Source: an uncultured Thalassolituus sp.
Lineage (GTDB): Bacteria; Pseudomonadota; Gammaproteobacteria; Pseudomonadales; Oceanobacteraceae
Direction of reading: 5' to 3'
Assembly: GCA_913061435.1 (NCBI GenBank)
Contig: CAJXUK010000008.1
Location: forward strand, 32,375-96,374
Length of the DNA: 64,000 nucleotides
The notes under the pieces were generated by a model. The model was not told where the DNA came from. It was given only the letters and a program-made list of their open reading frames with translations, and did not search any database. The position numbers were made by a program, and so were the translations under genes. Shown here piece by piece: positions 1-64,000 of the stretch. Every line of letters begins with the position of its first letter. The first letter of the stretch is position 1.

Positions 1-692
1 GCCAAGAGGGTTTTTGCTTCGCTGTCGATTGAATGCTGATCAACAAAATAACGTTTGCAATTATGATGCTCGGCGATGGCATCACACAAAATTTTGGGTA
101 AATTCCAAGACTTGGCAATATAGTAGCCCACTACGGCGTGGTTGGTTTTAAGTAACGTGTTTTCAACATCAATGATACGCTCTGGGCTGTCTTGATAGGA
201 TTTCTCAACAACATCTAAGTAATGCTCAAAGCGGTTCATTAATAACGGGACACCGGCGTTATGAAATAAACCGAGTAGATAAGCCAAATCAGGCTTTTGG
301 TAACCGACTTGTTGTGCAACATTGGTTGCGATCATGGCAATATCGTTGGCTGTATCCCAAAATCGATTCATGTAAGTGATGGTTTCATCCGACATCTCAC
401 TTTTAATGGATACGCCATTAATAATGTTGATGACGCTGTCGAGACCAATTAACGAAACCGCTTGAGATACCGAGGTGATTTTATTGGTTAGGCCATAAAA
501 TGGCGAGTTAACCACTTTTAACATGGTGCCAGTTAAACCGACATCACGGCGAATCAGTTTAGCGATTTGATCCAAGTCTGGATTGGGCATGATTTGCTCA
601 ATCTGCAGATCGACCAGTATTTGAGGCTGGGGTGGGATCTTAATACCATGAAGAACATTTTCAATTTGTTCAGATGTTAGCGCCTCTGCCAT
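1..692 (-). CDS. HDOD domain protein, C-terminus truncated by window edge
   Basis: Reverse-strand reading from ATG at 692 gives MAEALTSEQIENVLHGIKIPPQPQILVDLQIEQIMPNPDLDQIAKLIRRDVGLTGTMLKVVNSPFYGL..., typical of HDOD domains; open to window start. Confidence 0.8.
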   Translation of the reverse strand, partial: MAEALTSEQIENVLHGIKIPPQPQILVDLQIEQIMPNPDLDQIAKLIRRDVGLTGTMLKVVNSPFYGLTNKITSVSQAVSLIGLDSVINIINGVSIKSEMSDETITYMNRFWDTANDIAMIATNVAQQVGYQKPDLAYLLGLFHNAGVPLLMNRFEHYLDVVEKSYQDSPERIIDVENTLLKTNHAVVGYYIAKSWNLPKILCDAIAEHHNCKRYFVDQHSIDSEAKTLL

Positions 693-768
693 GATGAATT
701 TCCTGAGTGCTGTTATTAAATCAACTTAAATTATTCTCTTAGTTTAGTCGATAATTATCACTATAGAA

Positions 769-2019
769 TTAATCTAAGTCAGGTAATGTGACTGCGAGTG
801 ATGTAGCTGCTCGCCGTAAGCTTGATAGCAATCCTATAATATCTTGTTTGCATTGATTGACGGTGGAAATTTCTGTGGTCATTTTGTTAATACAGCTCTG
901 ACTTTTTTGCAGGCCAGCTAAAAATTCACCAGCAACCTGATCGTTAGCTTGTTGCATTAAAAAATACAGGCTAGCTTCTTGTTGCTCAGTGTCTTTTGGC
1001 ACAAACCATTGTTCAATGCCTAACAGTAAAGCCGCTAGATCAGCTTGGCTGGTTTGGCTAAATTCAGAACTGGTGAGCGCAAAACGTTTATTCAAAATTT
1101 CTACACTGATTAATTTTTGTGCAGCAATAAAAGCCGCTTGCAGTGTGTTTTCGGCACGACTTTGTTGTACTAATTGTGCGTAATAACCGCTACTGGGTTC
1201 CCAGCGCCGCTGTATTCGATGTAAATCTTTTAATAACAACTCGGTAATAAGCTGAGTGTATTGGCGTCTACGGTTATGATTTTGCGGTTCTGATGGCAGA
1301 GCGTTCGGGGTTAAAGCATCAGAATACACATCATAATCTGCGTGTTCGGCGTCATTAATAGGTATTGGAGCGGTATTTTCTTGTGGATAGAAATCATAAA
1401 CAGTTCGCTGACCTTCATTACCCCACAGCATGAACTCTAACGCGTGAAAGCCTAAGCTAGCATTGGAACGATCGGTAAAGCCATGTTGAGAGCGTAAACT
1501 TGTTTCATCAATAGTTAGGGTTAAGTCGTTGACAATGCCACTAAATGGATAGTTTTGGATATAATCAATATAACCCCCTTCGATAGGCCAACTGTCGAGT
1601 TGGCTCAGTAAGTCTTGATAACTGATGCCTTGCTTATGCCAATCCGGTGGATCTTGCAGAGGAAGGTAGGAAAAAATGAGGCTAGTTAAAAAAGCATCGT
1701 AAGCTATTCTCCAAGCTTGTTGGGTTTCTGCTTGGTTTAGTGGCGTTGGGTGGTGCATAAATGAAGCCAGCTTGCTATCGAGTATTTGCGCTGCTTGGTC
1801 AGCATTCGACAAGCGGGTGTATGCAATAATGCCTACCTGGGCGGCAAAAGCCTGACTATCAAGGGTTGTTTTTATTTTTTCTTGAGCAGCTACGGTTTTT
1901 TGCTCTGGACTGCAGCCACTCATGAGTATTAAGCTGCTAGCAAAGCCCAGTAATAAAGCAACGCGAGTGGCTAGTGTTGATATGCAATACAACATGCAGC
2001 GTAAGCTACAACGCAACAT
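769..2019 (-). CDS. Imelysin (peptidase M75) family lipoprotein
   Basis: GxHxxE motif in LGFHALEFMLWG; lipobox-like LILMSGC; 12 nt downstream of the HAD gene. Confidence 0.85.
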   Translation of the reverse strand: MLRCSLRCMLYCISTLATRVALLLGFASSLILMSGCSPEQKTVAAQEKIKTTLDSQAFAAQVGIIAYTRLSNADQAAQILDSKLASFMHHPTPLNQAETQQAWRIAYDAFLTSLIFSYLPLQDPPDWHKQGISYQDLLSQLDSWPIEGGYIDYIQNYPFSGIVNDLTLTIDETSLRSQHGFTDRSNASLGFHALEFMLWGNEGQRTVYDFYPQENTAPIPINDAEHADYDVYSDALTPNALPSEPQNHNRRRQYTQLITELLLKDLHRIQRRWEPSSGYYAQLVQQSRAENTLQAAFIAAQKLISVEILNKRFALTSSEFSQTSQADLAALLLGIEQWFVPKDTEQQEASLYFLMQQANDQVAGEFLAGLQKSQSCINKMTTEISTVNQCKQDIIGLLSSLRRAATSLAVTLPDLD

Positions 2020-2030
2020 AAGTGGCTCCT

Positions 2031-2738
2031 TTATTTTCTCGCATCATCTAATAAGCTAATAATGGGCCAGCCATTGCGTTTTGCTGTATCGGTTAACACT
2101 TCATCGGCATCAACCGCAACAGGGTTATCGACAATGTTAAGCAGTGGTAGGTCGTTGTGGGAATCACTGTAAAAATAGGCACCCTCTAACGAAATCTTCT
2201 TTTCTTCTAACCACATATTTAAGCGCGTTACTTTACCTTGATGAAAGCTTGGTATGCCTGATATGCGACCACTGTATTGGCCATTGATCAGTTCTGGTTC
2301 TGGTGCAATCAGCTCATCAAAACCCAGTAAGGTTGCAATGGGGCGGGTAATAAACGCGTTGGTTGCGGTGATGATTAATAAATCATCACCCGCAGCACGA
2401 TGTTGAGCAATTAAATCTCGTGATTTTTGGGTAATTAGCGGTTTGATGCGATCTTCAATAAACTCTTCACGTAAAGCCAGCATAGTGTTAATTGGGTTTT
2501 CGGTCAGTGGTTTTAGCACAAAATCTAAATACTCAAAAATATCTAAGCTGCCAGCTTTATATTGTTCATAAAAATAGTCATTTTGCTGTTGGTAGTAATC
2601 TGGATTAACCACTTTTTTATCAACTAAGAACTGCCCCCAGGCATGATCACTGTCACCGGATAAAAGAGTATGGTCTAGATCAAAAATCGCCAATGCCACT
2701 GTGTGAATCCTCAAAATCAACATCAAAATTAATATCAA
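2031..2738 (-). CDS. HAD-IB family hydrolase (SerB-like)
   Basis: FDLDHTLLSGDSD motif I, YFYSDSHNDLPLL motif; adjacent to rppH as in pseudomonads; true start probably internal to the ORF. Confidence 0.85.
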   Translation of the reverse strand: MILILMLILRIHTVALAIFDLDHTLLSGDSDHAWGQFLVDKKVVNPDYYQQQNDYFYEQYKAGSLDIFEYLDFVLKPLTENPINTMLALREEFIEDRIKPLITQKSRDLIAQHRAAGDDLLIITATNAFITRPIATLLGFDELIAPEPELINGQYSGRISGIPSFHQGKVTRLNMWLEEKKISLEGAYFYSDSHNDLPLLNIVDNPVAVDADEVLTDTAKRNGWPIISLLDDARK

Positions 2739-2908
2739 AAGCTATTCTAATAGTTAGTGCGCTGGCTGTCGTTAATTTAATGCAGAGTGTGTGATAACGG
2801 TTGAGATATGATCAGCGGATAGCTAAATAGCGACCATATAAAGGTATTACTTGACCTTTGGCGCAAAATACGCAAATTTGGGGCATTAGATATTTTCAGG
2901 ATTGCATT

Positions 2909-3403
2909 GTGATTGATGAGGACGGCTACCGTCCCAATGTAGGTATCATCCTTTGTAATAAACAAGGTGATGTCCTTTGGGCGCGGAGAATTGGTCAAGA
3001 TGCCTGGCAATTTCCTCAGGGAGGGATTAAAGATTATGAATCTCCTGAAGACGCACTTTACCGTGAACTGGCTGAAGAAGTTGGTTTAACACGTAAAGAT
3101 GTTGAGGTGTTGGGTAGTACACGAGGTTGGTTGCGTTATCGTTTGCCAAGGCGAATGATTAGATACAACAGTAAACCAGTGTGCGTTGGCCAAAAACAAA
3201 AATGGTACTTGCTGCAGCTGCTTAGCGACGACGAGCAGATAAACGTGAGCACAACCCCTAAACCAGAATTTGATGGCTGGCGCTGGGTCAGTTATTGGTT
3301 TCCTTTAGGGCAAGTTGTTGCTTTTAAACGTGATGTTTATCGGCGAGCATTAAAAGAATTATCCCCTAAGATTGTGCGTTTACAGCGCCAAGCAGAACCT
3401 TAG
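2909..3403 (+). CDS. rppH: RNA pyrophosphohydrolase (Nudix)
   Basis: [17 protein letters not shown] start and Nudix box [26 protein letters not shown] at 2909 fits the family N-terminus better than the 2858 ORF start. Confidence 0.93.
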
Positions 3404-3450
3404 AGAACGCGATTGAATCAGACCTAATATAAAGAGCGGTAACAAAAGAG

Positions 3451-5727
3451 ATGTTGGATACACTCAGAAGTATTGTGCAAGAAGTAAGCGCAGCAAGCGA
3501 TTTAAGTGCAGCTCTTAAAGTCGTGGTAACGCGTATACGCAATGCTATGCATTCTGAAGTCAGTTCTGTTTATCTTTATGATGCCGATGCTAAGCGTTAT
3601 GTATTAATGGCCACCAAGGGTTTGAATCAAAACGCAGTTGGGCAAGTCAGTTTAGGCTCTTCTGAAGGTTTGGTTGGTTTGGTCGGGTCGCGTGAAGAGC
3701 TGGTTAATATAGAAGACGCACCGGCTCATCCACGTTATGTGTATTTGGCCGAAACCGGAGAAGAAAAGTATCATGCTTTTTTAGGTGTGCCGATCATTCA
3801 TCACCGGCGTTTAATGGGCGTACTTGTTGTTCAGCAGCAAGAGCGTCGTAAATTTGATGAAAGCGAAGAAGCCTTTTTAGTCACCATGTCAGCTCAACTT
3901 GCTGGGGTAATTGCTCACGCAGAGGCCACCGGTAATATTGCCGCCGCGGCAACTGCGACGGCTACCTCTAAAGAAGCTCGTTTTTTAGGTGCACCGGGTT
4001 CGCCAGGTGTGGGTATTGGTCAGGCCGTGGTTATTTATCCTGCGGCAGATCTTGCTAGTGTGCCGGATAAATTAGCCGAAGACATTGAAGCCGAAATAGA
4101 GCGTTTTGAAACTGCGCTGATAAAAGTACGACGTGACATTCGTTCCGTTGGTCAAAAACTCTCTGCCGATTTACGCCCCGAAGAAATGGCCTTGTTTGAT
4201 GTTTATCTAAACATGCTCGATGACCGTGCCTTGGGTGCTGAGGTTATCACTAAGATACGCTTGGGCGCTTGGGCACCCGGTGCATTGCGGCAAGTGGTGC
4301 AGCAGTATATCGGTCACTTTGAACAAATGGATGATGCTTATCTGCGCGAACGGGCTGCTGATATTCGTGATTTGGGCGTGCGTATTTTGGCTTACTTGCA
4401 AGAAACCGAAGAGTTGGGCCAAGTAACGCGTTATCACGATAATACCATTTTGGTGAGCCAAGAGCTGACGCCGGCCATGTTAGGCGAGGTGCCAATTGAT
4501 AAATTGCGCGGTTTGGTGTCTGTACAGGGTTCGTCTAACTCTCATGTTGCAATTTTAGCTCGGGCTATGGGCATTCCTACGGTTATGGGTGTGGTTGATG
4601 TACCTTATGCTCAATTAGATGGCTTAGAGCTGATTGTTGATGGTTATCGCGGAAAGATCTACTCGCAGCCGTCTGATCAGTTGCGTGAAGAATATGAAAA
4701 TATTTATCAAGAAGAGTTAATTCTTAATCAAGATCTAGAATGCTTGCGTGATGAGCCGGCGATTACAATCGATGGCTATCGATTGCCTCTGTGGGTAAAT
4801 ACTGGGTTGATTACTGATGCCTTGCGCAGTCGTGAGCGAGGTGCTGAAGGCGTGGGTTTGTACCGCACAGAAGTGCCTTTTATGATGAAAGATCGTTTTC
4901 CTAGTGAAACCGAGCAACAAGAAATATATCGCCAACAGTTAGCTACTTTTGCCCCTAATCCAGTGACTATGCGCACCTTGGACATTGGTGGCGACAAGGC
5001 CCTGCCTTATTTTCCGATACAAGAAGAAAATCCGTTTTTAGGTTGGCGTGGCATTCGCGTGACATTAGATCACCCTGAGTTATTTTTGTTGCAAATTAAA
5101 GCCATGTTAAAAGCCAGTGTTGGCTTAAACAACTTGCGCATTATGTTGCCTATGGTAAGCAGTGTGAGCGAAGTCGACGAGGCTTTACATCTTATTTATC
5201 GGGCCCATGCAGAAACCGAAGAAGAGGGCATTGTGGTCAATATGCCGGAAGTCGGAGTGATGATCGAGGTACCTGCTGCGGTTTATCAAATCGTCGATTT
5301 AGGCCAGAGAGTCGACTTTTTATCGGTGGGCAGTAACGATTTAACCCAGTATTTATTAGCTGTTGATCGTAACAACCCAAGAGTTGCAGATCTTTATAAC
5401 TCGTTCCATCCGGCAGTGTTAACGGCTTTGTATAAAATTGCTCAAGACGCTAAAGCGATAAACAAACCCATTAGCATATGTGGCGAGTTTGCGGGTAACC
5501 CAGCAGGTGCAGTTTTGCTAATGGCTATGGGGTATGAAATGTTGTCGATGAATGCCGCGAATTTGCCTAAAGTAAAGTCGGTTATCCGAGGCGTTAGTTT
5601 AGAGTGGGCGCAAAAACTGTTGGCAGAGGTCATGCAGTTAGAAAATGCGCATGTGATTGCGGCTACTGTAGAGCTAGCTTTAGAGAAAATAGGGCTGGGC
5701 CGCATGATGGGCCCAGGGCGCAGTTAA
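3451..5727 (+). CDS. ptsP: Phosphoenolpyruvate-protein phosphotransferase PtsP (GAF + EI-Ntr)
   Basis: N-terminal GAF, GSSNSHVAILARAMGIPTVMG phospho-His region, PEP-utilising C-terminal domain; follows rppH. Confidence 0.95.
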   Translation: MLDTLRSIVQEVSAASDLSAALKVVVTRIRNAMHSEVSSVYLYDADAKRYVLMATKGLNQNAVGQVSLGSSEGLVGLVGSREELVNIEDAPAHPRYVYLAETGEEKYHAFLGVPIIHHRRLMGVLVVQQQERRKFDESEEAFLVTMSAQLAGVIAHAEATGNIAAAATATATSKEARFLGAPGSPGVGIGQAVVIYPAADLASVPDKLAEDIEAEIERFETALIKVRRDIRSVGQKLSADLRPEEMALFDVYLNMLDDRALGAEVITKIRLGAWAPGALRQVVQQYIGHFEQMDDAYLRERAADIRDLGVRILAYLQETEELGQVTRYHDNTILVSQELTPAMLGEVPIDKLRGLVSVQGSSNSHVAILARAMGIPTVMGVVDVPYAQLDGLELIVDGYRGKIYSQPSDQLREEYENIYQEELILNQDLECLRDEPAITIDGYRLPLWVNTGLITDALRSRERGAEGVGLYRTEVPFMMKDRFPSETEQQEIYRQQLATFAPNPVTMRTLDIGGDKALPYFPIQEENPFLGWRGIRVTLDHPELFLLQIKAMLKASVGLNNLRIMLPMVSSVSEVDEALHLIYRAHAETEEEGIVVNMPEVGVMIEVPAAVYQIVDLGQRVDFLSVGSNDLTQYLLAVDRNNPRVADLYNSFHPAVLTALYKIAQDAKAINKPISICGEFAGNPAGAVLLMAMGYEMLSMNAANLPKVKSVIRGVSLEWAQKLLAEVMQLENAHVIAATVELALEKIGLGRMMGPGRS

Positions 5728-6482
5728 AGTATAAATTTGTTGTGGCTGGCTTCTTGGCCATCTTCTTGCCAGGTAATTTCTTCAATCTTGATCTCAGCAG
5801 TCCCCATGATTAAGCCTGTACTGCAGCGGGTACCGTAATGTGGGGTGATGATCTTTTCACACGACAGCATGCGCTCCATTATCAAACCAATGCCGGTCTC
5901 CGGTAATTCATTATCCTTGGCAATATCGGTAGATGACAGTAACCCAGCTAGAGTAGGTTGTTGATGCTTAGGTGTTTGCAACCATGTCGCTAAGGTGTGT
6001 TTAGCGCTCTTTAATTTTGGCCAAGGTGAATCCAGCAAAGCATTACTTAAACCATATAACCCAGGTTTGAGTATGCGTGGTGGCTCGCCAGAGCGATTAG
6101 AGTAGTATGCCAAATGCTGTGTGTCTGCCACGATGAGATTGTAGCCATCAAATTCTTGGGCCTTGGTTTCTAGTTCCTTCAAGTAAGCTAAAGGAGCTTG
6201 CTGGCTGGTTAAAAAATCTACAACTAAATGGCCACGTGAGCTGGGGTTTTCTGGCGCTTTAATGGTTAAATCACGATGATTGGTCAACGCGGCAAAGCGA
6301 CCGTTGTGGTGAATTCCTAACCAGCTTCCTCCTTTACTAACATCTTGGCCGGCAAATACTCCTAGGTGAGTTTGCCATTGCTGTAGCGGGCGCGTAGGGC
6401 GCTTGAAAAATTCATCGCGGTTGGCGGTTAATATTAAGCGTTGCTCGGCGTCTGGTTGCCATTGAAAGGTGATTAAGCACAT
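5724..6482 (-). CDS. NRDE (TANGO2-like) family protein
   Basis: MCLITFQW...LTANRDEFFKRPT with NRDE motif. Confidence 0.88.
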   Translation of the reverse strand: MCLITFQWQPDAEQRLILTANRDEFFKRPTRPLQQWQTHLGVFAGQDVSKGGSWLGIHHNGRFAALTNHRDLTIKAPENPSSRGHLVVDFLTSQQAPLAYLKELETKAQEFDGYNLIVADTQHLAYYSNRSGEPPRILKPGLYGLSNALLDSPWPKLKSAKHTLATWLQTPKHQQPTLAGLLSSTDIAKDNELPETGIGLIMERMLSCEKIITPHYGTRCSTGLIMGTAEIKIEEITWQEDGQEASHNKFIL

Positions 6483-6598
6483 AGCGGTTGGCTCACTCAG
6501 TGGTTAATAAATAGAGTCGTTAAAAATAAAATAAACACAGCAGTTTAGCGCTTGATCGTTCATAATGTGCGATTTAATTTTTTTGCGCCATTTTAACA

Positions 6599-7426
6599 AT
6601 GGCTTTTTTGATTAATATTTTGCTTAGTTGGGTTAGAACTATGACTTTTTTGGTATATCTCCTTGTCGGCTCGGTCGCAGGTTTGTTAGCCGGCTTGTTT
6701 GGCATAGGCGGCGGCTTAGTGATTGTACCTGTGCTGGTGATCACCTTTGGTTTAATGGGTATTAGCGAGAATGTGTTAACGCATATGGCACTGGCCACGT
6801 CGTTAACTACGATTATTTTCACCTCGCTCAGCTCAGTAAAAGAGCATCATAATCATGGTGCGGTAGATTGGTTGTTAGTGCGTTGGATTGGTTCTGGTAT
6901 TGTTGTCGGTACGGCGATAGGCGTGTGGATATTGGCCGGTGTGGCAGGAGAGCATTTGCAAATAGCTATTGGTATATTTGCCTTGGTAATGGCGGCAAAA
7001 ATGGCATTTGATCTTAACCCTTCACCTAATCGCCAAGCTCCTGGCTCCACAGGTTTATTGGCTTCTGGTGGATTAATTGGTTTTGGTTCAGCTTGGTTTG
7101 GTATTGGTGGGGGGTCTTTTACAGTCCCATTTTTAACCTGGGTCAACGTACCGATGAAACGGGCGGTAGCAACCGCTGCGGCTTGTGGTTTACCCATTGC
7201 TTTAACCGGCTCGGTCAGTAACATTATCACTGGCTGGCAGCATGTGGATTTACCGCAATGGACAAGCGGTTTTGTGTATTGGCCCGCAGTTGTAGGAATT
7301 GCCTTAACCAGCGTGCCATTTGCCAAAGTCGGTGCTAAGTTAGCTCATAAATTAGATGCAAAGTTACTGAAGCGCGGTTTTGCTTTGTTGTTGCTCATTG
7401 TTGGTTTGAAATTTTTGTTTTCGTAA
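6599..7426 (+). CDS. TauE/SafE (TSUP) family membrane permease
   Basis: GLFGIGGGLVIVPVL and GFGSAWFGIGGGSFTVPFL repeats, multiple TM segments; real start may be ATG at 6641. Confidence 0.9.
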   Translation: MAFLINILLSWVRTMTFLVYLLVGSVAGLLAGLFGIGGGLVIVPVLVITFGLMGISENVLTHMALATSLTTIIFTSLSSVKEHHNHGAVDWLLVRWIGSGIVVGTAIGVWILAGVAGEHLQIAIGIFALVMAAKMAFDLNPSPNRQAPGSTGLLASGGLIGFGSAWFGIGGGSFTVPFLTWVNVPMKRAVATAAACGLPIALTGSVSNIITGWQHVDLPQWTSGFVYWPAVVGIALTSVPFAKVGAKLAHKLDAKLLKRGFALLLLIVGLKFLFS

Positions 7427-7480
7427 TGTGCATTGAACCTAGTACAAGCATTAGTCGATATTAAAATAAGGAAAATATAG

Positions 7481-8290
7481 ATGTTAACGTATCCCAATAT
7501 TGATCCGGTGGCCTTGTCCATTGGCCCGTTAGAAATTCATTGGTATGGGCTGATGTACCTCATTGGTTTTGCTGCCGCTATGTTATTGGCCAATTATCGG
7601 GCTAGCCAGCCGGGTTCTAATTGGAATAAAGATCAAGTAAGTGATCTTATTTTTTATGGCGCAATGGGGGTTATTTTAGGCGGTCGCGCTGGGTATGTTT
7701 TATTTTATAATTTTGATCAATTTTTAGATAATCCTATTTGGCTATTCCAAATTTGGACCGGTGGTATGTCGTTTCATGGTGGGTTGTTGGGTGTCTTATT
7801 AGCTCTTTGGTTCTTTGGCCGTAAGTACAAAAAAGGGTTTTTTGAAGTCGCCGACTTTACTGCACCGATTGTGCCTATTGGCTTAATGACCGGGCGTATT
7901 GGTAATTTTATTGGTGGTGAGCTCTGGGGACGCGTGACTGATAGCCCTTTAGGCATGGTCTTTCCTGGGGCAGGCCCTGATCCACGACATCCTTCACAAT
8001 TATACCAAGCGGCTTTAGAAGGCTTGGCGTTGTTCATTGTTGTGTGGTGGTTTTCCAGCCGTCCTCGTCCACAAAAAGCGGTGGGTGCGGTGTTTATGAT
8101 TGGTTATGGTTGTTTCCGTTTTATTGTCGAATTTTTCCGCCAGCCAGATTCACACATCGGTTTTGATTTATTTGGTTGGATGAGCCGTGGCCAGTTATTG
8201 TCTGTGCCCATGGTGCTATTTGGTATCGCTTTATTGTGGTGGGCCTACAAGCAACAAGATCAAGTGTCGCCAGCTATCAGCAAAAAATAA
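7481..8290 (+). CDS. lgt: Prolipoprotein diacylglyceryl transferase
   Basis: [43 protein letters not shown] signatures. Confidence 0.96.
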
Positions 8291-8303
8291 AGAGGTTTAT
8301 CAA

Positions 8304-9155
8304 ATGAAGCAGTATTTAGCGTTGTGCCAACGCATTGTTGATGAAGGTCATTGGGTAGAAAATGAGCGTACCGGTATTCGTTGCTTAACGGTGATTAATG
8401 CTGATTTAGAATACGATGTCGCCAATAATCAATTTCCCTTAATTACGACCCGTAAAAGCTTTTATAAAGCGGCTATTGCCGAGCTTTTGGGGTATTTACG
8501 TGGTTACAACAGTGCGGCGCAGTTTCGTGATATTGGTTGTAACACATGGAATGCCAATGCCAACGAAAACCAAGCTTGGCTGAATAACCCGCACCGCAAA
8601 GGTGAGGATGACATGGGCCGAGTTTACGGTGTGCAAGGTCGTTCTTGGATGCGCCCAGATGGCACGCAATTAGACCAACTTAAAAAAGTCATCGATAACC
8701 TAAGCAAAGGCATTGATGACCGCAGTGAGATTGTCACTTTTTACAATCCGGGCGAATTTGAAATGGGTTGCTTGCGCCCGTGTATGCATACTCATACCTT
8801 TTCGCTGTTAGGTGATACCTTGTACTTAACCAGTTATCAGCGTTCGTGCGATGTGCCTTTGGGCTTGAACTTTAATCAGGTGCAGGTATTTACTTTGTTG
8901 GCGCTGGTGGCGCAAATTACCGGCCATAAAGCAGGCAAGGCGTACCATAAAATCGTCAATGCCCATATTTATGAAAACCAGCTGGAATTGATGCGTGATG
9001 TGCAATTAAAGCGTGAGCCTTTTCCGTCACCTCAGTTGCAGATAAACCCTAAGATCAAATCTTTGGATGATATTGAACAGTGGGTTACCAGAGATGATTT
9101 TGAAGTGATCGGCTATCAATGCCATGATGCGATCAATTACCCATTTGCAGTTTAG
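8304..9155 (+). CDS. thyA: Thymidylate synthase
   Basis: [24 protein letters not shown] start at 8304 (reported ORF extends upstream into lgt); active-site [13 protein letters not shown] and [13 protein letters not shown]. Confidence 0.95.
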
Positions 9156-9222
9156 TTGATGCATTAGTCATTGCTTGTTGAACAAAGCAGTAAGCAAAAA
9201 AACAAGATTGGAAGAAGTAGAT

Positions 9223-9759
9223 ATGAAGCGTGCTTTAATTGTCGCGATGGCAAACAACCAAACCATCGGTATAGATAATAGCTTGCCTTGGCATTTGCCA
9301 AAAGATTTGCAGTATTTTAAAAAAGTTACCATGGCTAAGCCGATTATTATGGGGCGTAAAACGTTTGAATCGATTGGTCGTCCCTTACCTGGGCGCACGA
9401 ATATTGTGATTACTCGCCAAAGTGATTACACAGCCGACGGTATTGTTGTGGTGAACAGCTTGCAGCAAGCACTCGATAAAGCAGAAGACATCAGTTTTGT
9501 TGCGGGCCACGAAGAAGTCATGGTGATTGGCGGTGCCGAGATTTATCAGCAAGCTCTGTTACAAGCAGATCGCTTATACATTACGCATGTTCACAGTGAT
9601 GTCGATGGTGATGCTTTCTTTCCTGATATTAATTGGAATGATTGGCAAGAATTTGAGCGTGAAGACCATTTCGCCGACGATTCACTTGAGCAGGCTAAAA
9701 ATAACCCCAAAGCGAATCCTTTCGACTACAGCTTTGTGGTTTATGACCGTATTAATTAG
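9223..9759 (+). CDS. folA: Dihydrofolate reductase
   Basis: MKRALIVAMANNQTIGIDNSLPWHLPKDLQYFKKVT...MGRKTFESIGRPLPGR; start set at 9223. Confidence 0.95.
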   Translation: MKRALIVAMANNQTIGIDNSLPWHLPKDLQYFKKVTMAKPIIMGRKTFESIGRPLPGRTNIVITRQSDYTADGIVVVNSLQQALDKAEDISFVAGHEEVMVIGGAEIYQQALLQADRLYITHVHSDVDGDAFFPDINWNDWQEFEREDHFADDSLEQAKNNPKANPFDYSFVVYDRIN

Positions 9760-9760
9760 C

Positions 9761-10483
9761 TTAAAATTCGGCGGCAAGGCGGGCGTCTAATTCGGCTATT
9801 TTAGCTTTCATTAAACGATGGCATTGCTGAGCGAGTTGTTCTGCATCGGCTTCTGTAAGCCCGGTAGTCGGGATAGGTTCTAAAAACTCAATCAGCCCGG
9901 GCTTTGGTCGCCAATCACTAAGCGAGACGTTTTTGGTCGAACTGACACACAAAGGAGCTATCGGTACACCGGCTTTAATCGCGGCAACAAAAGCACCTTT
10001 CTTGAAGGGTAATAGCCCCTTACCTCGGCTACGAGTGCCTTCTGGCATAATAAAAATTGAACGCTTTAGCGTTACTATTTTCTCGGCCATTTGATCAACC
10101 ACCGCACGGGCTTTGTCTTTATCACCGCGATTAATAAAAATATTACCGGCCAACCAAAACGCCGTGCCAAAGATGGGTATCCACGCCAATTCTCGCTTAC
10201 CCACTGCTGAACAATTTCTTGGCCAGACCTTGGCAAAATAAAACACATCTAATAGATCTTGGTGGTTAACAATGTACACCGCAGGGTAGTCTATATTGGG
10301 TTGGTTAAGGGCAATCATCTTTAAATTCATTAGCCAATAACTGGGTGCTAATAGCTTTAGTGATGTGCGGGTATTGTTGGGGTGAAAAGGACGGATGCAG
10401 GAATAAGCAACTGCCATAAAGCTGAATAAAACAAAATACAAAGAGACGCTGATTAAGCGAAAGTAATACAACATAAAATTCAC
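9761..10483 (-). CDS. plsC: 1-acyl-sn-glycerol-3-phosphate acyltransferase
   Basis: VNHQDLLDVF (NHxxxxD-type) and FIMPEGTRSRGKGLLPFKKGAF motifs; start GTG 10483 or ATG 10474. Confidence 0.88.
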   Translation of the reverse strand: MNFMLYYFRLISVSLYFVLFSFMAVAYSCIRPFHPNNTRTSLKLLAPSYWLMNLKMIALNQPNIDYPAVYIVNHQDLLDVFYFAKVWPRNCSAVGKRELAWIPIFGTAFWLAGNIFINRGDKDKARAVVDQMAEKIVTLKRSIFIMPEGTRSRGKGLLPFKKGAFVAAIKAGVPIAPLCVSSTKNVSLSDWRPKPGLIEFLEPIPTTGLTEADAEQLAQQCHRLMKAKIAELDARLAAEF

Positions 10484-10602
10484 ATCTAAAAAAGCAGTGC
10501 GCTTGAAGCACTGCGTTAACTATTGGGAGCGTGTTTAGATGTGAAGTTTACGTAAATTGACAAGAAAATGATCGTTAAATTTTTATAATTTGTGTCGCAG
10601 TA

Positions 10603-11271
10603 TCAATCACCCACAGGTAAATGCCCTACTTTCACTAAAATCAGCGTATCTTGTTCTACATAAGGGTTGTGCGTACTTAAATGTGGACTGCGCAGCCAGC
10701 TGCCAGCAGGGTAACGATTGTACTCGTCGATAAATTCCCCGCTGATCACTAATATTTCTTCACCCCCAAAATGCCGATGGGGTTGGAACCTTTCACCAGC
10801 AGGCCAAAAAACCAGCGCAGTGGATTCATTCATAACGCCGTCACTGTATTGATGCAGCGGCATGACTCTTAAATTGCCATTGCCCGGTAGCCATTCACCA
10901 TTTTGTGTATCTATACGCACTTGTTGACGATCGTTTGACTGAAATTGATGCAGTTTAACAAAAATAACACAGCCTTCTTTACTAAAAGGGGCGTGCTCAA
11001 AACCTTCTGGGTTGCGGATGTAGCTGCCTGCTGGGTAGTCGCCGGTTTCATCTGAAAACACGCCTTCCAAGACAAAAATCTCTTCTCCTAACGGATGTGG
11101 GTGAGAAGAGAAGCTTGCTCCAGCTTCGTATTTCACAATGCTTGTGGCATGGCCGCGTTCTGCTTCTTCTCGGGCTAAACGTTTGCGCCAGACACCTGCC
11201 ATGGGGCTTTCTTGCCAAGGTTGTAAGTGGCTGTTAATAAAAACGGCTTGGCTGAAATCTAAATTTAACAT
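10603..11271 (-). CDS. Double cupin (ChrR-like) domain protein
   Basis: Two cupin halves: SSHPHPLGEEIFVLEGVF and QPHRHFGGEEILVISGEF. Confidence 0.8.
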   Translation of the reverse strand: MLNLDFSQAVFINSHLQPWQESPMAGVWRKRLAREEAERGHATSIVKYEAGASFSSHPHPLGEEIFVLEGVFSDETGDYPAGSYIRNPEGFEHAPFSKEGCVIFVKLHQFQSNDRQQVRIDTQNGEWLPGNGNLRVMPLHQYSDGVMNESTALVFWPAGERFQPHRHFGGEEILVISGEFIDEYNRYPAGSWLRSPHLSTHNPYVEQDTLILVKVGHLPVGD

Positions 11272-11299
11272 GGTCGCTATAATGCCTTTTAAATTGTGT

Positions 11300-12967
11300 T
11301 TAAAGCGCTTCGGTTTTAATTTTAATCACCGAAGTATGAGCGGCAAGTTGATCGGGGACATAAAAAGAATCGGCATTGCTATGAGTCCACCAATCTTGCC
11401 AAGGTTGTGTTAACTGCGCTGTCTTATCGTTGCCGGCGTTAATAAGATCGTTGCTTGCTAAAGCAGGCACAAGGGTGCTGACCGGCATTAGTAAACCGTT
11501 AGAGGTACGGCGTTTGATCATATTTGGTTTTAATTGCGCCGGACTATCTAAGCCGATACTGCCCACTAATTCATAAAAGTTTTTGAGTGTGTTGTGATGA
11601 AAGTTGTTAACCCGATCGCTTTTGTGGGTGACATTAATTGCTTTTGCGCGTACCGGATCTTGGGTGGCAATACCTGTGGGGCATAGGTTGCTATCACAGT
11701 GGCGAGATTGTACACAGCCTATTGCCATCATCATTGTGCGCGCAGCATTCACTAAATCTGCACCCACAGCAATCTTAGTGAGTACATCAAAGCTAGAGGC
11801 CGTTTTACCCGATGCAATGATTCGTATTTTATCTCGCAACCCGGCGCCAACCAAGGCATTGTGTACTAAATATACAGCTTCTAAACACATCATACCTAAG
11901 CGGTTACTAAACTCGACCGGTGCAGCCCCAGTGCCGCCTTCGGCACCATCAATCGTTATAAAATCTGGTGTTATGCCACTTTCTAACATGGCTTTGCATA
12001 GGCTTAAAAATTCCGCAGGATTACCTAAACACAATTTGAAGCCTACCGGCTTGCCGCCACTTAATTCGCGCAGTTGTTGGACAAAATTTAATAGATCGAT
12101 TGGGGTTTCACACATCGGGTTTGTGGCCGGAGAAATACAATCTTCTGTCATTGGAATCTGGCGAATATTGGCAATTTCTTCGGTGATTTTAGCTTTGGGT
12201 AGCATACCGCCATGGGCCGGTTTGGCGCCTTGCGATAATTTAATTTCAATCATTTTGATGTTGCTAAGTTGTGCTGTTTTGGTAAAAAGCTCAGCGTTAA
12301 AGTTGCCCGCTAAATCACGACAGCCAAATAACCCAGTACCAATCTGCCATACAATATCGCCACCGTGTTTTAAATGATAAGGGCTAACGCCGCCTTCGCC
12401 GGTATTGTGATAGCAGCCGGCTTTTTTTGCCCCAAGGTTCATTGCTTCAATGGCATTGGAACTGAGTGAGCCAAAGCTCATGGCAGAGATATTTAATAAT
12501 GATGCGCGATATGGCTGCTTACAATCTGGGCCACCAATATCAATATACTTAGCATCTTCGGTGACTTTTTTAGGCGCTAATGAGTGCCATAAGCTGAGGT
12601 AATTTTCGGCGAGTAAATTACGCTGGGTGCCAAAAGCAATGGTGTCGCGTATGTTTTTAGCACGCTGATACACCAAGGAGCGTTCTTCGCGGTTAAATGG
12701 GTTTTCTTCAGTGTCGTTGGCAATAAAATATTGTTGGATTTCTACTCGAAACGACTCCAGAAAGTAGCGAATATAAGCAACCACGGGATACAAACGATTA
12801 AGATTACGATGGCCAATAAACAAGTCATAAAAGCCGACAAAAGAATACAAGGTGGTAAAAATCAACAGTCCGATTGTTAGAGATGATGGGGCTTGAGTTA
12901 GCCAATAAATCGCTGCGATGTTGCCGACACTGGCAATAAGCCAATACACTTTTTGCATTAATGTCAT
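11300..12967 (-). CDS. FMN-binding glutamate synthase family protein, stand-alone
   Basis: SAMSFGSLSSNAIEAMNLGAKKAGCYHNTGEGG, KLSQGAKPAHGGMLPKAKIT, DGAEGGTGAAP; two N-terminal TM segments. Confidence 0.9.
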   Translation of the reverse strand: MTLMQKVYWLIASVGNIAAIYWLTQAPSSLTIGLLIFTTLYSFVGFYDLFIGHRNLNRLYPVVAYIRYFLESFRVEIQQYFIANDTEENPFNREERSLVYQRAKNIRDTIAFGTQRNLLAENYLSLWHSLAPKKVTEDAKYIDIGGPDCKQPYRASLLNISAMSFGSLSSNAIEAMNLGAKKAGCYHNTGEGGVSPYHLKHGGDIVWQIGTGLFGCRDLAGNFNAELFTKTAQLSNIKMIEIKLSQGAKPAHGGMLPKAKITEEIANIRQIPMTEDCISPATNPMCETPIDLLNFVQQLRELSGGKPVGFKLCLGNPAEFLSLCKAMLESGITPDFITIDGAEGGTGAAPVEFSNRLGMMCLEAVYLVHNALVGAGLRDKIRIIASGKTASSFDVLTKIAVGADLVNAARTMMMAIGCVQSRHCDSNLCPTGIATQDPVRAKAINVTHKSDRVNNFHHNTLKNFYELVGSIGLDSPAQLKPNMIKRRTSNGLLMPVSTLVPALASNDLINAGNDKTAQLTQPWQDWWTHSNADSFYVPDQLAAHTSVIKIKTEAL

Positions 12968-12994
12968 AACCGTTCCTTAAATGTAATCCATAAA

Positions 12995-13026
12995 AAAACC
13001 TGTAACGCATTAGAACGTTACAGGCT
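12995..13026 (-). terminator. Intrinsic terminator downstream of ilvE
   Basis: CCTGTAACG (12999-13007) / CGTTACAGG (13016-13024) followed on the minus strand by T7. Confidence 0.8.
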
Positions 13027-13062
13027 TGATTTACTAAAGCAAGTGGTTGGCGTTTGAAAAGA

Positions 13063-14058
13063 TTAAACCTTTTGTAACCAGCCGTACTTGTCTTCGGCCT
13101 TACCCCATTGAATGTCATTTAGGGCCTGGCGCAGTTTAGACGTTGTTTCACCAGGCTCGCCCGATCCTACGGTATATTCTTGCCCGTTATGAATTAAGGT
13201 GCCAACCGAGGTCAACACGGCAGCGGTGCCAGAAAGTGCCGCTTCGGTGCCTGGTTTTTTAGCGCGCTCTAGTAATTCAGTGACGGTGAAGTCGCGCTCG
13301 GTAACTGTCATGCCCATGTCGCGGGCGATGGTTAAAATAGAATCGCGAGTAACGCCATGCAAAAAGGTTGTATCCAGAGCTTTGGTAATGATTTCGTTAC
13401 CATCAATTAAAATAAAGTTGGCTGCACCCGTTTCTTGTACATCGCCATTAGGGCAAAACAATATTTGGTCGGCGTTACATGCTTGGCGAGCTTTAGTGAT
13501 GGGGCCGAGTGCGCTGGCGTAATTACCGCCACTTTTAATCATGCCCATATGAGGGGCACAACGCATGCCGTCTTCTTCTAGTAGTAATCTTAATGCTTTA
13601 GCGCCACCCGTAAAATAATTACCTACGGGGGATAACAGCACATAAAGTAAAGATGAAGCCGAGGCTGCTGCTGCCTTGCCAATTGCAGGCTCAGTGCCAA
13701 TATGAGTTGGGCGAATGTACATAGAACCCGGTGGGTTAGGCACATCGTCGGCATATAACTTAACGGCATCTTTGATCATTTGCGCAAGCTGAGCTTGATC
13801 AATTTCTGGTAAGCTCAATAATTCACTGCTTTGCGTCATGCGTTTAATGTTGGCATCCATACGGAAAATATTAACGCTGCCGTCTTCATGTTTAAACGCT
13901 TTTAAGCCTTCAAAGCACGTGCTTGAGTAGTGCAGCACATGTGCGCCAGGATGAAGCTCTAACTTGTCGGATGGAACAATGCGTGACGCAGTCCAAGAGT
14001 TATTATCGAAAGATGCCAATGCCATTTTCGGCATGAAAACTGTTCCAAATGCGGCCAT
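13063..14058 (-). CDS. ilvE: Branched-chain amino acid aminotransferase
   Basis: SSTCFEGLKAFKHEDGSVNIFR, CAPHMGMIKSGGNYASAL. Confidence 0.9.
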   Translation of the reverse strand: MAAFGTVFMPKMALASFDNNSWTASRIVPSDKLELHPGAHVLHYSSTCFEGLKAFKHEDGSVNIFRMDANIKRMTQSSELLSLPEIDQAQLAQMIKDAVKLYADDVPNPPGSMYIRPTHIGTEPAIGKAAAASASSLLYVLLSPVGNYFTGGAKALRLLLEEDGMRCAPHMGMIKSGGNYASALGPITKARQACNADQILFCPNGDVQETGAANFILIDGNEIITKALDTTFLHGVTRDSILTIARDMGMTVTERDFTVTELLERAKKPGTEAALSGTAAVLTSVGTLIHNGQEYTVGSGEPGETTSKLRQALNDIQWGKAEDKYGWLQKV

Positions 14059-14129
14059 TTCTATTCCTAACGTTAGCGACAGAAGCTCAGTGGAGCTTCT
14101 CCTGCTGAATATTGTATCAATTGGTTATA

Positions 14130-17100
14130 TCAACGATCTGCATCGGTTGTAAGCCAAGATGTCCAAAGTGAGATGACACTGTTGATTTTAATATCAAAGC
14201 CTAATTGAGTCAGTTCGTGCTGAGTCATTAGTAGATCTTGTTTCTGCAGTGCGCGTTTATGGGTTTCAACGCGATAGGCCAGGTAGGTTTCCTGAAGGGT
14301 CTGACAGTCTTGTGAACTCATCAGGCCGCAATGAACAAAGGCATCCAGTAACCGCATGTTGTCGGTTACGTGCGTCAGTTCTGGGTATTGGTGAGCCCAA
14401 GCGAGCACACCGTACTGCACCATAAATTCGATATCAACAATGCCACCGGCATCTTGTTTGAGTTGAAAATGCACATCGGTGGTATTCTTCGAGCCCAGAT
14501 TATCCCTCATTTTTTGCCGCATGGCTTGTACTTCTTTGCTCAAATCTGTCTTTTCTCGAGCATGGGTTAAGATTGAGTGACGAATCTGTTCAAATTTTTC
14601 TTTAACCCTATCGCTACCAGAGACTTTACGTGCTCTAACTAAGGCTTGATGCTCCCAAGTCCAAGCATTTTCACGCTGGTATTTTTCAAAGGCTGCGAGA
14701 GAGGTTGCAATCATTCCTGATTCACCCGATGGGCGCAGGCGCATGTCGATTTCATAAAGCTCACCGGCTCGCGTATGGGTGCTTAAAATGTGAATCATGC
14801 GTTGACCTAAGCGAGTATAAAATACGCCATTATCAAGCTCGCGTGGGCCAGAGGTAGATTTACCTTTGGCGGTATCGTATAAAAATACCAAGTCTAAATC
14901 GGAACCATAGCTAAGCTCTAACCCGCCCATTTTGCCATAACCCACGACAATGAATTCGGGCTCAAGTACTTCTTCACCGTTTTTATCGGTGGGGTAGCCG
15001 TATTTGGTGATCATTTGTTGCCAAGCCAGAAGGCTGATCTTGTCCAGTAATACTTCAGCTAGGTTCGTTAGGTAGTCACTTACTTTCATTAACGTCAGTG
15101 TGCCTTGCACTTCATTGGCAGCTGCGCGCAGTTTGTGAGCATTAGCAAAGTGGCGTAGTTGATCCATTTGTTGTTCAAGGTCATCTTCATCGATACGCAG
15201 TAAGCGTAAATGCAACTCTGTGGCTAAATCCTCTTTTGTGACTGGGCTATAGAACTGTTGCGGGTTAAGTAATTCATCCAGCAAAATAGGCGCTTTAGCG
15301 ATGTAATCGGCAACCCAAGGGCTAATACTGGCAAGTTTTAATAAATGCTGAAGAGCGGCTGGGTTTTCGCTAAGCAGTACCAAATACACCGTTCTTCTTA
15401 ATGTCGCACTAATAATGGGCAAGGTGCGTTCAAGCGTATTGACTGGATTTTCGTGTTGCCATAAGTGTTTTAGCAGTAAAGGCATTAACGCATCTAGGCG
15501 TTCACGGCCAATAGCCTGCATGGTTTGCACGGAGCGGGAATTGCGAAACGCAGCAATAAGTTCAAAAACATCATCACTTTGGCTGCAAGCAAATTGCTGT
15601 AAAAAAGCGGCTTCTTCTGGGCCGTGGCCGTGTTCCATATCAAAGTGACCGTGCCACAAATCTTGCCATGCTTGTTTTTCCAGTTTTGATTCTGGCTCGT
15701 CAGTTTGCTTGCCTTCGTTTTGATCTTCGCTTTTATCTGTTGGTGCGACAATTTGTGCAAAGTGGTGGCTTACTTTTTGGCGTTGGTTTTGTAGTTCGGT
15801 TAAAAATTCTTGCCAGCTAGTAAACCCCATCGCAAATGCCATACGAGTTTGTGCTTGGTGGCTTGCTTGATAATCGTCGCTAGGTAATAACTGAGTTTGC
15901 TCATCGTTTAGTGCTTGAATAACGTGTTCGCCGTCGCGTAGAAATAAATACGCTTCGCGCAGTTCTTCGCACGCCTGAGAGGGTAGGTAGCCATCACCTT
16001 CAAGAATGTTCAGTACGGTTAATATTTCTCGGGTTTGCAGCTCTTTTTCTTGCCCTCCCCTAATGAGCTGGAAGGCTTGCACCACAAATTCGACTTCACG
16101 AATGCCACCAGAGCCCAATTTCACATTGGTTTCTAAACCACGCCGGCGCACTTCGGTATTGATCATGGCTTTCATTGAGCGTAAAGATTCAAAGGCACTG
16201 TAGTCGACGTATTGGCGATAGGTGAAGGGACGAATAATCGCTAAAAGCTCTTGTCCGGCTAAGGTTTTTTCAGCCTCAGCGGCGGCTAACCCTTCGCTGG
16301 TAATAATGCGTGCTTTTACCATGGCGTAGCGTTCCCAATCGCGGCCTTGGTTTTGATAATACTCGGCCAGTGAGGCGAAATTCATCACCAGAGGCCCGCT
16401 TTCACCGTAAGGGCGTAAACGCATGTCTGTACGGAAAACAAAACCATCATGAGTATTATTATCCAGAGCTTGAATTAATTTTTGCCCAACTTTAATAAAA
16501 AATTCTTGGTTGGATAGGTCGCGGCGCCCCTCTGTATTACCGGTGGTTGCTCCCGATTCTGGGTAAGCAAAAATTAAGTCAATATCAGAACTTAGGTTAA
16601 GTTCGTATGCGCCGAGTTTGCCCATTCCGAGCACCAGTAAACGCTGTTCTTCTTTGCTTACTTTACCCATAGGTTGGCCGTGCTTTTCTGCCAGCATGGC
16701 GTGAATGTGGTTAAGTGCTTGGTGAATACAAACATCGGCCATGTCGGATAACATGCGAGTCGTTTCAAGTGTTTTTGCGAGGCGTAGTATGTCTCGCCAT
16801 ATAATATGAATTTGTGTGCGTCGGCGAAAAATACGCAAGCCTTTAAATAGCGACTCTTCTGTGGCAATGCCATCGGCATCGATTAGCTCAGTTAATTGTT
16901 GCTCAAGTTGCGGAGCTGTGAGGGGTTGATAAATCCCACCCGAGATAATCTGCTGAAACAAATAGTGGCTGTCTTGAATGATGTTATCGGCAACAAAAGC
17001 ACTCACTGCGCAAACTTTTTGCAGGTCTTGTTGTTGTTCTGGTGATAAAGAATTAACTAGGTTGTGCCAATTTATGCCGCGTCTTTCACATTCGGATACG

Positions 17101-17177
17101 AGTTTATTTTGCTGTGTTAGCCAGTAATTATTGAGGGTATCCGGGAAAGGAAGTGAAGCCTGTCTCGCTGCATTCAT
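14130..17177 (-). CDS. glnE: Bifunctional glutamine synthetase adenylyltransferase/deadenylase
   Basis: Two nucleotidyltransferase cores: VLGMGKLGAYELNLSSDIDLIF and VVGYGKMGGLELSYGSDLDLVFLY; 1015 aa. Confidence 0.95.
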   Translation of the reverse strand: MNAARQASLPFPDTLNNYWLTQQNKLVSECERRGINWHNLVNSLSPEQQQDLQKVCAVSAFVADNIIQDSHYLFQQIISGGIYQPLTAPQLEQQLTELIDADGIATEESLFKGLRIFRRRTQIHIIWRDILRLAKTLETTRMLSDMADVCIHQALNHIHAMLAEKHGQPMGKVSKEEQRLLVLGMGKLGAYELNLSSDIDLIFAYPESGATTGNTEGRRDLSNQEFFIKVGQKLIQALDNNTHDGFVFRTDMRLRPYGESGPLVMNFASLAEYYQNQGRDWERYAMVKARIITSEGLAAAEAEKTLAGQELLAIIRPFTYRQYVDYSAFESLRSMKAMINTEVRRRGLETNVKLGSGGIREVEFVVQAFQLIRGGQEKELQTREILTVLNILEGDGYLPSQACEELREAYLFLRDGEHVIQALNDEQTQLLPSDDYQASHQAQTRMAFAMGFTSWQEFLTELQNQRQKVSHHFAQIVAPTDKSEDQNEGKQTDEPESKLEKQAWQDLWHGHFDMEHGHGPEEAAFLQQFACSQSDDVFELIAAFRNSRSVQTMQAIGRERLDALMPLLLKHLWQHENPVNTLERTLPIISATLRRTVYLVLLSENPAALQHLLKLASISPWVADYIAKAPILLDELLNPQQFYSPVTKEDLATELHLRLLRIDEDDLEQQMDQLRHFANAHKLRAAANEVQGTLTLMKVSDYLTNLAEVLLDKISLLAWQQMITKYGYPTDKNGEEVLEPEFIVVGYGKMGGLELSYGSDLDLVFLYDTAKGKSTSGPRELDNGVFYTRLGQRMIHILSTHTRAGELYEIDMRLRPSGESGMIATSLAAFEKYQRENAWTWEHQALVRARKVSGSDRVKEKFEQIRHSILTHAREKTDLSKEVQAMRQKMRDNLGSKNTTDVHFQLKQDAGGIVDIEFMVQYGVLAWAHQYPELTHVTDNMRLLDAFVHCGLMSSQDCQTLQETYLAYRVETHKRALQKQDLLMTQHELTQLGFDIKINSVISLWTSWLTTDADR

Positions 17178-17230
17178 AATGGGTCCAAGCCTGCTAAAAA
17201 AGCGTCTATTTATGTGCAGCCAGTGTAGAG

Positions 17231-17264
17231 CAAAAAAGCGCAGCTTAGTAGTGCAGCGCTTTTG
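17231..17264 (-). terminator. Probable terminator after the patatin-like gene
   Basis: AAAAGCGC ... GCGCTTTT inverted repeat between patatin-like gene and glnE. Confidence 0.5.
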
Positions 17265-17304
17265 TTGGGTAGTAGCTATAAATTTGTTGGGTAGTAGCTA
17301 TAAA
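17261..17304. repeat. Perfect 22-bp tandem duplication
   Basis: tttgttgggtagtagctataaa at 17261-17282 and again at 17283-17304. Confidence 0.97.
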
Positions 17305-18350
17305 ATAGTTTCAATCGGCCTAACAGCGCTGCGTGCACCATCTTTTTCCAAGGCGGCGTGCAACTCTGCGACTAAATCATCGGTCGCTGTTAACACGGTT
17401 GCCCAAGATTTTTCACGCTCTTCATTGGATAGATCAACAAAGTCTTGGCGATCGGGGATTTTGCCGTAGGGTAGGCGAGCAATAAATTCTTCCGTGGGGG
17501 CCAACATAACGACGTTGTCGTAGTTTTGAGCTTTTGCTTTGCGCCATGGAATGCCTTTATCAAGCCAGCCGGGAGTGATTTTAGGAAAAAAGTGCGGATA
17601 AAATACCAAGCCATCATCGACGTTAAAAGGCCCAGAAAAATGATAATCCACTAACCCACCATCCCAATACCAGCGATCTTTTCCGCCTTCTACTTTTGTT
17701 GGTTCCATCACCATAGGAATCGCACCCGAGGCAACTAAAGAGGCTGATAGGTTATTAGCATTCAGTTCAATGGTTTCTGGTGTATTAAAATAAGGTGTAG
17801 TGCTTTGCTGGGGGCTGATAATCACTCGTGGGTAAAGTGCCTCAACAATTTTACTGGAGAATAAATTACCCGAAGCTGCAGTGAGCAGTCCGAAACCTTG
17901 CGCGGCTTTGGAGCGTCCATTTAATAATTTACGGTTGCGAACGGCCACTACGTGTAGTTTTCTCCGGGGGTTGGAAACAACAAATTGTGCTCGCTCTGGA
18001 GAAAATAATTGCGCTAAAACTTGCTTAATATAAATGCTAATTTCTTCTGCTTTAATATTTTCGCCATAGCGCTGGTGGGTATACAGCTGTTCAAATTCTT
18101 TAAAAGTTGCTAGAGGGTCTTGTTGTGCGTAACAGGCCATGCGCCATGAGCCGATGCTTGAACCCAGTAAATCCATAGATTGGGTAGCAAGGGGTAAAAA
18201 GTGCTCACTTAGATATTGATCTAGTCGACTAAGCATTAGCCATTTAGGCCCGCCGCTAGCGCCAACCATGAGCTTAATTCGCTCGGGCCTTAAACCGTGT
18301 TGTTTAATTTCAGCTAGGGCTTTTTTTCCCGCTAATATTTGTAAATCCAT
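17298..18350 (-). CDS. Patatin-like phospholipase family protein
   Basis: LMVGASGGPKWLMLSRLD, DLLGSSIGSWRMAC, DGGLVDYHFSGPF (catalytic D-G context). Confidence 0.7.
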   Translation of the reverse strand: MDLQILAGKKALAEIKQHGLRPERIKLMVGASGGPKWLMLSRLDQYLSEHFLPLATQSMDLLGSSIGSWRMACYAQQDPLATFKEFEQLYTHQRYGENIKAEEISIYIKQVLAQLFSPERAQFVVSNPRRKLHVVAVRNRKLLNGRSKAAQGFGLLTAASGNLFSSKIVEALYPRVIISPQQSTTPYFNTPETIELNANNLSASLVASGAIPMVMEPTKVEGGKDRWYWDGGLVDYHFSGPFNVDDGLVFYPHFFPKITPGWLDKGIPWRKAKAQNYDNVVMLAPTEEFIARLPYGKIPDRQDFVDLSNEEREKSWATVLTATDDLVAELHAALEKDGARSAVRPIETIL

Positions 18351-18557
18351 CAGACTGCACCTAAAAAATCAGCGTATATAGTGCCCAATTTCATCAGGAT
18401 GGCAATATTTTCATGGGCTTTTACTGCAAACGGTGTGTTTCAAATATTTCATTAACCTCACATTGTTCCACCGGTGGAATCTTCAATTCGAATTAGCACT
18501 CTGGTTGTATCTTACGGATCGACTACACTGATGGGGTATTTATCATATTGATGAGGA

Positions 18558-18911
18558 TTGACCATGACAGACGCTAATAACTCTGCCAACACATTAGTAC
18601 CCATGATTACCGCTGCTCAGTTTGCCAGTGAGGTAGAAGGTGGCACAGGCATTACCCTTGTTGATTTTTATGCCGACTGGTGTGGACCTTGTAAAATGAT
18701 TGCTCCGGTTCTTGAAGATTTAGCAGCTGAATTTGAAGGCAAACTGAACATTGTTAAAATTAATGCCGATGAAGAAGCCGATGTATTGGCTAAATATGGC
18801 GTGCGTGGTTTGCCAACTATGATGGTATTTAAAGATGGTGAAAATGTTGATGTAACGGTCGGTGCACATCCTTATTCGGCGATTAAGGCTATGCTGGTAA
18901 AACACTTATAA
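18558..18911 (+). CDS. Thioredoxin
   Basis: DFYADWCGPCKMIAPVLEDLA, GVRGLPTMMVFKDGE. Confidence 0.93.
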   Translation: MTMTDANNSANTLVPMITAAQFASEVEGGTGITLVDFYADWCGPCKMIAPVLEDLAAEFEGKLNIVKINADEEADVLAKYGVRGLPTMMVFKDGENVDVTVGAHPYSAIKAMLVKHL

Positions 18912-18929
18912 CCATAATCATAACCATCA

Positions 18930-18958
18930 TTAGCGTTAGGCTTTTCACCTAACGCTAA
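18930..18958. terminator. Hairpin between convergent thioredoxin and DUF2956 genes
   Basis: Perfect 11-bp inverted repeat TTAGCGTTAGG / CCTAACGCTAA with 7-nt loop; overlaps the stop of the minus-strand gene; no clear T-tract. Confidence 0.55.
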
Positions 18959-19299
18959 TATTCTGTTAGTTTTAATCCTAAAAATCCTAGCCAGCTAATC
19001 ACTAGTAATGCCCAAGGCAGGTATCCGAGTAGGTTTTTGTCGCCGTTCGCGCCGTTGTTTGATTGTTTATCCGTATGATGAGTGGCTGCATCGGCAATGT
19101 GCTTTTCTTTTAATAACGCTTTGCGTTGCTTGTCTGTTTCACGAGCTTTTGCTTTTTGTTGCTGCTTATAAAGCGCTATGCCTTTTTCAATCCCTTGGCT
19201 AATTAACTTGGTTTGTTCTTTTGATTGATTCGGTTTTTTAATACCTTTGGCGATCTTGAGTGCTTCGGCTTTGCTTTGTTCTGATATTTTTTGGCTCAT
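18955..19299 (-). CDS. DUF2956-like small membrane-anchored protein
   Basis: SEQSKAEALKIAKGIKKPNQSKEQTKLISQGIEKGIALYKQQQKAKARE... with C-terminal TM helix. Confidence 0.65.
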   Translation of the reverse strand: MSQKISEQSKAEALKIAKGIKKPNQSKEQTKLISQGIEKGIALYKQQQKAKARETDKQRKALLKEKHIADAATHHTDKQSNNGANGDKNLLGYLPWALLVISWLGFLGLKLTEY

Positions 19300-19311
19300 A
19301 AGTAGCTCTGG

Positions 19312-20148
19312 TTAGTCTCTATGCTTATAGGTCATCGCTTGACGAATTAGATTGCCTTTAGAGATATTGAATTTAGAAATTTTTGCGAGCCCATCTTCTG
19401 GTCCCAGTATTTTAATCACAATATCTTCTTCTGTTAAACCTTGTGCCATCAGCTTTTGTGATTCGCTGCATAGGTTTAATAAGTTCTGTCGTTTTTCTTG
19501 TAATGCTTGCTTGCCTTCTTCGACAATACCGCGGTGCGGGCAAAACAAAATTTCAAAATCTAATGCGATTAATTTTTCTAAACTGTTAATAAGTTGAGCC
19601 AAGTTTTCATCTGAGCGTAAGTACTTTATTGATTTAGAAATATACATATCACCGCTGAATAAATACTTTTGTTCAGGTAAATATAAGCAGGTTAAATCTT
19701 TAGCATGCCCTGGTGTTGGTATCGCTAAGACCTTAGTTTGGCTAGGGGTGTCGGCATTTATTAATAATTGGTTAGGTAGAATCTCGGTCTCTACTTTTTG
19801 TGGACTGCCCCAAATCAGCTTTTGCAATAGTGGCGTTGGATAGCCTTTAGCTAATTTTTTGCGACCCAGTAACGGTGCATAAGGGGTTAAATTTTTAAGT
19901 TTAGCAATGCGATTAGCATTGCCGCTGTGATCTTCATGGTGATGGGTAATTAAGAGAGTCTTTATATCGAGGGGTTTTAGTACGCGCTTAATCGTTGACC
20001 ATTGGTTACTTGGGCCGGCATCGATTAAGGTTTCGCCAATTCGGTAAATAATGAAGGTGGTATTGATGCCAAAGTCAAAGCGGCCGGTGCGAAATCCGTA
20101 CACGCTGTGGGCACCATTTTCGTAGGCATAAGTGTTGCGAACAGTCAT
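19312..20148 (-). CDS. MBL-fold metallo-hydrolase
   Basis: LITHHHEDHSGNANRI, PTPGHAKDLTCLY. Confidence 0.88.
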   Translation of the reverse strand: MTVRNTYAYENGAHSVYGFRTGRFDFGINTTFIIYRIGETLIDAGPSNQWSTIKRVLKPLDIKTLLITHHHEDHSGNANRIAKLKNLTPYAPLLGRKKLAKGYPTPLLQKLIWGSPQKVETEILPNQLLINADTPSQTKVLAIPTPGHAKDLTCLYLPEQKYLFSGDMYISKSIKYLRSDENLAQLINSLEKLIALDFEILFCPHRGIVEEGKQALQEKRQNLLNLCSESQKLMAQGLTEEDIVIKILGPEDGLAKISKFNISKGNLIRQAMTYKHRD

Positions 20149-20364
20149 ATAACAGGCTCGTTATTTTTATAATAATGGAGCCAATGTTAACAGATTTGTT
20201 ATTTTTGGGCTGCTAGTAATCTATTAATAACCTCTTTGTAACCTCTCAATAATATTGTGTCATTGTTTAACCTGCGACAGTGCTTGTACTTGCGAGTGAC
20301 TAGCCGATGGCACCAACTATAGGTACAATCTAGCCAACTTTAGCAACTATAAAGAATAAACACG

Positions 20365-21087
20365 ATGGGTAGAGCGTATCAAAACCGTAAAGAGTCGATG
20401 GCTAAAACAGCGGCGGCAAAAACAAAAGTTTACTCCAAGTATGGCCGTGAAATTTATGTGAGTGCTAAAGCTGGTGGTGCTGATCCAACCGCTAACTTAT
20501 CTCTTCGTGGGCTTATTGATCGTGCTAAAAAAGACCAAGTGCCTACTCATGTTATTGATAAAGCTCTAGCAAAAGCGAGTTCTGGGGTTGGTGAAAATTA
20601 CGAACCTGCACTGTACGAAGGTATTGGGCCTGGTGGCTGTATGGTGCTTATCGGTTGCTTAACCGATAATGGCAACCGCACTTTCGGTGATATTCGTGGC
20701 GTATTTACTAAGTGTAAAGTGAAGGTAGGTAGCCAAGGCTCTGTTTCACACATGTTTGATCACCGTGCTATGTTTGTATTTGCCGGTGAATCTGAAGATG
20801 ATGCGTTAGAAGTACTCATGGAAGCAGATGTTGATGTCAGCGATATCGATTGTGAAGACGGTATGATTACTGTGCTAACACCGCCCAATGAGTTCTTTAA
20901 AACCAAAACGGCATTAACAGAAATGAATCCAGAGATTGATTTTGAAGTACAAGAAATCACTTATTTACCACAAATGGATCATTTAGTGAGCGGAGATGCC
21001 GTTGCTATGTTTGAGCGTTTTACCGATATGTTAAATGAATTAGAAGATGTTCAGGAGATTTACCATAATGCGACTTTTGAAAACTAA
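20365..21087 (+). CDS. YebC/PmpR family protein (YeeN-like)
   Basis: [68 protein letters not shown]. Confidence 0.9.
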
Positions 21088-21526
21088 GCTTCTTACCGCA
21101 AGCACTGCGGCATTTTTATTAACCGCGTGTGCGGGTTCTCCACCAGCGGATTTAGGGGTTATTGACGGCAATTTAAGAGCTTGCCCAGATTCACCTAACT
21201 GTGTGCAAACTTATGATGCTGCGGATACCGATCATTACCAAGCGCCGTTAATGCCAAAAGTGGATATTGATGCAACTAGTCAGGCCATTAAAACAGCGAT
21301 TGTCGACAGTGGCGGAAAAATAATCACAGAAAAACCACTGCCTAGCCAAGGCTATTACTTCCATGCTGAATATCAAAGTACCTTGATGCGCTTTGTGGAC
21401 GATTTAGAAGTGGTCGTTGTACCAGACAGTGTTCGTTTACGTTCAGCATCCCGCTTAGGCCATTCAGACTTTGGTGTGAACGCTAAGCGCTATCAAGAAA
21501 TTAAAGCCTACTACCAGGGTTTGTAA
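21068..21526 (+). CDS. DUF1499-like lipoprotein
   Basis: Lipobox [30 protein letters not shown]; overlaps the end of the yebC-like gene by about 20 nt. Confidence 0.75.
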
Positions 21527-22806
21527 GCGCCCAACTGGTTCGCCACAAATAGCGCAGACTGCACTCCCGCTTCTAATAGCGGGATGCCTTCACCGAGATA
21601 AGACCCGCAAAACCAAACTCTATTGTTCGCTTTCAACATCGACTGTTTAATTGACTCTATGTGTTTTAACGTGTCGAAGTTAATTACAGGCCTTTCAAAG
21701 GTAACATCGGCCAAGGTTTTGTCAGCAGCAATGGTTGTGGTTGGGTGCCAAGTTTGAAAAATAGGTAAGCAATCTTTAACCGTCGGCATTGATTTATTTA
21801 AACACACGGTTGCCATTGGTCGTTGTAGACTTGGGTTAATCGAATAGCACACTGGGGATAAATCTTGCCAAGGTCTTGGGTAAATGCTGTCGTCGCGGTG
21901 AACCACCATTGAGCTTTTAGCATATTTAATGTGTTTAAAGTGCTGCACTATTTCTGGGGCTGCTGCTTCAATTAGCGGTGCTGCGTGTTGTGGTTGCGTC
22001 GCAATAACGATGTGATCAAAAGACTGTTTTTCTGTTTGTTGATGACGGTTAAAGATCACTTGTATGGGGCTGTTTTCAGTGTCATCAATTTTAATGTTTT
22101 GAATATCGCAATTCGCTTCAACTTGATAACCCTGAGTGATGCGCTGCACAATATCAGCAACACCATGGGTGGCTTTCCAAACCCCATCTTTTGCCACCCC
22201 ACACGCCAAATAACCAATAATGATACTCGCTGGATATTGCTTAACACTGTCGTAGTCACAGGTACAAATTGTCGATAGCATGGGCATTAAGACATTATCA
22301 ATAAAGTTGGCTTTACTATGCGGCCATTGCTGTAAAAACTCGCCAAAGGTAAGGTTACCGACGTTACTGAGGTCGACTTTTTTTATCTCGGCAAAAAATT
22401 TAATCGCTGCCATGCCTTGGCTAATATTATGCTTGGATAAGCGCTTTGGGCTGTTTAAAAAAGCGAAGCGGCGCTCGCCAATTGTGTAAGTTTTATAATG
22501 GAAGATATCGCCGCCGGTATGCGTAAAAAAAGCACCAGAATGATCGGTGCGTTCAATCTCTACTCCCAGGGTTTTATACAAGTTAAACAGCTCGTTGTAA
22601 TAGCCAGAAGTAATTACGCGTAGTGGAATATCTATAGTAACGGCTTTACCAGTACGCTGATTGGTGCCCGCACTCACCGCGTATGCTCCCATGCCTGGCC
22701 TTGCGTGGCGCTCGAATAAAGTAACCTGATACTGATTGCGAAGTAACCAAGCTGCTGACAAGCCTGCAATACCGCTACCAATAACCGCTAAGGTGGGTTT
22801 ACTCAT
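21511..22806 (-). CDS. NAD(P)/FAD-dependent amine oxidase-like protein
   Basis: MSKPTLAVIGSGIAGLSAAWLLRNQYQVTLFERH dinucleotide-binding start; WFCGSYLGEGIPLLEAGVQSA near C-terminus; start set at 22806. Confidence 0.85.
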   Translation of the reverse strand: MSKPTLAVIGSGIAGLSAAWLLRNQYQVTLFERHARPGMGAYAVSAGTNQRTGKAVTIDIPLRVITSGYYNELFNLYKTLGVEIERTDHSGAFFTHTGGDIFHYKTYTIGERRFAFLNSPKRLSKHNISQGMAAIKFFAEIKKVDLSNVGNLTFGEFLQQWPHSKANFIDNVLMPMLSTICTCDYDSVKQYPASIIIGYLACGVAKDGVWKATHGVADIVQRITQGYQVEANCDIQNIKIDDTENSPIQVIFNRHQQTEKQSFDHIVIATQPQHAAPLIEAAAPEIVQHFKHIKYAKSSMVVHRDDSIYPRPWQDLSPVCYSINPSLQRPMATVCLNKSMPTVKDCLPIFQTWHPTTTIAADKTLADVTFERPVINFDTLKHIESIKQSMLKANNRVWFCGSYLGEGIPLLEAGVQSALFVANQLGAYKPW

Positions 22807-22996
22807 TGATGATGGCCTTTGATTGATGAAACAATGGATGAATAAGCTCAAACAGTATAATAAATCGCGAGTATACTCACACCTTAGATCACTATCTTTC
22901 TTTTTATGAAAGGATAACGTCAATCTATAAACTGGACCTATAATACGCTAACCTGAATCTGTTTATCGTAAGGTGTAGTCCTTAAAAGGATCTCTA

Positions 22997-24247
22997 TTGA
23001 GCAAATTTACTCGTTTTATTAGGCATCAGCGGCGTATTCGTCATGCAATTTATCAAACTGAAAGGACCATCAAACGCTCAGTGATACGCACGGGCTTAGT
23101 AATGCTCGGCTTGATTACCTTGCACGCAAGTCTGATGGTGCTTTTAGAAGGAATGACTCTTTGGCAAGGGTTATGGTTAACATTAACAACAATTACCACA
23201 GTTGGTTTTGGGGACATTTCACCAGCAACACCCCTAGGACAAGCAGCCACGATTGGCTTGATTTATTTATGTGGTATTACCTTAATGACGTTTTTGATCA
23301 GTGATTACGTTGACTTTCGCATAGCACGAAGAGAAAAAATTCGCTGCGGCCTTTGGGATTGGAATATGGAAGAACACATCTTAATTATTAATTCGCCGAA
23401 ATATAACAGCGAAGATTATTTTATTCGCCTGATTGCGCAAATTAGAGAAAATGCAGAGTATGTCGATACCCCAATCCAGTTGTTGAACACTAATTTTCCT
23501 TCAGGGTTGCCTGATTTTTTGCGTGAATTAGGCGCGGTTCATGTGCACGGTACTCCCAGTAATCCGGCGGATTTAAAAAAGGCGGGGGCTGAGCGTGCAA
23601 AACATATCGTAGTATTAGCGCGTAATGAATATGCAAGCGATAGTGATAGCTTTACCTTTGATGTTGCTCATCGATTATATGAACTGCATGTTTGCCATAA
23701 AACCATCATTGAATGTGTTATTGATGGTAATCGTCAGCGTATGAAAGACTTGGGGGTTAAGTCGGTATTGAGGCCAATCCGTAATTACCCAGAAATTATT
23801 GTACGTTCTATGGATGCCCCAGGCTCAGAAGTTATTATTGAAGACATGTTTACCCGTGCTAATGATCACCCTCACCGTTACCCGGTTTGGTTAGAAGGTG
23901 AGCCTTGGGCCGATGTTGTTAATGCCTTAGTACAAGCGAATCTAGGTACTGCATTGGGTTACGTAACAAAAGAAGGTGATGTTGTCGCACACCCAAATGG
24001 CAATGACCATGTGCATGCACAATCATTAATTGTATTAGTGAAAACAGATTTACAGCCAGAAGAAAAACAAGTAACAAAGGCTTTAGAGGACTATTTTCAG
24101 TTACAAATTTCTCGGCGCATACAAACAAACCAAGAAGATATTACAGAGCAGACAGCAGACTCAGATTTAAATTTAGATACAAAGTCAGAGTCAAAACCGG
24201 AGTCAAAATCTGAACAACAAGCGAACTTAGGGGATGAAAAACCTTAA
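22997..24247 (+). CDS. Two-TM potassium channel protein with TrkA-N domain
   Basis: TTITTVGFGDISPATPLGQ selectivity filter and RCK/TrkA-like domain; TTG start. Confidence 0.85.
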   Translation: MSKFTRFIRHQRRIRHAIYQTERTIKRSVIRTGLVMLGLITLHASLMVLLEGMTLWQGLWLTLTTITTVGFGDISPATPLGQAATIGLIYLCGITLMTFLISDYVDFRIARREKIRCGLWDWNMEEHILIINSPKYNSEDYFIRLIAQIRENAEYVDTPIQLLNTNFPSGLPDFLRELGAVHVHGTPSNPADLKKAGAERAKHIVVLARNEYASDSDSFTFDVAHRLYELHVCHKTIIECVIDGNRQRMKDLGVKSVLRPIRNYPEIIVRSMDAPGSEVIIEDMFTRANDHPHRYPVWLEGEPWADVVNALVQANLGTALGYVTKEGDVVAHPNGNDHVHAQSLIVLVKTDLQPEEKQVTKALEDYFQLQISRRIQTNQEDITEQTADSDLNLDTKSESKPESKSEQQANLGDEKP

Positions 24248-24326
24248 TTAGCTATTAACAAACTTGTTATATCTTTATTTATTTATTTACATATTCTTTT
24301 ACAGACCGATATTGGCAGGGTTTAAA

Positions 24327-25082
24327 GTGACACAGTTTCGTCCATGCATAGATTTACACGAAGGAAAAGTTAAGCAAATTGTCGGTGGCAGTCTGAGTGA
24401 CCAAGGGGCTGATACTAATTTTGTTAGCCAATATGATGCGGCTTATTATGCCAGCCTTTACCGTGAGCACGAGCTACAAGGTGGCCATGTAATCGCATTA
24501 GGGCCAGGCAATAAAGATGAAGCCTTAAAAGCATTAGCAGCTTGGCCTAATGCCCTGCAGTTTGGTGGGGGCGTTAATCAAACAAACGCTGCCGAGTTTT
24601 TGCAGGCAGGGGCTTCTCATGTAATCGTTACCTCTTACTTGTTTGAAAACGGCGAGTTTTCTTGGGACCGCTTAGAAGCACTGAAAGCAGAAACCGGTAA
24701 AAACCGTTTGGTATTGGATTTAAGCTGTCGACGCACCGCAACAGGCTGGAATATTGCCACCGACCGCTGGCAAACGGTCACCAACACCGCAGTGGATGAA
24801 AGCACCTTAACAGAGTTGGCTAATCACTGTGATGAGTTTTTAATTCATGCGGCTGATGTTGAAGGTTTGCAAGCAGGGATTGATGAGGAGCTTGTGAGTC
24901 TATTAGGAAAGTACGCCATGATTCCTGTGACCTACGCCGGTGGAGCTCGCTCTATTGAAGACCTTAAACGTGTTAATGAACTGTCGGCGGGCAAAGTTGA
25001 TTTAACCATTGGAAGTGCGCTGGATATTTTTGGTGGCCAAGGCATTACTTTAGCCGAATGTTTGGCTTGGAATAAGCGCTAG
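24327..25082 (+). CDS. Phosphoribosylformimino-5-aminoimidazole carboxamide ribotide isomerase, eukaryotic (HIS6) type
   Basis: FRPCIDLHEGKVKQIVGGSL...NFVSQYDAAYYASLYREHELQGGHVIALGPGN...VVDLSCRRT-like, FLIHAADVEGLQAGIDEELVSLL, VTYAGGARSIEDLKRVNELSAGKVDLTIGSALDIFGG; GTG start at 24327. Confidence 0.9.
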   Translation: MTQFRPCIDLHEGKVKQIVGGSLSDQGADTNFVSQYDAAYYASLYREHELQGGHVIALGPGNKDEALKALAAWPNALQFGGGVNQTNAAEFLQAGASHVIVTSYLFENGEFSWDRLEALKAETGKNRLVLDLSCRRTATGWNIATDRWQTVTNTAVDESTLTELANHCDEFLIHAADVEGLQAGIDEELVSLLGKYAMIPVTYAGGARSIEDLKRVNELSAGKVDLTIGSALDIFGGQGITLAECLAWNKR

Positions 25083-25145
25083 TCTTTTAGGCAGAGCATT
25101 ATTAAAGCGCTTTACTTTTTAATGATTCTTGTGCAAAATCAATTT

Positions 25146-25160
25146 TGTTATCTTATAACA
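25146..25160. promoter_or_regulatory. Candidate Zur box
   Basis: TGTTATCTTATAACA, near-perfect palindrome resembling the TGTTATANTATAACA core of Zur sites; 17 nt upstream of 25177 ORF. Confidence 0.6.
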
Positions 25161-25176
25161 TTCCATAAGAGTTGAT

Positions 25177-25503
25177 TTGTTCACCATGCATACCCCCATC
25201 AATCATAGCTTTTTAGTTAATCGCCCAGCATTGCTGGCTATTAGCTTAGGTCTGCTATTGTTGCTGGCAACGATTATCCAAACCCTTCATGATCATAGTC
25301 ATCACGATGCTTTAGGGGCGGTAGTCGGTTGTGAGTATTGCACCTCGACTCCTAGTTATGACGCTGCGCTTTCTAGCCACTCCCTTAATCTTCCCCTTCA
25401 GTTTATCGACCTGGCGATTGTGGCTTTTGTCGATTTACTTGTGGTAATTAATCCTGATTTTTTTCAGCAATCACGTGCACCGCCCAGTGCCTCTCTTTCT
25501 TAA
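25177..25503 (+). CDS. Small His-rich membrane protein, probable metal-related
   Basis: One N-terminal TM segment then HDHSHHD and CEYC; directly upstream of the ZnuD-like receptor. Confidence 0.6.
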   Translation: MFTMHTPINHSFLVNRPALLAISLGLLLLLATIIQTLHDHSHHDALGAVVGCEYCTSTPSYDAALSSHSLNLPLQFIDLAIVAFVDLLVVINPDFFQQSRAPPSASLS

Positions 25504-25603
25504 ATCTTTTATCAACATTGTCATTATCCATTTAGTTAACTGCTAGCACTTTGAAAGTGCATTAGTGTTCTTGTGAGCGCTAATGAAAAGAGAAAGTATG
25601 TAC

Positions 25604-27793
25604 ATGAAAAATTTATCATTTAAAACATTACCCACCCTATTGGCTGCGTCTGTTTGGGCGGTATCGTCGCAAGCAGAAGAAACCGTGTCTTCGCCAAAAC
25701 CCGCTCAGCTGGATAAAGTTGTGATCAGCGCGCATAGCTTTGACCAAGGCCAGCATGAAATGTCGCAACCGGCGACTCTTTTAATCGATGAAGCCTTAGA
25801 TCGCCAACGAGCGAACAGTTTAGGTGAAACCTTGGGTGCACAAACGGGAATTCATAATGCCAGCTATGGCACTTCGGTTGGGCGCCCGGTGATACGGGGT
25901 ATGTCGGGTGCACGGGTAAAAATATTACAAGATGGTATCGATACACTCGATGCGTCTAGTGTAAGCCCAGATCACAGTGTGAATGCGGATACATTTAATG
26001 CAAAAAAAATAGAGGTGTTACGTGGTCCGGCCACACTCATGTATGGCAGTGGTGCGTTTGGGGGTGTTGTTAATACTGTGGACGGTCGCGTACCTAATGG
26101 ACAGGCTGAACCACAAACCACACTTCGTGCCCAGTACGACAGTGTTAATAAAGGCAAAACCGTGGGCGCAAGCAACAATGGGTTTGTGGATACGAATAAC
26201 GGTAATGAAGTGCATTGGAATATTTCGGCGAGCCATTTCCGTAGTGATGAGTATGAGTTGCCTAAATTGTCCGAGCACCACGACGAGCATGAAGGAGAAA
26301 GCGAAGCAGAGCATGACGAGCATGGCGATGATGACGTGCTCGCTAACTCGGATACTTCGTATAATAACCAGCTAACTCTGGGCACTAGTTATGTTTTTAA
26401 TTCGGGCTACGTTGGTATTGCCATTAGCCAAAGTAAGAGCGAATACGGGCTACCAGGACATGTGCATGAGCACGAACATGAGCACGATGCAAACGAAACA
26501 GAAGCAGAGCATGCTGAGCATGAAGAAGACGCTGAAGGAGCCCGCATTGAAATGCGCCAACAGCGCATTGATATAGACAGCCGCTGGGATGCACCCTTAG
26601 CGGGGATTGAATCGGCTAAATTTCGAATTGGTTTCAATGATTATCGTCACGACGAAATAGAAGATGGTGCAGTTAGTACTGAGTTTCGCCGTAAAGGCTA
26701 CGAAGGGCGTAGTGAAGTATTGTTGTCGCCAGTGGCTAATATCACTCAAGCAGTGGGTGTTCAGTTTTCGCAAGATACCTTTAGTTCAGGCAGTGGCGAC
26801 CTTGTAGGCAGTGGCGGTAGCGTAACAGTGCCTGAAACAGACAGTGCTGTTGTCGGACTTTTTTGGTTGGGTAAAACGGATGTTGCTGGCTGGGGGATTG
26901 AAATGGGTGCCCGCATGGAGCAGGCACAACTTTCACCTGATCGCCCAGGTGCAAATAATTTTGCTCCTGGTTCAGTGAGTCTAAATTGCACGCAATTAAC
27001 CCAAGCTGATTATAATGACAAAACCTTTAATACACACAGCGCTTCGCTGGGCCTAATCAAAGAGTTTACCAATATCGCCATGAAGTCTTGGCAGCTAACC
27101 GCATCGCTAACGTCGGCTCAAAGAGCACCGACTACCCAAGAGCTTTTTTCATGTGGGTCTCATGCAGCCACGCAAACGTTCGATATGGGAAACCCAGATT
27201 TAAACCCCGAACAAGCACTGAATGTTGAGTTTGGGCTACGAAAAATTCAAGGTCGTTTTACCGCGGGTGTGAACGTGTATCAAAATAGCATTAACGATTT
27301 TATTTATGCTAAAAATACCGGCTTAGAAGTTGATGAGCTGGGGCAATACCAATATGTACAAAATAATGTCAAATTTATTGGTGCTGAATTAGACGCCGAA
27401 TACCGTCTTTTAGATGGCTTAACTTTAACCGCGATGGCAGATCGCGTTCGTGCTGACGATTTACCTCGTATTCCTGCAGACCGCATTGGCTTAGGGTTTG
27501 AGTTATCCACAATGGCTTTATTTTCCACATCGTCTGATTGGACAATGTATGGGCAATGGCAGCAGGTACAAAAGCAAACACAAGTGGCAGAATATGAAGA
27601 CAGCACTTTAGGTTATGACTTATTAACACTGGGAATGAGTTATCAGGCACTTTTGGCAAATAACGAATATCGCGTTGATATCCAGGCAAACAATTTACTG
27701 GATGAAGAAATTCGCCAACATACTTCGTTTGTCAAAGAACAGGCTCCACAGCCAGGGCGTAATATTAGCTTGGGCTTAACCGTGACTTTTTAG
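25604..27793 (+). CDS. znuD: TonB-dependent receptor, ZnuD-like (zinc)
   Basis: Plug VEVLRGPATLMYGSGAFGGVVN-type (KIEVLRGPATLMYGSGAFGG), C-terminal F; His/Asp/Glu-rich loops HHDEHEGESEAEHDEHGDDD and HVHEHEHEHDANETEAEHAEHEED; start uncertain (25583, 25598 or 25604). Confidence 0.82.
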   Translation: MKNLSFKTLPTLLAASVWAVSSQAEETVSSPKPAQLDKVVISAHSFDQGQHEMSQPATLLIDEALDRQRANSLGETLGAQTGIHNASYGTSVGRPVIRGMSGARVKILQDGIDTLDASSVSPDHSVNADTFNAKKIEVLRGPATLMYGSGAFGGVVNTVDGRVPNGQAEPQTTLRAQYDSVNKGKTVGASNNGFVDTNNGNEVHWNISASHFRSDEYELPKLSEHHDEHEGESEAEHDEHGDDDVLANSDTSYNNQLTLGTSYVFNSGYVGIAISQSKSEYGLPGHVHEHEHEHDANETEAEHAEHEEDAEGARIEMRQQRIDIDSRWDAPLAGIESAKFRIGFNDYRHDEIEDGAVSTEFRRKGYEGRSEVLLSPVANITQAVGVQFSQDTFSSGSGDLVGSGGSVTVPETDSAVVGLFWLGKTDVAGWGIEMGARMEQAQLSPDRPGANNFAPGSVSLNCTQLTQADYNDKTFNTHSASLGLIKEFTNIAMKSWQLTASLTSAQRAPTTQELFSCGSHAATQTFDMGNPDLNPEQALNVEFGLRKIQGRFTAGVNVYQNSINDFIYAKNTGLEVDELGQYQYVQNNVKFIGAELDAEYRLLDGLTLTAMADRVRADDLPRIPADRIGLGFELSTMALFSTSSDWTMYGQWQQVQKQTQVAEYEDSTLGYDLLTLGMSYQALLANNEYRVDIQANNLLDEEIRQHTSFVKEQAPQPGRNISLGLTVTF

Positions 27794-27931
27794 TGTTGTG
27801 TTTTGGCTGTTGTGGATAACACATGCAGCAGCCAAATTTAACCACAGTGGCGCTGCAGTTAAGCAAATATGCCAAGTTGTTCTATACTCTTTTTATAGGA
27901 AATTTTTTATAAACAGACGATAGGCTTAGCA

Positions 27932-29806
27932 ATGAGTTTTCTTAACAATATCAGTATTAAACATAAGCATTTTATTATTTTGTGCTTTGTTATCGCTGGA
28001 CTTGTATTCACTACCTTGGCGAGTGTTTTCCAGTTTCAAAAAATAGCTTCTTTATCCGATGTCTTGTTGGTAAAAGAAAAGCTGAGTGTCGATGTACTTG
28101 CGCTACGCAAAAATGAAAAAGACTTCTTAGCACGCAAGCAGCAAAAGTATGCGGATGAGTTTGCTAGCAATGCTAAAAATCTTCATAGCAATATCAATAA
28201 ACTCAAAACCTCACTCACCCATGAAAACTTATCTATCCAACAAGCAGTTCAGTTAGATGAACTCGCCACAAAATATGAAGAGTTATTTAAGCAGGTTGTG
28301 GCCTTGCAAATAGAAATTGGCGTTGATTCAGAATCCGGGCTGTATGGTGATTTACGTTCAGCCGTTCATCAAATAGAAACATTGGCTAAACAGTCAGCCG
28401 ATTACGAAATACTGTATTACATGCTTACCCTTAGACGCCAAGAAAAAGATTTTATGTTGCGCCGGGATCCAAAATATCTAGAAAGATTTAACGATAGTAT
28501 TAGCCAATTTGAAAATAAGCTAAGTAGCTCGCAACCTTTAAATATTGCTCAAATGCAAATGAGCTTAAATAAATATCAAACTAATTTTATTAGCTTGTTC
28601 GAAAAAGAATCAGAACTAGGGCTTAATTCGAAAGAGGGATTGCTTGGTGAACTAAGAGGGACGATTCATCAAACAGAAGAAGCGTTTGGCGAATTAACCG
28701 ATTTTATAAAAACAGAAATTGAAACGGCGACTAATAGCGCTTATGTCACACTAGTGGTGATTATTGGTGTTATTTTTGGTTTGATTTACCTTCTTCTTAC
28801 GCTGGTATCTAAAGCCATTTATCAGCCTGTTCAGACAATCACAGAAAAAATACATACGATTGCAGACGATCTAGATCTAACTCAATTAGTGAATCATATA
28901 TCCAATGACGAAGTCGGTGTTTTATCAAAATCTTTTGATGCTTTAATCGCCAGCTTACGAGATACCGTTAATCAAGTTAAAGATGGTTCTATTCAAGTAG
29001 CCCAAGCTTCAGAAGAAATGTCGTGCATTACCAAAGAAGTTGGAGATGCCAGCGAGCAGCAGAAATTAGAAATAGAGCAAGCGGTAACTGCCATTAATGA
29101 AATGACGGCGACCATCCAAAGTATTGCTGAAAATGCAAATGCTGCGGCACTGGCTGTTGATGACGTGACAACTGAGATCGGCAGAGGTAAAGAGGTATCG
29201 AACGATGCTCGTGAAGAAATTGAGCGCCTCAATGAAGAAGTGGAAGAAGCCACCAGCGCGATAGAAAAGCTGCAACAAAACAGCGAAAGCATTGGGGATA
29301 TTTTGTCCACTATTAGTGCCATTGCAGAGCAAACAAACTTGCTAGCATTAAACGCCGCTATTGAAGCCGCTCGTGCTGGTGAACAAGGAAGAGGCTTTGC
29401 GGTAGTTGCAGATGAAGTAAGAACTTTAGCCAGCCGCACACAGGAATCAACCGAATCAATTCGGGAGAATATTTCACAATTCCAGTCTGGAACTGCAGAA
29501 GTTGTTGAAACAGTTACGCGTTCTCGCGTGCGAGCACAAAGTGGTATCGAAAAGGTTTCTGAGTCCAGTGAAATATTAGATTCTATATATTCTAATATTT
29601 CTACTATTGGTGATATGAATGCGCAAGTGGCCACTTCATCTAAAGAACAGGGCTATGCTTCAGAAGAAATCAATCGAAACGTGGTGCGCATTAACGAACT
29701 CGCTAATGTATGCCATGAGCAAGCTAATCAAGCAGCGCAAGCGAGTGGTGAGTTAGCGCAATTAGGATCTGAACTTCAAGGCACGGTTCAGCGCTTTAAA
29801 GTTTAA
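27932..29806 (+). CDS. Methyl-accepting chemotaxis protein with HBM-like ligand-binding domain
   Basis: Repeated [16 protein letters not shown] / [16 protein letters not shown] in periplasmic region, two TMs, [36 protein letters not shown] hub. Confidence 0.88.
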
Positions 29807-29875
29807 CGTTTAGGGGAATGATTATACTTCTCCGTTTAAGATTATTTAGATTTAGGTTGAGATAATAGTATTCCT

Positions 29876-31129
29876 ATGAAAAACAAGGTTCTAATCGTTG
29901 ACGATAGTCATGTGATGTTAAAAATATTAAAGCATTTAGCTAAGCACAGTCTCAATTTAGAGCCTTTGTTTGCCACTTCAATGGCAGAAGCTTTAGTGTT
30001 ATACGATGAGCATAAAGATGAATTGTTTGCCGGATTAATTGATCTTGCATTACCCGATGCTCCCGAGGGAGAGCTGGTGGACTTTCTATTGCGTGAGAAA
30101 TTTCCAGTTGTGGTATTAACCGGCAGCTATAACGAAAAAAAGCGTGATGATTTAGTCAAACAAGGTGTAGTCGATTACGTTATTAAAGAAAGCCGCTACT
30201 CTTATCGCTATGCTATCAATATGCTAAATCGCTTGGCTAAAAACCAAGACATAAAAGTCTTAGTCGTAGAAGACTCACGGCAGTATCGAAAACACATTTC
30301 TCGCTTGTTACACGCTCATAAATATCAAGTATTTGAAGCAGCCAACGGATTAGAGGCGTTGACCCAGCTAGATCAGCATCCCGATATAAAAATGGTGATT
30401 ACTGACTATAATATGCCAGAAATGAATGGCTTTGAGTTGGTGCAATCTATTCGTAAAAAATTAGAAAAATCAAACATGGTAATCATCGGTTTATCCGGTG
30501 AAGACGGTGGCTTGCTCTCCATTAAGTTTATTAAAAATGGCGCAAACGATTTTCTCAATAAACCTTTTCAGCAAGAAGAATTCTATTGTCGTATTACCAA
30601 CAACATTGAATCGTTAGAGCAAATGCAAATGATTCAAGATCAGGCTAACAGGGATTACTTAACCGCTTTATTTCACCGTCGTTATTTTTGTGATCAAGGT
30701 GCAAATTTATTGGCTAATGCCCACGCAACCAATACCGAACTTGCCTTGGCAGTTATTGATCTTGACGATTTTAAACAGGTAAACGATGAGTATGGACATG
30801 AAGCAGGGGATATTGTGTTGACATATTTTGCCAAGCAGTTGAACGCTGTTTTAGGCCGATTTTTGGTCGCTCGGTTTGAAGGCGGGAAGTTTTGTGTATT
30901 AGTAGCCGGTTTAAACAATGAACAAGTTGTGAGTTTAATCGATGGCTTTAAAACTCACATAGCTACCCAGCTTATTGATGTGACTGACGACGATTTTGTC
31001 CGAGTAACTTTTAGTGCTGGTATCACCAACGCTAAATCCAGCAGTATTAATGGCATGCTGAATCAAGCGGGTGAATATTTAAGCCAAGCAAAAGATGCCG
31101 GTAAAAATATTGTCATGGGAGACGAGTAG
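29876..31129 (+). CDS. Response regulator REC-REC-GGDEF with degenerate signature
   Basis: VLIVDDSHVM and VLVVEDSRQYRKHISRLL; GGDEF domain DYLTALFHRRYF...RFEGGKFCVLV. Confidence 0.88.
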   Translation: MKNKVLIVDDSHVMLKILKHLAKHSLNLEPLFATSMAEALVLYDEHKDELFAGLIDLALPDAPEGELVDFLLREKFPVVVLTGSYNEKKRDDLVKQGVVDYVIKESRYSYRYAINMLNRLAKNQDIKVLVVEDSRQYRKHISRLLHAHKYQVFEAANGLEALTQLDQHPDIKMVITDYNMPEMNGFELVQSIRKKLEKSNMVIIGLSGEDGGLLSIKFIKNGANDFLNKPFQQEEFYCRITNNIESLEQMQMIQDQANRDYLTALFHRRYFCDQGANLLANAHATNTELALAVIDLDDFKQVNDEYGHEAGDIVLTYFAKQLNAVLGRFLVARFEGGKFCVLVAGLNNEQVVSLIDGFKTHIATQLIDVTDDDFVRVTFSAGITNAKSSSINGMLNQAGEYLSQAKDAGKNIVMGDE

Positions 31130-31136
31130 TTGTTCT

Positions 31137-32171
31137 CTAGTCACTCATTAATTTAACGTCTTCTGATTTATCGGACATGAGTAATTCAAGTTGTTTTTCT
31201 AATTGAATAATGCGGGCTTGAAGCGGAGCTATTAAACGGCTCCTTTGTGTTTCAGCCGCTTGTGCAATCGCATTAGCTTGGTCGGTTAATGCCATGTGTT
31301 TAACGTTTTCTATATTTAAAGCTAGGCTAATTTTAGCCAATAAGTCTTCTATTCCTAATACTACGGTTTCTGCGGTTTGGTTGGTTAGATCAACTAATAA
31401 CTCTGCATCATGAGCAATGTATAATGCATGCTGGGCTGTGCGCAACGCTTGTAAACCTTCACGCTTGATCGCTTCACGATCATTAATATTGTTGCGAATA
31501 AAAGTTTTGGCTTGGTCTACGCTGTTCGCCGCTTTCATAAAACTTTTAGGTGCAAATTTTTCAGCGTTTTCGTTTCTGGCTTTTTCTAGGGTGTTTTTCG
31601 CTGGTAACCAATGGGTGGTTAATAATGTATCCAATTCGAGCTGTTGCAAGTCTTCCAAGATACTCATAATCGTGTCTGTGGCTAAGGGCTTGTCACTGCT
31701 TTCAATATTTTTGATCAGCTCTTTGATTTTAGTTATTTGTCGCTCAAACTGATCAGGTAAAATAATCGGGCTGTTGAGTGTTTCGAGCACCTGTTTTTGT
31801 TTTAATAAGGGTTTTAAAGTCTGCTGAACTTTGCTTTTGTTTTCTGTGGCGCGGTTTAGCAGCATGATAACGTGTGCTGAGGCTTTTAAGCTTTCTTGCT
31901 GCAGGCCATTCAATTCTAATCCACGCGCATTGGTGAGCATTTGTTCGGCTTGTGCCATATGAAAAGGCGCATAAAAAGCCATTTCTGCATTAAGTGCGGC
32001 ATCGTGTTTGCTTTCTGCTTCTGCCAGTGCTCGTTCTGAATCCCCTGAGAATTCTGTGGTTAGGCTAGCAATGTCGTCAAGTTCTTCAAAGTTGGCAACA
32101 GGGGTGCTGGCGCAACCTGTGGATAGCATTAAAGTACTGACCAGCAGGTAGAGTAGGACAGAGTATGGCAT
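31137..32171 (-). CDS. Helical lipoprotein of unknown function
   Basis: Lipobox LMLSTGCAST; predominantly Ala/Leu/Lys/Glu helical composition. Confidence 0.6.
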   Translation of the reverse strand: MPYSVLLYLLVSTLMLSTGCASTPVANFEELDDIASLTTEFSGDSERALAEAESKHDAALNAEMAFYAPFHMAQAEQMLTNARGLELNGLQQESLKASAHVIMLLNRATENKSKVQQTLKPLLKQKQVLETLNSPIILPDQFERQITKIKELIKNIESSDKPLATDTIMSILEDLQQLELDTLLTTHWLPAKNTLEKARNENAEKFAPKSFMKAANSVDQAKTFIRNNINDREAIKREGLQALRTAQHALYIAHDAELLVDLTNQTAETVVLGIEDLLAKISLALNIENVKHMALTDQANAIAQAAETQRSRLIAPLQARIIQLEKQLELLMSDKSEDVKLMSD

Positions 32172-32204
32172 GCAGATTCCTAACTGAGTGCATATTCTAA
32201 ATAT

Positions 32205-32240
32205 AAAAAAACGCCGATATTATAAATATCGGCGTTTTTA
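32205..32240 (-). terminator. Intrinsic terminator downstream of ilvD
   Basis: ACGCCGATAT / ATATCGGCGT with flanking A and T tracts on both strands. Confidence 0.85.
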
Positions 32241-32355
32241 ATGTTTTGCTTTAAGCTACTTTTTAATTCATTTTTTAAGTAGGTTTATTAACGATTGTTA
32301 GAAATCATTACTGAAACTACTTAATGAGCGCTTAAACAAAACAAGTCTGATGGTC

Positions 32356-34191
32356 TTAATCCAGTAGCGTCAAATCACGCACAGCGCCTTTGTCGGCACT
32401 GGTTGCAAATTTCGCATAGATCTTCAATGCGGTGCTAACTTTACGTGGACGGAACTCAACAGGTTTCCAGCCCTTGGCATCTTGGGCTGTGCGGCGTTCG
32501 GCAAGTTCTTCATCGCTTAACTGTACGTTAATTGCTCGATTTGGAATATCGATAACAATGTCGTCACCATCGACTAATAATCCAATCGCGCCGCCAGAAG
32601 CCGCTTCTGGTGAACAGTGACCAATAGATAAACCAGAAGTACCGCCAGAGAAACGACCGTCGGTTAATAGCGCACAAGCTGCGCCTAAGCCTTTGGATTT
32701 TAAGTAAGACGTAGGGTAAAGCATTTCTTGCATACCCGGGCCGCCTTTAGGGCCTTCGTAGCGAATAATAACTACATCGCCTGGTTTCACTTCGTCTGCA
32801 AGAATGCCAGCAACTGCACTATCTTGAGATTCGAAGATTTTCGCTTTTCCATGGAACACATGAATAGATTCATCGACCCCCGCGGTCTTAACAACGCATC
32901 CATCTAAGGCAATGTTACCGTATAAAACGGCTAAGCCGCCTTCCGATGAATAGGCGTTTTCAAGATTACGAATACAGCCATTTTCACGGTCGCCATCAAC
33001 TGTTGGGTAGCGTGTGCTTTGGCTAAATGCGGTTTGAGTTGGAATACCGGCCGGGCCTGCACGGAAAAATTCAATCACTTCAGGTGTTGGGTTGCGCATA
33101 ATATCCCAAGTATCCAAAGCTTCTGTCATGCTTTTACTGTGCACGGTGGGTAAGTCGCTGTGCAATAAACCGGCGCGATCAATTTCACCCAAAATACCAA
33201 AGATACCACCTGCGCGGTGAACGTCTTCCATATGGTAGTGAGGTGAATTTGGTGCCACCTTACATAACTGCGGTACTTTGCGAGAAAGACGATCAATATC
33301 TTTCAGGTTGAAATCCAATTCAGCTTCTTGTGCAGCCGCTAATAAGTGAAGAATAGTATTGGTAGAACCGCCCATGACAATGTCTAGCGTCATCGCATTT
33401 TCAAATGCTTTAAAGTTAGCAATAGAGCGCGGTAATACAGATTCGTCATCTTGCTCATAATAGCGCTTAGCGTTTTCAACGATTTGGCGACCTGCTTTTA
33501 AGAATAGCTGTTCGCGATCGGCGTGAGTGGCCAAAGTAGAGCCGTTGCCAGGTAATGCTAAGCCTAATGCTTCCATTAAGCAGTTCATTGAGTTGGCTGT
33601 GAACATGCCAGAACAAGAGCCACAAGTTGGGCAAGCGCTGCGCTCATATTCAGCCACTTCTTCGTCGGTAGCACTGTCGTCGGCAGCAATCACCATGGCG
33701 TCAACTAAGTCGAGCTTGTGTTCAGACAGCTTGGTTTTACCGGCTTCCATTGGGCCGCCAGAAACAAAGATTACTGGAATATTTAAGCGCAAAGAAGCCA
33801 GCAACATTCCTGGGGTGATTTTGTCGCAATTAGAAATACAAACAATAGCGTCGGCGCAGTGAGCATTCACCATGTATTCCACACTGTCAGCAATTACTTC
33901 ACGGCTCGGCAAGCTGTATAGCATGCCGTCGTGTCCCATAGCGATGCCGTCATCAACAGCAATGGTATTAAACTCTTTTGCTACGCCACCGGCTTTTTCA
34001 ATTTCACGAGCTACTAGCTGACCCATGTCTTTTAGGTGTACATGACCAGGGACAAACTGAGTGAAACTGTTAGAAACGGCGATAATTGGCTTTGAAAAAT
34101 CATCATCTTTCATGCCTGTTGCGCGCCATAAGGCACGAGCGCCAGCCATGTTACGGCCACCGGTTGAGGTTTTACTGCGATATTCTGGCAT
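32356..34191 (-). CDS. ilvD: Dihydroxy-acid dehydratase
   Basis: [62 protein letters not shown]. Confidence 0.97.
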
Positions 34192-34321
34192 TTTAAAGTC
34201 TCACTCAATAAAGGGCTGATTAACCAGCCCAAATCAATAATAAGGATTTATAAGAAGTGCAAGAATTGTAGCAGAGATAAAAAAGAGTTTCGCTGTGTAA
34301 TCAGGTAAAAAAGAGTGAAGA

Positions 34322-36418
34322 TTACTCATCGTCATCGGAAAAATTATAGGCCATTCCCGCTTGAGGTGCTTGCACGTAATAACCTTGTATAAAGTGAGCA
34401 CCTAACTGCCAGAGTGAGGCGACATCTTTAGCCGATTCAACCAAAGGCATAATAGTTTTAAGGTCTTTTTGGTGAAGTTCAGCGAGCATGTTCTTTAACG
34501 TTTCTAGAGATTCTGGTTTATTCAATTCATGGGTGAAAGAACCATCTATTTTCACATAATCTAGAGCCAAATGCTTAAGCGCTTGGAAAGGTTTTAAAGA
34601 GCAGCCAAAGCGCGAAATAGCGCAGGCATAGCCTTTTGATTTTAGATCAGTTGTAAATGTTTGAGCCTGTGCTAAAAACTTTGTGGCATCTTCTTCGCTG
34701 ATTTGGAAAATCACCGAGTCTTTATCTAGTTGAGCTGCATTCAAAGCTACGCCAATCCAACTAGAGAGGGTTGTGTCCATTATTGAAGCGGTACTAAGAT
34801 TAACAAATAAGCGTGTTTTCATGTTTTGCTGGCGCTGTTCACTTAGCAGCTTGGTTGAGTGCAATATCACCCAACGATCAATTTTGCGCTTTATATCGTC
34901 ATTAAGCGTCGTGCCGTTTAAAAACTCACCAGCAGAAATTTCTTCGCCGTTACTTTGTGGTAAACGTAATAGGGTTTCGTAATGTTCTTGTTCGTCACCT
35001 TTAAGGTTAATTAAAGGCTGGAATAAAAGATTAAACGAGTTGGCTTTTAAGGCTGCTAGCACTTGCTGTTCAATATCACTGCCTTGGTTATCAGGAATAA
35101 CTTCTTTGGCAATGTATAAATGAGTACCGTTGCCACGCTGGTGGCCCTCATCAGTTTTAACCGCTTCTGCTGCCTGGTGCGAACGCTGCAGTATTTCGCT
35201 AGGATCGCTGCAGCTATCATTTATTAAAGCAATACCAATACTGGTGGTGATAGTCACCGTTTGTGAATTAGCATCAATCACAAGGTGCTCTATACCATCG
35301 CGAAGTTTTTCGGCGACCGCTAGGGCTTCTTCAGCACAGATGTTGGGTTTTACCCAAGCAAACACGTGTTCACCAATTCGGGCGAGTGTGTCATCTTCTT
35401 TATCAGCGATGGATTTTAAATAGCTGGCAACACTGCTTAGTACGGTATCTGCGTTGTTAATACCCACTTGTGATTTTATTTTGCCAAAACGATCTATATT
35501 GATGTACATAATAGCGCCAGAACTGCCGGTTATTACCGCACGATCAACAATGGAATCTAAGCAATCCATAAAATAGGGCTTGTTATAAAGCCGTGTGAGA
35601 AAATCACGGTTGTTGGCTTCTTTTAACTGGCCTTCTAAATTGGAGCGGCCAGACTCTGCACGGATAACGACTTGTGTGCAGGCTTCATCGGCGTAATTTG
35701 CTGATGACAATGACATTGTGATCGGAAATTCAGACTGGTCGGTTTTTAAACCTTTGTACTGCAGATTAACCTGGCCGCCATTCACTAAAAAGCTTTTTAA
35801 TGATTGTTTGAGATTATCCTGATCGGCACTGACGACCATATCCATTAATGGCATACCTTCTAGATCGTCAACAGTTTCATAACCAAATAACTCTAAATAT
35901 GCTTGGTTAGCATAGATGTGCATGCCGTCGTGGATGTAGGTAATCGCGTCTCTGGAATTTTCTAATAAAGATTGGCTGCGTTTTTCAGCCTCACGCAGTT
36001 TAACCTGCTGGGTTCTGAGAGTGCGACGAGTTGTTAAATTAGACAATTCTCGCTGAATAATCATCGACAGCAAATTACTTTCGTCTTCTGGTACAACATC
36101 GCATGCGCCAAGTTTTAGGTAAAACTCCAGCAACATAGGGTCAACATCTTCAGCCAACATGATCACTGGAATGTCTTTGTCGAGGCGTTTGATTTGTTTA
36201 AATAATTCTTTAGGCTCGATATCTTGAGCGTTTGGCTCTGCTAGGATTAGGTCCCAATTTTTTTCTTGTATTTGCTCAACAAAATCGGTGATAGAAGACA
36301 CCATGTGAGCACGGGTCGAACGCCCAGCGTTACGTAACAGGCTGACAAGCGCTTCAGCGTCGTTTTGGTTTTGAGTTAGTAGTAATAAGTGCAGCGTTTC
36401 GCGACTATTGTGTACCAT
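34322..36418 (-). CDS. REC-PAS-GGDEF-EAL protein, FimX-like, both signatures degenerate
   Basis: RIGEHVF in place of RxGGDEF; YETLLRL in place of ExLxR; ISRFGCSLKPF in place of DDFGTG; VKIDGSF retained. Confidence 0.82.
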   Translation of the reverse strand: MVHNSRETLHLLLLTQNQNDAEALVSLLRNAGRSTRAHMVSSITDFVEQIQEKNWDLILAEPNAQDIEPKELFKQIKRLDKDIPVIMLAEDVDPMLLEFYLKLGACDVVPEDESNLLSMIIQRELSNLTTRRTLRTQQVKLREAEKRSQSLLENSRDAITYIHDGMHIYANQAYLELFGYETVDDLEGMPLMDMVVSADQDNLKQSLKSFLVNGGQVNLQYKGLKTDQSEFPITMSLSSANYADEACTQVVIRAESGRSNLEGQLKEANNRDFLTRLYNKPYFMDCLDSIVDRAVITGSSGAIMYINIDRFGKIKSQVGINNADTVLSSVASYLKSIADKEDDTLARIGEHVFAWVKPNICAEEALAVAEKLRDGIEHLVIDANSQTVTITTSIGIALINDSCSDPSEILQRSHQAAEAVKTDEGHQRGNGTHLYIAKEVIPDNQGSDIEQQVLAALKANSFNLLFQPLINLKGDEQEHYETLLRLPQSNGEEISAGEFLNGTTLNDDIKRKIDRWVILHSTKLLSEQRQQNMKTRLFVNLSTASIMDTTLSSWIGVALNAAQLDKDSVIFQISEEDATKFLAQAQTFTTDLKSKGYACAISRFGCSLKPFQALKHLALDYVKIDGSFTHELNKPESLETLKNMLAELHQKDLKTIMPLVESAKDVASLWQLGAHFIQGYYVQAPQAGMAYNFSDDDE

Positions 36419-36547
36419 GAAGTTGTAACTCTCAACGTATTCGCAGGTGAATAGGACTTTAATATTTAATTTTTATTATTATAAGGTGTCTCATGGGATA
36501 TAACAGGCGTGAATTGTAAAACAATATTACACGGTAAGTTGAGCCTG

Positions 36548-38350
36548 TTATAACTTATTCCATAGTGAGTCAAAATCATCATCTTTCAATTTGATATTAT
36601 CATCAAGTGCGGGAGCAGGGGCTTTGGTGCCATTGCTGCGGAACTGGAATTGACTAAAGCTGTTGGTTGAAATAATGCGTTTGGTTAGTTGTTGTCGACC
36701 GTTAATATCTTTGTGCAGAATATTAATCTTATTGCCCGTACGAAATGGCATGCGCGGTAAAATTAACGTTGCTGGTTGAGCAATGGCTTTAATTGCAGGT
36801 AGTAATAAAGAGCGCATGTAATCGCCGTTATCACCTGTTTTTTGCAGTAATTGAGCACCACCAGCCTCAGCTCTTGGAGCCAATAATTCAATTCCTAACT
36901 GAATGCCAGAGCTGCCTAAGTGACGTATCCAGCGAATCACGCCTATCGCCCAGTGTTTAACTCCGGTTTCTTGAATACCTAAAATCTCACCTGCTTGAAT
37001 ACTGGGTGGTAACTCTCCAGACCACTGCAGGCAATAGCCGCCGGGGCTAGTATTAATAAGGGTGACTTCATGAGCTGGGAATTTAAGCGTGGTGTCGGTT
37101 TCTTCAATTTCTTCTTTTTTGTTGTGCTTACTGATGAACTCAATGGTATCAATAGTGCCGTTTTCTGGCATTTTGGAACCATCAACATCGAAAGCACTCG
37201 CCCAGATATCGCTACTGGAGCGTTTACCCATGTCGATATCCGCAGCTGGCTCTTCTTGTTGAGGTCGTAAGTCGGCCAATTGCTTGTTAAATTCTTTTTT
37301 ACCGGCTATGTAATAATGTGTCGCGCTCAAACCAATGCATAAGCGTAACTTACCATCGGTGGGCATGCGACGAAACGAACGTTGCCAGTGAATTCCCCAA
37401 GCCTGAATAGAGTGCGTTAAAAGGTTATCGCTGAGCTTGCCGGGAACCGTGATTGAATTATTAGGGCTTTGAGGATTAGCCGCATAAGCCTTTAATTCTT
37501 CGACCAATGTTTCTGTATAAAGGCTTCTAAATAAAGGTTTTTGCTCATCGCTTAAGTGTTGGCGATATTGCGCAACGCTATCGCGGTGTAAGTTAATAAT
37601 AAATAATGCCGACTCGTCGTCGCTGTCGGTTATTTCAACTTTATTGGCCCACAGCTCAGTAGCATCATACAATTGCGCAAGGTCTTGTTGACGCAGATTG
37701 TTAGGTTTTGATGTGCCTAATAAGTGAGCACGAATAAAGGCTGCACGAACATCAGAAGTGCTTAAATAACGATTTTGTGTATCGGTAATCTTTATTGTTA
37801 CTAGCTGATGCATTTCAGCTAACAAATATAGCTGGTTTATTTCAGACCAAGCCCGTTCTGGTGGCTGACAATAAAGCTGAAAGGCGCGCAAAATGGTGCA
37901 GGTGGTATCGGTAATCGCGCGATGAATAGAAATCGCCACCACTTTAGAAGGCTTATCCGTTGTAACCATCGCCGCCATGCTGTTAGCCACCACCATTTTA
38001 TAGCCCGTCGCTAAATGCGATTGTAATGATTGGCTTAAATTAGCGATTTTTAATTGGCGTTCGTTTAAAGAAACAGACGTTTGTAAAAAGTGTTTGGTGA
38101 GCAAGGTACCGATAGAATAAATATAGGGGCGCACAACTTCGAGCAGCTTAAAACGCAGCAGCGGATCGGTATCAAGCTGATTTAATTCGCGAATCGCTTG
38201 ATACAACTGTCTTGCAGCTTCCCCAGTGTTAGCCATAGGAAGACTTTTGGCCCAGGCAGTAACGCCATCAACATTTGCTCGACAAAAAGAAAGCTGTTGT
38301 TGCGTTGGGCTCGGAATATGAAGCTTTATAGGCGTTTTATTGCTTTCCAT
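36548..38350 (-). CDS. PilZ-like domain protein with large N-terminal region
   Basis: LINTSPGGYCLQWSG...GEILGIQ...AIGVIRWIRHLGSSGIQLGIELL resembles PilZ; adjacent to FimX-like gene. Confidence 0.6.
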   Translation of the reverse strand: MESNKTPIKLHIPSPTQQQLSFCRANVDGVTAWAKSLPMANTGEAARQLYQAIRELNQLDTDPLLRFKLLEVVRPYIYSIGTLLTKHFLQTSVSLNERQLKIANLSQSLQSHLATGYKMVVANSMAAMVTTDKPSKVVAISIHRAITDTTCTILRAFQLYCQPPERAWSEINQLYLLAEMHQLVTIKITDTQNRYLSTSDVRAAFIRAHLLGTSKPNNLRQQDLAQLYDATELWANKVEITDSDDESALFIINLHRDSVAQYRQHLSDEQKPLFRSLYTETLVEELKAYAANPQSPNNSITVPGKLSDNLLTHSIQAWGIHWQRSFRRMPTDGKLRLCIGLSATHYYIAGKKEFNKQLADLRPQQEEPAADIDMGKRSSSDIWASAFDVDGSKMPENGTIDTIEFISKHNKKEEIEETDTTLKFPAHEVTLINTSPGGYCLQWSGELPPSIQAGEILGIQETGVKHWAIGVIRWIRHLGSSGIQLGIELLAPRAEAGGAQLLQKTGDNGDYMRSLLLPAIKAIAQPATLILPRMPFRTGNKINILHKDINGRQQLTKRIISTNSFSQFQFRSNGTKAPAPALDDNIKLKDDDFDSLWNKL

Positions 38351-38456
38351 GCCGTGTTTTCACCAACCGATTTAAATTAACTAAGTAGATAGATTGAATT
38401 ATAGCCGATCTTCAATGATCCAGCGTAGAATCGCCACAGGTTAACCTGTTTATTTA

Positions 38457-39527
38457 CTAGTCGCCAGCCTTTAAGGGCAATAAATGCATAACTGGTACGG
38501 GCGTCTTACTTTTTTTTCCTGCTTCTTCTTTAACCAGCTTTGGCACTAAAAAACCTGATAAGGTTGAGACTAGCTGATGATGCAGTTTTATGGCAGCTGA
38601 TTCGCTCACTTCAAAATGATGTGCGCCTTTTACCTTGTCTAATAAATGCAAATAATACGGTAAAACACCCGCATGAAATAAGCGTTTGCTAAGGTCAGTT
38701 TGCGCAGCCACAGAATCGTTAACCCCTCTTAATAATACCGCTTGGTTTAATAACGTAATCCCCGCCTGTTTAAGCGTATTTAAGTGACTGATTAAAACAG
38801 AGTCTATTTCACGCGCATGATTAATATGCAGCACTAGTGCACAATCAAATCGGCAAGCTTGTAAAGTTTTAACAAGGTTTTTAGTAATTCTCTGAGGAAT
38901 CACAACGGGTAAGCGGCTATGGATACGCAAACGTTGTAAGTGAGGAATTTGTTCTGCTTGAGAAATAAATTTTTCTATCTGCTGATCATTCAGCATTAGT
39001 GGGTCGCCGCCGCTTAAAATCAGTTCTTCGATCGACGGATCTTGGGCGACATAGTCTAAAGTAGCTTGCCAATCATTTTTGTTCATACGGTTTTCTTGGT
39101 AGGGAAAATGACGACGAAAACAGTAGCGACAATTTACTGCGCAACCGGTGCTCAGTAAAACCAAAACTCGTCCGTGATACTTATGAATGAGCCCTTTTTG
39201 CAGATTACTGTGCTTTTCGGCTAAAGGGTCATCGATAAACCCAGGTGCTTCTTCTAGCTCAGCAGATTGAGGAAGAACCTGCAGTAAAAGCGGATCTAGC
39301 GCATTGCCTTTTTCTATCTTATTGATAAAAGGCTGCGGCACTAATAGCGGAAATTCTACACAGGCTTGCTGGCGCAGGTTTAACTCCGACAGCGGAACGG
39401 CGACCTCAACCAATAACGCTTCAACGGTTTTTGTTGCACTCGCCAAGACCTGATTCCAGCTTTGCTGTTGTTTAGCTGCACTATTATCCGTTAAATATTC
39501 GATCACTAAAGGGGTTTCGGTTATCAT
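38457..39527 (-). CDS. epmB: EF-P beta-lysylation protein (lysine 2,3-aminomutase-like radical SAM)
   Basis: TGCAVNCRYCFRRHFPY (CxxxCxxC), ELILSGGDPLMLND; divergent from efp; start set at 39527. Confidence 0.93.
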   Translation of the reverse strand: MITETPLVIEYLTDNSAAKQQQSWNQVLASATKTVEALLVEVAVPLSELNLRQQACVEFPLLVPQPFINKIEKGNALDPLLLQVLPQSAELEEAPGFIDDPLAEKHSNLQKGLIHKYHGRVLVLLSTGCAVNCRYCFRRHFPYQENRMNKNDWQATLDYVAQDPSIEELILSGGDPLMLNDQQIEKFISQAEQIPHLQRLRIHSRLPVVIPQRITKNLVKTLQACRFDCALVLHINHAREIDSVLISHLNTLKQAGITLLNQAVLLRGVNDSVAAQTDLSKRLFHAGVLPYYLHLLDKVKGAHHFEVSESAAIKLHHQLVSTLSGFLVPKLVKEEAGKKSKTPVPVMHLLPLKAGD

Positions 39528-39584
39528 AGTTCTTTTTTCTGGGGCCGGTTTTACGGAACCCCATAAACACTTTGTCGAGGTCAC

Positions 39585-40154
39585 ATGGCTAATTATTCTA
39601 CCAGCGAATTCAAATCAGGTCTTAAAGTAATGCTGGATGGCGATCCTTGTGCCATCGTAGAAAACGAATACGTTAAACCGGGTAAGGGCCAAGCCTTTAG
39701 TCGTGTTAAATTAAAAAACCTTAAAAACGGTCGTACATGGGAGCGCACATTTAAGTCTGGCGAGAAGCTAGAAGGTGCCGACGTCATGGACGTTGAAATG
39801 GAATACTTGTATAGCGACGGCGAATTTTGGCATTTTATGATGACGGACGGCTCTTTTGAGCAGTTGGGCGCATCTGAAGAAGCAATCAGTGAAAACAAAA
39901 ACTGGCTAAAAGAGCAGCTTGCTTATGAAGTAACGCTATTTAATGGTGAAATTTTAAGCATTACCCCGCCCAACTTTATTGACCTAGAAGTCACCGAAAC
40001 AGATCCGGGTTTGAAGGGCGATACTGCTCAAGGTGGTTCAAAGCCAGCGACTTTAGAAACCGGTGCAGTAGTGAGTGTGCCACTGTTTATTGTTATTGGT
40101 GAAGTGTTGAAAATCGATACCCGCGTGGGCGAATACGTGAGCCGTGCTAAATAG
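39585..40154 (+). CDS. efp: Elongation factor P
   Basis: [46 protein letters not shown]. Confidence 0.97.
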
Positions 40155-40237
40155 TATCCACACTAGATGTAGGTCAATGTTTTTTTGTTTGTTCGGTTCA
40201 CACTTAATGTAAGGGTTAGACTTTTTCTAGCCTGAAC

Positions 40238-41170
40238 ATGAAGGGTGAACCTATGAAGAATAACAAGATATTATGTTTGGCCATTATTTCGACGCCATTG
40301 CTGCTTGCTTGCGGTGGCAGCTCTAGCAGTGATGATAAAGAAGATGCAGTAAAAGCCAGTATCGTTGGCACTTGGGAATCCCCTTCTTGTGAATACGGTA
40401 CTTATTACCCTGAAACCGGTGCTAGCGATTACAAGAAAACGCTGCTAGAAATCACCGAGACCAGCATTAAGAGTACTGAAAGTACGTATTCGGACTATGA
40501 TTGCACACTGGAAACAGCACGTGTTGAGAAAAACGTTACCTTAACTGATGAAGGAGCTGTAACAGGCGCTGATACTGGTTTAGAAATGCGTAAACTTTCA
40601 ACTTCTGAGTTGCCCAATAAATGGTTAGCCTATGTCAACCCAAGTTCTACTCACCTTATTTTGACACCAGGTAGTACGGAATTTCCTAATCAGATTAACC
40701 TTGCCAGTTATTATGTAAAACAGGGGGCCGACTTTAGCGCCAAAGCGACAGGCTCTAACATTACTGTACTGGGTCATTTTGGCTTAAACCTTAAAACAGG
40801 TTTGAGTGAGGAAAGTGAAAGTACTAATGACCTATCGACCATCCAGTGGAGTCCGTCGTATGAATACATTGAGGGTGAAGAGTATGGTGGTGGTATTTGG
40901 TTGCGTGATTATAGTGATGATGACAATCTTTATGTTCACCCAACGGGTAAAACGGTCTTTGCTGAGGTAACTGCGCCACCTGCTACTTGGTTTGTTAAAA
41001 GCTCCCCTGACTTTGATGGCGTTGTAGATGCGATACCTTCTGTTAAGAAGGGAGAAGTTAATGTCATTAAGCTTAGAGATGGCAGTTATGCCAAATTAAA
41101 AGTACTCAATACACCAGATCCTGAATCGTATAATTGGTCATTGTTGGTTGAATATCAGCTATTTAACTAA
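40238..41170 (+). CDS. Hypothetical lipoprotein
   Basis: Signal peptide with lipobox LLLACGGSSSSDD; RBS/ATG at 40238 or 40253; no recognised family. Confidence 0.7.
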   Translation: MKGEPMKNNKILCLAIISTPLLLACGGSSSSDDKEDAVKASIVGTWESPSCEYGTYYPETGASDYKKTLLEITETSIKSTESTYSDYDCTLETARVEKNVTLTDEGAVTGADTGLEMRKLSTSELPNKWLAYVNPSSTHLILTPGSTEFPNQINLASYYVKQGADFSAKATGSNITVLGHFGLNLKTGLSEESESTNDLSTIQWSPSYEYIEGEEYGGGIWLRDYSDDDNLYVHPTGKTVFAEVTAPPATWFVKSSPDFDGVVDAIPSVKKGEVNVIKLRDGSYAKLKVLNTPDPESYNWSLLVEYQLFN

Positions 41171-41186
41171 TTTTTGGCCATTTAAA

Positions 41187-41212
41187 TAAAAGGAGCTTCG
41201 GCTCCTTTTTTT
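41187..41212 (+). terminator. Intrinsic terminator
   Basis: AAAGGAGC TTCG GCTCCTTTTTTT. Confidence 0.88.
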
Positions 41213-41238
41213 ATGTAAACAATAAATTTGAGAGCGTT

Positions 41239-42210
41239 ATGTCAGATTCACCCCTTTGGAAACCCAGCGCCACATTAGAAGCTCTTCATGCACGGGCTGA
41301 TTTAAGCCGCGCTATTCGTGAGTTTTTTATCGAAACCAACGCGCTGGAAGTCGAGTTGCCCATTCTAAATCGCGCCCCCGTGGCTGATATGAATATTGAA
41401 CCGATTGAGGTGGCCGCTACAGAAGTAATGCCTAAAATGTACCTGCATACGTCGCCAGAATATTCGATGAAGCGTTTATTATGTGCGGGCAGTGGTGATA
41501 TTTATTCATTAGGCAAAGTCTTCCGGGCGGGCGAAGCGGGGGCACGCCATAATCCAGAATTTACTATGTTGGAGTGGTACCGAGTCGGTATGGATCATCG
41601 AGAATTGATGCATGAGGTGGCTGACTTATTAGATGAATTGTTTGGTCAATCTCAGGTTGAATTAGCTGATTATCCGCTATTTATAACGTATCAGCAGGCG
41701 GTGACCGAGTACGCAGGATTAGATCCATTACAGGCAAGTGATGAAGATATTAAGCAGCTAGGTATCGAATTAGCGGGGGCGGATTTAGAATTAAATAGAG
41801 ATGGCTGGTTAGATATGATTATGAGCCATCAGGTCGAAAAATTGCTGCCAAAAAATCGTTTGGTATTTATTTATAATTACCCGGCAAGCCAAGCGGCATT
41901 AGCCAAATTAAATCATGATGAAGCGGGTCAGCTCATTGCCGAACGTTTTGAGGTGTATTTAAACGGTATCGAGTTGGCAAATGGCTATCATGAATTAACC
42001 AACGTACAAGAGCAGCGAGAACGGTTTGAGCAAGCACTGCACAATAGCGATCGCCCAATTGATGAAAGATTATTGGCTGCTATGGAGCATTCTCATTTAG
42101 GGTTACCGCAATGTGCAGGGGTAGCAATGGGGGTCGATCGTGTGCTTATGCTTAAATTAGGGTCAACATCTATTGCCGATGTGATCAGTTTTGATTCACA
42201 GCGAGTATGA
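41239..42210 (+). CDS. epmA: EF-P (R)-beta-lysine ligase
   Basis: Class II LysRS-like without anticodon domain: YLHTSPEYSMKRLLCAGSGDIYSLGKVFRAGEAGARHNPEFTMLEWYR, GVAMGVDRVLML. Confidence 0.95.
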   Translation: MSDSPLWKPSATLEALHARADLSRAIREFFIETNALEVELPILNRAPVADMNIEPIEVAATEVMPKMYLHTSPEYSMKRLLCAGSGDIYSLGKVFRAGEAGARHNPEFTMLEWYRVGMDHRELMHEVADLLDELFGQSQVELADYPLFITYQQAVTEYAGLDPLQASDEDIKQLGIELAGADLELNRDGWLDMIMSHQVEKLLPKNRLVFIYNYPASQAALAKLNHDEAGQLIAERFEVYLNGIELANGYHELTNVQEQRERFEQALHNSDRPIDERLLAAMEHSHLGLPQCAGVAMGVDRVLMLKLGSTSIADVISFDSQRV

Positions 42211-42286
42211 GTTTTTTGCTGTATTTATTTACCTCATTAAGTAAACACGTATTGAATACCAAGGCATTATCTATTACAAAGGCAGC

Positions 42287-43195
42287 ATGAATAGTATATT
42301 AGATTTTACCGGCATACAGGCTTGGCAGCAAAACACCTCTTTTGGTCACGATATTCTTGGATTTAATCGTTATGTGACGCAGCCTAAAGAGCGTGTTCAT
42401 TTTATTCATGGCAACGGTTTTTCGGCGGGTACTTTAATTCCTTTGTTGCATTTACTACCCGAAGACTGGGATTGCTGCATCAGTAGTATTCCCGGACAGG
42501 GTGGCTCAACCTGGCCGCAAGATAAAATGCCCGATTGGTCACAAATGGCTGATGCTATGGCTGAGTCGTTGCGCAAAGAAATGGATGTTGCCAATAAAGG
42601 CCCTGTTGTCGGCATTGGGCATTCGTTTGGTGGGGTATTAACGTTAATTGCCGCTAGCCGTAACCCAGATCTTTTTAGCCGCATTATTTTGCTTGATCCT
42701 ATTCTTATTCCCCCGGCGTTATCAGTTACGCAGTATTTTATGCGTGTGACGGGGCTGTGGAAAAAAACAGCCTCTTATAAGTCGGTAAACCAAAGAAAGT
42801 ATATTTGGCCAAACGCCGTTGAGCTGAAAAACGAGCTGTATAAAAAGCGTTTGTATCGTAATTTTGATCCGCAAGTTATGGAGCATTTTGTCGATTCTGC
42901 TTCTTTTACAAATCAACAGGGTGAACGTCAGTTGTCTTGCCCCCCTAGTTATGAAGCATCGATATTTGCATCTTTCCCCAAAAGTTTGTGGAAATCAGTA
43001 AAAAAGTTATCCACACCTACTGATATTGTTGTCGCTAAAGATACTTACTTTTTTGTCCACCAAGGCTCAGCAAAAGCCAGCAAGCTAAGTAAATGGGTAA
43101 CCTTGCACAAGTTTGGTGAAAAACACTGCTTCCCATTAGAAGAGCCTGCTGCAACGGTCGAATTCATGATGCAACTATTGGTTAATAATCGCTGA
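42287..43195 (+). CDS. Alpha/beta hydrolase
   Basis: GIGHSFGGVLTLIAA nucleophile elbow; HGNGF oxyanion region; KHCFPLE catalytic His context. Confidence 0.85.
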   Translation: MNSILDFTGIQAWQQNTSFGHDILGFNRYVTQPKERVHFIHGNGFSAGTLIPLLHLLPEDWDCCISSIPGQGGSTWPQDKMPDWSQMADAMAESLRKEMDVANKGPVVGIGHSFGGVLTLIAASRNPDLFSRIILLDPILIPPALSVTQYFMRVTGLWKKTASYKSVNQRKYIWPNAVELKNELYKKRLYRNFDPQVMEHFVDSASFTNQQGERQLSCPPSYEASIFASFPKSLWKSVKKLSTPTDIVVAKDTYFFVHQGSAKASKLSKWVTLHKFGEKHCFPLEEPAATVEFMMQLLVNNR

Positions 43196-43255
43196 ATTTG
43201 TATTATTGTAAAGCTGTGTATAATGAATACCTTATTCATAACATAGTGAAGATTA

Positions 43256-44959
43256 ATGCATTTAAAAAAAATGTTTACCAAACCCCCAATTACTAACTTA
43301 TTAATCCGGGTATCTCAGTCGGGTTTTTATCAAGGTTTTAGTAAAAATGTAACAATAACGGCCAAGATATTGGTCAGCGCTTTAATCCTCTGGGCAATCG
43401 CCTTTCCTGAAAATGCCGCCGCTGTTCTAGGGCAACTCAATACTTTCATCTTATCCGTATTCAACTACTGGTATATTTATGCCATGGCCTTCTTTGTTAT
43501 TCTTTGTTTTGCTTTAGCCTTATGGCCAAAGGTAGGCAAGTTGCGCTTAGGCATGGATGATGACACTCCAGAATTCTCCCGCTTTTCTTGGTTTTCAATG
43601 ATGTTTGGCGCAGGCATTGGTATTGGCATGCTAACCTTTGCTGCTGCAGAGCCTATGTATCATTTTGCTAAAAGCCCAGGCTCTATTTTAGGTGTTACCG
43701 AAGCAGGTACGCTTGATAATGTACGCGATGCTTATATTTGGTCATTCACCCATTGGGGTTTTGCAGCCTGGGGTTGTTATTCTATTGTTGGTTTATCTTT
43801 GGGTTTTTATGCCTATCGTCGCGGTTTACCACTAACTATTCGATCTTCTTTAGCGCCGTTATTTGGTGAAAAATTATCCGGTAAAATCGGTCATTCTGTT
43901 GATGTAATCGCCGTTGTTGCCACTGTTTTAGGCGTAGCACAAACCTTGGGTTACGGTGTTGAGCAATTTATTTCTGGACTATCTAAGTTGGGTGTGGGTG
44001 ATTGGTTGTTTCAGTACGATGCTGAAGGCAATAGATCAACTTCAACCGCGGGTGTGTTGTTTGCTTTAGCGATTATAATGGGTGGCTCAACACTATCGGC
44101 TTTGTCGGGTGTTGGCAAAGGCATTAAGTGGCTGTCTAACTTTAATATGGCGCTGACTTTCTTCATTTTGTTTTTCTTTTTAGTGTTTGGTTCGACATTC
44201 TTTGGTTTAGGTAATTTATTTGTTGGTTTTTGGGATTATGTGTTATCTGTGCCTAAAAACATGGTGACGGTATGGACTGCTGACGGTACAGCTACCGGTG
44301 ATGCTTTGGCTAGCTGGCAGGGAGCTTGGACAATTTTTTACTGGGCTTGGTGGATCGCTTTTGCACCTTTTGTAGGGCTTTTCTTAGCGCGCATCTCGAA
44401 AGGTCGTACCATACGTGAATTTATTTTAGGCGCTATGATTGCACCATCCATTATGTGCTTTATTTGGTTTTCTTTAGTGGGGGGCACAGCGATTGATCTT
44501 GAAGTCACAGGGTTGGCTAATGGTGTGATATCGGCAGCGCCGCTATCCGATAAGTTGTTCGTTATGTTAGGCGTGATGTTGAGTGAGAATATTACTTATA
44601 TCATGTCGTTTATCGTGGTGATCTTATTACTAACCTACTTAATTACTTCAGCCGACAGCGCCGTGTTAATTATTAACACCATTAATGCCGCTGGCGATGA
44701 AGGCCCGAAAGCGCGTCCTCACATTTTGTTCTGGGGTGCTGCATTAGCCCTAGTGGTGGGTGGCTTAATTATAGCGGGTGGTTTAAGTGCGATTCAGACC
44801 GCGATGATTATTGGTGCTTTGCCATTTAGTATGGTGATGGTATTGATGGGCATTTCACTGGTGATTGCAATTTATAGTGACTTGGAAAGAGACAAGCAAG
44901 GTTATCAGACCGTTTTCCCAGAAGATTACGACGGTGACCCAGCAACCGAAAAGAAATAA
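43256..44959 (+). CDS. BCCT family transporter
   Basis: FGAGIGIGMLTFAAAEPMYHF, TIFYWAWWIAFAPFVGLFLARISKGRTIREF. Confidence 0.95.
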   Translation: MHLKKMFTKPPITNLLIRVSQSGFYQGFSKNVTITAKILVSALILWAIAFPENAAAVLGQLNTFILSVFNYWYIYAMAFFVILCFALALWPKVGKLRLGMDDDTPEFSRFSWFSMMFGAGIGIGMLTFAAAEPMYHFAKSPGSILGVTEAGTLDNVRDAYIWSFTHWGFAAWGCYSIVGLSLGFYAYRRGLPLTIRSSLAPLFGEKLSGKIGHSVDVIAVVATVLGVAQTLGYGVEQFISGLSKLGVGDWLFQYDAEGNRSTSTAGVLFALAIIMGGSTLSALSGVGKGIKWLSNFNMALTFFILFFFLVFGSTFFGLGNLFVGFWDYVLSVPKNMVTVWTADGTATGDALASWQGAWTIFYWAWWIAFAPFVGLFLARISKGRTIREFILGAMIAPSIMCFIWFSLVGGTAIDLEVTGLANGVISAAPLSDKLFVMLGVMLSENITYIMSFIVVILLLTYLITSADSAVLIINTINAAGDEGPKARPHILFWGAALALVVGGLIIAGGLSAIQTAMIIGALPFSMVMVLMGISLVIAIYSDLERDKQGYQTVFPEDYDGDPATEKK

Positions 44960-44982
44960 TAGGTTGTTGATTATTTGACTGC

Positions 44983-45019
44983 AAAAGACCCTTTGAGTTT
45001 GCTCATAGGGTCTTTTTTA
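44983..45019 (+). terminator. Intrinsic terminator of the BCCT gene
   Basis: AAAAGACCCT / AGGGTCTTTTTT stem and T-tract. Confidence 0.85.
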
Positions 45020-45059
45020 TGCGTGCTTGTTTTATGCGTGCTTGTTTTATGCGTGTTTG
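45015..45059. repeat. Three tandem copies of a 15-bp unit
   Basis: ttttatgcgtgcttg x2 then ttttatgcgtgtttg; overlaps the stop codon of the minus-strand DUF188 gene. Confidence 0.95.
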
Positions 45060-45502
45060 GCCAAATAGCGATCTAACGCATTAGCAAAGGTTTGTTTATC
45101 TTTGGCGTTCATGGCCGCTTGACCGCCGCTATGTTCTCCCGAACTGCGTAATGTGTCCATAAAATCACGCATATTGAGTTTTTGTTTAATGTTACTTTTG
45201 TCGAAAATATCTCCGCGAGCAGTAATAACTTGTGCATTCTTTTCGATTAACTCAGCGGCTAAAGGAATGTCGGAGGTGATGACTAAATCATTCGGCTTTA
45301 CTTGCTCGACAATATAATCATCAGCAACATCAAATCCAGATTCTACTTGAATACTGCTAATCCATTTTGATGGCGGAACTTTAATATAGTGATTAGCCAC
45401 TAAAATTAAGGCTATTTCTTTGCGATTGGCAGCCTTAAATAAGGTTTCTTTAATGGCATTAGGGCAGGCATCGGCGTCTACCCAAATTGTGTGTTTAAGC
45501 AT
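45047..45502 (-). CDS. YaiI/YqxD (DUF188) family protein
   Basis: [48 protein letters not shown]. Confidence 0.9.
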
Positions 45503-45574
45503 ATATACTTGTTTCTACCTATTTACTTGTATCTGCCTATTTATTGGTATCTAGCGCTATTTTTTTAGAATGAT

Positions 45575-47158
45575 TTAAGCCATCTTTGTTGAGGCGTTTT
45601 TTTCTAGTAAATGCATGCTTTCTTCTGCGAAACCGGTACCCGCCTCAACGTAATAGTTAAATACGTTTGCTATTCCGAGCTCTTTTAATTTATCCCGTTC
45701 ATCTTCATAGCGAGCAATCGCCGCAATATGGCCTTGATAGCCACACATCGTTAGCTGGTTGTGAATGTCGGTAATATCGTTAACAGAAGGCATGGCGAGC
45801 ATAACCAGTTTTATATGCCACAATTCACGTGTTTCCCAAAAATCAGCGTCTTCTGCATCGCCTAAAATAATATGTCGGCCTGCTTCACGATGACGGCGAA
45901 CTTTATCAATATCCGACTCTACTCCCCATACCTTGTCACCGAGTTGTGCATGCAAAACGTCATAAGAGCTGCGGCCTACTCGCCCCATGCCAATAACTAA
46001 TATTTCAGCGTGTTTAAGCTGCTCTTGATAAATAGGCGTGGGTTGAGGTCGTTCAAAGTATTTAACCCATTTTCGCGCGTATGCATAAGCGGTATGGGCA
46101 TATTCATAAAAAATACTAGTGAAGATAAATGAGATACTTACCGCCAAGGCAATAATCACTAGCCAGTCTTTATCTAACCAGCCATTTTGAACACATAGGG
46201 CAGTTACTATTAAGCCAAACTCGCTGTAATTGGTTAAGATCATACTGCCCAAAAACATATTGCGCCCGGGTACTCCAATCGCGGCCAAAATATGAAACAG
46301 TAAAACCCCCTTAATGACTAAAATGCCGCTAATAATGACTAATGCAGGAATCATTTCGGTCGTGGGGAGTGCAGTAAAACCAATGGATAAGAAAAAACCA
46401 ATTAAGAAAATATCTTTAAAACTTAATAATGATTTTGCCAACTCGGTAGATTTAACGTGAGAACTAAGTAATAAGCCAATAACTAAGGCACCTAGGTCGC
46501 CTTTCATGTTTACCAATTGGAATAATTCGAAGCCGCCAATAGCAAGGAAAAACCCTACCAGCGGTAGTAGTTCGCCATGACCTGCTTGGTTTAAAATACG
46601 ATTTAACAGCGGGCGAGCTGGCCAAAGTAGCAGCAAGGCCAAGGCATATAAGGACGGGATTTTGCCCGTGGCAATTACTAAAAACGCCACAGCAACAATA
46701 TCTTGCATAACCAATATACCCACAGCTAACTTGCCATGGCGAGCCTTCATTTCATTTTTTTCTTCTAGCAGCTTCACAATACAAACAGTGCTGCTAAAGC
46801 TCAGTGCAAAACTGACAAGAGCAAGTGCGGTCCAATCTAGGTCAGCAAAATAGTTAATGCCCAGCAGTGCTACACCTTTGAGTATAAGAGTTCCAAGGAT
46901 TACCCAGCTAATCATATGTAAGCTGGTGCCTGCCCAAACCGAAGTTTTGAGTAAGGTATTAAAGTTCACCTTTAAACCAATAGTGAATAGCATCAAGGTG
47001 ATGCCCAAGTTTGCTAGTGCTTCTAAGTTTTCGTGAGGTTGAACTCCATAGGCATGCAAACCAAAGCCCGCGGCCAAGTAACCGATGAGCGGAGGTAAAT
47101 TAATCTGTTTTGCCGCAAGGCCACAAACAAAAGCGATAAGAATCCAGAGGAAATCCAT
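45575..47158 (-). CDS. CPA2 monovalent cation:proton antiporter with TrkA-N domain
   Basis: Multi-TM exchanger followed by ILVIGMGRVGRSSYDVL nucleotide-binding domain. Confidence 0.9.
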   Translation of the reverse strand: MDFLWILIAFVCGLAAKQINLPPLIGYLAAGFGLHAYGVQPHENLEALANLGITLMLFTIGLKVNFNTLLKTSVWAGTSLHMISWVILGTLILKGVALLGINYFADLDWTALALVSFALSFSSTVCIVKLLEEKNEMKARHGKLAVGILVMQDIVAVAFLVIATGKIPSLYALALLLLWPARPLLNRILNQAGHGELLPLVGFFLAIGGFELFQLVNMKGDLGALVIGLLLSSHVKSTELAKSLLSFKDIFLIGFFLSIGFTALPTTEMIPALVIISGILVIKGVLLFHILAAIGVPGRNMFLGSMILTNYSEFGLIVTALCVQNGWLDKDWLVIIALAVSISFIFTSIFYEYAHTAYAYARKWVKYFERPQPTPIYQEQLKHAEILVIGMGRVGRSSYDVLHAQLGDKVWGVESDIDKVRRHREAGRHIILGDAEDADFWETRELWHIKLVMLAMPSVNDITDIHNQLTMCGYQGHIAAIARYEDERDKLKELGIANVFNYYVEAGTGFAEESMHLLEKNASTKMA

Positions 47159-47287
47159 TACACAAAAAGCTCAAATAAAAGAAAAAAGAGTGAAATGAAG
47201 TGTAGCATGCTCGAGGCTATTTTTTGAAAGACATCGTAAAACAGAGCGTTAATCCAGAAAATTTATGAGTCGATTATTAAAATAATA

Positions 47288-47318
47288 AAAAAAGGCGCCA
47301 TTCTGAAGGCGCCTTTTT
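47288..47318 (-). terminator. Intrinsic terminator of the CZB chemoreceptor gene
   Basis: AAAAAGGCGCC / GGCGCCTTTTT. Confidence 0.85.
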
Positions 47319-47327
47319 GATTATGGG

Positions 47328-48419
47328 TTAGTAACGACTCTCAAGAGCCGTAATTAGATGTGTAGTATCAACACTGGCCACTTCCATGTTGTCTAATGCG
47401 GTTAGCATTTTCTTAATGTCGCCAGTTTTGAAGGAATCTAATGCCTCATGACCCGAGTCGTGGACTTTCTTGTGAGGTGTTTCTAAATTTGAATACTCGT
47501 GCGTGCTTTGATAGCCGTCGGGATGTTCTCCCTGATAATACCAAACACCTAAGCGGCACTGAGTATGAGTGGTAAATTCGTGATTTTCTTTATTAGCAAG
47601 GCCAATAATGTTTTTATAGACTTCGGTTTTCCAAGCAACGTGATCCAGTTTTACTGACTGTAAAAAAGACACGTGACTGGTTTTTTTAATAGACTTAAAC
47701 ATGCTGTTAGCAGCATCAGAAACAATCACAATTACCTTGTTAATCTCGTTTGAAATATCGGTAACTTTATTGGTTTCAGCGCGTTGATTTGCAATTTCTG
47801 TGGTGGCTAACTCTGTTTGTGTCTTAATTGTGGTCGTTAGATTGGTAATTTGTTCAGAGGCATCAGCAGAACGCGCTGCCAGTGCCCGCACTTCGTCGGC
47901 CACAACCGCAAAGCCACGGCCTTGTTCACCAGCACGGGCTGCTTCAATAGCCGCGTTTAATGCTAATAAGTTGGTTTGCGCAGCAATATTTTGAATCTGA
48001 GAAACAAAGGTTTCGATTTGAGCCGTTGTACTCGACAATAACTCAACCGTGTTCGAGATATTTCCCATTTCTTGGTTGAGTCCTACCAAGGTAGAAGTAC
48101 AGTTATCGATAAGGGTATTTATTTCTGAAAAGCTTTGCATCGACTCAGCCAGCTTTTCTTTCTCGTTGGCCGTCTCAGTTGCCGACTCAGCGACTGAGTG
48201 GCGAATATCGTTAATGATGTCCTGAGATTTGACATATTTAGAAAACAAAGAAGTTTTTAGATCGTTGTGGTCTTTTTCAGATTGAAGCCGCTCATCATTT
48301 TCGCCGCGAATTAAATCTTTAGCCGCTAAGTCACTTAATAAAGAGGCTTTTTCAGCTTCTAAAGTAGCAATTGTTTGTAATAAGCGTGAGTGCTCTGCTG
48401 AGTTGTGAAAAATAGGCAT
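47328..48419 (-). CDS. Soluble methyl-accepting chemotaxis protein with C-terminal CZB zinc-binding domain
   Basis: [35 protein letters not shown]-terminal [16 protein letters not shown]...[14 protein letters not shown]...[16 protein letters not shown]; no TM segment. Confidence 0.92.
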
Positions 48420-48513
48420 AATAGGTCTACTTAAACGTTAAAATCATTGATCCTTCTAGCTTAGAACATATTCCCTATCTTACTTAGAATATTATCATTA
48501 TTTGTTAATGATA

Positions 48514-49347
48514 TTATTGCTGTTTATCAATGAATTGTTGATTCATGATGGTTATGCGCCTTGCTAGGTTCTCAATAAGGTTAACGGCAGCTTGCGGTTG
48601 AGCTTCAATAAGATTTACAAATTCGTTTTGCGGAACGGCCATAACAGTACAAGCTGTTTTAGCAATTACCGTGGCAGAGCGCTTTTCACCAGTAAAAACA
48701 GCCATAGCGCCAAAAACTTCATCTTCGCTAACACTACCCACTTTAATGTCATTAGAGAAAACATCGGCTTCGCCGCTTATTATGGTGTAAACGTGCTCGG
48801 CTTCATCACCTTCTTTAATGATAACGTCACCAATTTGGTAGTTTTGGAAACCCGCAATAGTTTTCTCTTGGTTTTTGCTGAGTAAGGTAACTTGATACAG
48901 CAGCATGCTATTTTGGCAGCTTAAAAAATGACTCCAATAATGCTGTCGACGTTTGTCTGAATAGACATGGCGTAAAAATGCGTCACGATCAATAATTTTA
49001 ACTTCTACAAATTCATCGACACGAAATGTTGGGCTCGGGAGGTTAAAAGCGCGATTCACGCCAATGAGATCACCTTCGTCAAAACCAATCAGGTTTTGAC
49101 CTTCGTGAGATATATGTATCATGCCATCGGTGATTAAAAATAGCTGATCGGTATTGAAGTGCTGATAAAGGTCGTCAATGTTTTCAAGCGTAAGAGTTTC
49201 TTCGTCTAAAGGAAAGCCTTCCAGTAAAGCCTCGGTCAGCTGATGCAGGCGTGCGCTGAGTATGTCGATAGACTCAATAGATTTGCCTGGTAAATACATA
49301 TGAAACTCCAAACTCTGTTGCTTTTGTGATTCACGATTGTCATACAA
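48514..49347 (-). CDS. Cyclic nucleotide-binding domain protein
   Basis: KEGDEAEHVYTIISGEADVF...SEDEVFGAMAVFTGEKRSATVIAKTACTVMAV; start may be 49299. Confidence 0.85.
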   Translation of the reverse strand: MYDNRESQKQQSLEFHMYLPGKSIESIDILSARLHQLTEALLEGFPLDEETLTLENIDDLYQHFNTDQLFLITDGMIHISHEGQNLIGFDEGDLIGVNRAFNLPSPTFRVDEFVEVKIIDRDAFLRHVYSDKRRQHYWSHFLSCQNSMLLYQVTLLSKNQEKTIAGFQNYQIGDVIIKEGDEAEHVYTIISGEADVFSNDIKVGSVSEDEVFGAMAVFTGEKRSATVIAKTACTVMAVPQNEFVNLIEAQPQAAVNLIENLARRITIMNQQFIDKQQ

Positions 49348-49392
49348 TAGTTGTAGAAGATACCCACAAAAGACAAATCTTTAAAGAAAAAC

Positions 49393-49743
49393 CTATTTTT
49401 TGATAAATCTTTGACGCATTCTTGTGCCATGTGTGACAGAAAGCTGTATTTCATTCGGGCTTAGGCCCGGAGGAAAGTAGCAACCGCTTATTTTGGCATC
49501 GGCTAGCGACACACCGTTTAAGTTGCAACCACGAAAATCAACCCCTCTGAGGTCGGCTCCACGGAAATAAGCATTTTCTAAATTAGTATCTTTTAAATTG
49601 ACCCCACGTAAATCACTCCCTTTAAAGTCACAGCCTGTTAGATCGCAGCTTTGCCCTTCTTCACGTGCAGCATTAAAGCCTTTTACATCGTCGTTTCTAA
49701 GTAATTGATACAGAGGATCACTACTGATCGTTGGTCCACTCAT
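49393..49743 (-). CDS. Pentapeptide repeat protein
   Basis: CDLTGCDFKGSDLRGVNLKDTNLENAYFRGADLRGVDFRGCNLNGVSLADAKI; start chosen at MSGPTISSDPLYQLL. Confidence 0.85.
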   Translation of the reverse strand: MSGPTISSDPLYQLLRNDDVKGFNAAREEGQSCDLTGCDFKGSDLRGVNLKDTNLENAYFRGADLRGVDFRGCNLNGVSLADAKISGCYFPPGLSPNEIQLSVTHGTRMRQRFIKK

Positions 49744-49809
49744 TGCTATATCCTTAAAGCTTGTTACATTGCATATACTTTTAAGTGTAGCAAACAAACT
49801 GGGTAATCA

Positions 49810-52413
49810 ATGCCTTTAAGCTCTTCAACTACAGTGCTTTATGATTCAAATCAGCCTTCCTCTGACAATACTTCAAAAGCAACTGAGAAATACTGTCAAA
49901 AAGAGTCTGCTTTAGATACGCCGCAATTAGAAACACAGCATGGATTTTTACTCAGCAGCCGCTGGTATGAAGGTGAGCAAACCACTGAGTTAGAGTTTTG
50001 GTTTGCTAGTCGGCTGGGAGCACTTCACGTTGTTGTTGAGCAACCTTCGGTGTGTTTTGTGCCAGCATTAGAAAAAGAAAAGGTGTTACGTTTAGCAAGA
50101 GCCGAAGGGATCTCAGTATCCTGTCGCTCTGTTAATCTTGTTTCCTTTAGTCTCAAACCTTTAGTAGCTTGTTATCTGCGGCAAATGGATATCTATCGAT
50201 TGAGCTATTTGTTAAAAGCTTGGGATATAGATGTTTGGGAGTACGATATTCGCCCCACTGACCGCTATTTAATGGAGCGGTTTGTTCGGGGAGAAGCCCA
50301 AATTAGTGGTGATTGGCAATCTTTGGATTTTGGTAGTGACAACCCTAGTTTGCAGGGCCATCGTTTATGTCGACAAGGGCGTATACAGCCTGCTTCTGGG
50401 CTCAATACAAGCGAAGCATTAACGGTGTTATCGGTTGATATCGAAACATCTTTTCCTAAAGATGGTAAACCAGACCGTTTGTTTTCTATTGCCTGTCATG
50501 GCTCAGTTAGAAAAAACGGATCTAAACAAACAGTTAGCCATGTTTGGATGATAGGCTCTAAAAACGATGCTGAGTATCCTAACTGTGAATACGTTAACGA
50601 CGAAGTCGCCTTACTGCATGCGTTTTTTGCTGCCATCGAACAATTAGACCCCGACATTATTATTGGCTGGAACTTTATTCAGTTTGATATGGCTTTTTTG
50701 CAGCGTAAATGTGATGAATTGAGCTTGGCTTTTATGCTGGGCCGAAACCAGCAAGAAGCAAGTTGGCGACACGATCAAAATAATACCCACAGAAGTTATG
50801 TGCACGTTCCAGGTCGCTGCATCATCGATGGCATTGAAATGCTGCGGCAAGCGCAATATCACTTTGATAGCTTTGCGTTAGATTTTGTTGCTGAAGAACT
50901 GCTCGATCGCCACAAGTTAATCACAGGAGAAGCCAAGGTCTATGAAGGTTATGACCATGAAATAGAATATCTGTTTGATCATGATAAACCTGCATTGGCC
51001 GCGTACAACTTAGAAGACTGCATTTTAGTTGCCGACATATTTGATCATACCGGCCTCATTGATTTTGCTGTGCAGCGTTCAAACTTAACCGGGCTGCTGA
51101 TGGATCGCATGGGGGGTTCTGTGGCAGGTTTTGAAAACTTATATTTGCCACTATTACACCGTGCTGGTTATGTTGCACCGAACTATGGCGAAGGATATTC
51201 AGCGATTAAAAGCCCTGGTGGTTTCGTGATGGACTCGCGCCCTGGTTTATACGACAGTATTTTGGTACTGGATTTTAAAAGCTTGTACCCGTCGATTATG
51301 CGGACTTTTAAAATTGATCCTATGGGGTTGATTGAAGGTTTGAAAAAGCAGCGCGGTGATCATGTAAACGATGCGATTGAAGGTTTTAATGGTGGTTATT
51401 TTGATCGCCAAAAACACTGTTTGCCCGATCTAATTACCATGCTGGGCGAGCAGCGTGATCAAGCAAAAAAAGACAATAATCAGCATTTAGCACAAGCCAT
51501 TAAAATTATCATGAGTTCTTTTTATGGTGTGCTTGGCAGTGATGGCTGCCGTTTTTTTGATGTGCGTTTATCCAGCTCCATTACCCAACGCAGCCATGAA
51601 ATTATTCAGCGCTCGGCGCAATGGATTGAAAATCAAGGTTACGATGTTATCTACGGCGATACCGACTCCGTATTTGTGTGGCTAAAAAACAAGAAAACCC
51701 AGCAACAAGCCGATGTGATCGGTAAGCATTTAAGCTCAAGTTTGAATCGCTGGTGGCAGCAAACCTTAAAACACGAGCACCAACTAGAGAGCCTGTTAGA
51801 AATTGAATACGAAACGCATTATCAGCGTTTTTTTATGCCCTCTATTCGTGGTGCAGAAACCGGCAGTAAAAAACGCTATGCGGGTACGGTACAAAAAACA
51901 TTGGTAACGGGGGAGGCAAAAATTGAGACGATTTTTAAGGGCTTAGAAGCAGTTCGTAGTGATTGGACGCCCTTTGCCCGCCAATTTCAAAAGCAATTAT
52001 TTCAACGTGTCTTTGCTGAGCAACCGTTTCAGCAGTGGATGAAAGATGAAATAGCAGATTTGATGCAAGGCAAGAATGACTCACAGTTGATTTATCGAAA
52101 GCGTTTGCGCCAGCCACTCAGTGAATATCAACGTAATATCCCACCTCATGCAAAAGCGGCCGCGGTTTTAGAAATATGGCGCAAGCAGCAAGGGCTGCCC
52201 TTATTGTATCAAGACCGAGGCGGTTGGATAGAATACGTTATAACGACCAGCGGGCCACAGCCAGTAGCGGTGTATCAACAGACCAGAGCCGCTCTAAAGA
52301 TTGATTATCAACACTATTTAGAAAAACAACTAGCCCCTGTGTGCGATGGACTACTGGCACTGTACGACACCAGCTTTGCTAAAATCTGTGGGCAACAGAT
52401 GAGTCTGTTTTGA
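49810..52413 (+). CDS. polB: DNA polymerase II (family B)
   Basis: LSVDIETSF exonuclease motif, LDFKSLYPSIM, YGDTDSVFVW; 867 aa. Confidence 0.96.
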   Translation: MPLSSSTTVLYDSNQPSSDNTSKATEKYCQKESALDTPQLETQHGFLLSSRWYEGEQTTELEFWFASRLGALHVVVEQPSVCFVPALEKEKVLRLARAEGISVSCRSVNLVSFSLKPLVACYLRQMDIYRLSYLLKAWDIDVWEYDIRPTDRYLMERFVRGEAQISGDWQSLDFGSDNPSLQGHRLCRQGRIQPASGLNTSEALTVLSVDIETSFPKDGKPDRLFSIACHGSVRKNGSKQTVSHVWMIGSKNDAEYPNCEYVNDEVALLHAFFAAIEQLDPDIIIGWNFIQFDMAFLQRKCDELSLAFMLGRNQQEASWRHDQNNTHRSYVHVPGRCIIDGIEMLRQAQYHFDSFALDFVAEELLDRHKLITGEAKVYEGYDHEIEYLFDHDKPALAAYNLEDCILVADIFDHTGLIDFAVQRSNLTGLLMDRMGGSVAGFENLYLPLLHRAGYVAPNYGEGYSAIKSPGGFVMDSRPGLYDSILVLDFKSLYPSIMRTFKIDPMGLIEGLKKQRGDHVNDAIEGFNGGYFDRQKHCLPDLITMLGEQRDQAKKDNNQHLAQAIKIIMSSFYGVLGSDGCRFFDVRLSSSITQRSHEIIQRSAQWIENQGYDVIYGDTDSVFVWLKNKKTQQQADVIGKHLSSSLNRWWQQTLKHEHQLESLLEIEYETHYQRFFMPSIRGAETGSKKRYAGTVQKTLVTGEAKIETIFKGLEAVRSDWTPFARQFQKQLFQRVFAEQPFQQWMKDEIADLMQGKNDSQLIYRKRLRQPLSEYQRNIPPHAKAAAVLEIWRKQQGLPLLYQDRGGWIEYVITTSGPQPVAVYQQTRAALKIDYQHYLEKQLAPVCDGLLALYDTSFAKICGQQMSLF

Positions 52414-52452
52414 CTCACCTTCTGCTCAACAATAAATAATAAAATTGAAGAC

Positions 52453-53592
52453 TTAATCGCCGTCGGTAAAATTCAAACCCAGCTCAGCCCCTAAAGCATC
52501 GGGTAGCTCACGCTTGAAATTACCGTCTAATGAAGAAGAAAAGCTCTTAAAGTTGGTTGTATTTTTATCGCTAATCGATTGCTTAAAAAATTCCATATTC
52601 TCTTTAAGGGTGTTTATATTGGCGTCATACCCATTATCCATCATCTGGTAGAGAGAAAGACTGGTTTTGTCAGTACCTGCTAAGAATTCTTGCAAGCTCG
52701 TTTGCGTATGCTCAAGGGCTTGCCAAACCGAGTTAGAAAGCTGGGCAGATTGGGTCGTAATATTGCGCTTGCTTAAAAAATCTAAATGCTGCTGTGTGCT
52801 CACGACTAAGCGCGTAAACGCAGGAGTACCCGTGCCATCAATATCATTACTTTCTGTGAAGGTACTTTCTAATTGTTTATTCACTAATAAACCGCGATAG
52901 CCAATGCCGGTTTCACGATAATCTTTGTGCCATGCGTTATTAATAATGGCTACGCGACGATTTAGCTCGTTTGCTTGGCCAGTTAGAATGTCGCATTTAC
53001 GCGGAGTATTTTGATATTCAGAAGTGATATCGGCTGTTAATTGAGATTGGTATTGAGAGCCAGAACCACTGGTCTCAAATAACAAAACTTCCAGCGCTAA
53101 TAAACCGACTTTATTAAAACTTTTTGTAGAAAAAACAGCTGAATTGATGTCGTAATTATCCGCCAGCAGCGTTGCAATATCAGAGCGCACCGTGGAGGTA
53201 GAGTCATTTCCGCGTTGGCGATAAGAATCGATATACCAAAATGCCTCGGCGGTTAAAAAATCTGGGCTTGTCAGCGGCCCTAATAAATACGGCGATAACT
53301 TAAACCAAGCATTATTGGTGGTTATCCACTGGGCTTGTAATGCTAGGAGGTCATTTTCAGCTTTAGTTGTAGAGTCGCAAAAAGACGCGGTTAAATTGAA
53401 CAGTGTGTCTGTTTCTTGCAAAAAAGAATCCAACGCAGGGGTCACGGTGTTATCAACAATCTCTGCAATGGCAATATCGATTTCAGTTTTGGCTGTTGTG
53501 CTGCTAGACGAAGTTTCTGTATAACAAGCCGTTAGTAACGACGTGATACACAACAGACTTAATGTTTGTGCTAAAGATAATAAAGTTTTCAT
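52453..53592 (-). CDS. Imelysin-family lipoprotein with degenerate GxHxxE
   Basis: Lipobox SLLTACYT; VGLLALEVLLFE at the motif position; in cluster with di-haem protein and DUF1513 protein. Confidence 0.82.
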   Translation of the reverse strand: MKTLLSLAQTLSLLCITSLLTACYTETSSSSTTAKTEIDIAIAEIVDNTVTPALDSFLQETDTLFNLTASFCDSTTKAENDLLALQAQWITTNNAWFKLSPYLLGPLTSPDFLTAEAFWYIDSYRQRGNDSTSTVRSDIATLLADNYDINSAVFSTKSFNKVGLLALEVLLFETSGSGSQYQSQLTADITSEYQNTPRKCDILTGQANELNRRVAIINNAWHKDYRETGIGYRGLLVNKQLESTFTESNDIDGTGTPAFTRLVVSTQQHLDFLSKRNITTQSAQLSNSVWQALEHTQTSLQEFLAGTDKTSLSLYQMMDNGYDANINTLKENMEFFKQSISDKNTTNFKSFSSSLDGNFKRELPDALGAELGLNFTDGD

Positions 53593-53604
53593 GGCGATAC
53601 TCTT

Positions 53605-53651
53605 TGTGTAAATGAGCTGTTGTGTAAATGAGCTGTTTCTAAATGAACTGT
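53605..53651. repeat. Short 16-bp tandem repeat upstream of the imelysin gene
   Basis: tgtgtaaatgagctgt twice (53605-53620, 53621-53636), then degenerate ttctaaatgaactgt. Confidence 0.9.
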
Positions 53652-53669
53652 TAAAGGTTATGTACTAAT

Positions 53670-54863
53670 TTATGCATTAACAGGTGGTTTTTTAGAAAGC
53701 CTCGTAGATAGCATATGGTTATCCCAGCTCACATTTTGAAACGCCAGTCGTTTATCAACATTTTCTTGCAGCGTGCGTGAATTAATTTGGCGAATTTTAC
53801 CTGCTGAGTTCGATAAAACAAAAGACTGATTATCTTGGCTCACCGCTAACCCGCACACATCATGAAAGGCGTGATAACCCTGCAGGGAAAGATCGTCTAA
53901 ATGCCAAAATAGCGCCAAATCACCTTTGGGGCTGGTAAAGGCAGCGATACGAGACGCACTATTAATCGCCACGCTGCCCATATAATCATGCAACTGATGG
54001 GTTAAGTTTTTAGGGGCGTTTAATACTTGAATGTCTTGGCCGGGCTTTTGAATAGCCGCCAACGGCGTGAGTGCGTCGTTATCCATAGCTTTGCGCTGAA
54101 CCTGTAAGCCCATGGCAACAGTGCCATCGGTGGCCACATCAATATGGCGAATACTGGCCTTGGCTTCGGGAACCGTATGCTCGCTAATAAGTTCACCGTT
54201 GCGGCTATCAATATAGGTGAGCGTTGAGCGCATCGTATCGAGGTTTAATACCTTTCGACCAGAATCAGGGTGGGTTAATAAGCCGCCATTGGCGATGACA
54301 AGTGTTTGTCCGTCTGGCATTAGTTTGACTTCGTGAGGGCCAATCCCATAGCTACTAAATTCGGTCACTTGCTCTAAAGTATTGGCATCACGCACGGTGA
54401 TTTTACCTTCACCGGTGCTGATCGATGACTCGGTGCAATACAGCCATTGGCCATCGGCGCTGTAACAACCGTGACCTTGCATGTAGCGATCGTTAAGGCT
54501 GTGAAAGCGGCCATCGATTTCACCGGATTCGGTATTTAAACGAATACCATGAGTGCCAGGGCGGCGAGAGAACATCACCACTTGCTCGGGTTTTGCTGGG
54601 TTTTGGCATAAGCCATGGCCACGAAACACAGAGAGTTGTTGCGCGCTGGATTCTGCATTGGGGTTCACCCAGCCCAAGCTATAAGTATCTTTGTGGCGAC
54701 CTTGGGCCGATAGCCATAATTCTTGGTTAGCGCTCGCGTTGTTAGACCTGTTATACCGTGCAATGCCGGCTGCACCCGCACCTAAACCGAGCACACCAGA
54801 AGCGAATAACGTTTTAGTTGTTAAGACTTTATTAAAGGTACGGCGGGATATTTTTTTATTCAT
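53670..54863 (-). CDS. DUF1513 family protein with predicted Tat signal
   Basis: N-terminal SRRTFNKVL followed by hydrophobic segment; beta-propeller-like repeats; FRGHGLCQNPAKPEQVVMFSRRPGTHG. Confidence 0.85.
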   Translation of the reverse strand: MNKKISRRTFNKVLTTKTLFASGVLGLGAGAAGIARYNRSNNASANQELWLSAQGRHKDTYSLGWVNPNAESSAQQLSVFRGHGLCQNPAKPEQVVMFSRRPGTHGIRLNTESGEIDGRFHSLNDRYMQGHGCYSADGQWLYCTESSISTGEGKITVRDANTLEQVTEFSSYGIGPHEVKLMPDGQTLVIANGGLLTHPDSGRKVLNLDTMRSTLTYIDSRNGELISEHTVPEAKASIRHIDVATDGTVAMGLQVQRKAMDNDALTPLAAIQKPGQDIQVLNAPKNLTHQLHDYMGSVAINSASRIAAFTSPKGDLALFWHLDDLSLQGYHAFHDVCGLAVSQDNQSFVLSNSAGKIRQINSRTLQENVDKRLAFQNVSWDNHMLSTRLSKKPPVNA

Positions 54864-54871
54864 CTTTTGAC

Positions 54872-56404
54872 CTATAAGGAATTCACAAACTTAAGCAGAC
54901 GTTCCCGGTCTTGTTTGTTTAATTGTATAAAACGGTTTTTGGCGAGTTCGGCTTCTCCGCCGTGCCATAAAATCGCTTCTTCAACCGTGCGTGCACGGCC
55001 ATCGTGTAATAACGTCGACATGCCATTTACTTGCGCTAATAAACCAATGCCCCACAGCGGTGGCGTTCGCCATTCATTGCCGGTGGCTAAAAAGTCTGGG
55101 CGGTTATCAGCCAGCTCTGGCCCCATGTCATGTAATAAAAAGTCGCTATACGGCCAAATTATTTGCTGTGACAAATGCGGAAACTCGCTGCTTTTTTGTG
55201 TGGTGAAACTCGGGTTGTGGCATTGATGACAGCCGCTTTGATAAAACAATTCGCGCCCTGCCAGCACGTCTTTATGCTTGGGTGTGCGTCTGATAACTGG
55301 CGCTAAATTACGATTAAAATTCACTACTAATTTTAATAAATGGTCTGGCAGTTCTACGCCTTCGTCATCATTGCCATTAGGCATATTCAAGCAAGTAGGC
55401 TGCAAATCGGTACAAGGCTGGTGGGGCTCTAGTGAATTGGTAATACCTAAATCGTTAGTAAACGCACCGGCCACAATCATTTCTAATGTCGGCTTATTAG
55501 CTTTTAAACCAAAACGGCCAATTTCAGTACGCTGGGTTTCGACATTCCAAACTTGGTTTGGGCGGCCAGAAATACCATCTTGATTGCCATCGTTTTCATC
55601 GCTGAGTGCTAAAATATCGTCATCGTTAATTAAACTAATTAAGCCCATGCCATGAATCATGGGTGCAACTCTGACACTGAATACGGCACCGTCATTCATG
55701 TCGCCGTAGCCTAAATATTTAAAATCCAACTTAGGAAAACGCAAATTGATTTGGCTTTGGTCGGGGTAGGTGAATACTTTCTCTTGCCAATTAATGTGAA
55801 TATACGCCTCTGGCGCGACATCGTGTTTTAGTACCCCAGGTTTTTGTGAATGCCTAAGTTGATGCGCTAAAGAAATAGATTGGCTTTGAATTTGATCGCC
55901 ATACACAGGGTGTGGAAGATGACCAGATGTTTTCAGTTTTTGAATTTTCTCTACCTCATCGAGTGGTGAAAACTCTGGCAAAATACTTAAACGCACCAAG
56001 GTGCTTGTTAGTGGTGTTTTATTATCGGCGGGAACAAACCCTTTGCCGCCTTTTATGTGGCAGGTTAAACACGTGCGAGCATTATAAATGGGGCCCAAAC
56101 CATCGCGCGCAAAAGTAATGGTGGGTGCTTTTACCCAAGGTTGATTGGCTAGCGCTTTACCCGCGTGAAAATCGGGCCTTTGGTCATTATTGATATTAGC
56201 AGCAGGTAACTGAAAACTGGGAAACGGCTTGTATGAAACACTGCTATCGCCACCGGGATTATTTTCGGCGGCGTTAATGGTAGGCGCTATTAATTCTGTA
56301 GGGTTTGCTCGTTGAGCATCACAAGCGATAAGTAAAAAACTGAGTATAACTGTAATTAATAGAGGCATAATTAATAGCGGCATAATAAATGGTTTAAAAC
56401 CCAA
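54872..56404 (-). CDS. DUF1111 di-haem oxidoreductase-like protein
   Basis: Haem motifs CLTCH and CHQCH; HGMGLISLINDDDILALSDENDGNQDGISGRPN. Confidence 0.92.
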   Translation of the reverse strand: MGFKPFIMPLLIMPLLITVILSFLLIACDAQRANPTELIAPTINAAENNPGGDSSVSYKPFPSFQLPAANINNDQRPDFHAGKALANQPWVKAPTITFARDGLGPIYNARTCLTCHIKGGKGFVPADNKTPLTSTLVRLSILPEFSPLDEVEKIQKLKTSGHLPHPVYGDQIQSQSISLAHQLRHSQKPGVLKHDVAPEAYIHINWQEKVFTYPDQSQINLRFPKLDFKYLGYGDMNDGAVFSVRVAPMIHGMGLISLINDDDILALSDENDGNQDGISGRPNQVWNVETQRTEIGRFGLKANKPTLEMIVAGAFTNDLGITNSLEPHQPCTDLQPTCLNMPNGNDDEGVELPDHLLKLVVNFNRNLAPVIRRTPKHKDVLAGRELFYQSGCHQCHNPSFTTQKSSEFPHLSQQIIWPYSDFLLHDMGPELADNRPDFLATGNEWRTPPLWGIGLLAQVNGMSTLLHDGRARTVEEAILWHGGEAELAKNRFIQLNKQDRERLLKFVNSL

Positions 56405-56427
56405 ATTAATATTGAAAAAATTAAAGC

Positions 56428-56454
56428 AGAAAGCCGAGCAGGGCTCGGCTTTCT
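56428..56454 (-). terminator. Strong intercistronic hairpin (attenuator or stability element)
   Basis: Perfect 12-bp stem AGAAAGCCGAGC / GCTCGGCTTTCT with 3-nt loop between imelysin and di-haem genes. Confidence 0.7.
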
Positions 56455-56491
56455 AATTCAATGAAATCCTTTTGATTGAATTAGTAGACTG

Positions 56492-58054
56492 CTAACATTC
56501 ATTTAATGGGTTTTGCGTATCACAAGATGAAGCTTCTTCATCTACAACCGTGCCTAATCCCAGCTTGTCTGCTACGGTTTGCAACAAACGCGCTTGAGAA
56601 TTTAATGAGGTAATTGTTTTTGCAACATCACTCTCGGCTGTTTGGTTGGCTTTCATAATTAATACATCAAATGGCGTGCCTGCACGGGCAGAAGCATCGA
56701 TGGCTTTGTAGTTAGTTTCAGTTAAGTCTAAAGCCGCTTTGGTGTCAGTAACGATACTTGTTAAGCCAATTTCTGTTAGGTAATCATTAATACCGTAGCC
56801 ATCAACTGCCGTATTTCCAGTACTTACTTGGTTAGGAGTTGTTGGATCTAAATCGTGATCATAACCCGCATATTTACCATAGAAGCTGTTCGAAACACCT
56901 TCTGCATTTAACCAAATATCACGGTGAGTATTGTCAGAAAAACAAGAATGTTCATCTTCTTGAGAGTTTGCTGAAAAAGCAATCTGCATACGTTCACCGG
57001 CTAGTTCACTTTCTGATAAGGTACCCATGCCAAACAAGATTTCAGTAATCTTTTTCTTAGCATCGGCTTCGTTGTCAATGGTCGTGAACTGGTCACGGTA
57101 GTTGCCGTCAATGCCGTCAATGCCGTCTTTCCAGCCAGCTTGCACAGCTTCAAGGTCAGCAATTAGTTTATCAACAGCGACTTCTAAAAATTGGTGGCGA
57201 CGATGAGAAAGCTCGGTTGAATCATAAGTTTCACCACTTGCAATACCAGGAATAAAGTCTTCGATAGGACGTTGGCCGCCTGCTGCTAAATTATTCGCAC
57301 CAAATGTTTTAACAGCATTATCTCGGTCATCACCTTTAGTTACGGCAGCACTATTATTTAAATCCTGACCCCACAATAAAAATTCAATGGCATGATAGCC
57401 CGCAATCACATCGTGCTCATCGTCTGCAGTCGCGGTATTGGCCAATAAGTCAGCATCAATAACGATATTAGTATTACCAATAATGTTGTTGGATTGATCA
57501 TTTTGAGCTTGAGTTGCCGTTATAGCACCACCACCGTTAATACCAGCTTGGTTAGCCGTGACACCTACTTGATCATCACCAAAATCAGCCTTTTCGTTAG
57601 GACCAGTTGTAGTACCAGCTATGTTTGTTTCAACATAATCAATCAAGGCTTCACCTAAAGGCCAAGCATTGATATCACCTTCTGGACCATCTTCGCTTGC
57701 ATAATCCGTTGAATCGATTGGGCTGTTACGGAAACGATAAACTTCAGTTTGTCCGTAAGGCTCGCGAGAAACCAACCATGCTTTCTTTGCCGCTTCTAAA
57801 TTTGCTTCAGTAGGATCATTTTTAAACGTAGTTAAAGCGGTTTTTAGTGCTTTAGCTGTTTCTACGGAATCGGTATAGGCTGCATAAGCGATATCAGCGT
57901 TTGTATCTAAAACTAGCTGTGCTTTTTCTATGTTGATCGCAGGAGTCGACGAGTTTGCGTTTGCGTTAGAATCGCTGCTACTGCTGCTTCCACCGCAGGC
58001 AATTAAAAAAGAGGTTGAGGCTATGCAGGCAGCTAGCTTTAAAGATTTCATCAC
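56492..58054 (-). CDS. Imelysin family (IrpA-like) lipoprotein
   Basis: Lipobox FLIACGGSSSSS; GYHAIEFLLWGQDLN. Confidence 0.92.
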   Translation of the reverse strand: MMKSLKLAACIASTSFLIACGGSSSSSDSNANANSSTPAINIEKAQLVLDTNADIAYAAYTDSVETAKALKTALTTFKNDPTEANLEAAKKAWLVSREPYGQTEVYRFRNSPIDSTDYASEDGPEGDINAWPLGEALIDYVETNIAGTTTGPNEKADFGDDQVGVTANQAGINGGGAITATQAQNDQSNNIIGNTNIVIDADLLANTATADDEHDVIAGYHAIEFLLWGQDLNNSAAVTKGDDRDNAVKTFGANNLAAGGQRPIEDFIPGIASGETYDSTELSHRRHQFLEVAVDKLIADLEAVQAGWKDGIDGIDGNYRDQFTTIDNEADAKKKITEILFGMGTLSESELAGERMQIAFSANSQEDEHSCFSDNTHRDIWLNAEGVSNSFYGKYAGYDHDLDPTTPNQVSTGNTAVDGYGINDYLTEIGLTSIVTDTKAALDLTETNYKAIDASARAGTPFDVLIMKANQTAESDVAKTITSLNSQARLLQTVADKLGLGTVVDEEASSCDTQNPLNEC

Positions 58055-58131
58055 TTAAGTTCCTTTGTTAATTTTTTACACAAGTAGGACAAAAACCTAC
58101 CCTTAATTACTTTTTCGCATCCTAATGCCAA

Positions 58132-58146
58132 TGATAACGATTTGCA
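58132..58146. promoter_or_regulatory. Weak second Fur-like site
   Basis: TGATAACGATTTGCA, partial match to TGATAATNATTATCA. Confidence 0.35.
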
Positions 58147-58160
58147 ATAGCTTTATTAAA

Positions 58161-58175
58161 TGATAATTATTATTA
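58161..58175. promoter_or_regulatory. Candidate Fur box in divergent promoter
   Basis: TGATAATTATTATTA, one mismatch to the 7-1-7 Fur motif TGATAATNATTATCA. Confidence 0.75.
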
Positions 58176-58274
58176 TTGCCAATGGGTAAAAAAAGAGTAA
58201 GATGCACATTTTTAGTCCGCTATATCGTTAATTTATCGATAAGCTGGGTAGGTGATTGGGTGAATAAAGCCGTG

Positions 58275-59579
58275 ATGAAATTAATTGAATTTGAGCTGTC
58301 GCCGCGTTTTTTAATGACGCTACTCGCAATAACTTGTTTGGCTGGCTGTGGTGGCTCTGGGTCTTCATCTACGCCGGATGATGAAGTGCAACCGCTTCAG
58401 ACTAAGGCAGAGCTTGGCAAGTCCTTGTTTTTTGATAAGAGTCTTTCGTTCGATAGGACCCAATCATGCGCAACCTGTCATAACCCAGAAAAAAGCTTTG
58501 TTGATTCGAGGTCAAATAATTCAACGTTAGGTAGTTTGCCTGCAGCAGGGTCGTTGGGTGATGATCAATCATCGATTGGCGATCGTAATGCACCTACTGC
58601 GGCTTATGCCGCATTTAGCCCTAAATTTTATGAGGGCACACGACCTAGAGCAGCCAGCCAACAAACCAGTGGTATTGGTGACTACCAAGGCTTTTTAGGG
58701 GGTCAGTTTTTGGATGGTCGTGCTGCTAATTTACAAGCTCAGGCGGGTGGGCCACCGCTGAATCCGGTTGAAATGAATATGCCATCAAAAGCCGCGGTGG
58801 TGGATCGCCTGCTAGAGAACTCAGAATACGTGACGGCATTTGAAGACTTTTATGGTGTTGAAATATTCAACGATACAGAAGCCGCTTATGCAGCGATGAC
58901 CGAAAGTATTGCCGCATTCGAAAGCAAAGACAAAGAAACCTTTTATCCGTTTGATTCTAAGTACGATCGTTTTTTAGCGGGCGATTATACCTATTCACCC
59001 ATTTCTAAAGCGAGTTTGGGCAAGGCGCGCTTTTTCTCGTCGGACTTAACCTGTGCGGCATGTCACCAATTGCGTGAGCTGGGTAACAAGGGTGAAGTTT
59101 TTTCCAGTTTTGAATATCACAATATTGGTGTGCCAGTGAATACTAAGTTGCGCGAAGCTAATGGTGTGACCGCTTTGGATAACGGCTTATTCAATAACCC
59201 AGCGGTTAATAAAGATGAAAATCAAAAAGGCAAATTTAAAACCCCCATATTGCGCAATATCGCAGTAACCGCCCCTTACATGCACAACGGTATTTTTAAT
59301 GACTTAGAAACCGTAATTCATTTTTATCAACATGCAAAAGAAAAAGCTCTCAATATAAAAACCGGCGCAGCAATTGAAATTGTGAATAATCCAGAAACGG
59401 GTTTGCCTTGGGGGGATGCAGAAGTGAATCAGAATATCGAACATGACTTACTGGGTGGCAATGATATTAATCTTAATGACGCTGAAGTCGAAGCCATGGT
59501 GTGCTTTCTTATGTCGTTAACCGACGCTCGTTATGAACACTTATTAGACCCTGCAAAAGTTACGAGCTGCGGTTTGTAA
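58275..59579 (+). CDS. Di-haem cytochrome c peroxidase-like lipoprotein
   Basis: CATCH and CAACH haem motifs; lipobox ITCLAGCGGS; ATG 58275 preferred because the 58176 TTG lies next to the Fur box. Confidence 0.88.
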   Translation: MKLIEFELSPRFLMTLLAITCLAGCGGSGSSSTPDDEVQPLQTKAELGKSLFFDKSLSFDRTQSCATCHNPEKSFVDSRSNNSTLGSLPAAGSLGDDQSSIGDRNAPTAAYAAFSPKFYEGTRPRAASQQTSGIGDYQGFLGGQFLDGRAANLQAQAGGPPLNPVEMNMPSKAAVVDRLLENSEYVTAFEDFYGVEIFNDTEAAYAAMTESIAAFESKDKETFYPFDSKYDRFLAGDYTYSPISKASLGKARFFSSDLTCAACHQLRELGNKGEVFSSFEYHNIGVPVNTKLREANGVTALDNGLFNNPAVNKDENQKGKFKTPILRNIAVTAPYMHNGIFNDLETVIHFYQHAKEKALNIKTGAAIEIVNNPETGLPWGDAEVNQNIEHDLLGGNDINLNDAEVEAMVCFLMSLTDARYEHLLDPAKVTSCGL

Positions 59580-59637
59580 TTGTTAACCTTTGTTTCTTAA
59601 ACATTTTAGAAATTGACACAAAAATGGGATTGCCGTT

Positions 59638-61908
59638 TTGAATTTATCGCCTGCTGTACACTCTTTTTCAATCGCACTGGCTGCTAGTATCTTTGTGGTG
59701 CCTGCTACAACGGCATACGCAGAAAACAGTTTAGAACTGGATAATGTTTATATCACCGGCGGTAAAGACGAAATATTGCAAAAACCGGGTTCGGCTACCT
59801 TGGTTGATGATATTGCTTTAGAAGCCTTTGAATATACCGATATTCACCGCGTATTAAATGCCGTGCCGGGGGTAAACCTGCAAGAAGAAGACGGCTACGG
59901 TTTGCGCCCCAATATCGGTTTACGCGGTACTTCCCCCGAGCGCAGTAAAAAAATCACCGTGATGGAAGACGGTATTTTATCTGGCCCCGCGCCTTATTCT
60001 GCCCCCGCCGCGTATTACTTTCCTAATATTTCTCGCATGAGCGCGTTAGAAGTGTTTAAAGGTCCGTCAGCAATTCAATATGGCCCAGCAACCGTTGGCG
60101 GCGCGATTAATTTAGTCAGCCGTGAGATACCTTACGCGTCAGAAGGGGAGTTAGATGTTCAATACGGCAGCGATAACTTTCAGCGTTACAACGTATTTCA
60201 AGGGCAGCAAATTGATAATTTTGGTTATCTCATTGAAGGGCTTCGCGTTAGCGCCGATGGCTTTAAAGATTTGGATGGTAATAACGGTGACACGGGTTTT
60301 GTGCGCAACGATGTCAATTTAAAAACCAGCTGGCAGAGTTTGGGTGAAGTTAACCAGCTGTTTATATTGAAGCTAGGTTATGCCGATGAAGACTCCGACG
60401 AAACCTATTTAGGCTTGGCGCGCGATGATTTTGAAAGCGATCCTTATCGCCGTTATTCTGCATCGCAGTTCGATAATATGACGTGGGATCACCAGCAGTA
60501 TCAATTTACCCATATTGCAGAGTTCGGCAATTTTTTGGGCGGCTCTATTAGTAACGTTAAAGTCACTACCGATGTGTATCGCAATGAGTTTGATCGTGAT
60601 TGGTTTCGCTTGAGCGGCTTTGTTAGAGAAAAACAAACTGGCGGTGGTGATTTTACTTTGGTAAATATCTTAGCCAATCATAACGATAGTAATTACCAAC
60701 CTTATTACGATGTATTAACGGGCGCCGCTAGCTCAGGCTCGTCCCAGCAATTACGCATTGGTAATAATGGCCGTACCTTTATTTCTCAGGGTATTCAAAC
60801 ACGCTTAAACCAAGAGTTAAATTTACTGGGTTTATCACATTCGTTAGAGGTTGGGGTTCGTATTCATCAAGATCAAGTGAAGCGCCTACATACTGAGCAA
60901 AATTATAATACGTTGGCGGGTGGTGAATTACAGGCGGTCGCCGGAACGTTTAAAACCACCACGCGCAATCAAAATGATGCCTTAGCCTTGGCGGTTTATA
61001 TTCAAGATGAAATTACCATAAACGATACCGTGGTCAGCTTAGGTCTGCGTCATGAAAATATTGAGTCATCAAAAACGACTTATGGCGAGGTGACGGGCAT
61101 TAAAGAAGGCAAAAATACGTTAAGACAGTCGATTTTATTACCCGGAGTCGGCGTGTATTCGCAACTAACGGAAGACTTTGGTGTATTGGCGGGTGTGTAT
61201 AAGGGCTTTACCGCGGCAACCGCAAGTGAGGCGGGGAAAACCAAACCGGAAGAAAGTACCAACTTTGAATTGGGCTCACGTGTTTCTGGCAGCTTAGCTT
61301 TTGGCGGCCAAGCGGAAGTAATTGCGTTTTTAAATGACTACAGCGAGTTCAGCGGCACCTGTAGTTTTTCACAAGGGGCGTGTGATAGCAGCCAAACTGG
61401 TGAGCAAGCCAATGCCGGCAGTGCTCAGGTTTATGGCGTTGAGGCTAGCTGGAAAAAAGAAATGTTGCTGTCAGGCTTTACCTTGCCGGCGTTAATTAGC
61501 TATACCTTTAGCCATGGTGAATTTGGCGATCAGTTTGTGGATTCAACCGGTGCTTTTGGTGAAAAAGGGCAGGAGATTCAACAAGGTTATCGTATTGGTT
61601 ACTTACCCGAGCATCGCTTAAATGCACAGTTAGGTTTTGCTAAAGATAATTGGCGTTTAAATGCGTCGGTTTTGTATCAAAGCGATATGCGAAATGTGCC
61701 GGGTGAAGGTAGTATTGATAAAGGGGATTTAATTGCAGCGCACACTGTAGTTGATTTAAGCGCGTCGTATGATGTGCTATTAAACCTGCAAGTTTATTCA
61801 ACAATCGATAATATTTTAGATGAGCAATACGTTGCTGGGGTTAAGCCCTACGGTTTTCGCCCCGGTAAACCTCGCACAGTTCACTTAGGTGTTAGGTATG
61901 ACTTTTAG
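59638..61908 (+). CDS. TonB-dependent receptor, FecA-like without N-terminal signalling domain
   Basis: Signal peptide, plug GLRPNIGLRGTSPERSKKITVMEDGI, FKGPSAIQYGPATVGGAINLVSREIP, C-terminal YDF; TTG start. Confidence 0.88.
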   Translation: MNLSPAVHSFSIALAASIFVVPATTAYAENSLELDNVYITGGKDEILQKPGSATLVDDIALEAFEYTDIHRVLNAVPGVNLQEEDGYGLRPNIGLRGTSPERSKKITVMEDGILSGPAPYSAPAAYYFPNISRMSALEVFKGPSAIQYGPATVGGAINLVSREIPYASEGELDVQYGSDNFQRYNVFQGQQIDNFGYLIEGLRVSADGFKDLDGNNGDTGFVRNDVNLKTSWQSLGEVNQLFILKLGYADEDSDETYLGLARDDFESDPYRRYSASQFDNMTWDHQQYQFTHIAEFGNFLGGSISNVKVTTDVYRNEFDRDWFRLSGFVREKQTGGGDFTLVNILANHNDSNYQPYYDVLTGAASSGSSQQLRIGNNGRTFISQGIQTRLNQELNLLGLSHSLEVGVRIHQDQVKRLHTEQNYNTLAGGELQAVAGTFKTTTRNQNDALALAVYIQDEITINDTVVSLGLRHENIESSKTTYGEVTGIKEGKNTLRQSILLPGVGVYSQLTEDFGVLAGVYKGFTAATASEAGKTKPEESTNFELGSRVSGSLAFGGQAEVIAFLNDYSEFSGTCSFSQGACDSSQTGEQANAGSAQVYGVEASWKKEMLLSGFTLPALISYTFSHGEFGDQFVDSTGAFGEKGQEIQQGYRIGYLPEHRLNAQLGFAKDNWRLNASVLYQSDMRNVPGEGSIDKGDLIAAHTVVDLSASYDVLLNLQVYSTIDNILDEQYVAGVKPYGFRPGKPRTVHLGVRYDF

Positions 61909-61948
61909 GTGTTAGCTTTGCCCCTTAGCTGTTAACATTTAAGCGTTC

Positions 61949-61984
61949 AAAAGCCATTATTTGTTTGAATAATGGCTTTTTTTA
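61949..61984 (+). terminator. Intrinsic terminator after the TonB receptor
   Basis: Perfect 13-bp stem AAAAGCCATTATT / AATAATGGCTTTT, 6-nt loop, T-tract. Confidence 0.9.
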
Positions 61985-61998
61985 TTTGTGGAGCGCCT

Positions 61999-62475
61999 GT
62001 GAAAAAAATCGCTGTTTTTGTTGATGTCCAAAATATCTATTACACCACCCGCGATGCTTATGGTCGCCCGTTTAATTACCGTAAATTATGGGCAAAGTTA
62101 GCTAAACAAGGTGAGATTTTTATAGCAAACGCTTATGCTATTAACAAAGGTGACGATAAGCAGATAAAGTTTCAAGATGCGTTAAAACACATTGGCTTTG
62201 AGGTAAAACTAAAACCTTACATTCAGCGCAGTGACGGCAGTGCTAAAGGTGATTGGGATGTAGGTATTACCATTGATGTTATGGAAGCTGCTGCATCGGA
62301 GATTAATACTGTTGTTTTGTTGTCGGGTGATGGTGACTTTGATTTGTTGTTAAAAAAAATTAAGCAGACGAATGCAATCCATACCGAAGTTTATGGCGTA
62401 CCAAAGCTAACAGCGGGATCGCTAATAGAAGCTGCGGACGAGTTTCATCCAATACAAGCAGATTTGTTATTATAA
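61999..62475 (+). CDS. NYN domain (LabA/DUF88) protein
   Basis: KKIAVFVDVQNIYYTTRDAYG, GDWDVGITIDVMEAA, VVLLSGDGDFDLLLKKI; GTG 61999 start (ORF ATG 61972 lies in terminator stem). Confidence 0.9.
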   Translation: MKKIAVFVDVQNIYYTTRDAYGRPFNYRKLWAKLAKQGEIFIANAYAINKGDDKQIKFQDALKHIGFEVKLKPYIQRSDGSAKGDWDVGITIDVMEAAASEINTVVLLSGDGDFDLLLKKIKQTNAIHTEVYGVPKLTAGSLIEAADEFHPIQADLLL

Positions 62476-62512
62476 AGGTAGCGGTTGGTTTTTTGTAAAG
62501 AGGAGACATAAA

Positions 62513-62851
62513 ATGAAACACCTATTCTTTCGCTTCTCTCTTATTTTATTATTGGTTGGAGTTGCAGGGTGTGGTTTTCAGAAACAATCATTTGATATGC
62601 AAGGTCAGGTAGGTGACATTGGTGATGCTATGGAACATTGCCGGCGCTTTATGACCCACCTTTTGCCCGCCGATTCATACATATACATCGATCAAGCTTC
62701 CAGTCGTGAAACTGAGGATCATTACGATATTTTTTTAGATCTGCACAATCATTATGAAGACGGTTATGGTCAATGTCGTGTGAATAAAAAGGGCTTAATC
62801 ATTTATCACGTGATTCGAGACTTCAATGAGCGTGGGCGTTCGTTTCAGTAG
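62513..62851 (+). CDS. Small hypothetical lipoprotein
   Basis: Good RBS (agaggag) and lipobox LVGVAGCGF. Confidence 0.65.
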   Translation: MKHLFFRFSLILLLVGVAGCGFQKQSFDMQGQVGDIGDAMEHCRRFMTHLLPADSYIYIDQASSRETEDHYDIFLDLHNHYEDGYGQCRVNKKGLIIYHVIRDFNERGRSFQ

Positions 62852-62907
62852 CCGTGATAGGGCTCTGATTAATCTAAATGAATGAGATCAATCAGAGCCG
62901 GTCGAGT

Positions 62908-63900
62908 TTAAAGCTCAGACTTTAACGGCGCATGTTGCTCTGCGTCTAAGCGCGGCCCAAATTGACTCACAACCTTGGCTGCAGCGGCACTGGCTAAGCG
63001 ACCTGCTGCTGCAAAGTCGTGACCATGAGTAATGGCGTACATAAAGGCTCCGGCAAACATATCCCCAGCACCGTTCGAGTCAACAGCCGTTACCTTGTTG
63101 CCCGCAATTTCATGCATTTTTTCGCCGTCAAAAGCAATAGCACCTTTTGCACCTAAGGTGATGGCAAAGGTTTTAGCCAGCGTGCGAATATAAGCAATGG
63201 CATCGTCTAAGTTGTTTGTGTCTGCAAGCAATTTAGCTTCTTCTTCGTTGCAAAATAATAAATCAACGCCATCGCCAATCATTTCTTTAACGCCTTGGTT
63301 AAAAAATTGCGCCATGGCTGGGTCTGAGATGGTTAATGCAGTTTTCACCCCATTTGCTTCGGCTAATTTGCGAACTTTAATGGCTGCAGCGCGTGAAGAG
63401 TCAGAGGTCACTAAGTAGCCTTCAATGTAGACGTATTCAGAGTTTTTTAGTGCGTCTTCATCAATGTGCTTTTGCTCTAAGTTTGTGGTGATGCCTAAAT
63501 AGGTATTCATGGTGCGTTCGGCATCTGGGGTAACCATAACCAAACACTTACCCGTAACACCTGCATCACGGTCTGGGCCTAAATTAGTATCAACACCGGC
63601 CGCAGCCATGTCTTGCATGTAAAAATCGCCGGCTTCATCATTGGCTACGTTACAGGTATAAAAGGTGTTGGCACCAAAATAACTGGCACCAATAATAGTA
63701 TTAGCCGCACTGCCACCACACGCGCGTTTTTTAAGACCAAAACGCTCGTTTAATGTTTGTAAACGCTCGGCTAATTGATCTTCTTCGATCAGAGTCATCA
63801 TGCCTTTTTCAATATTCAAGTCAGAGAAAAAGCTGTCTTCAACTTCAAACTCTTTATCAACCAATGCGTTACCGATGCCATAAATATGATACTTAGCCAT
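62908..63900 (-). CDS. PfkB family sugar/adenosine kinase
   Basis: GGSAANTIIGASYFGA, DSNGAGDMFAGAFMYAIT. Confidence 0.9.
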   Translation of the reverse strand: MAKYHIYGIGNALVDKEFEVEDSFFSDLNIEKGMMTLIEEDQLAERLQTLNERFGLKKRACGGSAANTIIGASYFGANTFYTCNVANDEAGDFYMQDMAAAGVDTNLGPDRDAGVTGKCLVMVTPDAERTMNTYLGITTNLEQKHIDEDALKNSEYVYIEGYLVTSDSSRAAAIKVRKLAEANGVKTALTISDPAMAQFFNQGVKEMIGDGVDLLFCNEEEAKLLADTNNLDDAIAYIRTLAKTFAITLGAKGAIAFDGEKMHEIAGNKVTAVDSNGAGDMFAGAFMYAITHGHDFAAAGRLASAAAAKVVSQFGPRLDAEQHAPLKSEL

Positions 63901-64000
63901 GTTTTTATCTCTAAAGTGAAAGGGAAAAATATTTTATGTGCTGCAGTTTAAAAGAAGCCGTCACTTAAAAGAAGGGCTTGCACGGAGTTAGTTAGTCATT

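Follow-up and report, generated by a model that had tools for sequence, protein, structure and literature searches.

Within the 64,000-nucleotide stretch of DNA analysed here (the window), the plus-strand open reading frame at 24327–25082 encodes a protein of 251 residues, VTQFRPCIDLHEGKVKQIVGG...ALDIFGG...WNKR, read from a GTG at 24327, the best start codon, to a stop codon at 25080–25082. A possible ribosome-binding site, GGCAGG, can be discerned 7 nt 5' of the GTG (24314–24319, plus strand), and no convincing promoter for the gene was found. Upstream, on the same strand, lies a gene for an RCK/ion-channel protein (22997–24247; Pfam Ion_trans_2 and RCK), for which neither Pfam nor neighbourhood comparison gave any sign of a functional link to the reading frame that follows it. 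The region at 25177–27793 encodes a 108-residue protein without a Pfam match and then a TonB-dependent receptor, whose His/Glu-rich acidic loops, HEHEHEHDANETEAEHAEHEED, suggest zinc or another metal as its substrate.

The protein matches the NCBIfam profile TIGR02129 (hisA_euk), the family of yeast HIS6 and plant HISN3, with 371 bits and an E value of 3.5e-111, well above its curated equivalog threshold (229.3 bits), and residues 2–250 align with positions 1–255 of the 255-position profile. The scores against TIGR00007, the bacterial HisA family (64.3 bits, cut-off 228.95), and TIGR00735, the HisF family (27.5 bits, cut-off 294.55), are far below those required for membership. The initial annotation had recognised a yeast HIS6-like pattern here rather than that of the usual bacterial HisA and had proposed a profile comparison as a check; the motifs that it quoted are present, and the comparison bears it out. 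A search of the PDB returned chains 9fcf and 2agk, which we take to be the structures of Medicago HISN3 and yeast HIS6, respectively, with E values of about 1e-78, the next HisA and HisF chains being at 1e-12 or worse. Sequence identity is 55% to the yeast protein, 53% to the Medicago protein and about 20% to canonical HisA; the yeast and Medicago proteins are 45% identical, so that each is closer to the window protein than to the other. The resemblance to HIS6 and HISN3 thus comprises a full-length equivalog match, shared motifs and the active-site Asp residues, but the window gene is bacterial, chromosomal and free-standing. With the canonical HisA of Escherichia coli and Salmonella, the protein shares membership of the PF00977 fold family and the predicted reaction, but its gene lies outside the his operon. 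TIGR02129 is already named, curated and annotated, and in this respect the window gene is real but largely ordinary.

In HisA and HisF barrels, catalysis is performed by an Asp on strand β1 and an Asp on strand β5. In HisF, these are D11, the general acid, and D130, the general base (PMC11350729). The equivalent residues in the window protein are Asp9 in the CIDLH motif (codon 24351–24353, plus strand), which also aligns with the Asp of AIDL in canonical HisA, and Asp131 in the LDLSC motif (codon 24717–24719, plus strand), which aligns with that of GLDAQ. Across the family alignment, Asp is found at the first of these positions in 192 of 193 members and at the second in all 193. The sole exception is the Medicago chain 9fcf_A, where the Asn was probably introduced by engineering of the active site and is not part of the natural sequence. 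The invariant glycine motifs GGG (residues 80–82), YAGG (203–206) and GSALDIFGG (229–237) would be consistent with the sites for the two substrate phosphates. The likely reaction is the isomerisation of ProFAR to PRFAR (EC 5.3.1.16), which would supply HisH–HisF.

The gene stands by itself, as had been noted at the outset. A tblastn search of the window with hisB, hisH, hisF and canonical hisA queries found nothing besides this gene, so that for these four the earlier remark that the window holds no other his gene is upheld. The gene neighbourhood is preserved in Oleispira only; beyond that genus, neighbourhood comparison revealed no conserved neighbours for TIGR02129-type hisA, and expression of the gene is presumably uncoupled from that of the his operon. 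Neither a mobile element nor a conserved neighbour that might account for transfer was found, and the lack of conserved neighbours outside Oleispira fits a gene that moved alone.

Elsewhere in the source genome, that of an Oleispira relative (2.94 Mb, 94% complete), only hisF joins this gene in exceeding the cut-off for Pfam His_biosynth (PF00977). The contig carrying hisF (L001/L103) has the order hisB–hisH–hisF, in which hisH and hisF are 107 bp apart and hisA is missing, whereas in family members carrying the canonical gene (G030 and L106, for example) the operon order is hisB–hisH–hisA–hisF. It is possible that a canonical hisA resides on a missing piece of the 94%-complete assembly, but TIGR00007 does not exceed its cut-off in any genome of the source genus. 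Examination of the his operon in 40 genomes of the family showed that all 14 carriers of TIGR02129 lack the operon hisA and that all 25 non-carriers have it; in one further genome (G003, 71% complete), the operon is likewise vacant, and the TIGR02129 gene was not found. On a tree of hisB, hisH and hisF from the family, the presence or absence of the operon hisA maps to a single change, the dividing branch having modest support (77/95). Of the two possibilities raised in the initial annotation, that the gene replaces canonical hisA or coexists with it, the former is therefore retained and the latter set aside: as far as sequence can show, the TIGR02129 type has replaced the canonical gene in the source genome. 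The product is accordingly predicted to be the only ProFAR isomerase of the cell, responsible for step four of histidine synthesis. A second hisH–hisF-like pair, of 32–36% identity and located away from the his operon, is present in some members of the family, at L110, L112 and L254 (genomes G009, G007 and G012), and is possibly a glycan amidation pair of the WbuY/WbuZ kind.

The same either/or relationship holds more widely. In the order, 295 genomes were compared: TIGR02129 is present in 50 and TIGR00007 in 233; none has both, and 12 have neither. The hypergeometric probability of this exclusion is 1.7e-45, a value that ignores the relatedness of the genomes. In two genera, g84 and g96, the types alternate within the genus, from which it is likely that more than one exchange has occurred in the order. 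Fibrobacterota and Verrucomicrobiota also have HisA of the TIGR02129 type. In Fibrobacterota, TIGR02129 occurs in 136 of 151 genomes and TIGR00007 in 3 of 151; in Verrucomicrobiota, the figures are 161 of 388 and, in an overlapping sample, 123 of 241; in both phyla, the sets are disjoint. The type is found in some Bacillota as well. In a sample of 399 Pseudomonadota, there are just three carriers, all from the order of the source organism. TIGR02129 HisA is the normal form in Fibrobacterota but a replacement in the gammaproteobacteria. Such strict alternation marks the two types as alternatives for one job and is the strongest evidence here that the window gene encodes a working ProFAR isomerase. 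The pattern, in which the two never occur together in about 690 genomes, shows a clean swap of an essential core-pathway enzyme for a remote relative within its fold family, the old hisA having been excised from an otherwise intact operon.

A pattern scan of genome contigs identified 318 stretches encoding a relative of the window protein. The best 80 of these are mostly from Oceanospirillales-type organisms (Oleispira, Amphritea, Marinomonas, Neptunomonas, Porticoccaceae and SAR92), with Fibrobacteraceae and Rubritalea more distant. The hisA of Paenibacillus cellulosilyticus (WP_110045644.1), annotated with the TIGR02129 product name, is 55% identical (tblastn); unlike the window gene, it is carried on a plasmid, the 509-kb NZ_CP054609.1, in a species of Bacillota. 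Viral contigs contained no relative of the window protein. One record deposited as 'Bacteriophage sp.' (MT839235.1, 1–4463, UNVERIFIED; L116) was rejected as being of phage origin because apparent rarA and penicillin-binding protein genes lie beside its hisA, and it looks like a fragment of a Clostridia-like bacterial chromosome.

In a tree of 86 sequences, the gammaproteobacterial TIGR02129 proteins group together in a single clade (99/92), and two sequences from the phylum Fibrobacterota, L218 and L220, are sister to it (99/87). Fibrobacterota and Verrucomicrobiota sequences are spread across both halves of the tree. The yeast protein falls among Verrucomicrobiota (94/88) on a long branch, and the Medicago protein is in the other half. 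An earlier tree of 45 rows, in which long branches were drawn together (Medicago to the Clostridia-like fragment, yeast to Rubritalea), is superseded by this one. Constraining yeast and Medicago to group together was rejected by the AU test (p=0.0023), and joining yeast to the gammaproteobacterial clade was not (p=0.17). To judge from these sequences, the bacterial side is certain, TIGR02129 being a broad and deep bacterial family, and the eukaryotic side is uncertain, since it is represented by two sequences only, that of yeast being long-branched. With the inclusion of more Fibrobacterota or of further phyla, a different sister group might emerge for the gammaproteobacterial clade. The label 'eukaryotic-type' is a misnomer, an accident in the naming of the reference family; there are two alternative lineages of HisA in bacteria.

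We consider it very probable that the window gene belongs to a bacterial HisA lineage that was gained from another bacterium as a lone gene, the canonical hisA being lost thereafter. The TIGR02129 lineage is common to fungi, plants, Fibrobacterota, many Verrucomicrobiota, some Bacillota and a portion of the marine gammaproteobacteria. In this scheme, the free-standing gene would have reached an ancestor belonging to the order from another bacterium, most likely one related to Fibrobacterota, although the tree, being unrooted, does not fix the direction of transfer. The canonical hisA would then have become redundant and been deleted from between hisH and hisF.

Transfer from a fungus- or plant-like eukaryote, which the TIGR02129 description reportedly suggests for Fibrobacter, is in our judgement very improbable. 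The family takes its name from eukaryotic members, the window protein is closer to those of yeast and Medicago than they are to one another, and the AU test tolerates yeast beside the gammaproteobacterial clade; nevertheless, the abundance of carriers in Fibrobacterota and Verrucomicrobiota, in both halves of the tree, argues against it, as do the separation of yeast from Medicago and the sister position of Fibrobacterota sequences, which in this tree with two eukaryotic sequences leaves the gammaproteobacterial proteins outside any eukaryotic clade. The initial annotation had offered horizontal transfer or common ancestry of a bacterial lineage and the eukaryotic form. The second is supported in outline; the first, as a one-off event from a eukaryote, is not supported, the type being the regular HisA of Fibrobacterota and of many Verrucomicrobiota. 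The phylogeny that it called for united the gammaproteobacterial copies beside Fibrobacterota but placed yeast and Medicago apart, each among bacterial sequences.

It is equally hard to credit that the TIGR02129 type goes back to the gammaproteobacterial ancestor, or further still, and has disappeared from most lineages, with canonical hisA kept in those. The single gammaproteobacterial clade and the lack of coexistence, with alternation even within genera, are compatible with such a history; however, it requires long coexistence and parallel losses, no genome with both types was found, sampled Pseudomonadota outside the order are without TIGR02129 and canonical hisA occupies its place in the common operon order. 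That the protein is instead a paralogue of HisA/HisF serving a nucleotide, glycan or tryptophan pathway, and that the real HisA was missed in a draft assembly is extremely unlikely: the position outside the operon and the HisF-like paralogues in L110, L112 and L254 are outweighed by the equivalog-level match to HIS6, the strict exclusion of canonical hisA in three groups, the empty hisA site in every readable carrier and the conserved catalytic Asp residues.

We suggest, tentatively and with the balance somewhat against us, that fungi and plants did not inherit a single eukaryotic gene but took HIS6 and HISN3 separately from different bacterial stocks of this HisA lineage, Verrucomicrobiota-like for yeast and another for plants, and that among bacteria the lineage has repeatedly taken the place of canonical hisA in the form of a stand-alone gene. 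Where the fungal and plant genes came from can be tested with a dense tree, a matter of some importance since histidine synthesis in plants is a target for herbicides. No paper on TIGR02129-type HisA in bacteria was found in the open literature; a study of Roseburia describes a hisA outside the his operons (PMC7478625). The either/or pattern, the precise loss of the operon hisA and the separate placement of yeast and plant appear to be less documented in the open literature searched.

In one Verrucomicrobiota genome (G860, contig C42:48040-50726), two adjacent TIGR02129 copies with equal scores lie about 1.2 kb apart, representing either a tandem duplication or an assembly artefact.
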